64,000 nt of DNA from NCBI GenBank assembly GCA_017544265.1, contig JAFYEM010000008.1:19606-83605 (forward strand), written 5' to 3'. Positions 1 to 64,000 of the stretch are shown piece after piece; position 1 is the stretch's first letter; each line of letters opens with the position of its first letter. The stretch is from Bacteroidales bacterium (lineage in GTDB: Bacteria; Bacteroidota; Bacteroidia; Bacteroidales; UBA932). The notes beneath the pieces were generated by a model. It was not told the origin of the DNA and did no database searches. It saw nothing but the letters and a program-made list of their open reading frames with translations. The translations under genes and the position numbers were made by a program.

Positions 1-501
1 CTTGAGGAAGATCTCAAGACCTACCGCGTAGGCAAAGCCAATCCTTCAATTTTCAACGGCGTGGTTGTGGACTATTACGGCAGCCCCACTCCCCTGAACC
101 AGGTTGCTTCCATTACCACTCCCGACGCGAAGACCATCGCGATACAGCCCTGGGAGCGCAGCCTTATCGGCAAAATCGAGAAAGCCATACTCGACGCAAA
201 CCTCGGCCTGACGCCTTCCAACAACGGAGAACTCATCCGCTGCGTGGTGCCCGCCCTCACCGAGGAGCGCCGCCGCGAACTTATCAAGAAGGCAAAAGCT
301 GAAGGCGAGACCGCTAAAGTGGGCATCAGGAACTGCCGCCGCGACGGAATCGACCTGCTGAAGAAGGCCCAGAAGAACGAAGGCCTTTCCGAAGACGGCG
401 AAAAAGAAGGCGAGGAAGAACTCCAGAAAGTCACCGACAAGAAGGTGAAGGACGTGGATGCCCTGATTGCCGCCAAGGAAAAAGAAATCCTGACTGTATA
501 G
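1..501 (+). CDS. frr: Ribosome recycling factor, 5' end cut by window
   Basis: Ribosome recycling factor, which with EF-G splits the post-termination ribosome. The reading frame is open from base 1 (LEEDLKTYRVGKANPS) to the TAG at 499-501, so the first residues lie outside the window. Family hallmarks are the R-x-G-x-A-N/P start of the first long helix, the VDYYGSPTPLNQVA segment, and a charged C-terminal coiled coil that holds LTEERRRELIKKAK and ends KEKEILTV. The next gene starts at the very next base, so the two are probably translated from one mRNA. In many bacteria frr follows pyrH; here pyrH is 4.7 kb away on the other strand. Confidence 0.95.
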   Translation, partial: LEEDLKTYRVGKANPSIFNGVVVDYYGSPTPLNQVASITTPDAKTIAIQPWERSLIGKIEKAILDANLGLTPSNNGELIRCVVPALTEERRRELIKKAKAEGETAKVGIRNCRRDGIDLLKKAQKNEGLSEDGEKEGEEELQKVTDKKVKDVDALIAAKEKEILTV

Positions 502-1314
502 GTGAAACGCGTAGCGATTCAAGGTTACAAGGGCTGTTTTCACGAGGAAGCGGCCCGCTCATTCTACGGAGACGATATCGCCTGCGTGGAATGTGACAGT
601 TTTGAAGATATTTTCAAGGCGCTGGATTCCGGGGCGGCCGATGCCGCGGTAATGGCGATAGAAAATACCGTTTCAGGCGGTCTTATCCGCAATTTCGAGC
701 TGCTCCGTGAAAGCGGCCGGAAGATTGTCGGCGAGGTCTATCTGAGAATCTGCCAGAATCTTATGGCACTGCCCGGACAGAAACTCGAGGACATCCGCGA
801 AGTCCGGACCCATTACATGGCGATAAACCAGACCCGCGCCTTCTTTGAGAAAGAATGCCCGTGGATACGCCTGACAGAGTCCGAAGACACCGCGAAAAGC
901 GCGATGGAAATAGCCCGCGACAAGGTCTATGGCGTCGGCGCAGTGGCCTCCACGCTGGCCGCCCGCCTCAACGGCCTCGAGATTCTCGCCCCCGGAATAG
1001 AAACTTACAAACAGAATTTCACCCGTTTCATCTTCTTCGACGAAAGCTATAAGGTTGAGGCTCCGGACAAGAGCAGCCTTTGCTTTACCCTTCCGCACAA
1101 ACCCGGATCCCTGGCTCAGATTCTCACCATCCTGTCCTTCTACGACATGAATCTCACCAGAATCCAGTCACTGCCCATTCCGGGCCGCGAATGGCAGTAT
1201 TTTTTCTACGCGGACATAACTTTCGACAGTTATGAACGCTACACTCAGGCCCTTTCGGCCGTAAGACCACTTATCGAGGACCTTTCCATCCTCGGAGAAT
1301 ATAAGAAACTATGA
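502..1314 (+). CDS. pheA: Prephenate dehydratase
   Basis: Converts prephenate to phenylpyruvate, the committed step to phenylalanine, in the cytoplasm. It is 270 residues with a GTG start directly abutting the frr stop codon. The catalytic domain covers about residues 1-180 and includes AIENTVSGG near 55 and the QNFTRFIF segment near 170, whose Thr-Arg-Phe is the conserved dehydratase motif. A C-terminal ACT domain (about 190-265, LPHKPGSLAQIL) would bind phenylalanine for feedback control. There is no chorismate mutase domain. It overlaps the next aminotransferase by 4 bases (ATGA), so Phe and Tyr branch enzymes are co-transcribed. Confidence 0.93.
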   Translation: MKRVAIQGYKGCFHEEAARSFYGDDIACVECDSFEDIFKALDSGAADAAVMAIENTVSGGLIRNFELLRESGRKIVGEVYLRICQNLMALPGQKLEDIREVRTHYMAINQTRAFFEKECPWIRLTESEDTAKSAMEIARDKVYGVGAVASTLAARLNGLEILAPGIETYKQNFTRFIFFDESYKVEAPDKSSLCFTLPHKPGSLAQILTILSFYDMNLTRIQSLPIPGREWQYFFYADITFDSYERYTQALSAVRPLIEDLSILGEYKKL

Positions 1315-2534
1315 TCATCCCTCCTGCACACAGGACCGAAAGCGTAAAAGAGTATTACTTCTCGGTCAAGAACAAGGAAATAGCAAAACTTAACGCAGAA
1401 CGCGCCTCCCGCGGCGAGAGCGCGGTCATCAATCTCGGCATAGGCTCGCCCAACGGAATTCCTCCGCGTCCCGCCATAGACAAACTCATCGAAGTTGCCC
1501 AGATGCCGGGAGTGCATGCCTATCAGAGCTACACCGGCACCCCGGAACTCCGCGGCGCCTTCGCTGCCTGGTACAAGCGTTACTATGGCGTCACTCTTGA
1601 TCCGGCCACCGAGATCCAGCCGCTGATGGGCTCGAAAGAGGGGATTCTGATAGCTTCCCTGACTTTCCTCAATCCGGGAGACAAAGTGCTTATTCCGGAC
1701 CCGGGATATCCCACCTACACTTCTTCCGCCGAACTCGTGGGAGCGGAGATAGTGCGCTACGACCTGGTCGCCGGGAATGGCTGGCTGCCGGATTTCGACG
1801 CTCTTGAAGCAATGGACCTGAGCGGTGTCAAGATGATGTGGACCAATTATCCCAACATGCCCACCGGCGCCAGGGCGACGCGGGAACTTTACCGCCGCCT
1901 GGTGGAGTTCGGCCGCAAGCATAAGATACTTATCATTAACGATAATCCCTATAGTTTCATACTTACCGACGAGCACCTTTCCATACTTGCCGAGGAAGGG
2001 GCGCGGGAGTGCTGCCTGGAGATGAATTCCCTCTCCAAGGCGCATAACATGGCCGGCTGGCGTATAGGAATGATAGCCGGAGAGGCTCCCTACATACGCG
2101 AACTTCTGAAGGTCAAGAGCCAGATGGATTCGGGTATGTTCCGCCCGCTTCAGATGGCTGCGGTCGAGGCCCTGGCCGCCGGAGAAGACTGGTTCTCGGA
2201 GCTGAATGCAGAATACCGCCGCCGCCGTTCCGTGGTCCAGAAGATTTTCGACCTTCTGGGTGCGAGCTATAATCCGGACAGCACCGGACTCTTCGTATGG
2301 GGCAAATGTCCTTCTCCCGAGGCTATGGACGCGCTCTGCGGCCCCTGCGAGATTCCTGAAAAAACTCCGGGAGAGAGAATTTCGGACAAATTCCTCTACG
2401 GCTGCGGCGTTTTCATTACTCCGGGCTTTATCTTCGGCCGCAACGGACGCGGATACATACGCGCCTCGCTCTGTGCAACCGTACCCACGCTCGAGGAGGC
2501 CCTTTCACGCATCAAAAACCTTCTCGGGAAATGA
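1311..2534 (+). CDS. PLP-dependent class I/II aminotransferase of the aromatic cluster
   Basis: A 407-residue fold-type I aminotransferase. The PLP-binding lysine lies in SLSKAHNMAGWR near residue 240, with the substrate-binding Arg after GW. NPGDKVLIPDPGYPTY and NYPNMPTGA are typical of the aspartate/LL-DAP aminotransferase group. Its place between pheA and tyrA, with ATGA overlaps on both sides, suggests that it makes phenylalanine and tyrosine from phenylpyruvate and hydroxyphenylpyruvate, or works on prephenate; this is inferred from position. Related Bacteroidales clusters carry an aminotransferase at the same place. The exact amino donor cannot be read from sequence. Confidence 0.88.
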   Translation: MIIPPAHRTESVKEYYFSVKNKEIAKLNAERASRGESAVINLGIGSPNGIPPRPAIDKLIEVAQMPGVHAYQSYTGTPELRGAFAAWYKRYYGVTLDPATEIQPLMGSKEGILIASLTFLNPGDKVLIPDPGYPTYTSSAELVGAEIVRYDLVAGNGWLPDFDALEAMDLSGVKMMWTNYPNMPTGARATRELYRRLVEFGRKHKILIINDNPYSFILTDEHLSILAEEGARECCLEMNSLSKAHNMAGWRIGMIAGEAPYIRELLKVKSQMDSGMFRPLQMAAVEALAAGEDWFSELNAEYRRRRSVVQKIFDLLGASYNPDSTGLFVWGKCPSPEAMDALCGPCEIPEKTPGERISDKFLYGCGVFITPGFIFGRNGRGYIRASLCATVPTLEEALSRIKNLLGK

Positions 2535-3373
2535 CAGTCGGCGTAATCGGACTTGGACTTATCGGCGGGTCTATGGCCATAGACCTTCGCCGCCGCGGTT
2601 TTGCCGACCGCGTCGTTGGCGTCGAAAACGACCCCGTGAGCGCCTCCGCAGCCGAAACCATGGGCCTTGTCGATAAGGTTGTGGACTACGATGCCTGCAT
2701 AGGGGAATCGGACATCATCGTTGTCGCCGTCCCGGTCGGCACCGCCGTCAAGATGGTCGGCGATATTATGGATAAAATTGCTGATGAGCAGATAGTGATT
2801 GACGTATGCTCCACAAAGGAGCAGATCAACCAGGCAGTGCAGTACCATCCCCGCCGCGCCCGTTTTGTGTCTACGCATCCCATGGCGGGTACTGAGTATT
2901 CCGGCCCCTGGGCTGCCCAGCCAGGTCTTTTCGACGGCCGCGCCTGTATCTTCTGCAACAGCGAGGAATCCTCGCCCAAGGCCCTGAAGACCATCGAGCA
3001 GATGTACGGGGTGCTGAATATGCGGCCGCTGTATATGAACGCCTCGGCCCACGACGTGCACACCGCTTACGTCTCACATATTTCCCACATCACGTCCTTC
3101 GCCCTTGCGCTCACCGTTCTGGACAAGGAAAAGGACGAAAAACACATCTTCGACCTCGCTTCCGGCGGTTTCTCATCGACCGTAAGGCTCGCGAAATCCA
3201 ATCCGGACATGTGGGTCCCTATACTGACGCAGAACCGCGACAATGTCCTCCACGTGCTGGATACCTATCTGGAGAAAATGAATGAATTCCGCAGCGCGAT
3301 TGACTCCTTCGACGAGGACAAGATCCGCGACCTCATCCTCGAAGCAAACCGCATCAAGAAAATCCTGCGGTAA
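2531..3373 (+). CDS. tyrA: Prephenate dehydrogenase
   Basis: NAD(P)-dependent oxidative decarboxylation of prephenate to 4-hydroxyphenylpyruvate for tyrosine. The 280-residue protein begins with a Rossmann motif (GVIGLGLIGGSMA, residues 4-16). STHPMAGTEYSGP holds the conserved His-Pro-Met-Ala-Gly-Thr of the family, and the C-terminal half is helical, as in TyrA dimers. No chorismate mutase or ACT domain is attached. The start ATG overlaps the aminotransferase stop. It is the last gene of this + strand unit; 13 bases separate its stop from the stop of the convergent aminopeptidase gene. Confidence 0.93.
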   Translation: MTVGVIGLGLIGGSMAIDLRRRGFADRVVGVENDPVSASAAETMGLVDKVVDYDACIGESDIIVVAVPVGTAVKMVGDIMDKIADEQIVIDVCSTKEQINQAVQYHPRRARFVSTHPMAGTEYSGPWAAQPGLFDGRACIFCNSEESSPKALKTIEQMYGVLNMRPLYMNASAHDVHTAYVSHISHITSFALALTVLDKEKDEKHIFDLASGGFSSTVRLAKSNPDMWVPILTQNRDNVLHVLDTYLEKMNEFRSAIDSFDEDKIRDLILEANRIKKILR

Positions 3374-3386
3374 TTTTTACCAGCAC

Positions 3387-5192
3387 TTACAGCAAGTACG
3401 GAAGAGTCTTTTTCCTAAGCCAGGCGGCCGTTTCGGCGTCCAGCCTGGGGGAGAGGGTGCGGAACACCCGCTCGTTATAGGCATTGAGCCAGGCGCTCTC
3501 GTCCCGGGAAAGAATTCCGGGGACTATTATCGAAGTGTCGAAATGGCAGAGGGTAAGCGTATCGAAAGCAGCCCAGCGGCCGAATTCATTCTCCCCGGCA
3601 TCGACGGTCAGCAGCAGGTTCTCATGCCTTACGCCGTGCATCCCTTCGCGGTAAATACCCGGTTCGTCGGAAGAAACCATTCCCGGAAGCAGCGGCTGGG
3701 GATTGAAATTCTGGCGAATGTCCTGCGGGCCTTCGTGTACTCCGAGGAAAAATCCGACGCCGTGTCCGGTCCCATGTCCGAAATTCCGCTTCGAATTCCA
3801 TAGCGGAGCTCTCGCCAGGGCATCAATCTGGCATCCGGCCGTACCGAGTGGGAAAACCGCCATCGCAAGGGCTATATGCCCTTTGAGGACAAGGGTATAG
3901 TCCTCTCTCTCCAGCGGGGTGCAGGGCCCGAGAGGAATAGTTCTCGTTATGTCCGTGGTCCCGGAGAGGAATTGTCCGCCGGAATCCACCAGATACAGTC
4001 CCCGGGGCTCCAGGTACGGCGCCCCCTCGGCAGGCGTGACATAATGGGGCAGGGCGGCATTCTCCCCGAAGGCCGAAATAGTCTCGAAACTGTCTCCTCG
4101 ATAACCGTCTATGAGGCTTCGCTGTTCACCGAGTTTCAGAGCCGCGGAGCGCTCCGTTACTGGCTCACCGCTCCGCAGAGCCGTCTCCAGCCAGAACAGG
4201 AACTTCTCCATCGCAAGCCCGTCCTCGACGTGAGTTTCCCGCATGAGGTCTATCTCGGTTTGCGTCTTGACGGCTTTCCAAAGCCCGACGGGCGAGGTTC
4301 CGCAGACCTTCTGCGCTCCGCTCAGGGCGTTATAGACATGATAATTCAGCGTTTTCGTGTCTATGAACACGCGGCCGCCGAGTTCGCCCAGGGCGAAGTC
4401 TATGTCGTCATAGGGCTGTTCCTGCACCCCGTCCGAGCGAAGTTCGTAAAACGAGCTTGCGGTCTCTTCGTCGGGTTCGGCGAAGGTGTCTTTGCGGACA
4501 TACCAGTCCGCCTTGTCCATGGAAACGACAAGATAGGAAATCGCGTAGGGATTGTATTCTATGTCAGATGCGCGTATGTTGAGCGTCCAGGCAATCTCGT
4601 CCAGTGCGGAGAGCACTATCGCATCGCAGTCCTTTTCCATCAGGAACTTGCGCAGTTCGCGGAGTTTATGGTCGCGGGAAAGTCCGGTGAGTTCCTCCCC
4701 AAGCGTGATTATCGGGGTTTCCGGTATTGCGGGCCGGTCCGGCCAGAGGGGGGACAGCATGTCCGGAACGCTCACGATTTCCACCCTGCGGCCTCCGAAT
4801 GCGCAGCGAAGTTCTTCAACCGCGCCGACGCTCTGGCAGAGACCGTCCACGGCGATGATAATGTCTTCCTCCACGGGAAAAGCCTCTTCCGCAAGCCAGC
4901 GGGGGATGGGGACCGCTTCGGGTATCCTCAGTTTGTGCAGCTGGATTTCGCTTCCTGAAAGCTGCGATGCGGCCTGGATAAAGTATCGGGTATCCGTCCA
5001 CAGTCCGGCGTGTTCGCGGGTTATGACAATATCGCCGGCCTCGCCGGTAAAGTCCGAGACGAAGCGTACCTGCTGCCATCTTTCGGCGGGATATTCGCTG
5101 GAATGGGGGTCGCTGCCGCCTATTATGACGGCATCCCATCCGCGTGCATCCATCATAGACCTGACGGCGCGCAGTATTTCCTGTCTATGCAT
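3387..5192 (-). CDS. pepP: Aminopeptidase P family protein (M24B, Xaa-Pro aminopeptidase)
   Basis: A 601-residue cytoplasmic metallopeptidase expected to remove N-terminal residues before proline. It has two creatinase-like N-terminal domains (about 1-310) and a C-terminal pita-bread M24 domain. All five metal ligands are visible: the two Asp in LVDSGGQFLSGTTDITR (about 403 and 414), His in GHGTGHGVG, Glu in SDEPGIYREG and Glu in GVRHENLLL. The length, about 600, matches the eukaryote-like three-domain form common in Bacteroidales. It overlaps the end of pyrH by 8 bases, so it is the last gene of the minus-strand chain. No signal peptide is visible. Confidence 0.92.
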   Translation of the reverse strand: MHRQEILRAVRSMMDARGWDAVIIGGSDPHSSEYPAERWQQVRFVSDFTGEAGDIVITREHAGLWTDTRYFIQAASQLSGSEIQLHKLRIPEAVPIPRWLAEEAFPVEEDIIIAVDGLCQSVGAVEELRCAFGGRRVEIVSVPDMLSPLWPDRPAIPETPIITLGEELTGLSRDHKLRELRKFLMEKDCDAIVLSALDEIAWTLNIRASDIEYNPYAISYLVVSMDKADWYVRKDTFAEPDEETASSFYELRSDGVQEQPYDDIDFALGELGGRVFIDTKTLNYHVYNALSGAQKVCGTSPVGLWKAVKTQTEIDLMRETHVEDGLAMEKFLFWLETALRSGEPVTERSAALKLGEQRSLIDGYRGDSFETISAFGENAALPHYVTPAEGAPYLEPRGLYLVDSGGQFLSGTTDITRTIPLGPCTPLEREDYTLVLKGHIALAMAVFPLGTAGCQIDALARAPLWNSKRNFGHGTGHGVGFFLGVHEGPQDIRQNFNPQPLLPGMVSSDEPGIYREGMHGVRHENLLLTVDAGENEFGRWAAFDTLTLCHFDTSIIVPGILSRDESAWLNAYNERVFRTLSPRLDAETAAWLRKKTLPYLL

Positions 5193-5895
5193 TTGCGCAG
5201 ACCACGGTGCCCACCTTTTCGCCGCCGAGAATCCTGAGCAGATTCCCCGGTGCGGTCATGTCGAACACCAGTATGGGCATATTGCCTTCACGGCAAAGCG
5301 AGAAGGCGGTCTGATCCATGACCTTCAGGTTTTTGGAGATGGCTTCGTCGAAGCTCAGGCTGTCGTATTTCACAGCGTTGGGGTCCTTTTCGGGGTCGGC
5401 GGTATAGACTCCGTCCACGCGGGTGCCCTTCAGCAGGGCGTCGGCCTTGATTTCAAGCGCCCGCAGCGCGGCTCCCGAGTCGGTGGTGAAGAAGGGATTT
5501 CCGGTGCCGCCGGCAATCAGCGCGACTCCGCCGCATTCGAGCCACTCTACCGCCCGGTCCCTCATATAGTACTCGGCGTATGGCTCCATCGGGGTGGAGG
5601 TGAAGACTTTTGCGCGTACTCCCTCAGCTTCGATGAACATCTTGAGGGCGAGGGCGTTGATTATGGTGGCAAGCATTCCCATCTTGTCGCCGTCCACCCT
5701 GTCGAAGCCTTTTCCCACGCCCTGCAGGCCGCGGAAGATGTTGCCGCCGCCGTTTACGATGGCAATCTGGAGGCCGGCTTTCGCAGCCTGGGCGACCTGG
5801 GCGGCGGTCTTTTTCAGGCTTTCGGTATCGAGGCCTTTTCCTGCGTTTCCGCCGAGGCTCTCGCCGCTGAGTTTCAGTAATACTCTCTTATACAT
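5185..5895 (-). CDS. pyrH: UMP kinase
   Basis: Phosphorylates UMP to UDP, the second-last step of UTP and CTP supply. It is an amino-acid-kinase fold protein: KLSGESLGG at the N terminus (ATP phosphates), NGGGNIFRG (UMP loop), and GNPFFTTDSGAALRA with KGTRVDGVYTADPEKDP at the nucleotide site. I place the start at the ATG at 5895 (MYKRVLLKLSGES), with AAAAAAGAG just upstream. An in-frame ATG at 5913 would add MFKKEN but overlaps the upstream stop codon. The product is 236 residues, the usual length. It lies between a small membrane protein gene and pepP. Confidence 0.94.
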   Translation of the reverse strand: MYKRVLLKLSGESLGGNAGKGLDTESLKKTAAQVAQAAKAGLQIAIVNGGGNIFRGLQGVGKGFDRVDGDKMGMLATIINALALKMFIEAEGVRAKVFTSTPMEPYAEYYMRDRAVEWLECGGVALIAGGTGNPFFTTDSGAALRALEIKADALLKGTRVDGVYTADPEKDPNAVKYDSLSFDEAISKNLKVMDQTAFSLCREGNMPILVFDMTAPGNLLRILGGEKVGTVVCANA

Positions 5896-5905
5896 ATTCT
5901 CTTTT

Positions 5906-6355
5906 TTAAACATCTCTGAATGCGTTCGCTACTCTTGCGAGGTCGCGGGAAAGGCCTTCGGCCGTGAAACCGCCAAGACTGCGCTCGAAACTGATGCGGT
6001 CTTCGAAAAGCCGGGTGATGCGTCCATAGGTCGAAGAGAGGCGGAAACTGATGTTTTCGCCGTCGATTTTTTCCGGAATATAGCCCCTCAGGGACATGCG
6101 CCGGATCACTTCGTCCTTGATTTCGGAAAACTCTCCGGCGAAGGGGATTTCGCGTTTCCCGTAGCCGAAGCGGGGATAGACGGCAGATACTGCAGCCAGC
6201 ATCAGGGCTATGTAGCCGACGGATTTCCAGCCGTCTTTGAATGCCACGCCGATATCCTTGCTCACCAGGCCGGCGAGCATCAGCGCACCGACTATAAGAG
6301 TCACCAGAACAGTCATCTGGAGGAAGTATTTCAATGCTCGTACAAGGTATCTCAT
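5906..6355 (-). CDS. Small conserved membrane protein, unknown function
   Basis: A 149-residue protein that starts MRYLVRALKYFLQM; its ATG overlaps the hemW stop by 4 bases. Two hydrophobic segments are visible, about residues 10-32 (VLVTLIVGALMLAGLV) and 45-63 (VGYIALMLAAVSAVY). A soluble C-terminal half follows, containing EIKDEVIRRMSLRGY and RLFEDRISFERS. The layout suggests a two-pass inner-membrane protein with a cytoplasmic tail. I do not recognise a named domain. Its tight coupling with hemW and pyrH shows co-expression only. Confidence 0.78.
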   Translation of the reverse strand: MRYLVRALKYFLQMTVLVTLIVGALMLAGLVSKDIGVAFKDGWKSVGYIALMLAAVSAVYPRFGYGKREIPFAGEFSEIKDEVIRRMSLRGYIPEKIDGENISFRLSSTYGRITRLFEDRISFERSLGGFTAEGLSRDLARVANAFRDV

Positions 6356-7428
6356 ATCAGTTCCCGTATTATTTCGTCGGAGACAAAGAAGTGGTCTTCT
6401 GGAATGCGGTAACGGCCGCCGCTGAGGGATAGGGCCCCCTCGGAAACGAGCCGTTCGATGGTCTCCGGGTCGCATTGCTTCCGGAGGACCTCCGCGGAAA
6501 TGCCCCTGTCTGTGCGCAGGGAGAGCATTATGGATTCGAGCCGGACTTCTTCTTCGCCGAGGTATTCGAATTCCGGGCTGTATTCATTCAGTGTCCGGGT
6601 GTTCCAGGACCTGGTCGCACCCGAGAGGGAATGAGCTCCGGGCCCGAGCCCCACATAGGGTTCCCGGCTCCAGTATCCGCTGTTGTGAAGGGCTTCCTTT
6701 CCAGGAAGTGCGAAGTTTGAGATTTCGTAATGGTGGAAGCCTCTTTCCCGGCACAGCTCGCAGAGCAGGTCATACTGCTCCCGGCAGTCTTCCTCGGAGG
6801 CTTCGGTATAGAGCCCGTCGGATATAAGCTGTGCGAGGTGGCTGCCTTCGTCTATGGAGAGCTGATAGCAGGAAATGTGCTCCGGATGCAGGTCCAGGGC
6901 TTTTTTTACCGTGTCTTTCCAGGAATCGGCAGTCATGCCGCCGACTCCGAAAATAAGGTCCAGGCTGAGATTGGTGATACCGGCTTCGCGGACTATGTCC
7001 ACGGCTTTTTCGGCCTTTGCCGCATCGTGGCGCCGGTTCATGAACTTCAGCAGGTCGTCGTCGAACGACTGGACTCCTATGCTGATCCGGTTGACCCCCA
7101 GACTGATAAGTCCCTTTACGTAATCCACTCCCTTTTCCACGATGTCGTCAGGGTTGACTTCCATGGTGAACTCCTCGTAGGGACCGCCCTGGCCTATTTC
7201 CCCGAGGGCGAGAAGTATCTTTGCGAGCGCGTTCAGAGGCAGCAGCGAAGGAGTGCCGCCGCCGCAGTAGAGAGTTTTGAGGGAGCCCCTGAATTCGCTT
7301 CTGCGGGTTTTGATTTCAGCACATATCTCATCAGCATACTTGGCGTAGCAGCCCGGAGTTTCTATTTCCGAGTAGAAGCCGCAATAAGTACAGAAAGACT
7401 TGCAGAATGGTATGTGCAGATAAATCAT
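6352..7428 (-). CDS. hemW: Radical SAM protein HemW (coproporphyrinogen oxidase-like)
   Basis: A 358-residue radical SAM enzyme of the HemW group, now viewed as a heme chaperone rather than an oxygen-independent coproporphyrinogen oxidase. The 4Fe-4S ligands are C9, C13 and C16 in FCKSFCTYCGF, the CxxxCxxC arrangement followed by a further Gly-Phe as in HemW. YCGGGTPSLL, GVQSFDD and YVGLGPGAHS are other family motifs. The C-terminal HemN-type winged region (residues about 290-350, RTDRGISAEVL) is present. It overlaps its neighbours at both ends by ATGA, so it lies in the middle of a translationally coupled run. Confidence 0.92.
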   Translation of the reverse strand: MIYLHIPFCKSFCTYCGFYSEIETPGCYAKYADEICAEIKTRRSEFRGSLKTLYCGGGTPSLLPLNALAKILLALGEIGQGGPYEEFTMEVNPDDIVEKGVDYVKGLISLGVNRISIGVQSFDDDLLKFMNRRHDAAKAEKAVDIVREAGITNLSLDLIFGVGGMTADSWKDTVKKALDLHPEHISCYQLSIDEGSHLAQLISDGLYTEASEEDCREQYDLLCELCRERGFHHYEISNFALPGKEALHNSGYWSREPYVGLGPGAHSLSGATRSWNTRTLNEYSPEFEYLGEEEVRLESIMLSLRTDRGISAEVLRKQCDPETIERLVSEGALSLSGGRYRIPEDHFFVSDEIIRELI

Positions 7429-8339
7429 CGCAGCAGAAGTTCAGCTTTCCCTATCATGGATTTGGAAGTATAGACCTCGACTGAATACATTCCCTTTATG
7501 AATTCGCCGGTGTCCTTCACGTAAATGCTCATGTCCACCTCGGCTCCCTCGTAGTCCACCGTCCTGGAGGCCGACGCCATCATCACGGCGCCGCCGCTGG
7601 AGAATTCGCGGCTGCTGGTGTTCGTCAGGACGATTCCTTCAGGGTCTTTCACCCGGACATAGACAGTCACGGGGCCGTGTTCGGCGAGGTCGTTCTCAAG
7701 CAGCGACAGGTTCGTGACCAGATAGACGGTCCTGCTGGAGCGGTCCGTGACCTTGTCGTGGCTGTTGTAGGCGAGGAGCGATACGCCGCGTCCCTTGATG
7801 GCGGAGCCTGCGGCAACCTGCTCGGAGAGATTCTCCACGGCGCGGGTGAGGTCTTCGTTCTGGCGCTGCCGGTCTTCAGATTCTCTGCGGGATGCCGAGA
7901 GTTCGCTTCTGAGTCGTTTGTTGGCGGTATTGAGAGAGTCTATCTGCACTATGTATCCCTTCATTATCGAGCGCAGGGTGCCGAGTTCCTTCTCGTACTG
8001 GCGTATCTTGGCGCGGTTGGTGGCCTCTGTCTTCTGGAGTTTGTCTATCAGAAGGGCGACCTGTTCGCGGGATGTATCCAGCTGGCTGTTGATTTTGTCA
8101 TAGTCCGAGCTTAGGGTCGCAAAGTCATTCTGCAGGGCCAGCATCTGGTTCTCCAGTTCTACTTTTTCGTCTTCAAGCTCATTCACGAGGCTGGATTTCT
8201 GGTACCAAATATATCCGAGGGCCGCAGCCAGCGCAATCGCAATTACCAGCAGGACGATTGTCATCGTGCCCAGCCCCTTTCCGGCCTTTCGCTCAGCTTC
8301 TTCCCTGGCAATTCTCTCAAGAGGATCTTCTCTTTCCAT
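7425..8339 (-). CDS. Membrane-anchored coiled-coil protein, unknown function
   Basis: A 304-residue protein with three visible parts: a charged cytoplasmic N terminus (MEREDPLERIAREEAERK), one transmembrane helix at about 25-45 (TIVLLVIAIALAAALGYIW), and a long coiled coil at about 50-165 rich in Leu, Gln, Lys and Glu. A globular C-terminal domain of about 120 residues follows, with beta-rich text such as YVRVKDPEGIVL. This is a type II membrane arrangement facing the periplasm. No named family is recognised. It starts a run of coupled genes with hemW after an intergenic inverted repeat. Confidence 0.82.
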   Translation of the reverse strand: MEREDPLERIAREEAERKAGKGLGTMTIVLLVIAIALAAALGYIWYQKSSLVNELEDEKVELENQMLALQNDFATLSSDYDKINSQLDTSREQVALLIDKLQKTEATNRAKIRQYEKELGTLRSIMKGYIVQIDSLNTANKRLRSELSASRRESEDRQRQNEDLTRAVENLSEQVAAGSAIKGRGVSLLAYNSHDKVTDRSSRTVYLVTNLSLLENDLAEHGPVTVYVRVKDPEGIVLTNTSSREFSSGGAVMMASASRTVDYEGAEVDMSIYVKDTGEFIKGMYSVEVYTSKSMIGKAELLLR

Positions 8340-8367
8340 AATTATTCAAATTCTTTTGTTCCAACTA

Positions 8368-8375
8368 CAAAAATA
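8368..8375 (-). promoter_or_regulatory. -7 element TATTTTTG upstream of the coiled-coil gene
   Basis: On the minus strand TATTTTTG fits the Bacteroidota -7 consensus TAnnTTTG and ends 28 bases before the ATG at 8339. No clear TTTG -33 partner is seen. The leader would be about 22 nt. Confidence 0.35.
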
Positions 8376-8400
8376 ATAAAAAAATTGAAAAAATGATTAC

Positions 8401-8489
8401 CGTGCGCCACCTGCTGAAAAAGCGCAGGTAAGTGTCAAAATCCCCGGGAAACTGTACTCCTCCTGCCGTAAAAAAGCAGGTGGCACACG
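8401..8489. repeat. Intergenic inverted repeat with 15-bp arms
   Basis: Arms 8401-8415 (CGTGCGCCACCTGCT) and 8475-8489 (AGCAGGTGGCACACG) pair in 14 of 15 positions across a 59-base centre. It fills the space between the DUF3109 stop codon and the promoter region of the coiled-coil gene, both on the minus strand. There is no U-run typical of a terminator. It could be a small palindromic mobile element or an mRNA processing hairpin. Confidence 0.7.
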
Positions 8490-8490
8490 T

Positions 8491-9090
8491 TTAGGAGCGA
8501 AGGCAATACGCTGCTGCGGCGCACAGGGCGGAATAGAATTCTTCGCCGAAGGCGGCGGTCAGCGGAGTGCGTAGGAACTGATAGACACGGATACCTTCGC
8601 GGCGCCCCTTTTCGAAAGCCGGAGCGCAGATTTTCCAGCGATGCAGGTTAAGGCCTATGCTGTCGCCGCCGAGTCGTACCACACGGATGGGATACAGGCG
8701 GCATGAAATGGGCTTGCAGAAGCCGCACAGGCCCTCGGCATGGCATTTTTCTATGGCGCAAAGCACCGAGCCGTCCGCGGCGGTATGGATATAGGCACAT
8801 TCCTCGCTTCCTGGCACGACGGGGGTTACCAGGTCGCCTTCGCGGTCGATGGCAAAGAAGCCGGAGTCTTCTGCGGCGGCGCGGCCGGAGGAGCTCATAA
8901 AGGCGGAATAGTGCGGATAGTCCCTTTCCAGCAGCTCGGTCTCTTCTTCCGAAAGTGGCGCTCCGCTGTCGCCTTCAATGCAGCAGACGCCCCTGCAGAC
9001 GGGATAGTCGCAGGCGAAATACTCCGTGACGACCTCCTCCGAGACCAGTATGTCCCCGATTGCTATTATGTCCCCGTGGATATTTTTCAT
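8491..9090 (-). CDS. DUF3109 family protein (Cys-rich)
   Basis: A 199-residue protein of the DUF3109 family, which is widespread in Bacteroidota. It is rich in cysteines arranged like a metal-binding cluster: ACDYPVCRGVCCIEGD near residues 26-42, CAYIH and CAIEKCHAEGLCGFCKP near 97-127, and SCRLYPIRV. The pattern resembles the YkgJ-type Cys cluster thought to bind zinc or iron-sulphur; the function is unknown. There is no signal peptide. The start ATG overlaps the stop codon of the upstream pseudo-M16 gene, so the two are coupled. Confidence 0.88.
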   Translation of the reverse strand: MKNIHGDIIAIGDILVSEEVVTEYFACDYPVCRGVCCIEGDSGAPLSEEETELLERDYPHYSAFMSSSGRAAAEDSGFFAIDREGDLVTPVVPGSEECAYIHTAADGSVLCAIEKCHAEGLCGFCKPISCRLYPIRVVRLGGDSIGLNLHRWKICAPAFEKGRREGIRVYQFLRTPLTAAFGEEFYSALCAAAAYCLRS

Positions 9091-11576
9091 CGGACAATGT
9101 ATTCTATCCTGCCGCCGTTTTCGAGAGAGGAAAGAATCTCACGGATGCGTGCGGCGTTGATTGTGCCTATGGTAGCGGAATAACCGGACATTATATTCTT
9201 GCCCAGGGCGTAGCGCGTCAGAACATTGCTGATGGCCTCTTCGGCCGTGCCGTTCTGGCGGAAACGGAGCAGCAGATTGTCTTTTCCCGCCTTCAGTTCG
9301 CTCTCGCTTATTCCCCTGGACGAGAGCGAGGACAGGGTTTTGCGGACAATTGTGATTACGCTTGTCATGTCCGCGGGGCCGCAGCCGTCAGGAAGGCCGG
9401 CGGGGTCGGAAGAAAGCACGCTGATCCGGCACCACAGCCGCTCCTCTGGATAGGTGGTGAATTCCATCGAGACATCCACGCTCACGCCTTCGGGATAGAG
9501 CGCCTGTACAAGGGCCCTGCGAAGTTTGTCTCCGGCAATCAGCGAAGCGAAATAACCGGCGGAGGTAAACGGATAGTCGGCCGTCAGCAGGAGTTCCACG
9601 CGCTGCGGCTCGCCTTCTTTCATGTAGATCGATTTGCCCGAGCGGGGCTTATAGCTGACGCTTTGCCTGGAAGAAGTGCCGCGCTCAGTTGAAAATCCGC
9701 CAAGATGTTTGCACAGGGCCTTCCGGAGAAGGGTTTCGTCCAGGTCACCGACCAGTACCAGCACCCCGTCAGCGCAGTGGGAAAAACGCTCGTTGAAATA
9801 GTCCAGGGCATGGGAGAGTGTGGTTTCGTCCAGAACATCGACGGACTGATGGGGCGAAAGCGCAAAGCCCGGGCATAGAACTTTATACAGAGTGGCGTCT
9901 ATATCTTCCGCGGCGGAGGAAATCCTCCGGCAGGAACGGAAATATTCAAAATCGTCCATATTGACGCTGTGCTGCATGGAAAGCGAAATCAGCGAACGCA
10001 GCAGCAGCGGAAGCTTGTAATATGGAGCGCTGCCCCGGATGTCCATTCCCGTTGCAGACACGTTGAAATCCATTTCTATTCCGTTGGATTGAAGCATGTT
10101 GCGCAGCTGCCCGGCGCTAAGGCCGCCTGTTTCCATGAGCGATGCCAGAGGGGCGAACCATCCGCCTTCCCCCTCCCGAAGGCCCTTGACGGAGCCGTAG
10201 CCGCCTCCAAGATAGAAGGCGTAGTCGAACATTCCGCTGCCCCTGATGCGCTTGTAAAGCACCCTCATTCCGTTGGAGAAGGTCCATGCCACTCCGCCGG
10301 TGAGGGCGTCCGGCTTCTCGTCCTTGATTTTTACCCTGGGAAAGCGGCTGGGCAGTCCAAGCGTATCGGCGCTGGAGAAAATGAAGCCGGAGCCATTCTC
10401 CTCCACTGAGGGGGTGTTCAGATAGACGTCAAGGGCCTTGTCGGGTCCTATCGGGCAGCCGCCGTATTCTATCCTGAGATTCCTGCGGTCGGACAGTATC
10501 GCCCTGGTAAAGTGGTTGAAAAGACGCAGTTCAGTGGTGTCCGAGACGTTTTTCATTGCAAAGAGCTTCACTTCTTCGCTGAAGGGGGCGAGGGAGCCGC
10601 CGAAGAGGAAGGCTGATACGCAGCGGTCCACATATTCGGAATTGCTGACTGCGTTTTTCCCCAGCAGGAGCATTTCGTGAAGCATAATTCTTTTGGCGTC
10701 CCTGAATTCCTCGTACATGGCACCTGATTCGTTCAGGGCTGAAATGGTTGAGGAACAGACCCCCAGCGCTTCTTCGACCCGGTCCGTTTCAACCCGCACC
10801 ACATAGCGCTCGTCAAAAGCGGTCTCGTCGCTGCCTACATGATCGGTGACAAGGCTTCCGTAGGGGAGTCCCGCCTTCCGGAGATTCCTCTCCAGGCGGC
10901 CCCTGACTATGGTCAGCAGTTCGCGGGCAAAAATATCGTTCACAAGCGCCTGGGCCGTGTTCATCTGGGCTGCGGGAACCCTCGGGGCGCTGTATTCGAG
11001 TCGCAGGAAGCCGTGTCTGGCGGCCGTGTCCTTGCGTGCGAGGGCGGCGGGCGAGCCTTCCCAGACATAGCCTTCCGTGGACAGCGGAGTCTTATGGACC
11101 TTGGGGACCATCAGGGAAAAGACCTCCATCCGCTGAAGCACGGTTTTGGGGTCTATGTTGCCGGAAACGACTACCGCCTGGGCGCTGCGGCTGCGTCCGG
11201 CAAGGGTGAAAGTGTAAAGCAGTGCGGAATCCAGATCGGAGACCGGAGTCCTGTCGAAACGGAATACGGTGCCGCCGTCATAGCCGGAGAACATGCCTTC
11301 CCTGCGGAAGCCGACACCTCGGCGGGAGAAAAATTCGGCCACGTCGGCAGTCTCGGAGCGGAGTTGTGCGTCGGGAATTTCACCTCGCCGGACAAGCGCC
11401 ATATCCGCATAGCCCTTGTCGGTGGGATTGTTTACAATATAGTACGATATACCAGATGGAAGAGTCCCCAGCGTTATTTTTTTGTCGGCGCTGAGGGTGG
11501 GCAGTTCCCGTGCTGGCACTATTATTGAAAATAACAGCTCGGCCAGGACTGAAAAAATGAAAATTCTTCTCTCCAT
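9087..11576 (-). CDS. M16-type peptidase homologue lacking the zinc motif
   Basis: About 829 residues, with a signal peptide (RRIFIFSVLAELLFSIIVPA) and then the M16 opening TLPSGISYYIVNN. Active M16 enzymes have HxxEH about 35 residues later; here the text runs LRSETADVAEFFSRRGVGF with no such motif, and much of the first domain is missing. The second half repeats the fold (WTFSNGMRVLYKR) and again lacks HxxEH (LASLMETGGLS). It is therefore probably a non-catalytic partner or scaffold in the periplasm, like the inactive subunits of M16 heterodimers. I start at the ATG at 11576; the ATG at 11582 is also possible. It overlaps DUF3109 by ATGA. Confidence 0.85.
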   Translation of the reverse strand: MERRIFIFSVLAELLFSIIVPARELPTLSADKKITLGTLPSGISYYIVNNPTDKGYADMALVRRGEIPDAQLRSETADVAEFFSRRGVGFRREGMFSGYDGGTVFRFDRTPVSDLDSALLYTFTLAGRSRSAQAVVVSGNIDPKTVLQRMEVFSLMVPKVHKTPLSTEGYVWEGSPAALARKDTAARHGFLRLEYSAPRVPAAQMNTAQALVNDIFARELLTIVRGRLERNLRKAGLPYGSLVTDHVGSDETAFDERYVVRVETDRVEEALGVCSSTISALNESGAMYEEFRDAKRIMLHEMLLLGKNAVSNSEYVDRCVSAFLFGGSLAPFSEEVKLFAMKNVSDTTELRLFNHFTRAILSDRRNLRIEYGGCPIGPDKALDVYLNTPSVEENGSGFIFSSADTLGLPSRFPRVKIKDEKPDALTGGVAWTFSNGMRVLYKRIRGSGMFDYAFYLGGGYGSVKGLREGEGGWFAPLASLMETGGLSAGQLRNMLQSNGIEMDFNVSATGMDIRGSAPYYKLPLLLRSLISLSMQHSVNMDDFEYFRSCRRISSAAEDIDATLYKVLCPGFALSPHQSVDVLDETTLSHALDYFNERFSHCADGVLVLVGDLDETLLRKALCKHLGGFSTERGTSSRQSVSYKPRSGKSIYMKEGEPQRVELLLTADYPFTSAGYFASLIAGDKLRRALVQALYPEGVSVDVSMEFTTYPEERLWCRISVLSSDPAGLPDGCGPADMTSVITIVRKTLSSLSSRGISESELKAGKDNLLLRFRQNGTAEEAISNVLTRYALGKNIMSGYSATIGTINAARIREILSSLENGGRIEYIVR

Positions 11577-11591
11577 TGGCATTACACTCTG

Positions 11592-11599
11592 CAAAATTA
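11592..11599 (-). promoter_or_regulatory. -7 element TAATTTTG for the pseudo-M16 unit
   Basis: TAATTTTG on the minus strand matches TAnnTTTG and lies 9 bases before the first possible ATG (11582) and 15 before the second. The leader would be very short. The divergent TPR gene has its own element 4 bases away. Confidence 0.4.
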
Positions 11600-11603
11600 T
11601 CAC

Positions 11604-11611
11604 TATTTTTG
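11604..11611 (+). promoter_or_regulatory. -7 element TATTTTTG for the TPR gene
   Basis: TATTTTTG on the + strand matches TAnnTTTG, 38 bases before the ATG at 11650. A TTGG lies further upstream but the spacing (24) is longer than the usual 19-21, so the -33 partner is uncertain. Confidence 0.35.
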
Positions 11612-11649
11612 CAAATTGTGTGCAAACAAGTAAAACAAAATATGAGCGT

Positions 11650-12474
11650 ATGAAAAGATTAGTTTCCATCCTCGCATCAGTTGCAGTATCTGCGAGCATT
11701 CTTTCCGCACAGGATTTCAACACCGTGGCAGCCGCGTTCAACTCTGCCATCCAGCTTGAAGACAAAACCCAATCCATAACTGCCCTCCGTGCAGTCATAC
11801 CCCAGGCCCAGGCTCTCGGTGAAGAGGGTGCCGCAATTGTCGAAAACGCCAAGGCCGGCATACTCTCCGCACAGGAAACCATCGCCAAGACCCAGTTCAA
11901 CGACAAGGAGTTCGACGGCGCCATTGCCGCTTTCGAGCAGCTTAAAGCTCTCGCCGACGAGTTCGGTCGTCCGGATGACAAGAAGGAAGCCGATGCCAAT
12001 ATCCAGCGTGCCTGGTTCAGCAAAGGCCTTGTGGCCCTTCAGGCAAAAGATTTCGTATCCGCCGAGGAGCCTTTCGCCAAGGCCGTCGAGCTCAAGGCAG
12101 ACGACGGAATGGCATGGTTCCGCCTCGGTCAGGTAAAGAACGCGCTGAAGAAGACCGACGAGGCTGTCGAGGCTTTCCAGAAAGCTGCGCAGTTCGGTCA
12201 GGAGGCCAATGCCAACAAGCAGCTCGGCAACATTTACCTCAAGCAGGGCAGTGCGGCGCTTAAGGCCGGCAAGTCCCAGGAAGCCATCGACGCCCTCTCC
12301 AAGGTCAATGATTATACTCCCAATGCCCAGGTCTATAAACTCATCGGCAATGCCAACCGCAATCTCAACAAGAACGCGGATGCAATTGCCGCCTATGAAA
12401 AATACCTTGAAGCTGCTCCTGATGCAGCCGATGCGGCGACTGTAAAGGAAATCATCACCCAGCTGAAGAAATAA
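11650..12474 (+). CDS. Secreted tetratricopeptide repeat protein
   Basis: A 274-residue protein that begins MKRLVSILASVAVSASILSAQ, a clear signal peptide, so it acts in the periplasm. The rest is helical and alanine-rich with TPR-like repeats: GAIAAFEQLKALADEFG, SAEEPFAKAVELKADDGMAW, EAVEAFQKAAQFG and DAIAAYEKYLEAAPDA. TPR proteins hold partners together and no enzyme motif is present. The U32 peptidase gene begins at the very next base, which links their expression. I chose the ATG at 11650 because the signal peptide starts there. Confidence 0.88.
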   Translation: MKRLVSILASVAVSASILSAQDFNTVAAAFNSAIQLEDKTQSITALRAVIPQAQALGEEGAAIVENAKAGILSAQETIAKTQFNDKEFDGAIAAFEQLKALADEFGRPDDKKEADANIQRAWFSKGLVALQAKDFVSAEEPFAKAVELKADDGMAWFRLGQVKNALKKTDEAVEAFQKAAQFGQEANANKQLGNIYLKQGSAALKAGKSQEAIDALSKVNDYTPNAQVYKLIGNANRNLNKNADAIAAYEKYLEAAPDAADAATVKEIITQLKK

Positions 12475-14361
12475 TTGGACCTGGAATTACTCTCCCCCGC
12501 GAGAAATGCATCCGTCGGCATCGCAGCGATTGACTGCGGTGCCGATGCCGTGTATATAGCCGGCCCGTCTTTCGGGGCAAGGCAGGGGGCGGGGAATCCC
12601 GTCAGTGAAATCCGCCGGCTCTCGGACTATGCGCACCGCTTCGGTGCAAGGGTGTTTGTGACGGTCAACACTATAGTCTATGACGATGAATTACCCGCCG
12701 CGGCGGCGCTTTTGAAAGAACTTGCAGAGGCCGGGGCGGACGCCTTCATAGTCCAGGATCTCGGGATTGCTTCGCTTTGCCGTTCGCTCGGGCTCGGCAT
12801 TCCTCTACATGCATCGACACAGTGTGCCATACGCACGCCGGAACGGGCCCGCTTCTACGAGGCCCTCGGCTTTTCCCGCCTTGTGCTGGAGAGGGAGCTG
12901 CCTTTGGAAGTGATTCGGGAAATCCGCGCAGCAGTGGGCTGTGAACTGGAATTTTTCGTCCACGGCGCCCTCTGCGTATGTTACAGCGGGCAGTGCTACC
13001 TGTCTGAATATCTTACTGGCCGGAGCGCCAACCGGGGAGCCTGCGTGCAGGCCTGCCGCCGCGTCTATGACCTCGAGACTCCGTCCGGGGAAAAACTCTT
13101 CCGCGGAAAGGCCCTGCTTTCACTTAAGGACTACAATCTGCTCGCCCACATGGAAGAGCTTGCAGATGAGGGAATATGCTCTTTCAAAATCGAGGGCCGG
13201 CTGAAAGGCACTTCATACGTCTCAAATGTCACAAAAGCCTATTCTGAGGCCCTTGACAAGATTGTTGCCTCCCGTCCGGAGAAGTTCTCCCGCTCATCCT
13301 TCGGCAAGGTGCGGGGCGGATTCATGCCTTCTTTGGAAAAGACCTTCAACAGAGGCTACACCTCGCTGTTTTTCTCTCCAGAACGCCGTGGATGGTCTTC
13401 CATGGACATTCCAAAATCTTCCGGCGAAAGAGTCGGAAAGGTACGGGCCGTGCGTGAGGCCGGGAGAAATGTTGAAATTGTCGTGGACCTGCTTCCCGGA
13501 GTCAGCCTTTCCAATGGCGACGGCTTCTGCTTCAGTGCCCCGGGAGGTGCCGTGGAAGGGTTCCGCGCCGATATCTGCCGCGGGGATGTCATAGTGTCCA
13601 GGCCGGTCCCCGGACTTGGTGCGGGCATGGAACTGATGCGGAATATCTCTGCGGCTTTTGAAAAAGAAATCCAGGCTGCCAGCCCGGAGCGGCTTATTGA
13701 CGTTTCGCTGAATGTCCGCGTCTGCGGTCCTGCCATCGAAGTGGAAGCGGTTTCAGAAGACGGACGCAGGGCCACTCTGCAGCTTGCCGGTGAAGAGCCG
13801 GCCCGGGATACGGAACGCATGCTTTCGATAATCAGCGGCCAGCTCTCTAAACGCAGCGGGATATACTCCTTTTCCTGTCATTTCGACCAGGTGCCGCAAT
13901 CTCCCCTTCCGCTGCTATCCGCATCGTCCCTGAACGCTCTTCGCCGCAGCCTTGCAGGCCTGCTGGACGCACAGCCCGTACATAGCCGTCCCATGCAGCA
14001 GGGAAGCGTAGGCAGGCCCCGTTGGGAAGGCCCCGTAAGCGCAGCCGAAAACATCGCCAATCACCTTGCGGAAAAAGTCTATTCGGATGCCGGCGCCACT
14101 TCCATAGAAAGGGCCTATGAAATCTCCCGTTCAGCCGGAATTCCCCTGATGCGCAGCGCCTACTGCATCCGCCGCGAGCTCGGCCTGTGTCCAAGGCAGT
14201 CCCGACCGGCCAGGATGCCGGATGCCGGCAATAATGCGCCCGCCGGAGACCTCATACTGCGGGATGTCATCACCCGGCGTCCCCTCCGCCTTCACTTCGA
14301 CTGCTCCCGCTGCGAAATGACAGTGCTGTCATCCCTCCATGGGGCATCGACGGAATCATAA
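12475..14361 (+). CDS. U32 family peptidase / rRNA hydroxylation-type protein
   Basis: A 628-residue protein of the U32 (collagenase-like) family. Members are annotated as peptidases, but several, such as RlhA in E. coli, take part in 23S rRNA hydroxylation. The family signature is intact: ELEFFVHGALCVCYSGQCYLS in outline, near residues 157-177, with Cys at the expected places and two more in GACVQACRR. The TIM-barrel half (1-300) is followed by a long C-terminal extension, as in large U32 proteins. Translation must use the TTG at 12475, which abuts the TAA of the TPR gene; no ATG fits. Confidence 0.87.
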   Translation: MDLELLSPARNASVGIAAIDCGADAVYIAGPSFGARQGAGNPVSEIRRLSDYAHRFGARVFVTVNTIVYDDELPAAAALLKELAEAGADAFIVQDLGIASLCRSLGLGIPLHASTQCAIRTPERARFYEALGFSRLVLERELPLEVIREIRAAVGCELEFFVHGALCVCYSGQCYLSEYLTGRSANRGACVQACRRVYDLETPSGEKLFRGKALLSLKDYNLLAHMEELADEGICSFKIEGRLKGTSYVSNVTKAYSEALDKIVASRPEKFSRSSFGKVRGGFMPSLEKTFNRGYTSLFFSPERRGWSSMDIPKSSGERVGKVRAVREAGRNVEIVVDLLPGVSLSNGDGFCFSAPGGAVEGFRADICRGDVIVSRPVPGLGAGMELMRNISAAFEKEIQAASPERLIDVSLNVRVCGPAIEVEAVSEDGRRATLQLAGEEPARDTERMLSIISGQLSKRSGIYSFSCHFDQVPQSPLPLLSASSLNALRRSLAGLLDAQPVHSRPMQQGSVGRPRWEGPVSAAENIANHLAEKVYSDAGATSIERAYEISRSAGIPLMRSAYCIRRELGLCPRQSRPARMPDAGNNAPAGDLILRDVITRRPLRLHFDCSRCEMTVLSSLHGASTES

Positions 14362-14365
14362 AGGA

Positions 14366-15532
14366 TTAAATGAGTTCCAGAACCAGGTCCACATCGCCGA
14401 AGCGGGCGGTGGTGCCGGAGTATTTTTCTATGTAGCCGGCAGTCAGCTGCCCCCTCCAGACTATGTCGTCTTTGGTTTTTACGGGAATTGACATCTCTAT
14501 GCCGTAGCCCTTGGAGTTTATTTTAACTATCGCCGAGCAGTCCCATTTGGTGACCGTACCTCCGTCGTCTTCCGTGACCAGGAATGCGCAGCTGTGGAGT
14601 TTTTCCGTCCAGTCTGAGACCAGGATGGCGTTGAAGGGGAGTTCGGTGTTTACCTCCGAGCGTTTCATTACAATCATGAAGTCCGTAATGGAAGGTGAGT
14701 ACAGGGCCATTTCCGCCTCGGTACTGGCATAAAACTCATCCACAGAGCCGCATTTGATGAAGAATTCACTCCCTCCCAGATACCAGGGGTCGTAATTGCG
14801 GTAGGCCCTGAAGGAGCGAAGCACAAGCGTTCGGACAGCTTTGGAGGCTGTTCCCCTGGCCCCCCGGACCAGTATGTCTCCGCCCCCTTCACCCCAGGAA
14901 GGATCCCGTCGCCGCAGTAATTCAAGCGAAGTGAAACCGGCGTCATTGTTACGGTTGATAACCCAAACGGGCTGTTCCGAGGCCGTTTCTTCGTCCAGGG
15001 CCACCTTCTCTCCCCTGCTGTCCCAGCCCCATACGATTTCAGACATATCTTCGGGTGCGGCCGCGACTATCGGCATGGATGTGCCGTCCCAGCATTCTGA
15101 AAACGGCCAGTAAATCTGTACGTCCGAGCTCCGGAGCGCTTCGAGGTACATATCTGCGTCAATTCCGCCCTCCGCCTTGCTTCCGTATTTTTCCCTGATT
15201 GCAGCCTCCAGAAGCGAGCGGAGAGGCTTTTCATAGTCACTCCCGCCGGCTTTGGACACATCTTCTCCCACTCCGGCTCCCGGCGACGAAAACAAGTCCT
15301 GCAGGGTATATTCCTCGTCGTAGCCGTTGCCGGAAGAAGAACTCACGGCGGTGAAAACCTCGTCCGCCTGGGCTTTTTCAAAGCCGGAGGCGGCGAGCAG
15401 CTGCGCAACTTCGCCGAGGTCTATATAGACAAAGGGTTCATCGCCGCCACCATGTCTGTCCATGTCGTCGTCGAGGTGTTCGCAGGATAGCAGCGCGAAG
15501 GAAAGCAGAAAAAATAATTCGAGTCTTTTCAT
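14366..15532 (-). CDS. Lipoprotein, unknown function
   Basis: A 388-residue predicted lipoprotein that starts MKRLELFFLLSFALLSCEHLDDD. The lipobox LLSC at about residue 18 is followed by acidic residues, the mark of surface export in Bacteroidota, which I infer here. The mature part has an acidic helical region and then a mixed region with RTLVLRSFRAYRNYDPWYLGG. No domain is recognised. It is convergent with the U32 gene (5 bases between stop codons) and is separated from prmC upstream by a long palindrome. Confidence 0.8.
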   Translation of the reverse strand: MKRLELFFLLSFALLSCEHLDDDMDRHGGGDEPFVYIDLGEVAQLLAASGFEKAQADEVFTAVSSSSGNGYDEEYTLQDLFSSPGAGVGEDVSKAGGSDYEKPLRSLLEAAIREKYGSKAEGGIDADMYLEALRSSDVQIYWPFSECWDGTSMPIVAAAPEDMSEIVWGWDSRGEKVALDEETASEQPVWVINRNNDAGFTSLELLRRRDPSWGEGGGDILVRGARGTASKAVRTLVLRSFRAYRNYDPWYLGGSEFFIKCGSVDEFYASTEAEMALYSPSITDFMIVMKRSEVNTELPFNAILVSDWTEKLHSCAFLVTEDDGGTVTKWDCSAIVKINSKGYGIEMSIPVKTKDDIVWRGQLTAGYIEKYSGTTARFGDVDLVLELI

Positions 15533-15534
15533 AG

Positions 15535-15626
15535 CACATTTTTTTGTTGCGGCAAATGTAAGGGGGAAAATCCATGTAATGGGGGTGTCCATGGATTTTC
15601 CCCCGCAAAAAGGCAACTGAATGTGC
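15535..15626. repeat. Nested palindrome between prmC and the lipoprotein gene
   Basis: The core is a perfect 15-bp inverted repeat, GGGGGAAAATCCATG (15562-15576) and CATGGATTTTCCCCC (15590-15604), with a 13-base loop. Further out GTTGC (15546-15550) pairs with GCAAC (15613-15617), and GCACATT with AATGTGC at the ends. There is no U-run at the foot in the prmC to lipoprotein direction. A minus-strand TACATTTG -7-like sequence lies within it at 15553-15560. It may be a small mobile palindrome or a regulatory hairpin. Confidence 0.72.
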
Positions 15627-15639
15627 CCGGAGGCAGGAA

Positions 15640-16503
15640 TTAATATAAAATGTGCCGGAATTGGTACTCGGAATCGAGCAGGAATTCCGCATTTTTGAAG
15701 CCTGCGGAACGGAATACAGCCAGCGTTTCTTTTCCGAGGCGGTCATTTATCTCGCTTAGCCCGGCTCCCTGCGGTGCGAGCAGCCGGCGGGACCACGCGG
15801 CTACGGCGCGGTAATGCAGCAGCGGGTCGCCGTCCGGTACGAATAGCGCCTCATGTGGCTCGAATCCGAGTACATTTATGCGCATCTGAGGCTTTTCCTG
15901 CTCCATGATGTAGGGTGGATTGCTCAGTATCAGGTCGAACTGTCCATCTGCGAAGGAGGAGTCTAAATCCAGAAGGTCGGAGCGTACAAAAGTCGGGGCG
16001 ACAGCACCCGAAGCTTCCATCTCAGTGCCGAAATCCTGTCCCCGGGCTATCTCCAGTGCCTTTTCAGAAATATCCACGCCGATTACTTCGGCGCCCGGAT
16101 GACCAAGCGCCAGGGTCCATGCAAGGCATCCCGAGCCGGTGTAGAGATCCAGCACCCGCACCGATTTACGGCTTTCGACAAGCCGCAGCGCTTCAATTGC
16201 CATATACTCGGTCTCGGGTCTCGGAATAAGCACTCCGGCCCCAACTTTGAAAGTCCTTCCCGCAAACTCGGCCTTTCCAAGTACATACTGCACCGGCTCT
16301 CCGCTCTGAAGCCTTTCCAGGGCGCTTTCAAGCATCGGCAGTTTTTCCGCCGGAATTTCGCTTGATGGTTCCGTAATATGGGTCCAGCGCCGAGTTCCGA
16401 GGATATCCCCAGTCACCATCAGCACGATGCTCCTCGCCTCCTCAGGGCCGTAAATTCCCGTAAGAGACTCCGTACTGCTGTTTATGTAATCCGCCAAAAA
16501 CAA
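15640..16503 (-). CDS. prmC: Peptide chain release factor N5-glutamine methyltransferase
   Basis: Methylates the GGQ glutamine of release factors 1 and 2 with S-adenosylmethionine. The 287-residue protein has an N-terminal helical domain (1-90) and a Rossmann methyltransferase domain. LDLYTGSGCLAW near 120 is the SAM motif and SNPPYI at 194-199 is the catalytic NPPY. RPETE near 95 is another family hallmark. Translation appears to start at a TTG (16503): upstream in frame there is a stop codon within 24 bases, no ATG lies before residue 29, and the region between is conserved family sequence. The palindromic repeat at 16519-16646 ends only 15 bases before this start. Confidence 0.9.
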   Translation of the reverse strand: MFLADYINSSTESLTGIYGPEEARSIVLMVTGDILGTRRWTHITEPSSEIPAEKLPMLESALERLQSGEPVQYVLGKAEFAGRTFKVGAGVLIPRPETEYMAIEALRLVESRKSVRVLDLYTGSGCLAWTLALGHPGAEVIGVDISEKALEIARGQDFGTEMEASGAVAPTFVRSDLLDLDSSFADGQFDLILSNPPYIMEQEKPQMRINVLGFEPHEALFVPDGDPLLHYRAVAAWSRRLLAPQGAGLSEINDRLGKETLAVFRSAGFKNAEFLLDSEYQFRHILY

Positions 16504-16518
16504 TGTGTAGTTATGGTA

Positions 16519-16646
16519 AAATAATTAGCAGCATCACTTTCATCTAACCGTCGCCTTCCAGGCGACCCCTCCCAACTTCGTTGGGCCCCTCCCTCTTATG
16601 GTGCCGAGGGTGGCACAGGCGATGAAAGTGATGCTGCTAATTATTT
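16519..16646. repeat. Multi-hairpin repeat with perfect 26-bp inverted ends, copy 1
   Basis: Bases 16519-16544 and 16621-16646 are a perfect 26-bp inverted repeat. The 76-base centre holds smaller hairpins: GTCGCC/GGCGAC, CCCAAC/GTTGGG, and GTGCC/GGCAC. The centre is nearly the same as that of 58571-58693 (copy 2). It lies between the stop codon of ddl and the start of prmC, both on the minus strand. No open reading frame is inside. It looks like a non-autonomous mobile element or a structured RNA. Confidence 0.85.
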
Positions 16647-16654
16647 ATTGTTCC

Positions 16655-17665
16655 TTAGTTGGTGTTTTCGATGATAGTAGTGAGGAAGCCGGTGATGGTG
16701 AGACCGGCGGCGCGTATCATCTTCGGGACCAGCGAGGCATTGGTCATTCCGGGGATGATGTTTATCTCCAGGAACCAGACATTTTCGTCGTCGGCGATAT
16801 AATCCATCCTTACGACCCCGCGGCAGCCCAGATACTCATAAATCTTCCTGGAAGTCTCCTGAATCTTGTTTGAAAGTTTCACCGGAATCTCGGCCGGGCA
16901 TATCTCCCGGGAACTGCCGTTGTACTTGGCGTCGTAATCGAAATACGCATTGTCGGTGATTATTTCTATGACCGGAAGGGCCTTGACGGTTTCCCCGTCG
17001 CGATAGACGGCGCAGGTCAGTTCGTGACCGGTAACCCCCTGCTCCACTATTACGGTGTCGCCTTCAGTGAAAGCAAAGCGGATAGCCGCACTCAGCTGGT
17101 CCGGCTCTGAGATTTTGCTTATGCCAAAGCTCGAACCGCCGTTGGTGGGTTTGACGAACACCGGGAATTTGAGTCTGGCGGCAGCCTTGGAACAGAAAGC
17201 ATCTATGTCCATACCCTTGCGGATAAACGCGTCAGGGGCCAGTCCGACAATTCCGGTACCATCAAGGTAGCGCTTGCAGGAATACTTGTCGAAGGCGACA
17301 GTCGTGACGAAAGCGCTGCATGTCGAGAAGGGAATGCCGAGCATTTCCAGATAGCCCTGGAGCAGGCCGTTCTCGCCCGGCGCCCCGTGCTGCATAATAT
17401 ATATATAGTCAAACGTGACTTTCCCTTCGGGAAGCCTGACAGAAAAATCAGTCTTGTCCACTTCCGGGCGGGCGCCTTCCGGGAAGGGTACCCTCATGGA
17501 GTTGCTGAGGCGCATCGCCACCAGTTCCCAGTGTCCGTGGCGGGCGAAAATCTCATAGACATCATAGCGGAGTTCGTCCAGGCGCGACGCGGTGAATTCG
17601 CCGCTTCGGCACGACACTTCCCATTCGGAGGAATCACCTCCATAGACAACAGCAATCTTCTTCAT
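16655..17665 (-). CDS. ddl: D-alanine--D-alanine ligase
   Basis: Joins two D-alanines for the peptidoglycan stem peptide. It is a 336-residue ATP-grasp enzyme. It opens MKKIAVVYGGDSSEWEVS, the Ddl N-terminal loop with the catalytic Glu and a Ser after it. HGAPGENGLLQGYLE, the central VKPTNGGSSFGISK (ATP grasp loop) and the C-terminal LEINIIPGMT metal-binding motif are all present. It lies 14 bases downstream of the PBP1A gene, so cross-link donor synthesis and polymerisation share an operon. Confidence 0.95.
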   Translation of the reverse strand: MKKIAVVYGGDSSEWEVSCRSGEFTASRLDELRYDVYEIFARHGHWELVAMRLSNSMRVPFPEGARPEVDKTDFSVRLPEGKVTFDYIYIMQHGAPGENGLLQGYLEMLGIPFSTCSAFVTTVAFDKYSCKRYLDGTGIVGLAPDAFIRKGMDIDAFCSKAAARLKFPVFVKPTNGGSSFGISKISEPDQLSAAIRFAFTEGDTVIVEQGVTGHELTCAVYRDGETVKALPVIEIITDNAYFDYDAKYNGSSREICPAEIPVKLSNKIQETSRKIYEYLGCRGVVRMDYIADDENVWFLEINIIPGMTNASLVPKMIRAAGLTITGFLTTIIENTN

Positions 17666-17679
17666 ATCCTAAGGAAAAA

Positions 17680-19977
17680 CTAATCGAAATAATCATCTTC
17701 CTGCACGTCCACGCTCTCGCCATGGAGCGAGCCGCACGGCACTCCGACGCCCATGTCCGGGAAAACATCCTCTTCGCTGATGCCGAGAGTCGGGTCGGCG
17801 ACCACTTTTTTCATCCAGATCGCCCATATCGGGAGGCCCATGTTGGCGCCCTGCCCGAGGGCGTTGTTCACAAAGTGTACGTAGCGGTCCTCCGCGCCTA
17901 CCCAGGCTCCGGCGGTGATTCGCGGGGAATAGCCTATGAACCAGCCGTCCGAGTTGTCATTGGTGGTTCCGGTCTTGCCGGCGAGCTGTCCCTTGAGACC
18001 GTAGCGGAAGCGGATGCGCATGCCCGTACCGGCATCGACCACAGCTTTCATCATGTCTATCATCTTGCCGGCGGCCTCGCGGGTCACGGCGGCGTGGGTG
18101 CGTTCGGTCATACGGGTGAGTATGTTGCCGTCACTGTCTTCGATGCGCGTGACGAACATGGGGGTGGCATAGACACCGCCGGAGGGAAAGGTGTTATAGG
18201 CCGTCACCATTTCATAGACAGAGAGGTCGGCTGAACCGACGCAGAGCGACGCGACGGGGTCCAGATGGCTGCCGATGCCCATTTTGTGCATCATGCGGAC
18301 CATGGCTTCGGGCCCGAGCTGCTTCATCAGATAGGCGGCGACCGAGTTGGAGGAGTTCGCGAGGCCCCATTTTATGTTCACTATGCTGCCGTCCGCATGG
18401 TGGTCCTGAGGGGTCCATGTCTTGTCTCCGTTCACCACTATTACCTGAGGCATGTTCAGCACCTGGTCGCAGGGCGAAATGCCGGATTCCATAGCGAGGG
18501 TATAGAGGAAGGGTTTCACGGTGGACCCGACCTGGCGCTTGCCCTGACGGACGTTGTCATATTTGAAATAGCGGTAGTCGGGGCCGCCCACATAGGCCTT
18601 GATATGGCCGGAAAGCGGCTCTATGGCCATGAACGCTGCGCGGAGGAAACCCTTGTAGTAGCGTATGGAGTCGTCCGGGGTCATGGTCGTGTCGCGGTAT
18701 CCGGGAGCGTCCCAGCTGAAAACCCTCATCTGTACGGGTTTGGAGAAGCTTGCGGCAATCTCCGATTCGGAGGCGCCCCTCTGCTTCATCATCCGGGTAC
18801 GGTCGCTCCAGGCGCGGGACTGCCTCATGGTTATGTCCACGATTTTCTTGTCCACGTCGGCCGTGAATGGGGCGTTCTTGCGGTTGGACAGTTCCCTGTC
18901 GAAGGCTTTCTGCAAGTCTTTCGAGAGATGCTCGCGTACGGCCTCTTCGGCATAGCGCTGCATCTTATAGTTGATAGTGGTATAGATACGGAGTCCGTCC
19001 ACGTCCAGGTCATAGGGCGTTCCGTCGCTCTTGCTGTTCTTGTTCAGCCAGCCGTAGAGAGGGTCTTCGGCCCAGAGCAGGGAATCCACGGAGTAGTCCT
19101 CCTGGGAGGAATACGCATTGCGGCGGGGCTTTTTGGCGCTCATGGTGCGACGGAGCATGTCGCGGAAGTACGGGGCGATTCCGGTAGTGCGGTCGCCGGT
19201 CCTCTGGTGCAGGGTAATGGGTATGGCCTGGATGGAGTCGCGCTCGGCCTTGGTCAGGTAGCCGGACTTCTCCATCTGGGAAATCACGAAATTGCGGCGG
19301 ACAAGGGCCTTGTCCGGGTTGAGCGCGGGATTGTAACGGGTGGGCTTGTTGACCATGCCCACCAGTACGGCGCTCTCCTCTGTCTTGAGGTCTATGGGCT
19401 TCTTGTCGAAGAACTGGGAGGCCGCGGACTGGATGCCGTAGGAGTTGCTGCCGAAAAACACCGCGTTCAGGTACATGTCCACTATTTCTTCCTTGGTGTA
19501 GTTGCGCTCGAGTTTTATCGCGGTGATCCATTCGCGAAGCTTTATCCAGACCATCCCGAACTTGGAGCGAACCTCGCCTCGCGGATAGAGTGTCTTGGCA
19601 AGCTGCTGGGTGATGGTGGAGCCGCCTCCCTGTGAGGAGCGGTTCAGCATAAGTGTTTTCACTAGCACGCGGCCCAGACTCTGGAAGTCTATTCCGCTGT
19701 GGCGGTAGAAACGGGCGTCCTCGGTGGCGACGGTGGCCTGGACAAGATTCAGGGGCAGTTCGTCATAGGGGACGAAGGTGCGGTTCTCTATATGATATGT
19801 GGTCAGGATTTCTCCCTCTTCGGCTATCACCTGGGTGGCGAGCTTGTTTTCCGGATTCTCCAGTTCTTCCAGGGAGGGTATGTCGGCAATCGCCCAGACA
19901 AGCAGGAAAAGCAGTACCAGAAGCCCGATTCCGGAGGCGAAAAGAATCCAAAACCATTTGATTATCTTGTCCTTCAT
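17680..19977 (-). CDS. mrcA: Bifunctional penicillin-binding protein 1A
   Basis: A class A PBP of 765 residues that polymerises lipid II and cross-links the strands in the periplasm. There is one N-terminal membrane helix (about 8-32). The GT51 domain holds ATEDARFYRHSGID and GGSTITQQLAKTLY. The transpeptidase domain has SxxK in GSTVKPF, SxN in NSSNSVA, and KTG in GKTGTTNDNSDGW. I start at the ATG at 19977 (MKDKIIKWFW); the only in-frame extension is a TTG at 20013. It leads the PBP1A-ddl-prmC-lipoprotein unit and is divergent from topA. The C terminus is acidic (VQEDDYFD). Confidence 0.93.
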   Translation of the reverse strand: MKDKIIKWFWILFASGIGLLVLLFLLVWAIADIPSLEELENPENKLATQVIAEEGEILTTYHIENRTFVPYDELPLNLVQATVATEDARFYRHSGIDFQSLGRVLVKTLMLNRSSQGGGSTITQQLAKTLYPRGEVRSKFGMVWIKLREWITAIKLERNYTKEEIVDMYLNAVFFGSNSYGIQSAASQFFDKKPIDLKTEESAVLVGMVNKPTRYNPALNPDKALVRRNFVISQMEKSGYLTKAERDSIQAIPITLHQRTGDRTTGIAPYFRDMLRRTMSAKKPRRNAYSSQEDYSVDSLLWAEDPLYGWLNKNSKSDGTPYDLDVDGLRIYTTINYKMQRYAEEAVREHLSKDLQKAFDRELSNRKNAPFTADVDKKIVDITMRQSRAWSDRTRMMKQRGASESEIAASFSKPVQMRVFSWDAPGYRDTTMTPDDSIRYYKGFLRAAFMAIEPLSGHIKAYVGGPDYRYFKYDNVRQGKRQVGSTVKPFLYTLAMESGISPCDQVLNMPQVIVVNGDKTWTPQDHHADGSIVNIKWGLANSSNSVAAYLMKQLGPEAMVRMMHKMGIGSHLDPVASLCVGSADLSVYEMVTAYNTFPSGGVYATPMFVTRIEDSDGNILTRMTERTHAAVTREAAGKMIDMMKAVVDAGTGMRIRFRYGLKGQLAGKTGTTNDNSDGWFIGYSPRITAGAWVGAEDRYVHFVNNALGQGANMGLPIWAIWMKKVVADPTLGISEEDVFPDMGVGVPCGSLHGESVDVQEDDYFD

Positions 19978-19991
19978 TCGTGCAAATTTTT

Positions 19992-20008
19992 CAAGACCTA
20001 TGGTCTTG
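19992..20008. promoter_or_regulatory. Palindrome in the PBP1A leader
   Basis: CAAGACC and GGTCTTG form a perfect 7-bp inverted repeat around TAT, flanked by T and A runs. It lies between the PBP1A start and its -7 element, so it would be a small hairpin in the leader RNA or a repressor site in the divergent PBP1A/topA region. Confidence 0.4.
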
Positions 20009-20024
20009 TCCAAAAATCAGTTCA

Positions 20025-20032
20025 CAAAATTA
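20025..20032 (-). promoter_or_regulatory. -7 element TAATTTTG for PBP1A
   Basis: TAATTTTG on the minus strand matches TAnnTTTG and ends 47 bases before the ATG at 19977. No -33 TTTG is obvious. The palindrome at 19992-20008 would be in the leader. Confidence 0.4.
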
Positions 20033-20040
20033 ACGATAAA

Positions 20041-20073
20041 TTTGGAAAATTACCCGGATTGTCATTTACTTTG
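20041..20073 (+). promoter_or_regulatory. Probable topA promoter
   Basis: TTTG at 20041-20044 and TACTTTG at 20067-20073 are 22 bases apart, close to the Bacteroidota -33/-7 arrangement though the -7 is one base short of TAnnTTTG. The ATG of topA follows 18 bases later. Confidence 0.4.
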
Positions 20074-20091
20074 CAAAAAATTTGTGAAGAT

Positions 20092-22401
20092 ATGGCGGGT
20101 AAAAATCTGGTTATAGTAGAGTCGCCGACCAAGGCCGGCAAAATTCAGGGCTACTTGGGCGGTGATTTCATCGTCAAGTCCAGCCGCGGACATATCCGCG
20201 ATTTGGACGAAAAGAGTTTGAGCGTGGATGTGGAGCATGGATTCAGCCCTCAGTACGTAATCCCCTCTGACAAGAAAAAGATAGTCGCAGAACTCCGTAA
20301 ACTCTCCGAAGCGGCTGACGTGGTCTGGCTCGCATCCGATGAGGACCGCGAAGGAGAAGCCATATCCTGGCACCTTACACAGACACTCGGAATACCCGCT
20401 TCCAAGGCAAAGCGCATAGTCTTCCATGAAATAACAAAAGATGCGATTCTCTATGCCGTGGAGCATCCCAGGGCGGTGGACATGAACCTTGTGGACGCCC
20501 AGCAGGCCCGAAGGGTGCTGGACCGCCTGGTGGGCTTTGAACTGTCACCCGTGCTTTGGAGGAAAATTCAGCCGAAACTTTCCGCCGGAAGGGTGCAGAG
20601 CGTGGCTCTGCGCCTTATCGTGGACCGCGAAAAGGAAATCATGGCATTCCGGAAAGAATCCTTCTACAGGGTCGAGGCGGAGTTTATTCCGGCGGGGCAT
20701 AAAAAAGCCCTCAAGGCCGTGCTGGACAGCCGCTTTTCCACTGAGGCTGAGGCCAGGTCTTTCCTGGAGTCGCTTCTCGGGGCTGAATTTTCGGTCGTGA
20801 GCGCGGAAAAGAAGGAAACTTCCCGCCATCCTGCACCTCCTTTCACCACATCGACTCTCCAGCAGGAGGCTTCCCGCAAGCTCCATTTCCCGGTTTCCTC
20901 CACCATGAGAATAGCCCAGGCGCTTTATGAGAGGGGTCTCATAACTTATATGAGAACCGATTCGGTGAACCTTTCAAATGTAGCGCTCGGCGCAGCGAAG
21001 AAATACATCGAGTCCAACTTCGGCGCGGAGTATTCCAGCCCAACCCAGTACAAGACCCAGTCAAAGGGCGCGCAGCAGGCCCATGAGGCCATCCGTCCGA
21101 CCAATATTTTCTCTCCCACCATCGAGGGCACCGCGCAGGAGCAGCGGCTCTATGGACTTATATGGCGCCGCACGCTTGCCTCCCAGATGGCTTCCGCCAG
21201 GCTTATGAACACGACCGTCAAAGTCGGTACCCCGGTACGGGAAGAGAAATTCACCATCCAGGGCTCGGAACTTCTGTTTGACGGATTCATGCGTCTGTAT
21301 GGACACGACGACGCTGAAGATGGTGAAGGAATGATTATTCCCGAACTGAATCCCGGCACCGTCATGGCTGCCGACCGAATTGACGCGCTGTGCAAATTCA
21401 CTGCGCCGCCCGCACGTTTTACCGAAGGTACCCTGGTGAAGAAACTCGAGGATCTTGAAATAGGCCGTCCGTCCACTTACGGTCCCACCATCGCTACCCT
21501 CACCACAGGCCGCGGCTATGTCGTGAAGGGGGACAAGGACGGAGAAAAAGTGGAAGTGGAGAATCTCACGCTAAGGGGGGGAGGCGTATCGACATCCCGG
21601 AAGGTGGAAGTCGTGGGGGCCGAAAAAGGCCGTCTGCTGCCCCAGGAAATAGGAATGATGGTGACGGACTTTCTCATAAAGAATTTTCCCAAGATAGTGG
21701 ACTATGACTTCACGGCGAGCGTGGAGAAGGATTTTGATGCTATTGCCGAAGGGGAAATGCCCTGGGTCAGCGCGATTTCCTCTTTCTATACGCCGTTCCA
21801 CGCGCATGTCGGCGAGGTGCTCGGGACAAAGGAGTACAGCAACCGCATCAGCCGGGTAATCGGCACTGATCCGGCGACAGGGGAGCAGCTTGTGGCGAAA
21901 TTCGGCCAGTATGGTCCTTATGTCCAGAAAGGCGATGGCGAAAACCGCCAGTTTGCGAGTCTTGGAAAGGAGCAGCTGATAGAAACTCTTACTCTGGAAG
22001 ATGCCCTGAAACTCTTCTCCCTGCCCAGGACGGTGGGTGAAATAGACGGAATACCAGTCGTTGCCATGAAGGGCCGCTATGGCCCATATATAAAGTTCGG
22101 GGAGACAAATGTTTCCATCCCCAAAGGAAAAGATCCGCTTACCATCACCCTGGATGAGTGCCGGAAACTTGTTGACGAGGCGTCTTCAAAGACTCCCCTG
22201 AACGCAGTGCTCGCTGAATTCGGTGACGGAATCCAGGTAATAAACGGCCGCTACGGGCCCTATATAAAGCAAGGGGACGCCAATTACCGTATCCCCAGGG
22301 GGACCGATGTCGCCGGCCTCAGCGAGGCCGCATGCCGGGAGATAATCGCATCTTCCGGACCGACTTCCCCGAAAAAGAGTCGTTTCAAAAGAAACAATTA
22401 A
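20092..22401 (+). CDS. topA: DNA topoisomerase I (type IA)
   Basis: Relaxes negative supercoils by cutting one strand. It is 769 residues. The N-terminal Toprim domain (VIVESPTKAGKIQGY; LASDEDREGEAISWHL) is followed by the core with the active tyrosine in LITYMRTDSVNLS near residue 285. The C-terminal part has repeats of the topoisomerase C-terminal type in place of zinc ribbons: FGQYGPYVQKGD, GRYGPYIKFGETN and GRYGPYIKQGDAN. I chose the ATG at 20092; upstream in-frame sequence overlaps the PBP1A gene and is not real. The Lrp-type gene follows after 3 bases. Confidence 0.95.
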   Translation: MAGKNLVIVESPTKAGKIQGYLGGDFIVKSSRGHIRDLDEKSLSVDVEHGFSPQYVIPSDKKKIVAELRKLSEAADVVWLASDEDREGEAISWHLTQTLGIPASKAKRIVFHEITKDAILYAVEHPRAVDMNLVDAQQARRVLDRLVGFELSPVLWRKIQPKLSAGRVQSVALRLIVDREKEIMAFRKESFYRVEAEFIPAGHKKALKAVLDSRFSTEAEARSFLESLLGAEFSVVSAEKKETSRHPAPPFTTSTLQQEASRKLHFPVSSTMRIAQALYERGLITYMRTDSVNLSNVALGAAKKYIESNFGAEYSSPTQYKTQSKGAQQAHEAIRPTNIFSPTIEGTAQEQRLYGLIWRRTLASQMASARLMNTTVKVGTPVREEKFTIQGSELLFDGFMRLYGHDDAEDGEGMIIPELNPGTVMAADRIDALCKFTAPPARFTEGTLVKKLEDLEIGRPSTYGPTIATLTTGRGYVVKGDKDGEKVEVENLTLRGGGVSTSRKVEVVGAEKGRLLPQEIGMMVTDFLIKNFPKIVDYDFTASVEKDFDAIAEGEMPWVSAISSFYTPFHAHVGEVLGTKEYSNRISRVIGTDPATGEQLVAKFGQYGPYVQKGDGENRQFASLGKEQLIETLTLEDALKLFSLPRTVGEIDGIPVVAMKGRYGPYIKFGETNVSIPKGKDPLTITLDECRKLVDEASSKTPLNAVLAEFGDGIQVINGRYGPYIKQGDANYRIPRGTDVAGLSEAACREIIASSGPTSPKKSRFKRNN

Positions 22402-22404
22402 GCT

Positions 22405-22893
22405 ATGGCCAAGTATGAAATCGACAGAATAGACAGGATGATACTGTCTTTCCTGGTGAAAAATGCAAGGATGCCGTTCCTTGAAATCGCCCGCGAGTGC
22501 GGAGTTTCGGGAGCAGCGATCCACCAGAGGGTCAAGAGGCTGGAAGCGCGTGGCGTAATCACCGGTTCCAGGCTTCTGGTGAAGCCGCAGGCCCTTGGAC
22601 TGAATGTCTGTGCTTTCATCAGCATCTCGCTGTCGGAGGCCAATAAGTATCCCGAAGTCATAGCGAGCCTGAAGCGGATTCCGGAAATCGTGGAATGCCA
22701 TTTCGTGACCGGAAAGTACGCAATCCTGACCAAGGTCTATTGCTTCGACAACGACCACCTGATGGAGATACTGCTGACCACCATCCAGAAGATACCCTAT
22801 GTCCAGTCCACCGAAACAATGATTTCGCTGGACGAGGCCATAGAACGCCAGGTCTGGGTGAAGGATTACAAGAGGCTACAGAACGCCCAGTAG
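22405..22893 (+). CDS. Lrp/AsnC family transcriptional regulator
   Basis: A 162-residue regulator. An N-terminal winged helix-turn-helix (residues 5-60, DRMILSFLVKNARMPFLEIA then VSGAAIHQRVKRLEARGVI) binds DNA. A RAM/ACT-like domain (70-150, with VECHFVTGKYAILTKVY) binds small molecules such as amino acids and forms octamers in this family. It sits 3 bases after topA. Its last 18 bases overlap the end of the convergent ispD gene. The targets cannot be read from the sequence. Confidence 0.9.
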   Translation: MAKYEIDRIDRMILSFLVKNARMPFLEIARECGVSGAAIHQRVKRLEARGVITGSRLLVKPQALGLNVCAFISISLSEANKYPEVIASLKRIPEIVECHFVTGKYAILTKVYCFDNDHLMEILLTTIQKIPYVQSTETMISLDEAIERQVWVKDYKRLQNAQ

Positions 22894-23568
22894 GGCTTCC
22901 GCGACCGGAAGGTCTTCCGGCGTGGTAATCTTGATGTTGTACCGCTGTCCCTGAATGAAGGACAGCGGTATTCCGTATGCTGAGGCCACGGAAGCATCGT
23001 CGGTAAAGGCCGTGTCATAGGCCTGGGAATAGGCGGCGCGGAGTTCTTCGGAAAGGAACATCTGGGGGGTCTGGGCGCACCAGATACGGCTGCGGTCAGG
23101 GGCCGGAAGCGACTCTTCCAGAGTTCCGTCCCTGAGGTCCAGGACTTTCAGGGTATCGGTGGCGGGAACCACGGGAATCAGGGCCCTGCAGTTTTCCATG
23201 CGCGAAAACATTTCCCGGATAAGCGGCACGCCCACAAAGGGGCGCACGCCGTCGTGGACTGCTACCACGGCTCCGTCGGGAATCTTCTCCAGGGCGTTCT
23301 TGACCGAATGGAAGCGGGTGAATCCTCCCTCCACCAGAATCTGCGGTACATTGAAACTGCGCACCTGGCAGTAGTCTCTCCACCACTGCATGGACGCCTT
23401 CGGGAGCACGGTGACAATCTTCAGACCGCTCTCCGCCGCGAGAAATCTCTCGATGCTCAGTTGAAGTATGGCCTTCCCTCCGAGGGAGAGAAATTGTTTG
23501 GGAATATCGGACCCCATCCGCTGCCCGCTGCCACCTGCGGAAATAAGCAAAAATTTTTTCCTTTCCAT
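22876..23568 (-). CDS. ispD: 2-C-methyl-D-erythritol 4-phosphate cytidylyltransferase
   Basis: Third enzyme of the MEP pathway for isoprenoid precursors; it adds CMP to methylerythritol phosphate. The 230-residue protein starts MERKKFLLISAGGSGQRMGS, the glycine-rich CTP loop, followed by PKQFLSLGGKAIL. VAVHDGVRPFV, TDTLKV and WCAQTPQMF are family motifs. The start is the ATG at 23568; longer readings overlap mreB on the other strand and are not real. It is a single gene, divergent from mreB and convergent with the Lrp-type gene. Confidence 0.94.
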   Translation of the reverse strand: MERKKFLLISAGGSGQRMGSDIPKQFLSLGGKAILQLSIERFLAAESGLKIVTVLPKASMQWWRDYCQVRSFNVPQILVEGGFTRFHSVKNALEKIPDGAVVAVHDGVRPFVGVPLIREMFSRMENCRALIPVVPATDTLKVLDLRDGTLEESLPAPDRSRIWCAQTPQMFLSEELRAAYSQAYDTAFTDDASVASAYGIPLSFIQGQRYNIKITTPEDLPVAEALLGVL

Positions 23569-23592
23569 ACCGCTAATGTAAGAAATATTTTG

Positions 23593-23600
23593 TAATTTTG
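23593..23600 (+). promoter_or_regulatory. -7 element TAATTTTG for the mre cluster
   Basis: TAATTTTG matches TAnnTTTG and ends 16 bases before the first ATG of mreB. There is no clear -33 box in the stretch shared with the ispD start. Confidence 0.45.
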
Positions 23601-23616
23601 ACCACCCCGAATAAAT

Positions 23617-24651
23617 ATGTTTTTTTGTATGGTTTTTTCTTTTCTTACACAAGAACTCGCAATAGACCTCGGAACTGCCAATACCGTCATTTTCCAGAAT
23701 GACCAGATTGCCCTTGACGAGCCCAGCATCGTCGCGATAGACGTGGCGACCAAAAAGTGCATCGCGCTCGGCCAGAAGGCAAAGCTCATGGACGGAAGGG
23801 AGAATCCGGGCATCAAGACCGTGAGGCCGCTTCGCGACGGCGTCATCGCGGACTTCAACGCCGCCGAGATGATGATCCGCGGTTTCATCCGCCAGGTCAA
23901 CAGCAAGCGCCACACCATCTTCCCTCCGAACCTCAAGATAGTTGTCGGTATTCCTTCCGGCAGTACCGAGGTGGAAATCAGGGCCGTCCGCGACTCCTCC
24001 GAGCACGCCGGCGGACGTGACGTCTTCCTTATTTTCGAGCCTATGGCCGCGGCTCTCGGTATCGGCCTCGACGTGGAAGCGCCGAAGGGCAACATGGTGG
24101 TCGATATAGGCGGCGGAACCACAGAAATTGCGGTGATTTCCCTTGGCGGCATAGTCCAGAGCGACAGTATCCGGGTTGCGGGCGACGTGTTCTCCTCGGA
24201 TATTCAGGCCTATCTGCGCCAGCAGCACAACCTGCGTGTGGGCGAGACCACGGCCGAGAAGATAAAGATTGCAGTGGGAGCGGTCCTGCCGCAGCTTGAC
24301 AATGAACCCGAACCCTATGTGGTGACCGGTCCGAACCTTATGACCGCCCATCCAGTCGAGGCGACCATCTCCTATCCGGAGATTGCCCACTGCCTGGACA
24401 AGAGCATCTCCAGAATCGAGGCCTCGGTACTCCATGTACTGGAGCAGACCCCTCCGGAACTTTATTCCGACATAGTCAAGAACGGCATCTTCCTATCCGG
24501 CGGCGGCGCCCTGTTGCGCGGCCTGGACAAGAGGCTTGCGGAAAAGGTGAACATTCCCTTCCACGTGGCCGAGGACCCGCTCCGTGCGGTGGCACGCGGA
24601 ACCTGTCTTGCGCTTAAGAACACGGACAACTATTCCTTCCTCATGCGATAG
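23617..24651 (+). CDS. mreB: Rod shape-determining protein MreB
   Basis: Actin-like ATPase that forms membrane filaments and guides the Rod peptidoglycan machine. It is 344 residues from the ATG at 23617; a second in-frame ATG at 23632 (MVFSFLTQELAIDLG) is an equally good start and gives 339. LAIDLGTANT is phosphate loop 1, GIPSGSTEVEIRA and DIGGGTTEIAVISLGG phosphate loop 2, and FLSGGGALLRGLD the adenosine motif. The hydrophobic N terminus (FFCMVFSF) may be the membrane-binding segment. It is first in the mreB-mreC-mreD-PBP2-rodA operon. Confidence 0.96.
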   Translation: MFFCMVFSFLTQELAIDLGTANTVIFQNDQIALDEPSIVAIDVATKKCIALGQKAKLMDGRENPGIKTVRPLRDGVIADFNAAEMMIRGFIRQVNSKRHTIFPPNLKIVVGIPSGSTEVEIRAVRDSSEHAGGRDVFLIFEPMAAALGIGLDVEAPKGNMVVDIGGGTTEIAVISLGGIVQSDSIRVAGDVFSSDIQAYLRQQHNLRVGETTAEKIKIAVGAVLPQLDNEPEPYVVTGPNLMTAHPVEATISYPEIAHCLDKSISRIEASVLHVLEQTPPELYSDIVKNGIFLSGGGALLRGLDKRLAEKVNIPFHVAEDPLRAVARGTCLALKNTDNYSFLMR

Positions 24652-24654
24652 TCT

Positions 24655-25449
24655 ATGCCGAGGGAGAGACGGTTCATCGGGACAGTTATTACAGCAGCAA
24701 TCTTCATCGCGATGGAGGTTGCTGCGCTGAATATGATGAGCCGCAGCAGCGAACTCCAGCGTTCCTGGGTGGGCTCCATATCCCAGGGCTTCAGCGCAGT
24801 ATTCTGGGGAACCGGACAGAAAATCGGGGGATATTTCTCGCTTGAGAAGCAGAACCGGGCCCTCGCCGAAGAGAACTTCCTTCTGAGGCAGAAACTCCTG
24901 GAGTCGGAAATTACTGAAGATGCACCCGCAAAAGTCATAAAGGGCTTCGAATATACCCCTGCGGAAATCGTCAAGATGAGCCGCAACCGTCAGCACAATT
25001 ACATAATCCTTTCCAAGGGCTATGATGACGGCATCAAGGAGAAATCGGCGATAATCACAAGCGACGGGGCCATCGGCATAATCGACGCAGTCTCGGCCCA
25101 TTTCAGTTACGCCTATTCTTTCCAGAACAGCGAGATATCCATTTCCGCCCGGCTCGGAAAGGAGGGTGCCGTGGGGCCCATGGTCTGGGACGGCCATTCT
25201 TCTGACGGGGCCGTGCTGCGGGAAATACCCCTCCAGTACCGCTATTCCCCTGGAGATACCGTCTATACCAGCGGTTATTCAGCAATTTTTCCCCCGGACA
25301 TTCCGCTCGGAGTCGCCCAGGATGCAAAAATCATAAACGGCTCCACCAATGAAATCCGGATAAAACTGTTCCGGAATTTCACCGCGCTTCGCTATGTCAC
25401 CATAGCCCACAACACCAGCCTTGACGAGATGGAGGAATTCGAGAGATGA
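24655..25449 (+). CDS. mreC: Rod shape-determining protein MreC
   Basis: A 264-residue bitopic membrane protein that links MreB to PBP2 in the periplasm. There is an N-terminal helix at about 8-26 (IGTVITAAIFIAMEVAAL), a coiled coil at about 62-88 (LEKQNRALAEENFLLRQKL), then two beta-barrel domains. KSAIITSDGAIGIIDAVS and GDTVYTSGYSAIFPPDIPLG are typical MreC text. It starts 3 bases after the mreB stop and overlaps mreD by ATGA. Confidence 0.94.
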   Translation: MPRERRFIGTVITAAIFIAMEVAALNMMSRSSELQRSWVGSISQGFSAVFWGTGQKIGGYFSLEKQNRALAEENFLLRQKLLESEITEDAPAKVIKGFEYTPAEIVKMSRNRQHNYIILSKGYDDGIKEKSAIITSDGAIGIIDAVSAHFSYAYSFQNSEISISARLGKEGAVGPMVWDGHSSDGAVLREIPLQYRYSPGDTVYTSGYSAIFPPDIPLGVAQDAKIINGSTNEIRIKLFRNFTALRYVTIAHNTSLDEMEEFER

Positions 25450-25961
25450 GAAGGCGGCAGTTCATATTGACCTGGATTATTCTCCTCGTTGTGCAGATGT
25501 TTCTGTGCAACTATTTCCAGTTTACCCCGATAGTCACGCTGAGCATCCTCCCCGCGATGATTCTCTGCCTGCCGCTTTCGGTCGGTACGGTGCCTGCCCT
25601 TTTCATCGCTTTCGGCGCCGGTTTTACCGTGGACTTCTTAGCGGACGGGGTGATAGGCCTGAACGTGTTCGCCCTGGTTGCGGTGGCAGCCCTGAGGCGT
25701 CCCATACTGCGCCTTGTATTTGGCACGGAACTGTTCTCCCGCGGTGAGGACATTACCATCCGGCGCAACGGCCTGCTGCCCGTCTCTATAGCCATTGTCT
25801 TCGCGGAACTGGTGTTTTTCATACTCTACACAATCGCGGACGGCGCCGGCACCAGGACTTTCTTATTCAACTTCGGCCGGGTGATGCTTTCCACGCTGAC
25901 CAGTTTCATACTTTGTCTGGTCGCCGCGGATACCCTTCTTGGAGAAAACAACCGGCTGTGA
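25446..25961 (+). CDS. mreD: Rod shape-determining protein MreD
   Basis: A 171-residue integral inner-membrane protein of the elongasome. Hydrophobic segments cover most of its length, about 6-24, 35-55, 57-75, 114-135 and 145-165, fitting the five to six helices of MreD. The short FGAGFTVDFLADGVIGLN segment resembles the conserved D-x-x-x-D/G loop of the family. It is translationally coupled to mreC (ATGA) and followed one base later by the PBP2 gene. Sequence conservation in MreD is low, so the call leans partly on position. Confidence 0.9.
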   Translation: MRRRQFILTWIILLVVQMFLCNYFQFTPIVTLSILPAMILCLPLSVGTVPALFIAFGAGFTVDFLADGVIGLNVFALVAVAALRRPILRLVFGTELFSRGEDITIRRNGLLPVSIAIVFAELVFFILYTIADGAGTRTFLFNFGRVMLSTLTSFILCLVAADTLLGENNRL

Positions 25962-25962
25962 T

Positions 25963-27789
25963 ATGGAAGGCCGCGACCGCTTCATACGGCTTCTTATCGG
26001 CCTCGGTGTAGCCGTGGCCATACTGCTTGGCCGTATCTTCTTCATCCAGATAATAGACCCGTCCTACAAGGAGAGCGCGGTGCGCAATTCCATGGTGGAA
26101 GAGACTATCTATCCCACCCGCGGAGTTATCTACGACCGCAACGGCGAGGTCCTGGTGGGCAATAAAGTGGCATACGACATACTTGTGACCCCCAGCGAGG
26201 TCCAGCCTTTCGACACCGCCGCCCTCGCTTCCGTGCTGGACGTGAGCGAAGAGTTCATCCGCGGCAAGATGGATGAGTACAGGCGCAATAACCGGCGCAT
26301 CGGCTACACCTCGGTCGTGATGATAAAACAGCTTCCGGCGGAGGTATATATGCGTTTCGCCGAGGTCCATTACAAATTCCCGGGCTTCAAGGGCCAGGTG
26401 CGCAGCATACGCGACTATCCCTTCAACGCGGGCGGAAACCTCCTCGGCTACGTTTCGGAGGTGGACAGGAATTATATAGAGCGGCACGGCGGGGTCTATA
26501 AAATCGGCGACTATGCCGGGAAGACGGGCATAGAGGCGGCCATGGAGGAGACGCTGCGCGGGGAAAAAGGCTGCCACATATACCTGCGCAATTCGCGCAA
26601 CCAGATTGAGTCGCGCTATATGGACGGCGCGATGGACAAGGAGGCTGTGCCGGGCAAGGACGTTGTCACCACGATAGACGCGCATCTGCAGCAGTACGGA
26701 CAGCAGCTGATGCAGAACAAGGTCGGGGCGATTGTGGCAATAGAACCGTCCACCGGAGAGATTCTCGCAATGGTTTCATCGCCGGGCATAGACGTGAGCC
26801 AGCTCGCCGACATCGGCCGCCACTATGAGGAAATCGCGAAAAGCCCTTACAAGCCCATGTACAACAGGGCTGTCCAGGCGTCCTATCCGCCGGGCTCGGT
26901 GTTCAAGCTGGTGAACGGACTTATCGGCCTTGAGGAGGGAGTGCTGACCCCGCAGAACATGTACCGCTGCGCCCAGGGTTATCATTTCGGCGCGGACCAC
27001 AAGCTCGGCTGCCATAACCACCGTTCCCCGATAAATATGGAAGAGTCCATAATGATGTCCTGCAACGCCTATTACTGCTACGTGCTGCGCAACATCCTGG
27101 ACAACAGGAAGTATCCCGGCATTGACGCGGCGATGGACGCCTGGCACGACTATGTGTGCAGTTTCGGCTTCGGACACAAACTCGGGAGCGATTTCCCCTC
27201 CGAACTCGGGGGAAACATCCCTTCCGCGCGGACCTACAACAGGGCTTACGGAAAGGGCCACTGGAACTCCCTGACGGTCATATCCCTTTCCATCGGCCAG
27301 GGTGAAATCCTCGTAACCCCATTGCAGATAGCCAACCTTTCCGCGACGCTTGCAAACCGTGGATACTACTACATTCCGCATATCATAAAGTCCAATGCGG
27401 ACAGCAAGTTTTCCGAGCGGCATTACACCAAGGTTGATCCCTCTCAGTTCAAGAAGGTCATCAATGGAATGTACCGGGCCGTGAACGAACCGCCGGGCTC
27501 CGGCGGGACCGCGGCGATTGCAGCAGTGAGCGGGCTCGAAATCTGCGGCAAGACCGGTACCGCACAGAATCCACGCGGGGCGGACAATTCTGTTTTCATG
27601 TGCTTCGCCCCGAGGGAAAACCCTCAGATTGCCGTGGCCGCATACGTAGAGAACGGCGGCTTCGGAGCCACCTGGGCGGCCCCTATTGCTTCCCTTATGG
27701 TGGAGCAGTACCTTACCGGGGAAGTCCGGCGCAAGGATCTTGAAAGGAGAATCAAAGAAGGAGACCTGCTTTACAGGGTGAAAAAGTAA
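25963..27789 (+). CDS. mrdA: Penicillin-binding protein 2 (elongation transpeptidase)
   Basis: Class B PBP that cross-links side-wall peptidoglycan with RodA as its glycosyltransferase. It is 608 residues with one N-terminal membrane helix (about 9-30), a pedestal domain with PTRGVIYDRNGEVLVGN, and a transpeptidase domain. Active-site motifs are SxxK in PGSVFKLVNG, SxN in MMSCNAYYC, and KTG in CGKTGTAQNPRG. The ATG at 25963 is one base after the mreD stop; the TTG at 25939 is unlikely. Its stop codon shares a base with the rodA start (TAATG). Confidence 0.95.
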   Translation: MEGRDRFIRLLIGLGVAVAILLGRIFFIQIIDPSYKESAVRNSMVEETIYPTRGVIYDRNGEVLVGNKVAYDILVTPSEVQPFDTAALASVLDVSEEFIRGKMDEYRRNNRRIGYTSVVMIKQLPAEVYMRFAEVHYKFPGFKGQVRSIRDYPFNAGGNLLGYVSEVDRNYIERHGGVYKIGDYAGKTGIEAAMEETLRGEKGCHIYLRNSRNQIESRYMDGAMDKEAVPGKDVVTTIDAHLQQYGQQLMQNKVGAIVAIEPSTGEILAMVSSPGIDVSQLADIGRHYEEIAKSPYKPMYNRAVQASYPPGSVFKLVNGLIGLEEGVLTPQNMYRCAQGYHFGADHKLGCHNHRSPINMEESIMMSCNAYYCYVLRNILDNRKYPGIDAAMDAWHDYVCSFGFGHKLGSDFPSELGGNIPSARTYNRAYGKGHWNSLTVISLSIGQGEILVTPLQIANLSATLANRGYYYIPHIIKSNADSKFSERHYTKVDPSQFKKVINGMYRAVNEPPGSGGTAAIAAVSGLEICGKTGTAQNPRGADNSVFMCFAPRENPQIAVAAYVENGGFGATWAAPIASLMVEQYLTGEVRRKDLERRIKEGDLLYRVKK

Positions 27790-29318
27790 TGATGGATGTT
27801 TTCTCACATGAGCGCGGGCTGCGCCAGAGCGTCGACTGGAAGATAGTCGGCTGCTATCTGCTGCTTGTGTTCATAGGCTGGATAAACATCTATGCCTCTA
27901 CTCATACCCCCGATTCAGCCTCGATACTGGACTGGGGCTCCCGCAGCGGCAAGCAGTTTATCTGGATACTGACGGCTATGGGGCTTGCCGCCCTGATTCT
28001 GTTCGTCATCCCTCCGAGACTGTGGGAGGCGGTGTCGCTGCCGCTGTGGATAGGCGTCATGCTGCTGCTGGTTGCGGTAATATTCCTGGGCATAGAAGTC
28101 AAGGGCTCGCGATCGTGGTTCGAGTTTGGGCCGGTGCGTTTCCAGCCTGCCGAGGTGTCGAAAATATCGACATCGATACTGCTGGCGGGGCTGCTGTCAA
28201 AACAGGGCTTCAAAATGACCAGGCTGAGGGATTTCCTTCTGATGGCGGTGGTAATAGCCCTGCCGATGCTGACTATTCTCGCAGAGAGCGAGACTGGTTC
28301 GGCGCTGGTGTATCTGGGCTTCATTCTGGTTCTCTACCGCGAAGGTCTTTCCGGCTGGTGGATTGCCCTTCTGGGCCTTGTGGTGATACTTTTCATTAGC
28401 ACCCTTACCCTCAGCCCGTACTGGTCCATACTGTTTCTCGCCGCCGCGCTGATTGCCGTCAATGCCATGTATTCCAAAAAGGATTTCAAGCTGTGGCTTT
28501 ACATCGGCGGAGGATTCGTGCTGCTGATGGCCTTCGTGCCGGCTATATGGAACCTTATTACCTCGGCAGTGGAACTGGAGGCGAAGCGCAGGCTGCTGAC
28601 CTTCAATGTCCCTGCCCCCGGGCAGAGCACACGCTATTTCTGGGCCTTCATCCCGAAGGTAAAGCCTATATGGTTCCTTCTCGGAAGCACGCTGCTGGCC
28701 CTTCCGTACCTGGGCTTTCGTTCTTTCCGCACCAGGGACAATTTTCTCGGCATTTCACTGGGGGCCTTCCTGATAGGGCTCGCGCTGGTGTTCTCCACGG
28801 ATTTTATCTTCGACAATGTGCTTCAGGAACATCAGAGGCGCAGGATTGAAGTGCTTCTGGGAATGAAGGAGGATCCTTCCGGGGTGGGTTATAACGTGGC
28901 CCAGTCCAAAATCGCCATAGGCTCCGGCGGCATGTTTGGAAAAGGCTTCCTGGGCGGTACGCAGACAACCTACGGCTTTGTCCCCGAGCAGAGCACTGAC
29001 TTCATTTTCTGCACGGTGGGTGAGGAATGGGGCTTCCTGGGCAGTTTGCTTGTGATAGGCCTGTATGCTTTTCTGATATTCCGGATTCTTTCGGATGCCG
29101 AAAGGAGCAGGGAACACTTCACCAGGATTTATGGTTACTGCGTGGCTTCCTGCATATTCATGCACCTTTTCATAAATATCGGGATGACTGTCGGGCTGAT
29201 GCCTGTAATCGGCATTCCGCTGCCGCTGCTGAGTTACGGAGGCTCCTCGCTCTGGGCCTTCACCATACTGATATTCATATTCCTGGCCCTGTACAGGCAG
29301 GAGAAGAAGTATTTCTAG
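27789..29318 (+). CDS. rodA: Rod shape-determining protein RodA (SEDS glycosyltransferase)
   Basis: SEDS-family lipid II polymerase of the Rod complex. It is a 509-residue polytopic membrane protein. The core motifs are RSWFEFGPVRFQPAEVSK (with the catalytic-type Glu/Asp loop following) and, near the C terminus, GYNVAQSKIAIGSGGMFGKG, VPEQSTDFIFCTVGEEWG and IGIPLPLLSYGGSS. It is about 130 residues longer than E. coli RodA; the extra part lies in the middle (about 215-340) and adds hydrophobic segments, which is usual in Bacteroidota. It is the last gene of the mre operon and meets asnA tail to tail. Confidence 0.95.
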   Translation: MMDVFSHERGLRQSVDWKIVGCYLLLVFIGWINIYASTHTPDSASILDWGSRSGKQFIWILTAMGLAALILFVIPPRLWEAVSLPLWIGVMLLLVAVIFLGIEVKGSRSWFEFGPVRFQPAEVSKISTSILLAGLLSKQGFKMTRLRDFLLMAVVIALPMLTILAESETGSALVYLGFILVLYREGLSGWWIALLGLVVILFISTLTLSPYWSILFLAAALIAVNAMYSKKDFKLWLYIGGGFVLLMAFVPAIWNLITSAVELEAKRRLLTFNVPAPGQSTRYFWAFIPKVKPIWFLLGSTLLALPYLGFRSFRTRDNFLGISLGAFLIGLALVFSTDFIFDNVLQEHQRRRIEVLLGMKEDPSGVGYNVAQSKIAIGSGGMFGKGFLGGTQTTYGFVPEQSTDFIFCTVGEEWGFLGSLLVIGLYAFLIFRILSDAERSREHFTRIYGYCVASCIFMHLFINIGMTVGLMPVIGIPLPLLSYGGSSLWAFTILIFIFLALYRQEKKYF

Positions 29319-29324
29319 ACCTTA

Positions 29325-30362
29325 CTACAGCAGGACTATCCCGCCCTCCAGGCAGCGCCGGCGCATATCCTCGCCCCACAGTCCGCACTGGATTTCCCCT
29401 ATGTGCGCCTTCCTCAGCAGGTACATGCAGAGCCGTGACTGGCCTATTCCTCCTCCGATTGTGAGAGGCAGGCGGTCCTGCAGAAGCATGCGGTGATAAT
29501 AGAGCTGCTTTTTCCACTCCTGCCCGCGTTCGGTGAGCTGGCGTTCGAGGGCCTCCCTGTCCACCCGTATTCCCATGCTGGAAATCTCGAAGGCGTGTCC
29601 GAGAACCGGATTCCAAAGCAGCAAATCCCCGTTGAGGCCGCTGTAGCCGTCGCTGTTGGGCGTGCTCCAGTCGTCGTAGTCCGCGGCCCGCCCGTCATGA
29701 GTGTTTCCGTCCGATAGTTTTCCGCCTATGCCGATAATGAAAACCGCCCCGTGTTCGCGGGCAATCGCATCCTCCCTCTCTTTGGGAGAAAACCCTGGAT
29801 ATCGCTGCAGGAGTTGCTCGGAATGGATGAAATACACATTTTCGGGGAGGCAGGGCACGAGTGCGGGAAATTCCACATAGAGCTTGTTTTCAGTGACCTT
29901 GATGGCCTCGTAGATTCTGCGCACCAGCTTTTTCAGAAAATCCAGGTTCCTGTCTCCGGGAGCGATGGTGGCCTCCCAGTCCCACTGGTCCACATAGATG
30001 GAATGGATATTGTCCAGTTCTTCTTCAGGCCGCAGTGCGTTCATGTCCGTATAGATTCCCCTTCCGGGCGGCACTCCCATCTCTGCGAGCTTGAGTCTTT
30101 TCCATTTCGCCAGCGAATGGACCACTTCGGCCTTCGCACCGTCCATGTCCCGGACAGAGAAACTAACCGGTTGTTCCGTTCCGTTCAGATCGTCGTTGAT
30201 ACCGGTTCCGGAAAGCACCATCATGGGTGCAGTCACCCTCAGCAGCACAAGCTGCGCCGAGAGGTTGTTCTGGAACATGTCCTTGACTACCTTGATGGCT
30301 TTTTCCGTGGCTTCCACCCCGCCGAGTATGTCGTGGTAGTTTTCAGGTATGATAAGGCTCAT
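29325..30362 (-). CDS. asnA: Aspartate--ammonia ligase
   Basis: Makes asparagine from aspartate, ammonia and ATP through an aspartyl-AMP intermediate. It is 345 residues with a class II tRNA synthetase-like core. SVRDMDGAKAEVVHSLAKWK and GRGIYTDMNALRPEE, VDQWDWE and GGGIGQSRLCMYLL (the motif 3 arginine) are AsnA hallmarks. It uses ammonia rather than glutamine, as no amidotransferase domain is present. Its start overlaps the stop of the alanine symporter gene (ATGA), suggesting joint control of amino-acid supply. Confidence 0.96.
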   Translation of the reverse strand: MSLIIPENYHDILGGVEATEKAIKVVKDMFQNNLSAQLVLLRVTAPMMVLSGTGINDDLNGTEQPVSFSVRDMDGAKAEVVHSLAKWKRLKLAEMGVPPGRGIYTDMNALRPEEELDNIHSIYVDQWDWEATIAPGDRNLDFLKKLVRRIYEAIKVTENKLYVEFPALVPCLPENVYFIHSEQLLQRYPGFSPKEREDAIAREHGAVFIIGIGGKLSDGNTHDGRAADYDDWSTPNSDGYSGLNGDLLLWNPVLGHAFEISSMGIRVDREALERQLTERGQEWKKQLYYHRMLLQDRLPLTIGGGIGQSRLCMYLLRKAHIGEIQCGLWGEDMRRRCLEGGIVLL

Positions 30363-31756
30363 ATTTTCTTCTTTTCAAAATCTCTGAGCGAGCGGATTGC
30401 CTGGGGGCAGAGCAGCAGCAGGGCTATGACATTGATCCACGCGGTGATTCCCACGCCTATGTCGCCGAGCTGCCAGATAACGTTGGCCTGCTTCAGCGCG
30501 CCCAGGATCACCATCATCAGCAGTCCGGTGCGGAAGAGCCAGATGGCGATTTTCTCCGCCTTCCCGTTTCCGTCGCGCCCGCGGAAAATATACATTATGC
30601 TGGACTCTCCGTAGAAGTAATAGGCCATGACGGTGGTGAACACGAAAAAGACCAGGGCGATGCTTACGAAGGCCCCGCCGAAGCCCGCCATGACGGAATC
30701 CACGGCGGCCTGGGTAAAGCCCACATAATTATTGCCGAGTTCCGGTGACACCGCCTGGAGCATTTCTCCGCTGGAAGCGTCAAAGATATTGTAGGTGCCC
30801 GAGCAAAGTATCATCAGCGCGGTGCCGGTGCAGATAAGGAGCGTGTCCACATAGACCGAAAACGCCTGCGCAAGGCCCTGTTTCGCCGGATGCGACACCG
30901 AGGCCGATGCGGACACGATGGCTCCGCCGCCCTGGCCGGCTTCGTTGGAGAAGATGCCCCGCTTCACGCCCATCATTATGGTGGAGCCGAGTATCCCGCC
31001 GGCGACCGGTTCAATTCCGAAGGCCCCTGTCACTATCGCTCGGAACACCCCGGGCACGGCGTCCAGATGGCTGGCGATTACAAGCACCGTGAGTACGATA
31101 TAGCCCAGTGCCATAAAAGGCGTGAGTATGGACGCCACCCTCGCGATGCTCTTGATTCCGCCTATAATCACAAGCGCGAGCAGGGCCATCAGGCCGATTC
31201 CGGAGACCAGGGGAGAGATGCTGAAAGTATTGCTTAGCGCCGAAGCCACTCCGTTGGACTGGACCGTAACCAGCAGCAGACCGTAGCCCACAATGGAAAG
31301 CACTGCGAAAGCGATGGCGAGAGGGCGGCTTTTGAGGCCCTGTTCGATGTAGCAGAAAGGACCGCCGCGAAGTCCGCTTTTATGCGGAAACTTGTAGATC
31401 TGGGCGAGAGTCGCTTCCACGAAAGCTGTCGATGCCCCCAGAAAGGCTATTATCCACATCCAGAACACGGCTCCCGGCCCGCCCATTGCTATGGCGGTGG
31501 CGACGCCGACTATGTTCCCTGTCCCAACACGGCCGGAAAGGGCCACGCTGAAGGCCTCGAATGAGGATATGCCCTTCTTCTTGCCGTCCGGAGACTTCTC
31601 TGCCGGGGCGAAGAGAGAGCGCAGCATAAGGCCGAAGCGCCGCACCTGCACGAAGCCGGTGCGTATGGAAAAGTACAGCCCGGCCCCGACCAGCAGCACC
31701 ACCAGCGCAGGACTCCAGACGATGTCGTTGACTATGGATACAATCTTCTCGAACAT
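30359..31756 (-). CDS. Alanine/glycine:cation symporter family protein
   Basis: A 465-residue sodium-coupled amino-acid transporter of the AGCS family in the inner membrane. About 11 hydrophobic helices are visible. The signature GRVGTGNIVGVATAIAMGGPG near residues 76-96 is the substrate and sodium loop, and GPFCYIEQGL and KRGIFSNEAGQGG are other family motifs. The substrate (alanine, glycine or both) cannot be set from sequence. It overlaps asnA and its start directly abuts the stop codon of the upstream lipoprotein gene. Confidence 0.94.
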   Translation of the reverse strand: MFEKIVSIVNDIVWSPALVVLLVGAGLYFSIRTGFVQVRRFGLMLRSLFAPAEKSPDGKKKGISSFEAFSVALSGRVGTGNIVGVATAIAMGGPGAVFWMWIIAFLGASTAFVEATLAQIYKFPHKSGLRGGPFCYIEQGLKSRPLAIAFAVLSIVGYGLLLVTVQSNGVASALSNTFSISPLVSGIGLMALLALVIIGGIKSIARVASILTPFMALGYIVLTVLVIASHLDAVPGVFRAIVTGAFGIEPVAGGILGSTIMMGVKRGIFSNEAGQGGGAIVSASASVSHPAKQGLAQAFSVYVDTLLICTGTALMILCSGTYNIFDASSGEMLQAVSPELGNNYVGFTQAAVDSVMAGFGGAFVSIALVFFVFTTVMAYYFYGESSIMYIFRGRDGNGKAEKIAIWLFRTGLLMMVILGALKQANVIWQLGDIGVGITAWINVIALLLLCPQAIRSLRDFEKKKI

Positions 31757-33637
31757 CTACAGGTACAGTACCGGGCGTACGCGCGGCTGGTCTGAACTTG
31801 GATTCTTGATAGAATTCCCGACAATCTTGCTGATCTCGCCGGTAAGGTTACTCAGGCTCAAAACCATTGTTTTCGCCTTTCCGGCGCCGGCTTCTTCTAT
31901 AAGCCAGTAGTAATGCAACCCGCTTACATCCCACGGGTCGGAGCCGCTGCTGTTCAGGGATTCGAGCCAGCCAAGGTCGGCGCCGAGCAGTTCAAACTCG
32001 CCTTTTCCGGGGATGAACCAGCCGGTGGATGACTTGCCCGAGTCACTGGTCGTCGGATCGAAGGAAGTCTCCAGATTGTAAACGTAATCCGCCGGCAGCA
32101 CTTTCTTGTTTTCGGTATTCTGGAGCCCGGTGTAGCGTATGATAATCCGGCTTGAAAGGAAGCCGTATTTGATGTATGTGGTCCCAAGACCGGCGTCTTT
32201 TTCCTCCTGCGAAAAAGCCAGCACACCGTTGAGAGGGTTGAGGTGATAAGCGTTCACGCTCTTGTCACTGACTATGGCGACGGGGGAAGACTGCCATTTC
32301 ATGGGGGAGGAGTGGTTCTTGGATATCACGAGGGCGTGTCTGCCGGGGAAATTCTCGAATCCGGACAGATTGCTTTTCCGGAAGCCGGATATGTTTTTGT
32401 GTTTTGGATCGCTGACGTCCGAAAGCATGGAAGCTTTCAGGAAGTCATCATCCAAAGGCAGGTCAAAGGAAGCAATGACACCTATGTACTCATAGCCGGA
32501 AACAGAGGGCGGAGTCTTGGCTTTCCCGTCCAGATACTGTCCGTCTTTGGTGCGGCGGCCGCAGTCTTCGGCGCGGAATACCGTCTTGTCGGAAGATTTG
32601 CAATAGACATAGTCCCCGATTTTTATTTCGTCGGAGAAATAGTCGAAGCAGTAGAACTTGCAGGTCCTGCTGACGGAGTGTTCCGCTTTGGATATTATTT
32701 TCACAGCCCTGTATTTGATATCCGGCGTTCCGTTGAACTTGAGCGTGAGGGTGGTGTACTGGCCGTTGGGGCTTGTCGAGTGTGTCAGTTCACAGGCGGG
32801 ATTCGCGCCGGATTCGGCGGTGACAACGACATCGAAATCCTGAAAAGCTTCCACTGGATATATCCTGACGTTGAGGGACATGGTGCCGCCGGGTTTCAGT
32901 TCTTCGGTGAATTCGCCGCTCTCGCCGTGCCCGTCGATATAAACCGCCGTGGGCTTGGGAACAACCTTGACCTTTCCGGTCGCGGTGAGTTCAGGCTTGG
33001 AAACCACTGTTACCTTGACCTCGGCATTCCCGGGCTTCAGGGCAGTGACCTCGCCGCTTGAGGCATCCACGCTTATGACATCCTTTCCGGAAGTGACCTC
33101 CCAGTTCAGCTCCACGACTGCCAGATTCTCAAACTCATTCATTACGCAAGCTTCCAGCTGACCTTTCCCGGGATATGAGACGATGAGAACTCCGTCGGAA
33201 TAATTATCGAGATTGGTATTGATCCAGACATCCATCAGTTCAGGTTCTTTTTCAAGAATATTGACAGTTATTGTCTTCTCACTTGCTTTACCGGCCCTTG
33301 GCATGAGGGAGAAAACAGCCTTCCCTTTTTTCCTGGGAGTTACCATAATGCCGTCGTCCAGAAGGGAGTAATCCAGATTTCCATTCTGCTGGCAGCTGAC
33401 TTCCACATCGCGTGAGACCTTGCCTATGGAAGGCTGCAGGCTGACGGGAATCTTTTTTTCTCCAGCATCTTCGGCAAAATCGTAGGAGCCTTCCACGATT
33501 ATGGAATTGAGGCTGACAATGGCGGTCTCTTCCGGGTCGTTGTTATTATTGTCGCCATTGCCGGGATTGGCCGGCTTCTGTTCCGGTTTGCAGCCAAATG
33601 CAATGGCCAGCAAGATAAGGGGAATAAGTCGTTTCAT
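31757..33637 (-). CDS. Lipoprotein with Big-type domain and C-terminal DUF1566-like region
   Basis: A 626-residue predicted lipoprotein: MKRLIPLILLAIAFGCKPEQ has its lipobox Cys near residue 16. Ig-like repeats follow, including a Big2-like segment (VDASSGEVTALKPGNAEVKV near 195-215). The C-terminal part has GDYVYCKSSDKTVFR, a GWFIPGKGEFELL segment like DUF1566/FISUMP domains, and ends RVRPVLYL. The protein at 55630-57738 has the same layout and end, so they are paralogues. It is likely cell-surface, perhaps binding. The start at 33637 is chosen for the signal peptide. Confidence 0.8.
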   Translation of the reverse strand: MKRLIPLILLAIAFGCKPEQKPANPGNGDNNNNDPEETAIVSLNSIIVEGSYDFAEDAGEKKIPVSLQPSIGKVSRDVEVSCQQNGNLDYSLLDDGIMVTPRKKGKAVFSLMPRAGKASEKTITVNILEKEPELMDVWINTNLDNYSDGVLIVSYPGKGQLEACVMNEFENLAVVELNWEVTSGKDVISVDASSGEVTALKPGNAEVKVTVVSKPELTATGKVKVVPKPTAVYIDGHGESGEFTEELKPGGTMSLNVRIYPVEAFQDFDVVVTAESGANPACELTHSTSPNGQYTTLTLKFNGTPDIKYRAVKIISKAEHSVSRTCKFYCFDYFSDEIKIGDYVYCKSSDKTVFRAEDCGRRTKDGQYLDGKAKTPPSVSGYEYIGVIASFDLPLDDDFLKASMLSDVSDPKHKNISGFRKSNLSGFENFPGRHALVISKNHSSPMKWQSSPVAIVSDKSVNAYHLNPLNGVLAFSQEEKDAGLGTTYIKYGFLSSRIIIRYTGLQNTENKKVLPADYVYNLETSFDPTTSDSGKSSTGWFIPGKGEFELLGADLGWLESLNSSGSDPWDVSGLHYYWLIEEAGAGKAKTMVLSLSNLTGEISKIVGNSIKNPSSDQPRVRPVLYL

Positions 33638-33641
33638 GTAT

Positions 33642-34589
33642 CTATCGTTTAAGTCTGACAAATATACTCAGCGGCAATATTTTGCCGAAGGAGTCTTTAA
33701 GGGCCAGTTCGCCCGATTCCATGGATCCGGCACCTGAACCGAAGGCTTCGCGAACAAGCGTCTCTCCGAGAAGGGCCGAATAGCCGTTGGAATACAGGTT
33801 CAGCACGACGAAGCCTTCCCGCGGGGAAAGTATGGACGATACGGTTTTCAGCATATCGAAAAGCAGTTCGTCCAGTTTCCATTTTTCCCCGTCGGGGCCG
33901 TGTCCGTAGGCGGGAGGGTCCATGATTATTCCCTGATAGACATTCCCCCTGCGGCTTTCCCTGCGGGCGAATTTCAGCGCGTCCTCGACCACCCAGCGTA
34001 TGCCGTCCAGGCCACTGCGCTCCATGTTTTCACGTGCCCATGACACCACCTGGCGCACCGAGTCCAGATGCGTGACGTCCGCTCCGGCGCATTTCGCGGC
34101 GATGGAGGCGGCTCCGGTATAGGCAAACAGATTCAGGACTTTCGGCGAGGGAAGGCCGTTCGCGCGGTGGATGCGGGAAAGCCTCGAAGTCTCCCGGAAA
34201 ATATATTCCCAGTTGGGTGCCTGCTCCGGGAATACACCGACGTGCTTGAACGAGGTCAGTCCGAGGCGGAGCGATATGGACAGGTCCGAGGCGGCGTGGG
34301 TCTCAGGGTCCGGTTCGCCGCTGTAACGGATATACCACTGGTCTTCCATCGGGCGGAGCCGCTCCCAGGTGCCGCTGTCTTCCTTTCCGGCCTTGCCGAA
34401 GCCGGCTCCGGGCGAGAAAACGGTGTGGGTGAGGCGTTTCCATTCGGCCTGGGACATGGACGGGTCCCAGAGGGCCTTTGGCTCGGGGCGGCGCAGCACA
34501 TATTTCCCGAAGCGTTCGAGCTTTTCGCCGCGGCCGCTGTCCAGAAGTTCATAGTCCTTCCACCTTATGTCCGGGTACTGTACCGTCAT
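33642..34589 (-). CDS. SAM-dependent RNA methyltransferase-like protein
   Basis: A 315-residue class I methyltransferase of the RlmI/RlmK-like group (Methyltrans_SAM). The SAM motif is VLNLFAYTGAAS near residue 150 and the catalytic DPPAYGHG is near 222, as in enzymes that methylate rRNA bases. An N-terminal part with LLDSGRGEKLERFGKYVLRRPEPKA (in outline) resembles the family's N-terminal domain. The target nucleotide is not known. It overlaps the DUF2723 gene by ATGA and lies 4 bases before the lipoprotein gene. Confidence 0.88.
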   Translation of the reverse strand: MTVQYPDIRWKDYELLDSGRGEKLERFGKYVLRRPEPKALWDPSMSQAEWKRLTHTVFSPGAGFGKAGKEDSGTWERLRPMEDQWYIRYSGEPDPETHAASDLSISLRLGLTSFKHVGVFPEQAPNWEYIFRETSRLSRIHRANGLPSPKVLNLFAYTGAASIAAKCAGADVTHLDSVRQVVSWARENMERSGLDGIRWVVEDALKFARRESRRGNVYQGIIMDPPAYGHGPDGEKWKLDELLFDMLKTVSSILSPREGFVVLNLYSNGYSALLGETLVREAFGSGAGSMESGELALKDSFGKILPLSIFVRLKR

Positions 34590-37500
34590 TCTTCGTCCTC
34601 CGTGTCCGAATCTTCCCCGGCGGCTATCTTGAGCATGGCCGAGAAACTGTCCTCCAGTTTGCCCGCAAGTTCTTCGTCGCCGCCGCGGCGCATCTCGTCC
34701 GCAAGGAAATAGACATACTTGCCGGTCACGTCGAATTCGTCGTCCGCGAAGTCATAGAACTCCAGCCAGAAGCGGGCGCCCTCCAGCAGCAGCGCGGACA
34801 TCTGCAGGGCCAGTTTGCGAGCCTTTTCCTTTGCGCCCAGCAGATAGTAGTCCGAGATTATGTCCATCACCATGTAGTCGTTGGTGGTGAAGCCGAGCGG
34901 AATGGATTCCAGCGGCATAACCTCTGCGGGAACGCACTCCTGGCACATGTCCAGTATCTCTTCCGCCTTTTCGTACTCGCCGGCCTTTATCAGGGCGAAG
35001 GCGGTATTGGCAAAAATCGCCCTCTGGGAGAGCACTCCGAGGAAGGTGTAGCAGTTCTGGTAGTCCACGAACCAGTCTGTGCGCTTCAGCGCGTCCCATT
35101 TATAGACATTCTTCATCTTGTCATACAGGGCGAGGGCGTTCAGGGTGCCGGGGTCCGAAGACGTGACTTTGTTCTTTATCGGAGTGAAACGGTAGGAGAA
35201 GCCGTCGTACATAAGGTAGTTGCGGATTCCGACCTTCAGGTCCCCGCCCATGTTCAGCATGCTCAGCGGGCGGTCCCACTTGTAACCGCTCAGAAGGTCC
35301 AGCAGGAAGAGTTCCGGTTTGGAGAGATAATCCTTCTCCTTCGGTATTTCGAGCATTATGCTGTCCGGAATCTTGTCCGCAAAGCTTTCGTCGAGGATTC
35401 CGCTGCGCAGCACCGCTTCCTTGTCCACAGGGATTACCAGCTTGCGGGCGCAGATGAAGTCCACCTTGCGGCCGCTTTTGAGGTCAGTGCGGAAAGAAGG
35501 GTCGCGGAAAATCTTCATCACGTCCGAAAGCAGCATCGGAGTTCCGTCGTCATAGATGATCGGGATGAACTCGTTGGTGCCGTAGAGGTACTGTTCGGGC
35601 CCGACCTGGAGATAGAGCGGAGCCGAGTTGTTCACGGCGTATTTCATCTGGTCTATGTGCCAGTCCGTGCCGAGCAGGGAAGTATTGACTATCCTGACGT
35701 CGGTGCGCACGCCCTCGACCTCCTGCGCGTACCACAGGGGGAAGGTGTCGTTGTCCCCGTGGGTAATCAGGATGCCGTTTTCGCCCACGGAATTGAGATA
35801 GTTAGTGGCCATCTCCACCGCGGTGCGGCGGTTGGAACGGTCATGGTCGTCCCAGTTTTCGGCGGCCATTATGGCCGGGACGAAGAGCCCGAGGACGGTG
35901 ATTCCGGCAGCCGCTGGAAGAGCGAATCTGTTTTTCAGCTTGTCCATTGCCCATTCATACAGGCCCAGCACGCCGAAGCCCACCCAGATGGCGAAAGTGT
36001 AGAAGGAACCGGCATAGGCATAGTCCCTCTCGCGCACCTGGAGCGGCGGCTGGTTGAGGTAGAGGACAATCGCGATGCCGGTCATGAAGAACATCAGGAA
36101 GATTATCCATGAGCCTCTCTTGTCCTTTCCGAACTGATACAGAAGGCCGATTATGCCCAGCAGCAGGGGCAGCATGTAGTAGTGGTTCTTGCCCTTGTTT
36201 TCCCGGAGCACCGCCGGGGCGTCGCTCTGGTCCCCGAGCCTCCACTCGTCCAGCAGGCCGATACCGCTTTCCCAGTTGCCGTAGAATATGCTTCCCGGGG
36301 ACGGGCTGTGGATTTCGTTCTGGCGTCCGGCGAAATTCCACATGAAATAGCGCCAGTACATCCAGTTGAGCTGGTAGTCGAAGAAGAACAGCAGGTTGGC
36401 TCCGAATGTGGGTTTGCGGTGCGTGGAGCCCCGGACGCGGGTGCCCTTGCCGTTCATGTAGCCCTCGTAGAAGTCTATGTGCCTTTCGTCCTGGTTGCTC
36501 CACATGCGGGGGAAGAGCATCTTGCCCTCGGCGCGGTATTTGGCGTCCACGGGGCCGTCCACATTGACATAGCGGCCGTTCAGCGGGGCCCAGTATTTCG
36601 TGGTGACCACATCGTATGGCGCATCGAAGTACTGGCCGTAGAGAAGCGGCACCTTGCCGTACTGCTCGCGGCTCAGATAGCGCACCAGGGTGTAGGGATT
36701 GTCAGGCTGGTATTCGTTGGTTGGGGTTTTCACCGCCGAACGGATAATGACTATCGCGAATAGCGAAAAGCCTATCGTCAGAGTGGTGACGCAGAGAAGC
36801 ACCGTGTTGAGGAAGACTTTCTGCGATTTGACTGTCTGGTAAAGCCCCCAGAAGCACAGCGCGAGAAGGGCCAGCAGGAAGAAAGTCGCGCCGCTGTTGT
36901 ACGGCAGGTGGAAGCCGTTCACGAAGATGCGGTCGAAAAATGCCGCGATTTTCGGCAGATAGGGTATGTAGATGAACACCAGCAGCGCCTCTATGACCAC
37001 GCCTATCGCGAATATCCCGAGCAGCTGCTTGAAGTTTAACTGCTTATCTTCGTTCTTGCGGTAGTAGTACATGAAGACGAAGGCCGGAATAGTCAGCAGG
37101 TTCAGTAGGTGCACGCCTATGGAAAGGCCCATCAAAAAGGCAATCAGCACTATCCAGCGGCCGGAATGGGGTTCGTCGGCTGTTTCGTACCATCGGCACA
37201 TCGCCCAGAATACCAGGGCCGTGAAAAGCGAAGACATGGCATAGACCTCGCCTTCCACCGCGGAGAACCAGAAAGTGTCCGAGAAGGTATAGACAAGGGC
37301 CCCGACGGCGGCGCTGCCGAATATTGCCACTGCGTCCGCACTGCGGTAACTGCCGTCCGGCCGGGGCCTGCGGAGGCGTTTGGCGAAGAAGACAATCGTC
37401 AGGTACAGGAAAAATATCGTCAGGGCGGAGAGCACTGCGTTCATGGCGTTGACGGCCATGGCCGCGTGCGCGGAGTCGGCGAACATGGTGAAGAAGCGGG

Positions 37501-37687
37501 CGAAGAGCTGGAATACGGGGTTTCCCGGGGGGTGGCCGACTTCCAGTTTATAAGACGAGGCTATGAATTCGCCGCAGTCCCAGAACGACGCTGTAGGCTC
37601 TATCGTGCACAGGTATGTCACAGCCGCCACGACTGTCACAGCCGCCGCGACTATCCTGTTCCAAAAATCAAATCTCTTTTTATCCAT
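34586..37687 (-). CDS. DUF2723 membrane protein (GT-C-type glycosyltransferase family)
   Basis: A 1033-residue integral membrane protein typical of Bacteroidota. The N-terminal half (about 1-560) has 12 or more hydrophobic helices. PTASFWDCGEFIASSYKLEVGHPPG near 28-53 is the DUF2723 signature, with acidic residues at the place of the GT-C catalytic Asp/Glu. The C-terminal half is soluble with helical TPR-like repeats and an acidic end. Family members are proposed to glycosylate exported proteins or lipids; this is not proven. I start at the ATG at 37687, which overlaps the lgt stop codon (TAATG). Confidence 0.9.
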   Translation of the reverse strand: MDKKRFDFWNRIVAAAVTVVAAVTYLCTIEPTASFWDCGEFIASSYKLEVGHPPGNPVFQLFARFFTMFADSAHAAMAVNAMNAVLSALTIFFLYLTIVFFAKRLRRPRPDGSYRSADAVAIFGSAAVGALVYTFSDTFWFSAVEGEVYAMSSLFTALVFWAMCRWYETADEPHSGRWIVLIAFLMGLSIGVHLLNLLTIPAFVFMYYYRKNEDKQLNFKQLLGIFAIGVVIEALLVFIYIPYLPKIAAFFDRIFVNGFHLPYNSGATFFLLALLALCFWGLYQTVKSQKVFLNTVLLCVTTLTIGFSLFAIVIIRSAVKTPTNEYQPDNPYTLVRYLSREQYGKVPLLYGQYFDAPYDVVTTKYWAPLNGRYVNVDGPVDAKYRAEGKMLFPRMWSNQDERHIDFYEGYMNGKGTRVRGSTHRKPTFGANLLFFFDYQLNWMYWRYFMWNFAGRQNEIHSPSPGSIFYGNWESGIGLLDEWRLGDQSDAPAVLRENKGKNHYYMLPLLLGIIGLLYQFGKDKRGSWIIFLMFFMTGIAIVLYLNQPPLQVRERDYAYAGSFYTFAIWVGFGVLGLYEWAMDKLKNRFALPAAAGITVLGLFVPAIMAAENWDDHDRSNRRTAVEMATNYLNSVGENGILITHGDNDTFPLWYAQEVEGVRTDVRIVNTSLLGTDWHIDQMKYAVNNSAPLYLQVGPEQYLYGTNEFIPIIYDDGTPMLLSDVMKIFRDPSFRTDLKSGRKVDFICARKLVIPVDKEAVLRSGILDESFADKIPDSIMLEIPKEKDYLSKPELFLLDLLSGYKWDRPLSMLNMGGDLKVGIRNYLMYDGFSYRFTPIKNKVTSSDPGTLNALALYDKMKNVYKWDALKRTDWFVDYQNCYTFLGVLSQRAIFANTAFALIKAGEYEKAEEILDMCQECVPAEVMPLESIPLGFTTNDYMVMDIISDYYLLGAKEKARKLALQMSALLLEGARFWLEFYDFADDEFDVTGKYVYFLADEMRRGGDEELAGKLEDSFSAMLKIAAGEDSDTEDEE

Positions 37688-38562
37688 TAGTTGATAGCGT
37701 GTGCATGGTGTGTGGGTTCCTTCTTCGCGGGGGCAGGGCGGACTATTGCGGCAGGACCGTTGTGGAGCCGGGCCCATACGATGACGGCGATGCCGCCGAT
37801 GATGAATGGAATGCTCAGCAGCTGGCCCATGTTCAGCAGCATGCCCTCCTCGAAACCGACCTGGGGCTCCTTGATGAACTCTATCAGGAAGCGGACGCCG
37901 AAGAGGATGGTGAAGAAGATGCCGAAGATTTCTCCGCGGCGGAGCTTGTCAAGGCGTTTGACATAGGCCCAGACAAGGCCGAGTCCGAGCAGGATATAGC
38001 TCAGGGCTTCGTACAGCTGGGTGGGATGCTTTGGCTCGGTTTCGCCCCTGCGCTCGAAGACAAAGCCCCAGGGGAGGGAGGTGACGTCTCCGTAGATTTC
38101 CGAATTGAAAAGATTTCCAAAGCGTATCATCGCGCCGGCGAAGCAGATGGGAATGACTATCCGGTCATAAATCCACCAGGGGTCGAAATTGTTTTTCGGG
38201 CCGTATTTCCGGCCGAACCAATAGACACCGATTACCAGCGCCACGGTGCCGCCGTGACTGGCAAGACCGCCCTTCCAGGGCATGAAAATCTCCCAGAATC
38301 CGCTCCACGAGCCGAAGTAGTAGTCCGGCTGATAGAAAATGCAGTGCCCCAGGCGTGCGCCGACTATGGTGCAGATGAGCAGCATGTACAGCAGCGGGTC
38401 CAGCAATTTCTCGCTGACACCTTCGCGGCGGAACATCCAGCGTACTATGTACCAGCCGAGGATGAAGCCCGACACGAAAAGAAGCGAATACCACCTTAAT
38501 TCAAATCCCCCGATACGGAAAATGGCGGGGTCAACATTCCAGTGAACGAACAAAATATCCAT
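37687..38562 (-). CDS. lgt: Prolipoprotein diacylglyceryl transferase
   Basis: First enzyme of lipoprotein maturation; it moves diacylglycerol from phosphatidylglycerol to the lipobox Cys. It is 291 residues with seven predicted helices. GGLASHGGTVAL (the essential His), MIRFGNLFNSEIYG (Arg-Asn-Glu signature) and KHPTQLYEA are diagnostic. It heads the lgt-DUF2723-methyltransferase-lipoprotein-symporter-asnA run, all overlapping or abutting. The -7 element is only 8 bases before the ATG. Confidence 0.95.
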   Translation of the reverse strand: MDILFVHWNVDPAIFRIGGFELRWYSLLFVSGFILGWYIVRWMFRREGVSEKLLDPLLYMLLICTIVGARLGHCIFYQPDYYFGSWSGFWEIFMPWKGGLASHGGTVALVIGVYWFGRKYGPKNNFDPWWIYDRIVIPICFAGAMIRFGNLFNSEIYGDVTSLPWGFVFERRGETEPKHPTQLYEALSYILLGLGLVWAYVKRLDKLRRGEIFGIFFTILFGVRFLIEFIKEPQVGFEEGMLLNMGQLLSIPFIIGGIAVIVWARLHNGPAAIVRPAPAKKEPTHHAHAIN

Positions 38563-38566
38563 AATG

Positions 38567-38598
38567 GTTGCAAATATACATATTTTTAAGTAGTTTTG
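38567..38598 (+). promoter_or_regulatory. Promoter of the barrel/lipoprotein operon
   Basis: GTTG at 38567-38570, a 20-base gap, and TAGTTTTG at 38591-38598 match the Bacteroidota -33/-7 pattern with correct spacing. The start ATG at 38635 leaves a leader of about 30 nt. It overlaps the lgt promoter (TATATTTG on the minus strand, 38571-38578), so the two are divergent and interlocked. Confidence 0.6.
38571..38578 (-). promoter_or_regulatory. -7 element TATATTTG for lgt
   Basis: TATATTTG matches TAnnTTTG and ends 8 bases before the lgt ATG, so the mRNA would have almost no leader. Confidence 0.42.
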
Positions 38599-38634
38599 CC
38601 TTTCGAAACCTTGTTTATTAACTAAAATAACGAC

Positions 38635-39468
38635 ATGAAAAAAGTCTTCCTTGCAGTGATGCTCGCCTTCGTGACGGCATCCCTATCCTTCGCCCAGATA
38701 TCCACCGGCGATCCCACGGCGACCAAAATCAAAACCGGAAACCGTCCCCAGGCCGGGACTTTCGGACTCTATGGCGGAGCTGAAGTCCTCCTTCACGGGG
38801 ATGAGCCGTACCTTCTTCCGGTCATTAACCTCAAGTATTTCTTATCGGACAGGCTCGAACTGAGGGCCGGCCTTGACATCTATTCCTCTTCCTTCTCGTT
38901 CAGCGGCAAGAGAATCGGCGCCGATGTTTACGATGATGACAAAAAACTCTACACCCAAAAAGGCGGTGGCAGCGAATTCGTACCCCTGGAGAATCACTTT
39001 ACCATTTCCCCCGGTTTTGCCTATCACTTCTCCAATAGCAACATCCTGGATGTTTATGTGGGTGCCGAACTGCCCCTGGGCGTTCGTACTTATTCGAGCA
39101 GGGACATCGTGTCCGGCGACAATGCTCCGGGAGGTGAGGCCTCTCTGGAGGTCACATCCTCTCCTTTCCACATTGGCCTCAACGGGGTAATCGGCCTCCA
39201 GGCTTTCATCGGAAATCTTCCCCTTGCGGTCGGTTTTGAATATGGTATCGGCCTTCAGGCGGATTTAGGGAACAAATACAAAGTCGTTTCGGTCGCGGGG
39301 GACAATAAGGCCACTTATTATGTCCAGGCAGGAGCGATGCAGTATGATCCCATGGAGGATGTGTACGCGCTTAACCTTGCCGCTGCCGACAAATTCGCCA
39401 ATCTGGCCGTAGCCCGCGCAACTTTGGACCACTTCTTCCGTCTGACCCTTTCATACTACTTCAAATAA
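38635..39468 (+). CDS. Outer-membrane beta-barrel protein
   Basis: A 277-residue protein with signal peptide (VFLAVMLAFVTASLSFAQ), then alternating amphipathic strands such as LFLSDRLELRAGLDIY-type segments, and a C-terminal aromatic end (FRLTLSYYFK) as in proteins assembled by the BAM complex. The ending and the size suggest an 8- to 10-stranded barrel of the outer membrane protein/porin-like group; the function is unknown. Two small lipoprotein genes follow within 12 bases, so the three products may act together. Confidence 0.82.
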   Translation: MKKVFLAVMLAFVTASLSFAQISTGDPTATKIKTGNRPQAGTFGLYGGAEVLLHGDEPYLLPVINLKYFLSDRLELRAGLDIYSSSFSFSGKRIGADVYDDDKKLYTQKGGGSEFVPLENHFTISPGFAYHFSNSNILDVYVGAELPLGVRTYSSRDIVSGDNAPGGEASLEVTSSPFHIGLNGVIGLQAFIGNLPLAVGFEYGIGLQADLGNKYKVVSVAGDNKATYYVQAGAMQYDPMEDVYALNLAAADKFANLAVARATLDHFFRLTLSYYFK

Positions 39469-39480
39469 TCCTTTCCGACG

Positions 39481-39909
39481 ATGAAAATTTTTAAATACAT
39501 AGCCCTGGCGGTGGCCCTTGCAGGCGCTGTTTCGTGCAGCGTGGTCTCCAGGTCTTCGTACGCCCCGTCGTCGGTGGAGCTTCAACTCGGAATGGACGAC
39601 CTGGAGTATCTCGGAGAGACCGAGATATCCATCACGTACGACACCTATCTGTTCATCTTCTCCAGAATCCGCTCCATCAACGGTGCCGATTTCGATCCAG
39701 GTGTGGTCAAGAGAGCCGGACTGTCCAACGCAAAGACCGGACTGTTCCGTCTCGGCCGCAAACTCGGCAGGGCAAGTTATCTTGTCTATGAGAAATTCCC
39801 GGATGCGGACTACTTCGTGGTCACCAAACAGCTTTCCAAAAAGACCGTTCTCGTCCTCGGCAGCGAAATCGAGACCTGTGCAGTAGTCAAAGCCTATAAG
39901 TTCAAGTGA
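39481..39909 (+). CDS. Small lipoprotein, unknown function
   Basis: A 142-residue predicted lipoprotein: MKIFKYIALAVALAGAVSCS has the lipobox AVSC with Cys at about 19. The mature part contains two similar hydrophobic-charged stretches and ends AVVKAYKFK. The region DDLEYLGETEISITYDTYLF has a look of beta structure. No family is recognised. It is 12 bases after the barrel gene and overlaps the next gene by four bases. Confidence 0.75.
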   Translation: MKIFKYIALAVALAGAVSCSVVSRSSYAPSSVELQLGMDDLEYLGETEISITYDTYLFIFSRIRSINGADFDPGVVKRAGLSNAKTGLFRLGRKLGRASYLVYEKFPDADYFVVTKQLSKKTVLVLGSEIETCAVVKAYKFK

Positions 39910-40352
39910 AATTCTTCAGAACAGCAAGTCTTGCCGCGGCCGTCGTCATGACGGCCGCAGCCTTGACTTCGTGCAAGGACGACGCGGATCCGGTGGTGAT
40001 ACTCGTCACTACTCCCTCCGGGGATCTTCTTCCGGGCAGCAAGGTTGACTATGAAATAGTTACCTGGAGCCTCAAAGGTACGGTCAAAAGCGTGACGGTG
40101 ACCACCTCGGACGAGATGCGGGGCCGCAGGGAGGACGGCGTCATAACCGTCGGCAAAGCCTCCTGGAAAGGTCACTACGAACTAAGCATTCCCGAGGAAT
40201 TAGACCGCGACGAACTCCGGATTGACGTATATTTCCTTTCGGAAGATTCCGTCGGTGCGGAGGCCACATATCACTACTATCACACCATCAAGAAGGTTAT
40301 TCCGCCTTCGGACAATCCTCCCGAAGGGGAGGATCCGCCGGGCGGCGAATAG
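39906..40352 (+). CDS. Small lipoprotein, unknown function
   Basis: A 148-residue predicted lipoprotein with a GTG start that overlaps the previous stop codon (GTGA). The signal peptide FFRTASLAAAVVMTAAALTSC ends at a Cys near residue 23. The mature part is beta-rich (VTVTTSDEMRGRREDGVI) and reads like a small Ig-type domain; the tail PPSDNPPEGEDPPGGE is a proline/acid-rich low-complexity end. Its last 56 bases overlap the 3' end of the convergent membrane protein gene. Confidence 0.72.
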   Translation: MKFFRTASLAAAVVMTAAALTSCKDDADPVVILVTTPSGDLLPGSKVDYEIVTWSLKGTVKSVTVTTSDEMRGRREDGVITVGKASWKGHYELSIPEELDRDELRIDVYFLSEDSVGAEATYHYYHTIKKVIPPSDNPPEGEDPPGGE

Positions 40353-41376
40353 TCTCGTCAAGAAAACTCAGGAGCGAAGTCCCCAGGTATATGAGGGCTT
40401 CGCTTTCGTGTGAGAGGGTGGCGAAAATAAGCCCGAAGCTGAACGGCACGCCATAGACCGTCAGAAGGGCAAGCGCGACTATGCTGTGGAATGCTCCGAA
40501 ACCTCCCGGGACCGGAATAATGGAACTCAGTGCCCCGGCCAGCATCAGAAACAGCGCGTCCCAGCCGTTCATCGTCTGGATTCTGGCGACCGTTTCCGCC
40601 ATTTCAGGACTGAGCCCCGCCGGGTCCATGCCCTGGAGGGCAAGCAGTATTGTCCAGCTGGTTATCCAGTAGAGCAGCCAGATAAGGACCGTATAGACAA
40701 CGAAAAGGCCACCGCGCCGAAGTTTCAGGCTCTCTTTCAGGCCATTCCATATACCGGCGCAGAAGCCCCAGATTTTGCCGCAGATGCGGTTGCTGCGACA
40801 GCGGCGCACAAGCAGCAGCGTCCCTGCAAGCGCGCCCAGGGCAAGTACCAGCACCCAAAGTCCGCCGAGCCGGGAATTCCCGCTGAATATGCTGTCGCGG
40901 AAAAATGCCCCGGCCTTTCCCCACATAAGAGGGATTATCACCAGCGAGAGTATCGCTACCGAAGCGACATCCCACACTCTTTCCCCGACCACGCTGCCGA
41001 GCACCTTGTCGTAGCTCGCAAGCGGCTTTCCGTCTTCCCCGCGGGCGCTGCGGCGGGTTATGAAGCCTATCCTGACGAGTTCGCCCACGCGCGGCAGCGC
41101 CAGATTCACGCCCATGCAGATGTTGATTGCATTGAAAGTCGTCCTCACCCGGGTGGACGGGTCTATGGGCTCGAGGAGCATCTTCCAGCGAAGGCCCCTT
41201 ACGAACAGGATCGAAAGACCGGCGGTCATGGAAACGGCCACCCATTCCAGACGGCACCCAAGAAGGGCGGCGGCGAAATCCTCCCAGGCAATGCCACGGA
41301 AGGAAAAATACAGCAGCGCGGCCGCTGCTGCAAAAGCCGCAGCATATTTGAGTATGTCTATTATTTTTTTCTTCAT
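40297..41376 (-). CDS. Lysylphosphatidylglycerol synthase TM-region family protein
   Basis: A 359-residue membrane protein of the UPF0104/AglD-like flippase-type family. It has about eight hydrophobic helices. NLALPRVGELVRIG near 105 and VLGSVVGERVWDVASVA near 135 match the family's conserved R-x-G-E and E-R motifs. Its members resemble the transmembrane half of MprF; here the aminoacyl-transfer domain is absent. The likely role is moving or binding an anionic lipid, by inference. It overlaps the upstream lipoprotein gene by ATGA and the convergent lipoprotein gene at its 3' end. Confidence 0.85.
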   Translation of the reverse strand: MKKKIIDILKYAAAFAAAAALLYFSFRGIAWEDFAAALLGCRLEWVAVSMTAGLSILFVRGLRWKMLLEPIDPSTRVRTTFNAINICMGVNLALPRVGELVRIGFITRRSARGEDGKPLASYDKVLGSVVGERVWDVASVAILSLVIIPLMWGKAGAFFRDSIFSGNSRLGGLWVLVLALGALAGTLLLVRRCRSNRICGKIWGFCAGIWNGLKESLKLRRGGLFVVYTVLIWLLYWITSWTILLALQGMDPAGLSPEMAETVARIQTMNGWDALFLMLAGALSSIIPVPGGFGAFHSIVALALLTVYGVPFSFGLIFATLSHESEALIYLGTSLLSFLDETIRRPADPPLREDCPKAE

Positions 41377-42344
41377 AGCACCAGACCGAAACTGTCTCCC
41401 ACCGCGAAGGTACGCGGGAAATTTTCCTTCGTCACAGTTTTTTCCAGATCCCTTTCCCGGAAATTCTCATCCGAGAGAGCCATGTATCCGATTCCATCTT
41501 TTCCGGGGTCGGTCAGAAAGCCCAGCTGCTCGGGAGCGATATAACTCAGAAGGAAGCGCAGCAGGTGATTGAAATGAATCTTTGCCCTGACACGTGGCTT
41601 TCCGTCATAGTAAATTGAAAAATTGTGATCGTTCTTCAGCAGGTCGCTGTATGAAAATAACGCCATTATCACTCCTGGCCGTTCCGTTTTCAGTTTCAAT
41701 TTCTTCGGCAGGGGATAATCCCAGGCTACGTCGCCCTCCGCCTCCCCGTCTATTATGACGAGGGGCTCTTCGACGCCATCGACAAAGATCTCGACATCGT
41801 TCAAATAGAACTGGAACTCTTTTTTCAAAAGACTGTTGTTCCTGACAAGGGTAATGCTGCCTATTTTCACTTTCTGCTTTCCGAATGTGACGCTGCCTGT
41901 TACCGTCGCCGCTCCTTTGCTGAAATCGAAGTATTTCTGCCCGTCCCTTATTCTAAAGTCCAGTTGCGCGGAAATCACCTCCCTGCCATCGTCGGAAGCC
42001 GATACTTCGGTGTGCTCCCAAAGTTCCAGCCGCCCGAGCCTTTCCCCTTCGAAGACCAGCGGAGCGTCGCTTCCGTCCAGTTCTATATCATACTTTCCCT
42101 CCCCCCTCTTGTCTTTGTCCAGAATGCTGAGGACAGCGGTGAATGCCGCCTTCGTCTCGTCCGCGTCAACCTTCTCCGCAGCATCCGCTATACTGTCGTC
42201 CATGAACTTGACATTCTCCTCAAAACTAAGTATTTCAAGCTCTTCGGTCTTGGGCGCGTCCCCTGAAGAATAGTTGTCCCGGCCGTCGTCTTTCTGGCAT
42301 GCGGCGAGTGCTAAAATGCAAAGAAGGGACAAATATTTTTTCAT
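41373..42344 (-). CDS. Lipoprotein, unknown function
   Basis: A 323-residue predicted lipoprotein that starts MKKYLSLLCILALAACQKDD, with the lipobox Cys near residue 16. The acidic stretch after it (DDGRDNYSSGDAP) fits a surface-exposed lipoprotein. The rest is rich in alternating charged and hydrophobic residues, suggesting beta structure. No domain is recognised. The ATG is 6 bases from a -7 element, and the gene is coupled to the membrane protein that follows. Confidence 0.78.
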   Translation of the reverse strand: MKKYLSLLCILALAACQKDDGRDNYSSGDAPKTEELEILSFEENVKFMDDSIADAAEKVDADETKAAFTAVLSILDKDKRGEGKYDIELDGSDAPLVFEGERLGRLELWEHTEVSASDDGREVISAQLDFRIRDGQKYFDFSKGAATVTGSVTFGKQKVKIGSITLVRNNSLLKKEFQFYLNDVEIFVDGVEEPLVIIDGEAEGDVAWDYPLPKKLKLKTERPGVIMALFSYSDLLKNDHNFSIYYDGKPRVRAKIHFNHLLRFLLSYIAPEQLGFLTDPGKDGIGYMALSDENFRERDLEKTVTKENFPRTFAVGDSFGLVL

Positions 42345-42350
42345 AATACG

Positions 42351-42369
42351 CAAATATAAAGTATATTTG
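42351..42369. promoter_or_regulatory. Back-to-back divergent -7 elements in a perfect palindrome
   Basis: CAAATATA-AAG-TATATTTG is a perfect 8+3+8 palindrome. Each arm is a TAnnTTTG -7 element facing outwards: minus strand to the lipoprotein gene (ATG only 6 bases away) and plus strand to the PfkB kinase gene (ATG 22 bases away). Confidence 0.5.
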
Positions 42370-42391
42370 TGACTTATGAAAATTTGACTGT

Positions 42392-43384
42392 ATGAAATCA
42401 ATTCTTGCTATCGGAAATGCTCTGACGGACATTCTGGCGGTGTTGCCTGACGACACCCTGCTGAAGAAATACCATCTGCCGAAGGGCAGCATGCAGCATG
42501 TGGACATGGAAACAGGTGACCGTATATGGGATGCCCTGAAGGAGGTCGGAGTCAAGTATGTACCCGGCGGAAGTGCCGCCAACACAATAACTTGCACCTC
42601 AATTTTCGGCATGCCTTCGGGCTTTATAGGCAAGATAGGAAACGACGATCTGGGTCATCTTTTCAAAAGCACCATGGAGCAGTACGGAGTGCGGGCGAAC
42701 ATGCTGCTGAGCACCAAGTCCAGCGGGCGCTGCATGGTCTTCATCACCGGAGCCAATGCCGAGCGCACTTTCGCCGACTATATGGGCGCCACCCTGGAAC
42801 TCGGCCCGGACGACCTGAAGCCGGAGTATTTCGAGGGCTACGACTATTTCCACATCGAGGGCTATCTGGTGCAGAACCAGGAACTTATCTCCAGAGCCGC
42901 GAAACTCGCAAAGGCCGCCGGCTGCATCATCTCCATAGACATGGCCTCCTACAATGTCGTGGAATCCAACGACGCCTTCTTCCACAATCTGGTGGACAAT
43001 TACGTGGATATAGTCTTTGCCAACGAGACGGAAGCGAGGGCCTTCACCAAGATGGAGCCGCGCGATGCGTGCGCAGAACTGGCGAACCACTGCGACATCG
43101 CGGTCGTCAAGATAGGCAAGGACGGGTCTATGGTCCAGCGGGGCGACGAATATCATTACATTCCCGCATGGCCGGCCGCCACGATAGACGCTACCGGCGC
43201 CGGGGACACCTACGCCGCCGGCTTCCTCTATGCACACAGCCTGGGCATGCCGCTCCGCGTCTGCGGCGAGGTCGGGTCCATTATCGCCGCGAAGGTGGTC
43301 GAGGTCATAGGCACCAAGATAGACATTCCGCGGTGGAAAGACGCAAAGGCTGAAATTCGTGAACTGATTGCAAAGAATGCTTGA
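42392..43384 (+). CDS. PfkB-family carbohydrate/adenosine kinase
   Basis: A 330-residue kinase of the ribokinase family. The N-terminal GNALTDILAVL, YVPGGSAANT (substrate loop, residues 52-61) and the C-terminal DATGAGDTYAAGF near 270, with the catalytic Asp and anion hole, are present. The long N-terminal part and text such as NTITCTSIFG are seen in adenosine kinase-like members, so adenosine is the likely substrate, but other sugars are possible. It opens a + strand operon with the next four genes, and its stop codon overlaps the start of the DUF6913-like gene. Confidence 0.87.
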   Translation: MKSILAIGNALTDILAVLPDDTLLKKYHLPKGSMQHVDMETGDRIWDALKEVGVKYVPGGSAANTITCTSIFGMPSGFIGKIGNDDLGHLFKSTMEQYGVRANMLLSTKSSGRCMVFITGANAERTFADYMGATLELGPDDLKPEYFEGYDYFHIEGYLVQNQELISRAAKLAKAAGCIISIDMASYNVVESNDAFFHNLVDNYVDIVFANETEARAFTKMEPRDACAELANHCDIAVVKIGKDGSMVQRGDEYHYIPAWPAATIDATGAGDTYAAGFLYAHSLGMPLRVCGEVGSIIAAKVVEVIGTKIDIPRWKDAKAEIRELIAKNA

Positions 43385-43913
43385 AGCGATTAAACAGATT
43401 TTCCGCGCCAGGGCGCTGAAAAAGAACGCGTCGAAGGTGGAGACTTCCCTGCTGAAGCTCTCCGACATTCACAGCGCCGCGGTTTTCATAGACGTCGAGG
43501 ACACTTCCTGGGAAGAGGCCAAGAATATGCTTGTCCGCTATTTCCGCGACCGCGGTATCCGTGCCGAACTCTTCTTTTTCGACTTCCGGAAACTGGACGA
43601 GGGGGAGCGGCTTATTACCAGCATCACCAATACGATACTGAAAAAGGATATGCTCTGGTACGGCCGCCCGTCGAAGGAGAAACTCGACCTCATGCTCCCG
43701 GAAGAGGCTCCGGACCTTTTCCTTTCGCTGATGCGCAACGGCGGATTCGCAATGGAATATCTGGCGAAATCCTCCAGGGCCCGCTTCAAAGTGGGCCGGG
43801 CGCAGCTTCCCGGGAACACATACGACCTCGTGGTCGCAGACCCTGAAGGCAAAATCGTGAGTGAAGCCGCCGCCCTGAAGACGGTTTTCTCGCTGCTGGA
43901 GAAGATACAATGA
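43377..43913 (+). CDS. DUF6913-like conserved protein
   Basis: A 178-residue cytoplasmic protein; the ATG at 43377 overlaps the kinase stop by 8 bases. It has a basic N terminus (MLEAIKQIFRARALKKNASK) and text such as LWYGRPSKEKLDLMLPEEAPD, which I associate with the DUF6913 family of Bacteroidota; the function is not known. There is no signal or membrane helix. It overlaps the next gene by ATGA. My family call is from memory of this pattern and should be treated as moderate. Confidence 0.72.
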   Translation: MLEAIKQIFRARALKKNASKVETSLLKLSDIHSAAVFIDVEDTSWEEAKNMLVRYFRDRGIRAELFFFDFRKLDEGERLITSITNTILKKDMLWYGRPSKEKLDLMLPEEAPDLFLSLMRNGGFAMEYLAKSSRARFKVGRAQLPGNTYDLVVADPEGKIVSEAAALKTVFSLLEKIQ

Positions 43914-44389
43914 TCAAGAAATACATAATTCTGTTCCTCATATCGATGGTTCCGCTTATCGAGCTTCGCGGGGCCATACCATACGCGGTTGCAGTGGACC
44001 TTCCGCTGATTCCTTCCTATATCATTTCCATTCTCGGGAACATGGTCCCGGTGCCGCTGATTTACATCTTCGGCCGACGTTTCCTGAGCTGGGGCAAGGA
44101 CAAGAAGGTGGTCGGGGGCTTCTGCCGATGGTGCCTCGCAAAGGGTGAGAAGGCCAGCGAAAAACTTCAGTCGAAGGCCGGCAGGGGTCTCTATGTGGCC
44201 CTGCTGCTGTTTGTCGGAATTCCGCTCCCCGGCACCGGCGCATGGACCGGCACCCTCGCCGCCAGCCTTCTGAATATGGGATTCCGGAAAAGCGTGGCCG
44301 TGGTGCTGGCAGGAGTCGTACTGGCCGGATGCATAATGCTCGCGGCCTCGCTCGGCGTTTTCGGCGCAATAAACATTTTCAAACCATGA
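43910..44389 (+). CDS. Small multidrug export-like membrane protein
   Basis: A 159-residue protein of the Sm_multidrug_ex family (COG2426). Hydrophobic segments are at about 5-25, 32-52, 95-115 and 128-150. [13 protein letters not shown] near the N terminus and [16 protein letters not shown] near 102-117 are the conserved motifs, with a helix-breaking Pro-Gly run. The substrate is not known and the family name is historical. It overlaps the DUF6913-like gene and cysS by ATGA. Confidence 0.85.
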
Positions 44390-45972
44390 GACCTCTTTAT
44401 CTTACAAATACCCTAACGCGGACAAAGGAACTCTTCACACCCATCAACCCCGGCCACGTGGGCATGTACGTCTGCGGACCGACTGTCTATGGGGACGCAC
44501 ACCTCGGCCACGCCCGCCCGGGAGTGACATACGATGTTCTTTTCCGCCTTCTCAAGCATCTGGGCTACAAGGTCCGCTATGTGCGCAACATCACCGACGT
44601 AGGGCATCTGGAGCATGACGCGGACGAGGGCGAGGACAAGATTGCGAAGAAGGCCAGGCTCGAAGAGCTGGAGCCCATGGAGGTGGTCCAGACCTATACG
44701 GAGCGCTATCACGAGGCCATGCGGGCGCTGAACGTGGAATCTCCGTCCATAGAGCCGCGCGCCTCGGGCCATATTATCGAGCAGATCGAGGCCATAAAGA
44801 AGATTCTTGCCGCGGGCTATGCCTATATCAGCAACGGCAGCGTCTATTTCGACGTGGAGAAATACAACCGTGATTTCCATTACGGGGTGCTTTCGGGCCG
44901 CAGTCTGGACGACACTCTGGAGGGTACGCGCAATCTGGACGGTCAGGGCGACAAAAAGGCTCCGTATGATTTTGCGCTTTGGAAAAAGGCTGAACCGGAG
45001 CATATCATGCGCTGGCCTTCTCCCTGGGGTGAGGGCTTTCCGGGCTGGCATCTGGAATGCTCGGTCATGGGGGAGAAATACCTCGGCCATGAGTTTGACA
45101 TCCATGGCGGGGGCATGGACCTCATGTTTCCCCATCATGAGTGTGAGATAGCGCAGAATCAGGCTTCCAGGGGTACCCAGGGGGTGCATTACTGGGTGCA
45201 CAACAATATGATTACAATCAACGGTCAGAAGATGGGGAAGTCGCTGGGGAATTTCATTACTCTTCCGCAGCTTTTCGCCGGGGATCACCCCAAGCTTGAG
45301 CGTGCCTACAGCCCTATGGCTGTGCGCTTTTTCATTCTTCAGGCCCATTATCGTTCCACTCTTGACTTTTCCAACGAGGCTCTGACTGCTGCCGAAAAGG
45401 GTTACCGCCGCCTGATGCAGGCCGCCCGCGACCTCGGCGCTTCCGCCGCCCCTGCGGCTGCCGACAGGGCCGTGTCGGCTTTAAAGAGTGTCGATGCCGA
45501 CTTAACCCTGTCGGCACCCGACTCCGCCCCCCTGTCCTCTCGAGCGGACCATTCCTCTGTCATTTCGAGCGGAGGCCCGGAGGGCCGTAGTCGAGAAATC
45601 TCCTCCCTCGCGGACTCCGTCTGGGAGGCGCTGTGCGACGACCTTAACACCCCTGTCGCCATCGCAAAACTCTTCGACGCAGTGAAACTTGTCAATGGCG
45701 GAGGGCTCACTGCGGCGGACCGGGAGGCTCTCAAGGAACTCTTCAGTGAAGTGGTCTTCGGCGTACTCGGTCTCCGGGATGAGAATGCCGGAGGGGGCAC
45801 CGACAAGGCGGAAAAGGCGCTTTCGGGAGCTATGGACCTGGTGCTGGAATCGCGCCGCAAGGCCCGTGAGGCGAAGGACTGGGCGGAAAGTGACAGGATA
45901 CGTGACATTCTCGCCTCTGTGGGAATCACTGTAAAAGACACCAAGGAAGGTCCTGTCTGGAACCTTGAATAG
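44386..45972 (+). CDS. cysS: Cysteinyl-tRNA synthetase with repeat-encoded insertion
   Basis: Charges tRNA-Cys. It is 528 residues, about 50-65 more than usual. C30 (zinc ligand) and HLGH at 39-42 (HIGH motif), [17 protein letters not shown] with zinc ligands, and KMGKS near 282 are intact. At about residues 355-408, between the KMGKS half and the anticodon-binding helices ([18 protein letters not shown]), lies an insertion rich in Ala, Ser, Asp and Pro. Its DNA is made of a structured repeat (45459-45516) and a GTCATTTCGAG-type repeat (45559-45602), read in frame. The start overlaps the exporter stop (ATGA). Confidence 0.93.
45459..45516 (+). repeat. Nested-hairpin repeat inside cysS
   Basis: Outer stem TGCCGACAGGG / CCCTGTCGGCA (perfect 11 bp), then CC opposite AA, an inner stem with GTCGGC / GCCGAC, and a 16-base loop TTTAAAGAGTGTCGAT. 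The same layout and a like loop occur at 46753-46811, 46829-46882, 48334-48387, 48407-48460 and twice in 60652-60760. Here it adds codons in frame. Confidence 0.85.
45559..45602. repeat. GTCATTTCGAG-type palindromic repeat in cysS
   Basis: GTCATTTCGAGC and GTCGAGAAATCTC enclose GGCCCGGAGGGCC. It is of the same type as 52559-52593, in the opposite orientation. It encodes a Ser/Gly/Arg-rich stretch of CysS. Confidence 0.75.
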
Positions 45973-45982
45973 CAATACCGGT

Positions 45983-46732
45983 ATGAAGTTTATTTCATGG
46001 AATGTAAACGGCCTCAGGGCGGTGGCCGGTAAGGGTTTCGCGGATATTTTCGTGGAACTGGACGCGGATGTGTTCTGCCTTCAGGAGACCAAGCTCCAGC
46101 AGGGGCAGATAGACCTTGAATTTCCCGGATACACGAGCTACTGGAACTATGCCGAAAAGAAGGGTTATTCCGGTACGGCTGTCTATACCCGGGTGGAACC
46201 GCTTTCGGTGCGCTATGGCATAGGAGTGGACGAGCATGACCACGAGGGGCGCGCAATCACCCTTGAATTCGAAGAGTTTTTCTTCGTTTGTGTCTATGTC
46301 CCCAACTCGCAGGACGGCCTGCGCAGGCTTGACTACAGGATGCGCTGGGAGGATGATTTCCGCGCCTATCTGTCCTCGCTTGAGGCGTCAAAGCCGGTGA
46401 TAGTCACCGGCGACATGAATGTGGCGCACGAGGAGATAGACCTTAAAAATCCCTCGACGAATCACTTCAATGCTGGTTTTACGGATGAGGAAAGGGGTAA
46501 GTTCGGGGAGCTGCTTGCCGCCGGATTCGTGGATACCTGGCGATCGCAGCATCCTTCAGAGGCGAAGTATTCCTGGTGGTCGTACCGCATGAATGCCCGC
46601 GCGAGGAATGCCGGCTGGAGGATTGATTATTTCCTTGTCAGCGAGGCTCTTGCCGCCCGGGTGTGCAGTACTGACATCCTTAACGACATTTACGGCTCGG
46701 ACCACTGTCCGGTCCTGCTTGAAATCCTGTAA
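45983..46732 (+). CDS. xth: Exodeoxyribonuclease III / AP endonuclease
   Basis: A 249-residue DNA-repair nuclease of the EEP family that cuts at abasic sites. The motifs are complete: ISWNVNGLRA (residues 4-13), LQETKLQ (metal-binding Glu), DMNVAHEEIDL (Asp/Asn pair), WRIDYFLVS and the catalytic SDHCPV at the C terminus. I use the ATG at 45983 rather than the upstream TTG. It is 10 bases after the cysS stop and ends the operon. A structured repeat cluster begins 9 bases after its stop. Confidence 0.93.
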   Translation: MKFISWNVNGLRAVAGKGFADIFVELDADVFCLQETKLQQGQIDLEFPGYTSYWNYAEKKGYSGTAVYTRVEPLSVRYGIGVDEHDHEGRAITLEFEEFFFVCVYVPNSQDGLRRLDYRMRWEDDFRAYLSSLEASKPVIVTGDMNVAHEEIDLKNPSTNHFNAGFTDEERGKFGELLAAGFVDTWRSQHPSEAKYSWWSYRMNARARNAGWRIDYFLVSEALAARVCSTDILNDIYGSDHCPVLLEIL

Positions 46733-46740
46733 CGAGAGAT

Positions 46741-46885
46741 TCCTCCGCCGCCAGCTGGCATGGCCCCGTCGGCTTAATAGTGTGTCTATGCCCCCCGGAA
46801 CCCTGTCAGCTGCCGTCGTCCTCCGCGTCGGTGACGCCCCGTGGGGCTGTTCAGGGGGTCTATGCCCCCCGGAACGTCACCGCCG
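46741..46885 (+). repeat. Structured repeat pair, copy A
   Basis: Two nested hairpins in a row: 46753-46811 (outer AGCTGGCATGG / CCCTGTCAGCT) and 46829-46882 (outer CGGTGACG / CGTCACCG). Each has CC opposite AA, an inner stem and a 16-base loop that ends TCTAT. Bases 46741-46885 are a direct repeat of 48320-48463 at high identity. From 46886 to about 46990 more imperfect hairpins follow (GCCGTC/GACGGC, GCGG/CCGC, GGTCAGGA/TCCTGGCC). I see no gene in 46733-47065. Confidence 0.85.
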
Positions 46886-47065
46886 TCGTTGTTGACGGCA
46901 ACGGTCAGGAGCGGAGCAAGCCGCTTTATCGAGCTCGGCGGAGCGTCCTGGCCGTAGCTGCCGCGCATCGTTCCCGCGCGGCTGCGGTGCCTCATGTCAA
47001 GAATCCAAAATTATTGCCTAAACGTAAATTGAAGAATTCGTACGACATACGAAAACACGTAAAAA

Positions 47066-47094
47066 TTGATTAAAACACATATTTTTTTAATCAA
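47066..47094. other. AT-rich 10-bp hairpin upstream of the Rpn gene
   Basis: TTGATTAAAA (47066-47075) and TTTTAATCAA (47085-47094) pair perfectly with a 9-base loop. The surrounding 240 bases are much more AT-rich than the genome background. It could be a terminator remnant or the edge of an inserted segment. Nothing else is visible between here and the Rpn start. Confidence 0.5.
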
Positions 47095-47233
47095 AACATA
47101 TATTTCTGCAGTTCGTTGGGCAAAGTCATTGGTTTTTCAGAAACTATTTGCATACTATTGCTGTCGGCTTCCGTTGTGGGAGCTGGCGCGGGAGATAGTT
47201 CCGGCGTCAATGTTTCACAAAAAAGAAAAGATT

Positions 47234-48238
47234 ATGCAGAAGAATGAAAACGCATTGACACCGGAGCAGTTGCGGGAGTACAGGGGAATCGTGGACGAGA
47301 TGGAGAAACTCCGTACACTGACTCTCGAGGAGAAGGAGAACATGATTACGGCGATTATGTCGCGTCCATTCATGGACCTGACGTGCGACTGGGCGTTCAA
47401 GCACCTGATGTCCCGGCCGGAGAACCTCCGTTTGCTGCTGAACGACATCCTTCCGGAGGAGGTAGGTGAGATAGAGTATGACCCGAACGAGCTTATCCGG
47501 ATGAGCCCTGAAGACAAGAACGTGATAATGGATGTTCTGTGCCATTCGAAGGAAGATCCGTCTCGGACATTCATCGTGGAGATGCAGCGTCAGGACAAGA
47601 CTGCGTTCAAGAACAGGATGTTCTATTACGGTGCGGCACATATCCGGAATCAGCTGTCGGGTAGCGAGTCATATCACCTTCTTCATCCGGTGTATATCAT
47701 CTGCCTGATGAATTTCACGACAATCCACCAGGCGGACAAGCTGGTGTATGTGTACCAGATGCGCGAGAAGGAGAGCGGAGAGTTGTACGGGAATCTGCTG
47801 TCGATATACATGTGCGAGCTGCCTCGGATAAAGAAAAACAGGTTGTCGGAGATGAGTTCGTTGGAGCAAACATTGTTTATAATCAGAAATATTCATATCT
47901 TCGCGTCAGTTCCGGAGGACCTGGACCCTCGCTACACGCAGTGGTTCAAGGACGCACGGACGATAGAGTTGCAGACCAGGGAGAAACAACAATACTTGAG
48001 AGCGATGCTTACAGACTACGAAAAGAACGACATAGCCACGGCGTACCTTGAGCGCGGCCGCATCGAGGGACGCGAGGAAGGCCGCGAGGAAGGGAGAGCT
48101 GAAGGCAGGGCGCAAGGTGAGATCGAGGGCAGGAAAGCAGTTGCCAGAGGCCTTCTTGAACTGGGTGTTGATATTCGATTGATATCTGCCAGTTCCGGTC
48201 TTTCGGAGGAAGAGTTAAAGGACCTGATTAAAAACTGA
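47234..48238 (+). CDS. Rpn family recombination-promoting nuclease / putative transposase
   Basis: A 334-residue PD-(D/E)XK nuclease of the Rpn/Transposase_31 group. Members cut DNA and promote RecA-independent recombination and some are thought to be defence or mobility genes. RPFMDLTCDWAFKHLM is the N-terminal signature, and the catalytic set is DVLCHSKEDP followed by FIVEMQRQDK (Asp then Glu-x-Gln, near 95-117). The C terminus has the typical EGREEGREEGRAEGRAQG charged repeats. I start at the ATG at 47234 after an A-rich stretch; the ATG at 47210 is possible. It is flanked by direct copies of the structured repeat. Confidence 0.85.
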   Translation: MQKNENALTPEQLREYRGIVDEMEKLRTLTLEEKENMITAIMSRPFMDLTCDWAFKHLMSRPENLRLLLNDILPEEVGEIEYDPNELIRMSPEDKNVIMDVLCHSKEDPSRTFIVEMQRQDKTAFKNRMFYYGAAHIRNQLSGSESYHLLHPVYIICLMNFTTIHQADKLVYVYQMREKESGELYGNLLSIYMCELPRIKKNRLSEMSSLEQTLFIIRNIHIFASVPEDLDPRYTQWFKDARTIELQTREKQQYLRAMLTDYEKNDIATAYLERGRIEGREEGREEGRAEGRAQGEIEGRKAVARGLLELGVDIRLISASSGLSEEELKDLIKN

Positions 48239-48282
48239 GTTCTGGCTAAAATAGCTGGGACTTACTATTTGTTCAAATTCTT

Positions 48283-48308
48283 AAGGAGAGTTTCGGCTCT
48301 TTTTTTTT
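48283..48308 (+). terminator. Terminator after the Rpn gene
   Basis: AAGGAGAG-TTTCGG-CTCT followed by a run of T: a short stem with a tetraloop-like centre and a U-run, 44 bases after the Rpn stop codon. Confidence 0.6.
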
Positions 48309-48319
48309 ATTTCTGCCCT

Positions 48320-48463
48320 TCCTCCGCCGTCATCTGACAGGGCCCCGGCGGCTTAATAGGGGGGCGATGCCGCCGGAACCCTGCCAGCTGCCGTCGTCTT
48401 CCGCGTCGGTGACGCCCCGTGGGGCTGTTCAGGGGGTCTATGCCCCCCGGAACGTCACCGCCG
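48320..48463 (+). repeat. Structured repeat pair, copy B
   Basis: Direct repeat of 46741-46885 on the other side of the Rpn gene. The first hairpin (48334-48387) has outer CTGACAGGG / CCCTGCCAG, perfect inner CCGGCGGC / GCCGCCGG and loop TTAATAGGGGGGCGAT. The second (48407-48460) is the same as in copy A, with outer CGGTGACG / CGTCACCG. Between 48239 and 48718 there is no gene, only the terminator, this repeat, the 62-bp tandem pair and the next terminator. Confidence 0.85.
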
Positions 48464-48488
48464 CTTCCGCGCCCTCTACCGAAAAATC

Positions 48489-48596
48489 ACCTTGAGTAAA
48501 AAACGCCGATAGAGATGCCTCTACCACTTAAGGTCAGACAATTTTGCGTCACCTTGAGTGCTGGACAGCCCTCCAGTGCAGATTTCCACTTAAGAT
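48489..48596. repeat. Two tandem palindromic units, period 62 bp
   Basis: ACCTTGAGT at 48489-48497 and 48551-48559, with ACTTAAGGT at 48526-48534 and ACTTAAGAT at 48588-48596. In each unit the two ends are inverted to each other with one or two mismatches. Both arms repeat with a period of exactly 62 bases, while the centres differ (AGAGATGCCTCT and CTGGACAGCCCTCCAG, each itself a hairpin). Confidence 0.7.
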
Positions 48597-48667
48597 AAAT
48601 TTTCAGGTAGCTGCCCCGCATCGCAAACGCACGGGGGAATATGGTGGAGTAACGGGGTTGGTGAAAT

Positions 48668-48702
48668 AAAAAACGGAGGCGGCTGTTGCCGTCTCCGTTT
48701 TT
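48668..48702 (-). terminator. Bidirectional terminator of the small lipoprotein gene
   Basis: AAACGGAGGCGGC / GCCGTCTCCGTTT forms a long GC-rich stem with one mismatch, with A and T runs at the foot so that it can act from either side. It is 16 bases beyond the lipoprotein stop codon. Confidence 0.85.
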
Positions 48703-48718
48703 ATGTTTAAGCAAGTAA

Positions 48719-49201
48719 TTATTCCTCAGCTGCGAGAACGAACTTATCCTCTTCAAAAGAAATAGCATAGTAAAGTTTGTCACCATTGTTAATGGTAAGA
48801 TTCCCTGCATCGTTGGTCTGAGGGTGTTTGTCAGGAACTTCACCAGCGTCAAGAAGAAGGATACCAATACCGGAACCTATGAAGTCCTTATCAAGTTCAT
48901 AATGGTGATATTGTTTAGCGTTGATGGTCACAATCTCTTTTGCACGGAGTGCTGAAGGAATAGCGTTTTTATCTACCCAGCCGGTAAATTTCTTGCCAAG
49001 AGCATCATTACCCCATGCCCATACTGAGGGCTCACCCCAATCTTCAGGAACACCGGATACATAAAGATCAGCGCTGAGAGTTACCTGGGGCTCACCACCA
49101 TCGCCGGGATCGGTTTTGCTTTTCTTGGCTTTGTCATCTTTGTTGCAGCTCACTGCGAGGATTGCTGCTACGGCCATAAGGGCCAACATGAATTTTTTCA
49201 T
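48719..49201 (-). CDS. Small lipoprotein, unknown function
   Basis: A 160-residue predicted lipoprotein: MKKFMLALMAVAAILAVSCNKDD has its lipobox Cys near 19, then a Lys/Asp/Gly-rich linker (KKSKTDPGDGGEP). The mature domain has the text YVSGVPEDWGEPSVWAWGND, like starch-binding SusE/SusF-type or other carbohydrate-binding surface lipoproteins, but no family is certain. It is a single gene with its own terminator and a leader of about 55 nt. Its codons are more AT-rich than its neighbours', as expected of either a highly expressed or an acquired gene. Confidence 0.75.
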   Translation of the reverse strand: MKKFMLALMAVAAILAVSCNKDDKAKKSKTDPGDGGEPQVTLSADLYVSGVPEDWGEPSVWAWGNDALGKKFTGWVDKNAIPSALRAKEIVTINAKQYHHYELDKDFIGSGIGILLLDAGEVPDKHPQTNDAGNLTINNGDKLYYAISFEEDKFVLAAEE

Positions 49202-49260
49202 AGTGTTTTTGAATTAAGTTATTGTTTGTGTCTTTCGTTCAGGTTTTATGTGCAAGTTCG

Positions 49261-49268
49261 CAAATTTA
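49261..49268 (-). promoter_or_regulatory. -7 element TAAATTTG for the small lipoprotein gene
   Basis: TAAATTTG on the minus strand matches TAnnTTTG; the ATG at 49201 is 59 bases further, so the leader is longer than in most units here. Confidence 0.42.
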
Positions 49269-49305
49269 CATATTTATTGATTTCACTTTCTCTAAAACTC
49301 CCGAT

Positions 49306-52300
49306 TTAGAAGATGAATCGTGTGGATTTCCGCGACGAAAGGGCGTTTTTGGGGATGAGCGTAAATCCCCAGGAGTAATTTCCATTGGCCCAGAGGCTCT
49401 GTGAGGGTTCCGGCATCCAGCCCCAGGAGTCGTATCCGCCCACTCCGGTCATCTTGTAGTCGATTACCAATTCGACATCTTCTCTCGCGGGTACGTCGGA
49501 TATATGAGTCTGGCGGCGCATCCGGTTGACGGCAGAGAGAGTGTCGTGCACAACGGGTGTGTCGAAGTTGTTCCACTGATAGTCGCGAGCGGCACATTCT
49601 TCACCGTCCAGGTCCTCTATTCTCTGATGCAGCACCGAGAATTCGAAGAGTGAGTCGGAGACTGCGGAAAGTTTGCCGACTTCCAGCCAGGATACTTCGG
49701 TGTGGTGGCCGGTTTCCTGGGGACGTGCGTAGGGGAAGAGCTCGGCGGAAGCATTGCTGTGCCAGAGGCTCCTCACGGAGCCGCCCTTGCGGTCCCAGTA
49801 ATTCTCCACAGGGCCGCGGCCGAAGTAGGAGAATTTCTCTCCCGGCAGCCTCATCCGGAATCCCAGGCGGGGGATTTCGGTGACATTTCCCCGGCGGTTG
49901 AAGTAATTGTCGTAACGGCTTTTGCCGCTGCTTCCGCGGAACTGGTTTTCAATATGCAGCACGCCGGAGGGATAGAGGGTATAGACAGACTCCATCGATG
50001 CGCCGGCAGGGAGGGTGAGAGTTACGGCAAGGACGCCCCTGTCGCCTGTGGAGCGGACTTCCGCCCGGGCGGGGTGAGAAGCCGAAGCGCGTTTCCACGC
50101 AAGCGTACGCGCAGGTTCGCCGTTGCCATAGTCATTGTCGGTCGGGGCCCTGTGGAACACGGGACGGATGCCGAATCCCTCTTCCACGACGTCGCGGCCG
50201 CGGACCTTGTAGGAAACGATCACGCCTTCGGTCTTGTCATATACCAGCGTGGCCTTTTTGGAGGAGAGTACTATCGTGGAGTCATTTTCGCTCATGGAAA
50301 CCACGCCCTTGTCTTTATAGACCTTCTTCCTGCTGCTGTCTTTCAGGAGGAAATCATCCTCTGCGACAACGCTGCCCTTTGCCAGAAGCGGCAGTGCTCT
50401 CGCCGTGACGGTCTCGAATATGATGCGGTATTCGCCCTTTTTGAACATCCAGGGGATGCGGACTTTCACCTGCTCCGAACTCTGCGGGGCTGCCGAGAGG
50501 GCGGCTTTGCCCTTTTTGACGATCTTGCCGTCGCGTTCCACCCGGTAGCGCAGAATATAGTTTTCCAGGCTCTTGAAGTAGAAGCGGTTGAAAACGCTGA
50601 AACAGCCTTTCAGGGGCTCCACGGGGCTGACGGCTATGTCCTGATGGGCCTTCTTGACCGCGAAATAGCCGGGGTGCGGCCTGCGGTCCGGATCCACTAT
50701 CCCGTTGAGGTTGAAATTGCCGTCGGAGGGAGCATTTTCGCCGTAGTCTCCGCCGTAGGTCCAGCCTCTTTCATCCTTGAGGCCCTGGTCCACCCAGTCC
50801 CAGATGAACCCGCCCTGGGTGTTCACATAGGAATTGATTTCATCCCACATAAGGTCGAAGGCGCCGGTGGAATTGCCCATGGCGTGGGCGTACTCTACCG
50901 GAACCACCGGACGGCGGGAATACTTCTCTCCCTGGTTGCGGAACCATCCGGCGCTCACATACATCGGGCAGCGGAAATCGGAGTTCCATTCGTCCTCGGC
51001 CCTTTCATAGGTCACCGCACGGTTCATCCCGTTCTTCTCCAGGGCTTTCAGAATGCGGTAGGTCTCGTGGAAATTGACCCCGTTGCCGGCCTCGTTGCCG
51101 AGCGAAAGCATGGTCACGCAGGGATAGTTCGACGTGCGGCGGTACATGTTCAGAGTCCTGTCTATGTGCTTTTTCTGCCATTCGGCCTTCTTTGCCAGCG
51201 AGCGCTCGCCGTAGTACATGCCGTGGCTCTCGATATTGGCCTCGTCCCAGACATAGATGCCCACGCTGTCGCAGAGTTCGTAGAATTCGCGCGGCTGGGG
51301 ATAGTGGCTGGTGCGTACGGCGTTGATATTGGCTTCCTTCATGAGGGTCAGATCCTTCAGCATCATGGCCTTGTCCACATAGTGGCCTGTCAGGGGGTTG
51401 TGCTCGTGGAGGTTCACTCCCTTGAATTTCACGGGTTGACCGTTGACCATATAGACCTTAACCGGGCGGCCGTCGCTGCCGGGTACTTCCTTTATCTCAA
51501 AGCGGCGGAATCCCACGTGGAAGCGGGCGAATTCCCCGTTGACGCGAAGCAGCAGAGTATAGAGCTCGGGCGTCTCGGCGGACCATTTCCGCGGCGAAGG
51601 AATCGTGTCTATGGTGGTGGCCATGCGGCCGTTGAACTCGAAGACCGCATCGGACAGCACCGAGCCGTCCTTGTCTATGAGTTCGTAATAGACCTCCGTG
51701 GGGGCGTCGGATTTCATCCTCAGTTTGAATAGGCCCTTTTCGAGATTTTCATCCAGGGTGGAGATGACGCTGAAGTCAAAGCCGGTGTCGGTCTTTTCGC
51801 TGGAGAGATAGACATCCCTTTCTATTCCGCTGATTCTCCAGAAGTCCTGGCATTCGAGATACGAACCGGTGCTGTAGCGCATCATCATCAGGGTGAGCTC
51901 GTTCTCCCCGTCCCTGACCAGTCCGCTGATATTGTAGCGGGCGAGGTCTTTCGAGTCTTCGTGATATCCGGCCAGGGCGCCGTTCACATAGACGTATGTT
52001 CCGGATTTGGTGCCGCAGAGGTTCAGATAGACCTGCCGGTCTTTCCATGCCTCGGGAAGAGTGAATTTTTTATGGTATATGCCGGCGGGGAAGGCTTCCG
52101 GGAGCTGCGGCGGCTCGGGGTTGCGGGGACAGAAATCATAGGCGTGGTTGGTATATATCGGCACGCCGAAGCCCTGGACTTCCCAGTTGCCGGGGACGCG
52201 TATGCTGTCCCAGCTGAGCTTCGAGGTGAAACGCTCCATTGCCTCGCCGTCTGAAAAACTCTCGGCCGGTATGTTTCTGTAGTCGTCAAAATATTTGAAA

Positions 52301-52506
52301 TCCCAGGTGCCGTTGAGGTCCTGGTAGTTCACGCTTGCGCGGAATCCCTTACCGAGGGCGTCTTCCTTCGTTGGATGGAATATGATTTCAGTGCGCTGCG
52401 TTTCGGCGCCGATGCTTGTGGTCTGCGTGTCCTGCCACCATGGTGTCTGTGCGTAAAGGGTGGCGGTTGCCGCTGCGGTTAATAGTACAGCCAGTGCTCT
52501 TTTCAT
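49306..52506 (-). CDS. Beta-galactosidase, GH2 family
   Basis: A 1066-residue secreted glycoside hydrolase: signal peptide RALAVLLTAAATATLYAQ. The sugar-binding domain lies at about 45-215, the Ig-like domain at 220-330, and the TIM barrel at 335-620. LSLGNEAGNG gives the acid/base Glu near 470, and PVEYAHAMGNS the nucleophile near 537. DRRPHPGYFAVKKAHQD is a typical LacZ-group segment. The C-terminal small-chain domain (about 770-1060) matches the long LacZ form. It cleaves beta-galactosides from glycans in the periplasm. No SusC/SusD pair is nearby. It starts 49 bases after the S41 protease gene. Confidence 0.93.
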   Translation of the reverse strand: MKRALAVLLTAAATATLYAQTPWWQDTQTTSIGAETQRTEIIFHPTKEDALGKGFRASVNYQDLNGTWDFKYFDDYRNIPAESFSDGEAMERFTSKLSWDSIRVPGNWEVQGFGVPIYTNHAYDFCPRNPEPPQLPEAFPAGIYHKKFTLPEAWKDRQVYLNLCGTKSGTYVYVNGALAGYHEDSKDLARYNISGLVRDGENELTLMMMRYSTGSYLECQDFWRISGIERDVYLSSEKTDTGFDFSVISTLDENLEKGLFKLRMKSDAPTEVYYELIDKDGSVLSDAVFEFNGRMATTIDTIPSPRKWSAETPELYTLLLRVNGEFARFHVGFRRFEIKEVPGSDGRPVKVYMVNGQPVKFKGVNLHEHNPLTGHYVDKAMMLKDLTLMKEANINAVRTSHYPQPREFYELCDSVGIYVWDEANIESHGMYYGERSLAKKAEWQKKHIDRTLNMYRRTSNYPCVTMLSLGNEAGNGVNFHETYRILKALEKNGMNRAVTYERAEDEWNSDFRCPMYVSAGWFRNQGEKYSRRPVVPVEYAHAMGNSTGAFDLMWDEINSYVNTQGGFIWDWVDQGLKDERGWTYGGDYGENAPSDGNFNLNGIVDPDRRPHPGYFAVKKAHQDIAVSPVEPLKGCFSVFNRFYFKSLENYILRYRVERDGKIVKKGKAALSAAPQSSEQVKVRIPWMFKKGEYRIIFETVTARALPLLAKGSVVAEDDFLLKDSSRKKVYKDKGVVSMSENDSTIVLSSKKATLVYDKTEGVIVSYKVRGRDVVEEGFGIRPVFHRAPTDNDYGNGEPARTLAWKRASASHPARAEVRSTGDRGVLAVTLTLPAGASMESVYTLYPSGVLHIENQFRGSSGKSRYDNYFNRRGNVTEIPRLGFRMRLPGEKFSYFGRGPVENYWDRKGGSVRSLWHSNASAELFPYARPQETGHHTEVSWLEVGKLSAVSDSLFEFSVLHQRIEDLDGEECAARDYQWNNFDTPVVHDTLSAVNRMRRQTHISDVPAREDVELVIDYKMTGVGGYDSWGWMPEPSQSLWANGNYSWGFTLIPKNALSSRKSTRFIF

Positions 52507-52555
52507 ATCGTTTTTTATCTATCCTTTATTTTCTCTCAATAATATTTTTCTGTCA

Positions 52556-54247
52556 TTAAGATCTCTCCACGCGCTTCGCTTGGTCGAGATGACGGAGGGC
52601 CTCATGCAATTGAGTGTCGTAGCGGATGTGGATGCGGACACCGGCCCTCTGGTAGTAATAGCGGATGGCGATTTCCTCTTCGATGAAGGGGATGATTTCA
52701 TCCTTCTTCAGCCTGAGGAAAGTCTCCTTATCCATGTCTAGGTGCTTCTCGAGGGTTTCCAGCTGCGGTGCAACCCCCTCCGCGATGCCGTCTTCCTCCA
52801 TTGTGCGCTTCATCTCGTCGAACCATGCGCGGGCCTCGCTGCGGTAGTCGAAATTCTTGTCTGCGGCGAAGGCTACGAAATCATCATAGTCATTGAAATG
52901 AAAACTGTCTATGGGGCCTATGGACTCGTGCTCGCGGACGAATTTGAGGGTATATTCTTCAATGATGCCGCCGAGCACCAGTGAGTAGGTCAGGCGGGAG
53001 TATTTCTTGCCTTTGATTTCTATATCGGGGGTGATTCCGCCGCCGTCGCGGACAATCCGGCCCTTGAGGGTGCGGAATTCGTGGGTAAGGGAGTCCGGAA
53101 TATGTTCCACGGAACCGTCTTCGCGGCGCTTCGCGTAATCTATGGCCTGCACGCAGCGGCCCGAGGGGGTGTAGTATTTCGCTGTGGTGACTTTCAGCTG
53201 TCCGCCGTAGGGAAGCGGACGGATGCTCTGCACGAGGCCTTTCCCGAAGGTGCGGGTGCCTATGATGGTGGCCCTGTCCAGGTCCTGCAGGGCTCCGGCG
53301 ACGATTTCCGAGGCGGAAGCCGAGCCGCTGTCCACCAGCACCGTTATGGGGATTTCCAGGTCCACGGGCTCGCCGATTGTAGTGTAGGTCACGTCGGCTC
53401 CGGCCGCACGTCCCTTTGCGGACACCACCGTGGAGCCTTTCGGAACGAACAGTGACACTATCTTCACTGCTTCGCCGAGCAGGCCGCCGCCGTTGCCGCG
53501 GAGGTCATAGACAAGTCTTTTCATGCCCTGAGCCTTGAGCGCATGGACGGCATCGCGTACCGCTCCCGACACTCCGTCGGCGAATTTGGACTGGACCATG
53601 TAGCCCGTTTCGCTGTCCAGCATGCCCACGTATTCCAGGGCGGGAAGTACTATTCTCTCGCGGGTTACGTCCACGGGGATTACGTCTCCGGCCTTCCATG
53701 AGGCGCCTCCGCGCACTTTTTTGACCTTGAAATGCGCTACGGTTCCGGGCTTGCCCCTCATTTTTTCGCTGGCTTCCCCGGAACTGAGTCCGTGGGTGCT
53801 GACCCCGTCGATTTCGACTATTTCATCGCCGCACTGCAGCCCTGCACGGACACAGGGGGCGTCCTCATAGGGTTCGTTGATTATTACGTTGCCGTTCTTG
53901 TCGGGTTTATAGATAATCGCGCCGATGCCGCCGTAGGTGTTGTTAACGGCCATCTGGAAGGTCTCCTGCTCTTCTTCTGGGACATAGTCCGTGTAGGGGT
54001 CCAGGCTTTCGAGCATTGCGTCTATTCCGGCCCTCTGCATGCGCCCGAGCGGCAGGGAATCCACATAACTCCTGCTGAGTTCCTTAAGTATCGCGTTGTT
54101 GACTTCGATCCACTTTCCAAGGGAGAAATCCCTTGACTCGTTTTTCGGCGTCTGCCCGGCCTGTGCCTTCCCCGTGCCCTGCGCAGCGGCAGTGAAAGTG
54201 CCGAGAACGACGGCCGCCGATAATATTATAACCTTGAATAATCTCAT
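52556..54247 (-). CDS. S41 family carboxyl-terminal processing protease
   Basis: A 563-residue periplasmic serine protease with a signal peptide (LFKVIILSAAVVLGTFTAAAQ). A PDZ domain lies at about 100-190 (INEPYEDAPCVRAGLQCGD) and the S41 domain follows. The catalytic Ser is in VDSGSASASEIV near 309 and the Lys in TFGKGLVQS near 334. DLRGNGGGLLGEAV is another family motif. A long C-terminal extension follows. Its last 12 residues or so (RHLDQAKRVERS) are read from a dispersed palindromic repeat at 52559-52593. It precedes the beta-galactosidase gene in a likely two-gene unit. Confidence 0.92.
   Translation of the reverse strand: MRLFKVIILSAAVVLGTFTAAAQGTGKAQAGQTPKNESRDFSLGKWIEVNNAILKELSRSYVDSLPLGRMQRAGIDAMLESLDPYTDYVPEEEQETFQMAVNNTYGGIGAIIYKPDKNGNVIINEPYEDAPCVRAGLQCGDEIVEIDGVSTHGLSSGEASEKMRGKPGTVAHFKVKKVRGGASWKAGDVIPVDVTRERIVLPALEYVGMLDSETGYMVQSKFADGVSGAVRDAVHALKAQGMKRLVYDLRGNGGGLLGEAVKIVSLFVPKGSTVVSAKGRAAGADVTYTTIGEPVDLEIPITVLVDSGSASASEIVAGALQDLDRATIIGTRTFGKGLVQSIRPLPYGGQLKVTTAKYYTPSGRCVQAIDYAKRREDGSVEHIPDSLTHEFRTLKGRIVRDGGGITPDIEIKGKKYSRLTYSLVLGGIIEEYTLKFVREHESIGPIDSFHFNDYDDFVAFAADKNFDYRSEARAWFDEMKRTMEEDGIAEGVAPQLETLEKHLDMDKETFLRLKKDEIIPFIEEEIAIRYYYQRAGVRIHIRYDTQLHEALRHLDQAKRVERS
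52559..52593. repeat. GTCATCTCGAC-type palindromic repeat at the end of the S41 gene
   Basis: Read on the minus strand GTCATCTCGACC and GGAGAGATCT enclose AAGCGAAGCG. It is of the same type as 45559-45602. The S41 gene's stop codon begins directly after it. Confidence 0.72.
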
Positions 54248-54253
54248 AACCTA

Positions 54254-54261
54254 CAAAAATA
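54254..54261 (-). promoter_or_regulatory. -7 element TATTTTTG for the S41 unit
   Basis: TATTTTTG matches TAnnTTTG and ends 6 bases before the ATG at 54247, which predicts a leaderless or nearly leaderless mRNA. Confidence 0.42.
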
Positions 54262-54282
54262 ACAAAACTCGCAAAATAATGC

Positions 54283-54290
54283 TAATTTTG
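54283..54290 (+). promoter_or_regulatory. -7 element TAATTTTG for rdgB
   Basis: TAATTTTG matches TAnnTTTG and ends 5 bases before the rdgB ATG (54296). Transcription would start at or near the A of the start codon. Together with the S41 element it forms a compact divergent promoter pair. Confidence 0.48.
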
Positions 54291-54295
54291 TGCCT

Positions 54296-54904
54296 ATGAA
54301 AATAGTATTTGCTACGCAGAACCGGTCGAAGGTCCGTGAGGCCTCGGAGATTCTGGGGCCGGGCTTCGAGCTGGTGGTCCCGGCGGACCTGGGGATTACG
54401 GAGGATATCCCCGAGACGGGAGACACCCTTGAGGAAAACTCCCTCCAGAAGGCGATGTATATTTACGAGCGCACCAAAGAGGCTTGTTTTTCAGATGATT
54501 CCGGGCTTGAGGTCGATGCTCTCGGCGGCGCTCCCGGCGTGCACACGGCCCGTTATGCCGGCGAGAGCCGCAGTGCGGACGCCAATATGGACAAGCTTCT
54601 CCGCGAGCTGGAACTTGCCGGTCCGGATGCGCCGCGCACCGCCCGCTTCCATACCTTTGCGACGCTGATACTGCCCGGCCCTGAGGTCCATGTATTCGAA
54701 GGCATAATGCCGGGGCGTATCGCCCTCGGGCGCTCCGGTCGCGGCGGTTTCGGCTACGATCCCATCTTCATCCCCGACGAGGCCGACGGCCGCACGGCGG
54801 CGGAACTTTCCGAAGAAGAGAAAAACGCCATCTCCCACCGCGGCAAGGCCCTTCGCGAGCTCGCCGACTTTCTCAAAGGATGTCATGGAAATACCTGCCA
54901 GTAG
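54296..54904 (+). CDS. rdgB: XTP/dITP pyrophosphatase
   Basis: Cleans the nucleotide pool of ITP, dITP and XTP, so that they do not enter DNA or RNA. It is a 202-residue HAM1 protein: FATQNRSKVREASEIL at the N terminus, DDSGLEVDALGGAPGVHTARYAG near 66-88 (in outline; metal and base site), and GRGGFGYDPIFIP near 148-160. SHRGKALREL is the C-terminal family motif. The ATG at 54296 is chosen over a GTG at 54290. recO follows 22 bases later. Confidence 0.95.
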   Translation: MKIVFATQNRSKVREASEILGPGFELVVPADLGITEDIPETGDTLEENSLQKAMYIYERTKEACFSDDSGLEVDALGGAPGVHTARYAGESRSADANMDKLLRELELAGPDAPRTARFHTFATLILPGPEVHVFEGIMPGRIALGRSGRGGFGYDPIFIPDEADGRTAAELSEEEKNAISHRGKALRELADFLKGCHGNTCQ

Positions 54905-54926
54905 TTTTCCGTGAAGAAATAAAAGA

Positions 54927-55589
54927 ATGAAGGAAACGGTAAATATGATAGTGCTTGCGACTACTCCTTTCGGGGAGAAGTCTGCGGTGGTGCACACCAT
55001 TTGCCGTGAATATGGCCGCCGGGGCTTTCTGGTAAATGTCGGGAAGGGGGGTGCGAAGTCGAAGCTGCAGCCGCTGAGCGTGATTCAGGGCGAGGCTTCG
55101 GTGAACAGCAAATCCGCCCTCTGGCGGCTCGGCGCCATAGACCCCGAATATCATCTTACCGGCCTCAGGACCAGCATGTCCAAAAATGCGATTGCCGTCT
55201 TTATCAGCGAAGTGCTGTTCCGCACCGTACGTGAAGGTGCCGCGGACCCTGCCTTCTACGACTGGTGCCTTTCCGCAGTACTGACTCTGGATGCCCTGGA
55301 GGGCGAATACGCCTCTTACCACATCCGCTTCCTTCTGGAACTTGCAGTGCAGCTGGGCTTCAGCCCGGACGAAGTCTCACTCTCGCCATTTGCGGAAGAG
55401 AACCTTTCGAAGATCACGTCTTTCCTGCGCCTGCCTCTTGCCGAGGCTTTGATGCTCCCGATGAGCGGCGCCGAAAGGACGGCAATCGCCTCGTCAATTC
55501 TTCGCTATCTGGAGTACCACACCGAGTCTGCAATCAACATACGCTCGCTCGGGGTGCTTCACGAAATTTTTGCGACAGAGGTGAAATAA
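54927..55589 (+). CDS. recO: DNA repair protein RecO
   Basis: Helps RecA load at gaps covered with SSB. The 220-residue protein starts with the OB-fold segment MIVLATTPFGEKSAVVHTIC and GRRGFLVNVGKGGAKSKLQPL, matching RecO. The rest is helical. The C-terminal zinc-finger cysteines of E. coli-type and Deinococcus-type RecO are absent, as is common in Bacteroidota. It begins 22 bases after rdgB. The 40 bases after it include the promoter of the next lipoprotein gene. Confidence 0.85.
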   Translation: MKETVNMIVLATTPFGEKSAVVHTICREYGRRGFLVNVGKGGAKSKLQPLSVIQGEASVNSKSALWRLGAIDPEYHLTGLRTSMSKNAIAVFISEVLFRTVREGAADPAFYDWCLSAVLTLDALEGEYASYHIRFLLELAVQLGFSPDEVSLSPFAEENLSKITSFLRLPLAEALMLPMSGAERTAIASSILRYLEYHTESAINIRSLGVLHEIFATEVK

Positions 55590-55601
55590 CAAATATTTTA
55601 G

Positions 55602-55609
55602 TATTTTTG
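55602..55609 (+). promoter_or_regulatory. -7 element TATTTTTG for the large lipoprotein gene
   Basis: TATTTTTG matches TAnnTTTG and ends 20 bases before the ATG at 55630. Confidence 0.4.
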
Positions 55610-55629
55610 TGGGTTACAATATTATAGAC

Positions 55630-57738
55630 ATGAAAAAATTATTGCTTTTCCTATCGCTTGCAGTGACCGTTTTTTATTCCTGCAGCAAAGAATCCAAACC
55701 TAAAGATGAAGACACTGAACCCGCGGATGAGCAGGAGTTTGTCGAGATTTCTTCTTTCAGCCTGCACAGCTCATATCTTCAGCTGGCTCCCAGTATGACC
55801 GAAGGCATAGTGCTGCAGGTTGAGGACATCTCCCCCAGGAATTCGCCGATGTCCCTGCTGGAATGCTCGGTGGATAAAGAAGGCATAGTCTCAATCAAGA
55901 GGGATCCCTATGGTTTCAGGGTTTTCCCGGAAGGAGTCGGCACGGCAACGATAACCGTGAGGACAACTGCCGGCAAAGCGAGCGAAAAGACCTGCACCGT
56001 GGAAGTGCTGGAGCAGGCGGTTTACGATACTCCGGAGCTTACTTCCATCTCCGCCGAACAGACGGAATTCGAACTCTCCGACAAGCCTTCTTCAGGCGGC
56101 GCCATGCAGGGTGACCGCGTGGACGTGCAAATTATCCTTGAGCCCTCGGATGCGAATCTCAATGCCACCGAAATCTATACTGACCGCCCGGAAATCCTAA
56201 ATCTGACGCGGTACAACAATCAAAATCGCCTCCGCATTGAATCCGAACCCAACCTAGAAGACAAGGAGAGCGTCACCGGAAAATTCCATATCTATGTCAA
56301 TGCCAAGCGCGGCACCGCCAAACCTCTGGTCCTCACGGTCGATGTCTTCGGCCATGTCTATGGCGCCGAATTCATGGGCGTGCAGGAAGGAAAGCCCGGC
56401 GTGGAGATGATGGGAAAGGAACTCGGCCTAAACATAACCACAGGTGACGAGATAAATCTCAAGCCCGAAATACTCACCACCGGGCCGCTGAAACAGGGGG
56501 AACCGAAAGTTTCCCTGAAGTTCTGTGAATTATCGGGCGACAACCTCGCCCCCTCGGATGTAAAATGCGTCGAATTAAGTGATGATGGCGTTCTGAAGGC
56601 TGTCGCGAACACCGTCAGCAAAGCGCCGATAAAATTCTATGTTGCGGCGCTTCAGGAGGGAGAAAAAGTTCCCCTTGGCAAATTCCCCATCGTCATTTAC
56701 GACAAGGTGGAAAGCGTGGATATACTTACCCTGTCCGCATCTCCGGACGCCCCCTACCGTGTCGGGCAGTCTTATGAGTTCCAGGCGGTAATACAGCCGG
56801 CCACGGCAAGGCAGGAGTTCGACTGGGAGTTCAATACGAATTATTTCAAAGAAGTCAGCCGCTCCGGGTACAAAATCAAAGTCCAGTGCATCAAGAGCTC
56901 TCTCAACGGAGAAAGAATCACAGTGAAGACCAAGCAGGGCAAGAGCAATTCTGTTTCCATCAAGATTGACGACTATACCGCCGCCGACATCAAGCCCGGC
57001 GACTGGGTCTATTACAATACCGCAGCCCAATCCTTCCGCGTATCCGACGGCGGTCTGCGTGTTTTCGACGAAGGGCAGTTCCGGGATGAAAAGATTGCTC
57101 CGAATCCGTCCAAGTCTGAGACCATAGTCGGTGTCATATTCGACATTAACGTGGATCAGACCCCTTTCACCGTAAAACTCGCCGGCTATAATGGAAAGCA
57201 CTTCCGCGTGGTTTCGGTGTCCGACGGGAAGGAATATCAGTGGAGTGACGGCAGCAGCAGCGTCCAGAAGATTGCCGAGGACTGGGACGCGAGCGGGGCG
57301 ATATCCTATTGCAAGGCTCCGGTGGAAGGAAACACGGATGACAGGGCCTTCACGACTTTCGAACAGAATCTGGGCTGGCTTAAGTACAATAATTATGTCA
57401 GCGCCACGAACAAAGTCAAGGCGATGTACAGTATCGATGATTATGCTGAAAATCATCCTATTAAGGTGGCGACCATGCACGAATCCGGTGCCAGCGGATG
57501 GCTGCTCATCAATTACAGGGAGGTCCGTCTGTTGGAAACCTATTACAAGATATGCAATGACAACAGGCTCAAGATGAGCGGATATGGCTTTACTCCCCTG
57601 GGCAACTATTACTGGACCTGTAACTATCCTGCCCTGGATGTACGCGCAGACCTGCTTGTCAATGACAATGGCAGTTTTTCGATAAAGGACAAAGCCCGCA
57701 GTTCGAAATACGCTACACGACCGATATTCTATCTGTAA
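55630..57738 (+). CDS. Large lipoprotein, paralogue of the 31757-33637 protein
   Basis: A 702-residue predicted lipoprotein: MKKLLLFLSLAVTVFYSCSKE with the Cys near 18 and an acidic stretch (KPKDEDTEPADEQE) after it, as in surface-exported lipoproteins. Ig-like domains follow, with AGKASEKTCTVEVLEQ nearly repeated in the paralogue. Later GDWVYYNTAAQSFRV, then GASGWLLINYREVRLLE, and the end RPIFYL, align in order with the paralogue. No enzyme motif is seen. It is followed after 9 bases by the NAGPA gene. An adhesin or binding role is a guess from architecture. Confidence 0.8.
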   Translation: MKKLLLFLSLAVTVFYSCSKESKPKDEDTEPADEQEFVEISSFSLHSSYLQLAPSMTEGIVLQVEDISPRNSPMSLLECSVDKEGIVSIKRDPYGFRVFPEGVGTATITVRTTAGKASEKTCTVEVLEQAVYDTPELTSISAEQTEFELSDKPSSGGAMQGDRVDVQIILEPSDANLNATEIYTDRPEILNLTRYNNQNRLRIESEPNLEDKESVTGKFHIYVNAKRGTAKPLVLTVDVFGHVYGAEFMGVQEGKPGVEMMGKELGLNITTGDEINLKPEILTTGPLKQGEPKVSLKFCELSGDNLAPSDVKCVELSDDGVLKAVANTVSKAPIKFYVAALQEGEKVPLGKFPIVIYDKVESVDILTLSASPDAPYRVGQSYEFQAVIQPATARQEFDWEFNTNYFKEVSRSGYKIKVQCIKSSLNGERITVKTKQGKSNSVSIKIDDYTAADIKPGDWVYYNTAAQSFRVSDGGLRVFDEGQFRDEKIAPNPSKSETIVGVIFDINVDQTPFTVKLAGYNGKHFRVVSVSDGKEYQWSDGSSSVQKIAEDWDASGAISYCKAPVEGNTDDRAFTTFEQNLGWLKYNNYVSATNKVKAMYSIDDYAENHPIKVATMHESGASGWLLINYREVRLLETYYKICNDNRLKMSGYGFTPLGNYYWTCNYPALDVRADLLVNDNGSFSIKDKARSSKYATRPIFYL

Positions 57739-57747
57739 GATAATTTT

Positions 57748-58563
57748 ATGCTGCTGAAAGTTGCTCTTCTGGTCCTCGTCCTCACGGCGGGGCCGAAAGC
57801 GGGAAAACATGACCCGCCCTTCGTGGAATGGAAAAGCGCCGGCAAGGATGCCGAAACCTGCTACGTCCAGACCCGCATAGGCGGCAGGATGCGCTCCATA
57901 AGCGTATTCCGCTACAAGATGTGGCGGCACACCACGAAGATAGTCCATGCTCCCGCGGAACTTTCGGACAGCACCAGCGCCCTGGCGCTCCGTGACAGCG
58001 CCATTGCAGGGCTCAACGGCAGCTACTTCAATGTGACGACACTCGTTCCGACCACCTATCTCAAGGTGGACGGGGAACGGGTGGCAGGCACGAGAGAGAG
58101 CGAATTGTACCGCGTGGACGGCATCCTTGCGACAAACGGCCGCCGGATAGACATATTTCCCTGCGACACAGCGGACTATGACAATGCCTGCCGGCGCTAC
58201 AAAAGCGCCATCGCCTCCGGCCCCGTGCTCCTGAAGGATGGTAAAAAAGTAAAGGACAGCTGGCCCAACACAAGCTTCTACACGAAGTATCATCCGCGCA
58301 CCATCGTGGGCACTGACGGCAAGGGCTGGGCCTATCTCATCGTCATAGACGGCCGCTTCGCCGGCAAGGGCGAGGGCAGTCCCATCGCCGAGGCCGTGGA
58401 GATATGCCAGATGCTGGAGCTCAAGGATGCCATAAATCTTGATGGAGGGGGCTCCTGCGCACTATGGACTGCAGAGACGGGGGTGCTGTCGCATCCCTAC
58501 GACAACCACCGCTTCGACCATTATGGTCAGCGTATTGTTCCGAATATCATAACTGTGAAGTAA
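57748..58563 (+). CDS. Phosphodiester glycosidase (NAGPA) domain protein
   Basis: A 271-residue secreted protein with an N-terminal hydrophobic signal (LLKVALLVLVLTAG). The NAGPA domain covers most of it: LNGSYFNVTT near 90, AIASGPVLLKDGK near 150, HPRTIVGTDGKGWAYLIVIDGR near 188-209 (in outline), and the characteristic DAINLDGGGSCALW near 228-241. The domain is named after the enzyme that uncovers mannose 6-phosphate, and bacterial members act in exopolysaccharide or glycan contexts. The substrate is unknown. The repeat at 58571-58693 follows its stop. Confidence 0.85.
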   Translation: MLLKVALLVLVLTAGPKAGKHDPPFVEWKSAGKDAETCYVQTRIGGRMRSISVFRYKMWRHTTKIVHAPAELSDSTSALALRDSAIAGLNGSYFNVTTLVPTTYLKVDGERVAGTRESELYRVDGILATNGRRIDIFPCDTADYDNACRRYKSAIASGPVLLKDGKKVKDSWPNTSFYTKYHPRTIVGTDGKGWAYLIVIDGRFAGKGEGSPIAEAVEICQMLELKDAINLDGGGSCALWTAETGVLSHPYDNHRFDHYGQRIVPNIITVK

Positions 58564-58570
58564 TAATGAA

Positions 58571-58693
58571 AAAATTACCTGCATCACTTTCCCTGCCGTC
58601 GCCCTCCGGGCGACCCCTCCCAACTTTGTTGGGCCCCTCCCACTTATGATGCCGTGGGTGGCACAGGCGATGAAAGTAATGAAGGTAAATTTT
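58571..58693. repeat. Multi-hairpin repeat, copy 2
   Basis: Same centre as 16519-16646: GTCGCC/GGCGAC, CCCAAC/GTTGGG and ATGCC/GGCAC hairpins, and CATCACTTTC against GATGAAAGT at the ends. The outermost arms differ in sequence from copy 1 but again pair with each other, less perfectly. It lies between the NAGPA gene and the next lipoprotein gene. Confidence 0.82.
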
Positions 58694-58710
58694 TCACAAT
58701 AAAAAATAAT

Positions 58711-59709
58711 ATGAAGCGTATTGCACTGATACTGATGATAGCGTTGCTGCCTCTGGCGGGATGCGACAAACTGGACAATAATTCAGTAAGCGGCAAGGCT
58801 CCGGGCGGACAGAATTCGCAGGGCGGGCAGCCGGGAGGCGGTGAAGAAGGTGGGGACGACAAGCCTGTTACGCAGCCTTCGGGTGCCATCAAGGAATGGA
58901 CACAAGATCTCTGGGTGGACCGCACCCTCTCTCCCGGAATGTATCAGTATATGGTATCCAAATATCAAGTTACCTATGACTCGAAAGGCCGGATCGCGAG
59001 GATAGACGAGTCTGACACGTATTACAAAGAAGGCGGCGGACAGGACGGTGATGTGCGTCACAGCTCGATTTATTATGTCTATGGCAACGGCACGCTGGAA
59101 CTCCGGTTCCCTTCAAATTCAGAAAAAGATACTAAATCCCGCTGTGTGTTGAATTCGGACGGGAATGTCGTAACGATTGAGAACGGCTATATGGACGGCA
59201 GCAGCTGGAAGGTAAGCGGAACGACAAAATACAGTTACCAGTCACTGGGAAGCGACACCAAAGAGATCTACCTCTCGAAAGTGGAGTATCCGGTTTCTTC
59301 CGGCAAAAGATATCCTTTCGAATTCACCTGGAGCAGCAATACCACTGTTTCCCGTATAGTGGAGAGTGATCCTCGCAGCATGCAGGACCCCGAAGAGGAT
59401 GAGACCCGCAACTACTTCTACACAGAAAAAGACAATCCCCTTTTCGGTTCGCCGCTGGATCTTGCTACTTATGCTGTCGTTTCCTCGGTCATAGGTGGCG
59501 GCTACCCGCTCCCTCTTGGTTCGGGCATAAAGAAACTGGTTTCCTACGCAAACACGACCTACCGTAACGAGGCGGAGAAATTCACCTGGGAGTGGAACTC
59601 CGGCAATACCCGCCTGGAGCACATACGTATAGATCAGAAACTTTTCCCGGAGGATTCTTCCGTCAAAAACTCCAGGCAGATTAATTACTGGCCGGAGTAC
59701 TACGATTGA
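58711..59709 (+). CDS. Lipoprotein, unknown function
   Basis: A 332-residue predicted lipoprotein: MKRIALILMIALLPLAGCDK with its Cys near 18, then a long Gly/Gln/Asp-rich linker (GGQNSQGGQPGGGEEGGDD). The mature domain has YQVTYDSKGRIARIDESD, like the YD-type repeats of DUF4595 proteins of Bacteroidota; the family call is tentative. The end WPEYYD overlaps the next gene's weak upstream TTG. The 58711 start is used for its signal peptide. Confidence 0.75.
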   Translation: MKRIALILMIALLPLAGCDKLDNNSVSGKAPGGQNSQGGQPGGGEEGGDDKPVTQPSGAIKEWTQDLWVDRTLSPGMYQYMVSKYQVTYDSKGRIARIDESDTYYKEGGGQDGDVRHSSIYYVYGNGTLELRFPSNSEKDTKSRCVLNSDGNVVTIENGYMDGSSWKVSGTTKYSYQSLGSDTKEIYLSKVEYPVSSGKRYPFEFTWSSNTTVSRIVESDPRSMQDPEEDETRNYFYTEKDNPLFGSPLDLATYAVVSSVIGGGYPLPLGSGIKKLVSYANTTYRNEAEKFTWEWNSGNTRLEHIRIDQKLFPEDSSVKNSRQINYWPEYYD

Positions 59710-59720
59710 TCCGGATTGTT

Positions 59721-60554
59721 ATGAAGCGTTTTATCTGCCTGGTTCTGCTGCTTGCGGCGGTGTTGTTTCCAGCCATTGCGCAGCAGGACACCCTTCGTAT
59801 TCTCGCTGTAGGCAACAGTTTCTCGCAGGATTCCGTGGAGCAGTATCTGTGGGAGCTGTTCGATGCCGCCGGCATTCCGGTTGTCATTGGCAATATGTAC
59901 ATTGGGGGCTGCACGCTTGAGCGTCATTTCAACAACTCTGTTACCGGAAAGCCGGACTATGCGTACCGCAAGGTGACTGGCGGCGTGAAGACAGAAACGC
60001 CTCATGTGCCTCTGGACTATGGCCTTGGGGATGAGCCGTGGGACTATGTGAGTTTCCAGCAGGCGAGCGGGGTGTCGGGGGAATACGAGACTTTCGAACC
60101 GTATCTGCGTGCCCTGCGTGCCTATGTCCGCCGGCGCGTACCTGCCACGGCGAAGTTCATGTGGCACCAGACCTGGGCCTATTCTGCCGATGCCTCTCAC
60201 AGTGAGTTTCCGCGCTATGGACGCGACCAGAAAAGGATGTACAATTCCATCGTCAATGCATCCAGAAAGGTAATGGAATGCCATGGGTTCCCCATTATCA
60301 TTCCTTCCGGAACAGCCATCCAGAATGCCCGCGGCACTTCCATGGGTGATGTCTTCAACCGCGACGGCTATCACCTTGAACTCACGTTCGGCCGCTACAC
60401 GGCTGCCTGCACCTGGTTCGAGGCAATTTCCGGCAAAAGTGTCGTAGGGAATCCCTATCACCCCGATTCGATATCTGCCGCTACCGCCGAAATCTGCCAG
60501 AAATCCGCCCACGCCGCCGTCCGGAATCCCTACAAAGTCCGCCCTGTGAAGTAA
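59721..60554 (+). CDS. DUF4886 domain protein, SGNH hydrolase-like
   Basis: A 277-residue secreted protein: signal peptide RFICLVLLLAAVLFPAIAQ, then LRILAVGNSFSQDS, where the Ser in GNSFS is the SGNH block I nucleophile position. DYVSFQQASG, and RDGYHLELTFGRY near 215 with the Asp-x-x-His pair, complete the set. The family, DUF4886, is common next to glycan genes and may remove acyl groups from sugars; this is inferred. The ATG at 59721 is chosen over the TTG at 59706. Repeat copy C follows its stop. Confidence 0.87.
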   Translation: MKRFICLVLLLAAVLFPAIAQQDTLRILAVGNSFSQDSVEQYLWELFDAAGIPVVIGNMYIGGCTLERHFNNSVTGKPDYAYRKVTGGVKTETPHVPLDYGLGDEPWDYVSFQQASGVSGEYETFEPYLRALRAYVRRRVPATAKFMWHQTWAYSADASHSEFPRYGRDQKRMYNSIVNASRKVMECHGFPIIIPSGTAIQNARGTSMGDVFNRDGYHLELTFGRYTAACTWFEAISGKSVVGNPYHPDSISAATAEICQKSAHAAVRNPYKVRPVK

Positions 60555-60584
60555 CTCTCCAGCCAGCTGCGGTCATTCTTCGCG

Positions 60585-60760
60585 TCGGTGACGCCCCGCT
60601 TCGCATCTGTTTCCGCACAGGTGACGCCATGCTTCTTTACCGTTTCCGCGCCGGTGACGCCCCGAGGGGCTTTTCAGAGGGTCTATGCCCCACGGAACCC
60701 TGCCAGCTGACGGCGTCCCCGGCGGCTTAATAGTGTGTCGATGCCGTTGGCAACGGCCGT
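60585..60760 (+). repeat. Structured repeat cluster, copy C (rearranged)
   Basis: Three GGTGACGCC segments at 60588, 60620 and 60653 or nearby, then a hairpin at 60652-60706 with the inner stem CCGAGGGGC / GCCCCACGG, 16-base loop and AA, but with the left outer arm of one version (CGGTGACG) and the right outer arm of the other (CCCTGCCAG). A second core, 60719-60750, has inner CCGGCGGC / GCCGTTGG. No gene is present in 60555-60803. Confidence 0.78.
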
Positions 60761-60803
60761 GCATGGAGCGGGCCGCTCGGTCTAGATGACAGGTGTTGAC
60801 AGC

Positions 60804-61484
60804 TCAGTCGTTATAGATAATCTTTTCTATCTTGTAGCGGGTGGAGAGGGTGCCGCTGTCGTAATGGCCGTTGACGCTGATTCCGAGGAGGGGATCGTGG
60901 ATGCGGTTTCCGGGGAGTCCGCTGCGGAGCACCTTCAGCCTCGGGGTGCCGTTCCGTCCTTCCTTTTCCCAGAAGATGATGGTGAAATCGTGGTCCACGG
61001 AACTTTCGTTTGTCATGTCCAGTTCCAGATACCAGTCTTTGTCACCGGGGACGGGATAATGGCGTTCGAACTTGCATCCGGAAGGGAATTTGTTCACTAT
61101 GTCTGAATCGCACTCATCATAGACGTCGGGTGCCACCGGATTGGCGGGTTCAGTATAGGTTCCGACCGGGGTCGGCGTATTGGAACGGCTGTCCTCCAGA
61201 TAGTCAATGGCGCTGAACAGCAGCGGGGTAAGGATTCCTACGGCAAGGCCCAGGGCGCTGCCGCCGCTGCTGCCTCTGGACACGGAACTGGCTGCGCTGC
61301 TTACGGCGCGGGCTGCCGGAATCACAATGCGATGGTCCCCGCTCGGTTTTGAAAACTTATGCCCGCTTATTTCTTCCAGCTGGCCGAGGGCCGAGGTGGC
61401 ATGCGTTCCGGTGTCGAATTTGGACTGTGCTCCCGCTGCCAGGCAAAGACAGGCGAGAAGCGCTGTGGCGATTATCTTTTTCAT
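60804..61484 (-). CDS. Secreted protein, unknown function
   Basis: A 226-residue protein with a signal peptide (KKIIATALLACLCLAAGAQS). A low-complexity Ser/Ala/Gly segment (AAARAVSSAASSVSRGSSGG in outline) precedes a hydrophobic stretch (LGLAVGILTPLLFSAIDYL near 80-100), which may be a membrane-associated helix. The C-terminal part is beta-rich with WYLELDMTNESSVDHDF. No family is recognised. It is the last gene of a minus-strand unit; its ATG shares a base with the upstream stop (TAATG). Confidence 0.75.
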   Translation of the reverse strand: MKKIIATALLACLCLAAGAQSKFDTGTHATSALGQLEEISGHKFSKPSGDHRIVIPAARAVSSAASSVSRGSSGGSALGLAVGILTPLLFSAIDYLEDSRSNTPTPVGTYTEPANPVAPDVYDECDSDIVNKFPSGCKFERHYPVPGDKDWYLELDMTNESSVDHDFTIIFWEKEGRNGTPRLKVLRSGLPGNRIHDPLLGISVNGHYDSGTLSTRYKIEKIIYND

Positions 61485-62989
61485 TATCGTATCAGGTCAA
61501 GGTCCCTGAGCCAAGGCCGGGAATAGCCTTCGGCAGCGGGATTGTCAAAACTGAAAGTCTTCCCTTCCGGCGTGGTGAAAGTAATGCTCCTGAGCGAGAG
61601 CATGTCATTGCGCACAAAGTATTTCGCCGTTTTGAGGGCATCGGCGGCGAAACTGCTGAATTCCTCCCGGAACAAGGCCGCGTCGGAGCGGGGAACCGTA
61701 ATCTTGTAGGTGTCCTGGAATATCTTGTTTACGGAGAAGACGAAGGTCTCGCTGTCCGCGTCGTAGCGGCTCAGGATAAGCCGGGCGTCATCACCGATAA
61801 TGGCTGACACGAAAGCCTTTTCGGCTGCCGGTATCAGCGATGCTATGTAGCCTTCATTCAGGGAAGGATTCTTCTTCCTGGCCTCGAAATCCGCCGTGGA
61901 TTCGAATTCTCCCTTGGCCCATAACTTATAGCGGTTCCATGTGAAAACCGAAAATGAGTTCTGGGGATAGAACATCACAAGCATGTCGAACATATTCCGG
62001 TCTTCCATATAAGGAAGGAGTTCCTTGCCCTTGTGGTTGAGCAGGGCCCGTTCTTTCCCGCGTCCTGCGACAATGGCGACCGGCAGCCGCAGGTTTCCGC
62101 TGACGTATGCGTTGAAACTGTAGGGCGAAAGGCCGTCAAATGCTTCCGGGAGGACTTTTGTGCCGCTGCTGTCCATCATTCCCCACTTGCCCCCGGGCAT
62201 GCGGTAGCACCAGGTATCCGGTGCAGTGGGCCAGTAAGACAGGTCTCCGTAGCGCGCCGGCAAGGCTTCCACACCATTGTCCCCGCGTACGCCCCAGAGG
62301 TCGTCCTCGCGGACGTAGAACCAGTTGGCATCGGCCCATTTCCCACCCCACTTGCGCAGTGACGCGGTCAGGAAAAGAGTGTCGTACTGGATGGGGACCA
62401 CGACGCTGGCGTCTGAAGCCAGTGCGCCCCATTTCCCCGCCGTGTTGACTGCGACCACATCGCCGCGGGCCCGGTAGATTACAGCGTCGTCATAATGCTC
62501 CGGCGTGCCTTCGAGGTGCTTTCCGCTCTGGTCTATCCAGCTGAAGAAACCTTTTTTGTCCCGCACCAGCATCTGGGCCCGGGCGCCGTCGGCATGCCCG
62601 CAGGCAATGATGCGGCAGTTGTAGCCGTTCATGGTCTGTTTCCATTTTCCGTCCACCAGGCACAGGGCTGAATACTTGTTCCCTTTGTTGAATATGACCA
62701 GTCCTTCGGAGAGCCGCCACATGTCGTCGCAGCGAATCGGGCCGTAGGCGAGCGTGGCGATATAGTCCTTTTCAGCTTTCCTTATCCGGGCGATTCCGCA
62801 CCATATTTCGGGCGTGAGGCCTCCAGCGGCAACATTCTTTTTCACGACCGTCCATCCCTCCTCGGAAGGGAGGGTGTTTCCTTCGCATAGGCGTTTGAAG
62901 TCCCCGCTTCCGCTCACAATCACTTCCTGGGCAGCCATGGAGAGGCTGCAGAAAACGACAAGTGATATGGCCAGTACAAAATTGCGCAT
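61484..62989 (-). CDS. Secreted WG-repeat protein
   Basis: A 501-residue protein with a signal peptide (NFVLAISLVVFCSLSMAAQE). WG-type repeats are visible in the middle third: KWGALASDASVVVPIQYDTL, LWGVRGDNGVEALPARYGDL and KWGMMDSSGTKVLPEAFDGL, each ending in a tyrosine or phenylalanine and a turn. The C-terminal domain (about 340-500) is helical and includes ARKKNPSLNEGYIASLI. WG repeats form beta structures of unknown role. It is preceded by a barrel gene 6 bases upstream. Confidence 0.85.
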   Translation of the reverse strand: MRNFVLAISLVVFCSLSMAAQEVIVSGSGDFKRLCEGNTLPSEEGWTVVKKNVAAGGLTPEIWCGIARIRKAEKDYIATLAYGPIRCDDMWRLSEGLVIFNKGNKYSALCLVDGKWKQTMNGYNCRIIACGHADGARAQMLVRDKKGFFSWIDQSGKHLEGTPEHYDDAVIYRARGDVVAVNTAGKWGALASDASVVVPIQYDTLFLTASLRKWGGKWADANWFYVREDDLWGVRGDNGVEALPARYGDLSYWPTAPDTWCYRMPGGKWGMMDSSGTKVLPEAFDGLSPYSFNAYVSGNLRLPVAIVAGRGKERALLNHKGKELLPYMEDRNMFDMLVMFYPQNSFSVFTWNRYKLWAKGEFESTADFEARKKNPSLNEGYIASLIPAAEKAFVSAIIGDDARLILSRYDADSETFVFSVNKIFQDTYKITVPRSDAALFREEFSSFAADALKTAKYFVRNDMLSLRSITFTTPEGKTFSFDNPAAEGYSRPWLRDLDLIR

Positions 62990-62995
62990 AGAGTA

Positions 62996-63649
62996 CTAAA
63001 GATTGATGTGGAAGTCCATACCGACGGTCCAGCGATGCAGCGGAGAGTCTTTGTCCGGCGACAGGTTGAGGAAACCGTAGGCGGCCGTAAGTTTGAAGGA
63101 GAATCCTTTCGTCCCGACCCCGAATCCGGCCTTGAGATAGACATTGAAAGGTTTGATGCCGAGATCTTTGATTGTGTTCATCTTCTGATACCTGCCCTCC
63201 TCATCCTTAAAAGGCCAGTCCTTGTGGGTGCTGCTGGTGGTGGATGCCAGGCAGTAGTCAAAGACGGGCCCGGCAAAGAAGCTCCATCCCTTCGAGATGC
63301 CGTAGTTGAAGGTAACGGGAAGCTGCAGGTGATGTTCCCGGATGCTCGTGTCGTAGTTTCCAAGGGTGATGACATCCAGTTTGCTTTCGTCGTACCAGGC
63401 ACCCATCGCGCCCCAGAGAATATCGAATTTGTAGTTGAGGCCGACATTGACCATGCCGGACATGCTCACGGGAATGCCGTAGATGACGCCGACGTACGGT
63501 CCCATGCCGAAACCGGTGGATTTGAACCCCTCGGGAACCTTGCGGTTCAGCATTTCGAAGTTCATTCCGAAATCGAAACCCAGCTGGGCCGATGCCCTGG
63601 GGGCCGAGAGGCAGAGGACAGATAGAATTGCAATAAGTATCTTTTTCAT
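62996..63649 (-). CDS. Outer-membrane beta-barrel protein (PorT-like)
   Basis: A 217-residue protein with a signal peptide (KKILIAILSVLCLSAPRASA) and alternating strands such as LPVTFNYGISKGWSFFAGPV and FKLTAAYGFLNLS. The end WTVGMDFHINL is aromatic at the usual places for BAM-assembled barrels. The eight-strand size and the style of the loops resemble PorT-family outer-membrane proteins, but PorT itself is not claimed. It sits between the partial gene upstream and the WG-repeat gene. Confidence 0.8.
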   Translation of the reverse strand: MKKILIAILSVLCLSAPRASAQLGFDFGMNFEMLNRKVPEGFKSTGFGMGPYVGVIYGIPVSMSGMVNVGLNYKFDILWGAMGAWYDESKLDVITLGNYDTSIREHHLQLPVTFNYGISKGWSFFAGPVFDYCLASTTSSTHKDWPFKDEEGRYQKMNTIKDLGIKPFNVYLKAGFGVGTKGFSFKLTAAYGFLNLSPDKDSPLHRWTVGMDFHINL

Positions 63650-63661
63650 AGACCCGAAGTG

Positions 63662-64000
63662 TTAATTCAACCTGACCATTGTGGTGACGACCATGCCTGC
63701 ATTGCCGTCACTGCCTATGGTGGTTTTGATCTTGCCGCGGTCTGCGCCCACGACGGAGGTGTAGAAATTCAGCTGCGTGCCGCTGGACATATAGGCCACG
63801 AATTGGAGGGTAAGCGAAGCCGCTTCGAAGCGTTCGAGCCTGAGGGTCCCGGGAACGATCTTTCCCTGATACTCCGAGGCGCTGCTCCAGTCAAGCGTGA
63901 CATACTCGGCCGCATCCTTGGAAAGATCACACTCCCAGTAGCCGGCAGTGCCGTCGATGGTATAAGCCACCCCGTCAACATACTCACCTTGATTTGAAGG
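63662..64000 (-). CDS. Unknown protein, N terminus beyond the window
   Basis: The last 112 residues of a protein whose frame stays open to the window edge (it reads PSNQGEYVDGVAYTIDGTAG at the edge). The text is beta-rich, with LDWSSASEYQGKIVPGTLR and QFVAYMSSGTQLNFYT. No family is recognised. It is 12 bases upstream of the barrel gene on the same strand, so it is probably secreted and part of the same unit. Confidence 0.6.
   Translation of the reverse strand, partial: PSNQGEYVDGVAYTIDGTAGYWECDLSKDAAEYVTLDWSSASEYQGKIVPGTLRLERFEAASLTLQFVAYMSSGTQLNFYTSVVGADRGKIKTTIGSDGNAGMVVTTMVRLN

Follow-up and report, generated by a model that had tools for sequence, protein, structure and literature searches.

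The locus analysed here raises the question of what kind of element a hairpin is whose arms differ from copy to copy yet stay complementary: a structured RNA kept by selection for folding, or a piece of DNA that moves. The first-pass annotation of the window, that is, of the whole 64,000-nucleotide stretch, had described seven copies of such a hairpin and left both options standing. All seven are present, each as an exact match to the loop-core pattern and each on the + strand, and with up to three mismatches the pattern is matched 17 times in the window, against a mean of 4.2 in shuffled sequence. The unit is a 66-nt palindrome composed of a 25-nt arm, a 16-nt loop with the consensus T nnnn AG nGnGn C K AT, and a second 25-nt arm. 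Five copies come close to full length, with R1 model scores of 51.6-78.2 bits, whereas the two near 60.7 kb are incomplete, one being a chimera and the other a truncation. Counted without gaps, the seven copies have, in order, 20, 9, 19, 20, 19, 13 and 13 Watson-Crick pairs out of 25, the value of 9 at 46749 resulting from a one-base shift; random positions of the window give a mean of 6.3 pairs, and 70 of 200,000 such positions reach 15.

The first copy, E0 (45455..45520, +), has an arm type of its own and the loop TTTAAAGAGTGTCGAT, with 69.2 bits (R1) and 20 of 25 pairs. Type A arms are found at 46749..46815 (+; 67 nt with a one-base asymmetry, 51.6 bits) and at 48328..48393 (+; 78.2 bits, 20 of 25 pairs), and type B arms at 46823..46888 (+; 70.6 bits, 19 of 25 pairs) and at 48401..48466 (+; 72.5 bits), the latter being a repeat of 46792-46885 at 97% identity. 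The copy at 46749-46815 is also 91% identical over 82 nt to a copy at locus L089, upstream of the genome's second rpn-like gene. The chimera (60659..60698, +; 36.0 bits, model positions 14-53) joins a type B 5' arm to a type A 3' arm, so its outer arms do not pair, and the truncated copy (60714..60755, +; 31.7 bits, model positions 13-54) has no outer stem. The arms thus do vary, as had been proposed, but the five intact copies represent three arm types and not five.

The element is not confined to the window. In the genome to which the window belongs (G000, a 1.87-Mb draft of 65 contigs), the loop core is matched 57 times at no more than one mismatch, on both strands, and the reversed pattern is not matched at all. 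Because the 45 exact matches divide into 20 forward and 25 reverse, the single orientation seen in the window does not extend to the genome. The own-genome analyses below cover 55 of the 57 matches, with C63:10686 and C65:12989 left out. In the genus, model R1 finds matches in at least 22 of 400 genomes, own included, a lower bound in that at most 13 candidates were scored per genome. When 13 chosen genomes were scored more fully, G324 gave 21 matches and G497 gave 15 (a few of them counted on both strands), and G406, G338, G260 and G201 gave none. Across 393 order-level genomes, model R2 finds matches only in the own genome and in G791, whose doubtful hairpin has no more of the loop in common than its CGATGCC end. 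Exact loop matches occur in 8 of 199 family genomes and 16 of 400 genus genomes (own included); when the relatives' exact-loop loci were folded, six were true hairpins (L060, L063, L064, L066, L067 and L072) and the rest looked like chance. Among GTDB contigs there are 16 exact loop matches, about 15 being expected by chance by our own arithmetic, and none has long arms on folding. In IMG/VR phage contigs one loop pattern is not matched and the other is matched 26 times, mostly in the core only, with a best model score of 22.6 bits. The family is nearly restricted to the genus. At Rfam gathering thresholds the window has no match, and a literature search, with few subscription papers covered, returned no report of such elements in Bacteroidales. 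The finding is strengthened on each point on which it might have failed, since further copies exist, their arms covary (see below) and no known family was matched. In G336 (L133, L148) and G503 (L140) a hairpin copy forms part of a longer repeat of about 235 nt, which occurs two times in the former and once in the latter.

At least 27 copies of this genome are located within 14 genes without interrupting the open frame, 19 of them in sense and 8 in antisense orientation, and 25 of these 27 share one codon phase. Genic copies that were inspected lie mostly in linkers. The genes encode a glycosyltransferase (two copies), a DUF1573 protein (two), AtpG (one), AtpB (two), phosphomannose isomerase (three), an M20 peptidase (two), a YfhO-like protein that falls below the Pfam cut-off (three), MiaA (two), CysS (one), DnaX (two), an ABC ATPase read as LptB (one), an MMPL-like protein (two), RsmE (two) and RsmF (two); copies ahead of RpiB (L037) were excluded because they may precede the true start. 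In the shared phase (offset 2), 32 of the 55 own copies are free of stops in the sense and 16 in the antisense orientation, and for the relatives' 36 copies the numbers are 30 and 31.

Complementarity of the arms is clear also in copies that were not chosen for it. In the 55 own copies, unselected for pairing, it persists as far as base pair 25, beyond which it is close to background, and outside the closing GGC/GCC it exceeds that of a cross-copy control. Alignment A2, made of 37 copies (33 own and four from relatives) taken from the 46 of 61 records with at least 18 of 25 standard pairs, has 85.2% of its cells paired, against 58.6% when shuffled and at most 48.2% when slid; this value is inflated because the copies were chosen for pairing, and the 55-copy count serves as the unselected check. 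Changes on both sides are found in A2 at 22 of the 25 pairs. Alignment A4 holds 36 copies from relatives, all found with a structure-aware model, out of 50 matches listed (12 that were not exactly 66 nt and 2 near-duplicates were dropped). Here 93.4% of cells are paired, there are 312 double-change cells, and single-side changes are rare. The relatives' arms are near-perfect and mostly unlike between copies, while the inner stem CCGGRGGC and the loop TAAAAAGAnnGCCGAT are conserved. Distances separate the two parts: between paralogues of G324 (6 copies) and G497 (7 copies) the loop differs by 0.15 and 0.22 and the outer 15 bp by 0.51 and 0.63, respectively, whereas in orthologues, for which the values rest on three pairs, the loop differs by 0.13, 0.06 and 0.19 and the outer part by 0.13, 0.07 and 0.29. 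The loop tracks the family and the outer arms mostly track the locus. The two arm types A and B have dispersed through this genome together with their arms.

The mismatches that remain in the stems are biased by strand. On the listed strand, G·T is found at the level expected from composition (11.3% versus 12.4% of non-Watson-Crick cells in the 55 own copies, 15.7% versus 15.3% in the relatives' 36), whereas A·C makes up 31.2% versus an expected 14.1% in the own copies and 50.0% versus 17.0% in the relatives. Read on the opposite strand, each A·C becomes a G·T or G·U wobble, which means that the complementary strand pairs with wobbles and folds better; it does so in 47 of 55 own and 23 of 36 relatives' copies. 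In direct counts A·C exceeds G·T by 35 to 11 in the relatives and by 88 to 19 among the 43 own copies that have 15 pairs or more, where members of an arm type do not count as independent, or by 45 to 18 without columns 16-17. These two columns are the site of the CC opposite AA that had been seen as part of a fixed plan. On the complementary strand this is TT opposite GG, i.e., two wobble pairs that leave the stem continuous, and it is a feature of this genome's commonest arm types; among the relatives, most arms are free of mismatches or contain one or two. The bias is weaker for unshared mismatches inside this genome's three big arm clusters (27 A·C versus 15 G·T). In the relatives, 20 of the 35 A·C cells fall in A4 columns 7-11, 15-19 bp from the loop, where 7 would be expected, and this clustering despite differing arms suggests a positional feature. 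Taken with the better folding, the strand-biased mismatches suggest that a single strand of the complementary polarity is the form in which the hairpin is selected or tolerated. A candidate reading as a palindrome at the DNA level only had rested on a count of G·U on one strand, where it is not enriched, and was overturned by the A·C excess. The strand bias fits RNA or single-stranded DNA alike. The distribution in both orientations and inside genes is better accommodated by a strand-specific DNA hairpin than by RNA, so that on balance the bias favours a strand-specific single-stranded hairpin, of single-stranded DNA and less likely of RNA. The proposed selection for folding holds in part, in that the mismatches are biased as expected if the complementary strand must pair when single-stranded, but the predominance of paired changes could be produced by template switching alone.

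A view of how such copies arise and change is given by the linker of CysS (cysteinyl-tRNA synthetase; ORF 44242..45972, +; tRNA-synt_1e E 2e-105, DALR_2, CysS_C), in which E0 lies in frame. CysS was found by search in 208 of 220 genus genomes, and 73 of the linkers were read. The same loop type is present in this linker in G517, G265 and G546, the G517 and G546 arms differing by paired changes and the G517 and G265 arms by two unpaired single changes. In all, at least nine of the 73 linkers contain this loop, two of them inverted (G330, G407). The loop of G331 is in the opposite orientation to that of G330 with similar arms, and G337 and G336 have identical inner arms around loops of different families. 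Other linkers are occupied by a family with a 28-nt loop (G355, G226, G235, G336, G269, G277) or by CGTC-REP-like repeats (G406, G260). Different hairpins at one site in sister species, together with the 57 dispersed loop cores, bear out the earlier proposal that the sequence is not random and is mobile. The 28-nt-loop family (ATTTGCCCGTACAGGGTCGCGAAGCGAC), which also has variable arms, was observed in the same protein linkers at L176, L192, L194, L257 and others. Just after E0 and within the same linker, at 45558-45602 of the window, lies a TGTCATTTCGAG...GAGAAATCTC repeat that looks like the CGTC-tagged REP type reported from Bacteroidetes and is similar to the repeats of G406 and G260.

Linker lengths bear on the origin of the arms. 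When the loop and one arm are subtracted, filled cysS linkers have a mean of 75.7 nt, empty ones 76.0 nt, and subtraction of two arms leaves 47.9 nt, so that the net insertion corresponds to the loop plus one arm and one arm looks native. This comparison uses 14 filled and 12 empty of the 73 rows, with 47 left out (the 41-50 aa linker type, other hairpin families, and truncated or multiple hairpins, among them own L025); a script set the arm limits, which reach too far in L171 and L122 and stop short in L190, and p-values are only indicative because the rows share ancestry. Counted from the downstream anchor, filled cysS genes remain as similar to empty ones as the empty ones are to each other, as far as into the 3' arm. 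The lengths at a second linker, whose gene was read as coding for an RNA methyltransferase, point in the same direction (98.8 when filled versus 81, 93 and 117 when empty; six filled, and three empty of unequal length). G265 has an intergenic hairpin with an atypical loop (34.3 bits), all of which is additional when the site is compared with G338 and G546; the arms of this hairpin match G517 at five other places. Two copies of G337 have arms that are mostly common but differ at their outer ends. With respect to a MITE, which is defined by terminal inverted repeats with a target-site duplication, inverted repeats are present, and empty-site comparisons gave no clear target-site duplication, the neighbours having diverged or been refilled.

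The explanation that we prefer, with about even confidence, is that of a selfish mobile palindrome of approximately 66 nt, akin to the Rickettsia palindromic elements discussed below, that acts as a single-stranded hairpin and whose arms are kept complementary largely by template switching during replication. In this model the 16-nt loop and the inner stem would be the best inherited part, the outer arms being largely locus-specific, and the element would land between genes or, in frame, in tolerant linkers of genes. What is recognised or moved would be the hairpin formed, when single-stranded, by the complement of the listed strand (T-rich loop), and on this complement the A-C mismatches are wobble pairs. 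Template switching between the arms would then rewrite one arm as the complement of the other, which would produce paired changes, flips of the loop, and growth of the palindrome over local sequence to about 25 bp. The model builds directly on the dispersed copies, the in-frame genic copies, the covariation of the arms and the strand-biased mismatches, and on the paired changes and loop inversion observed at orthologous sites, in few pairs; that template switching is the main maintainer, that recognition is of a single strand and that the element is selfish are its probable but less direct parts. Template switching is described as homogenising arms and inverting spacers (PMC8604942) and as making or repairing perfect stems through paired changes (PMC8794818). 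Paired changes, loop inversion and outward growth into codons are all consistent with it; alone it does not predict the strand bias, and the two unpaired single changes in the G265/G517 cysS pair count against it. Locus-specific arms could also mean that the arms are made from the target. If only the loop core moved and a folded-back strand copied about 25 nt of the target at insertion, one arm would belong to the gene itself and the other would be an inverted copy of that arm, as the lengths of both linkers and the similarity that reaches into the 3' arm would have it. This account is rather unlikely as a whole, since the G265 intergenic hairpin is wholly extra and its arms match elsewhere, the two G337 copies have mostly common arms, types A and B have spread arms included, and the insertion in MiaA, set beside family alignments, presumably comprises both arms and more. 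It is likewise doubtful that these hairpins represent a previously undescribed class of selfish DNA, with a short loop core as the sole inherited part, arms fold-back-copied from each target, and essential genes entered unbroken. A putative structured RNA transcribed from the complementary strand and kept by selection for folding, with mobility or duplication secondary, would also explain the arm covariation, the better folding of that strand and the A-C excess on the listed strand as a G-U excess on the complementary one, although the last is expected of a single-stranded DNA hairpin too. We regard such an RNA, one of the options of the first-pass annotation, as improbable, given the lack of an Rfam match in the window, the occurrence in both orientations inside and outside genes, the 19 of 27 genic copies that place the less stable strand in the mRNA, the inversion of the loop at orthologous sites and the rarity of single-side changes beside 312 double-change cells. 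attC sites, terminators and DGR hairpins were considered as well.

What would move such a palindrome was sought among two kinds of gene. An rpn-like PD-(D/E)XK nuclease gene (47234..48238, +; PF12784 E 3.7e-32) lies between the two A-B hairpin pairs of the window, an association only. At each of this genome's two rpn-like loci a type-A hairpin precedes the gene and hairpin sequence follows it, which speaks for mobilisation by this nuclease. The idea is nevertheless highly improbable, because 30 rpn-like loci of the genus, searched with models R1 and R2, have no hairpins (best 15.4 bits), although both own loci, used as positive controls, are detected at 51-78 bits with R1, and because the gene is present in 84 of 121 genus genomes. 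At L089 (C10:126500-130500) the second rpn-like gene is in two open frames with a hairpin 3' arm at the stop codon, and a 131-nt repeat (48472-48602 in the window, 86% identical) adjoins hairpins at both own loci. The other possibility is a REP/REPIN-type element moved by a RAYT, a Y1 HUH transposase that acts in a strand-specific manner on single-stranded hairpins. The strand bias of the mismatches and the presence of RAYT-like genes in the own genome and in relatives agree with it, and RAYTs of the Bacteroidetes subclass 2.6 are described as having atypical flanking structures of which copies occur elsewhere (PMC6006769). Yet the RAYT-like genes of the own genome (L048, below the Pfam cut-off) and of G331 have other hairpins, that of G497 has a copy nearby without being flanked by copies on both sides, and stem and loop lengths are unlike those of described REPs, which makes this origin doubtful as well. 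All RAYT-like genes examined (L048/L090, L298, L299, L300) are framed by other hairpins or by none, and among the rpn-like and RAYT-like candidates examined no mobilising gene was found, a point against the preferred explanation. The gene at L048/L090 (C4:103.6 kb) is a RAYT-like Y1 transposase ORF of 294 aa with its own hairpins, which have a TCGAAAAAT-type loop.

If the selfish-palindrome explanation is right, palindromes of this kind colonise housekeeping genes (e.g., those of CysS, ATP synthase, DnaX and MiaA) of free uncultured bacteria, and an inherited loop has become separated from locus-specific arms. How coding palindromes originate can be tested directly at the cysS linker, which is differently filled in sister species. 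These hairpins are also a warning for RNA-motif discovery, as processes at the DNA level can yield very strong covariation, and G·U and A·C must be counted strand by strand before one strand, if either, can be called selected.

The hairpin looks like a gene-colonising selfish DNA repeat and unlike a known RNA, and several known systems offer a comparison. Rickettsia palindromic elements (RPEs) are short palindromic repeats, grouped in families, that lie in frame in many unrelated metabolic genes (PMC10969869, PMC3733652), and the 27 copies in 14 genes reported here are likewise in-frame palindromes in unrelated protein genes. As far as the published descriptions allow the comparison, RPEs are about 150 bp long with a conserved peptide (PMC10969869), would have arms that are conserved in each family, and are said to lose repeat identity with time (PMC6649704), whereas the present element has 66 nt and arms that vary by locus yet stay paired, with only the loop core conserved. 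The mitochondria of hairworms (Nematomorpha) contain perfect inverted repeats in working genes, gained and lost between species and thought to be maintained by repeat conversion or template switching (PMC6649704). In that account both arms encode conserved protein regions and a shared loop family is not part of the description, while here a loop family is dispersed and the inspected genic copies are mostly in linkers. By analogy, the element may work like RPEs and may maintain its arms like the coding palindromes of hairworms. REPs and REPINs are high-copy palindromes, some of them in genes, and described REP stems have 6-13 bp (GTAG) or 8-9 bp (CGTC), short loops and a terminal tag (PMC3733652); here the stem has 25 bp and the loop 16 nt, and there is no constant terminal tag, some own-genome copies starting with CGTC and the relatives having no common tag. 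Quasipalindrome template-switch mutation resembles the present case in its paired changes, arm homogenisation and spacer inversion (PMC8604942, PMC8794818), but it is a mutational process and alone spreads no loop family to new loci. Palindromes inside genes are thus known from other organisms, and what looks different here is that the loop is shared among copies while the arms change together.
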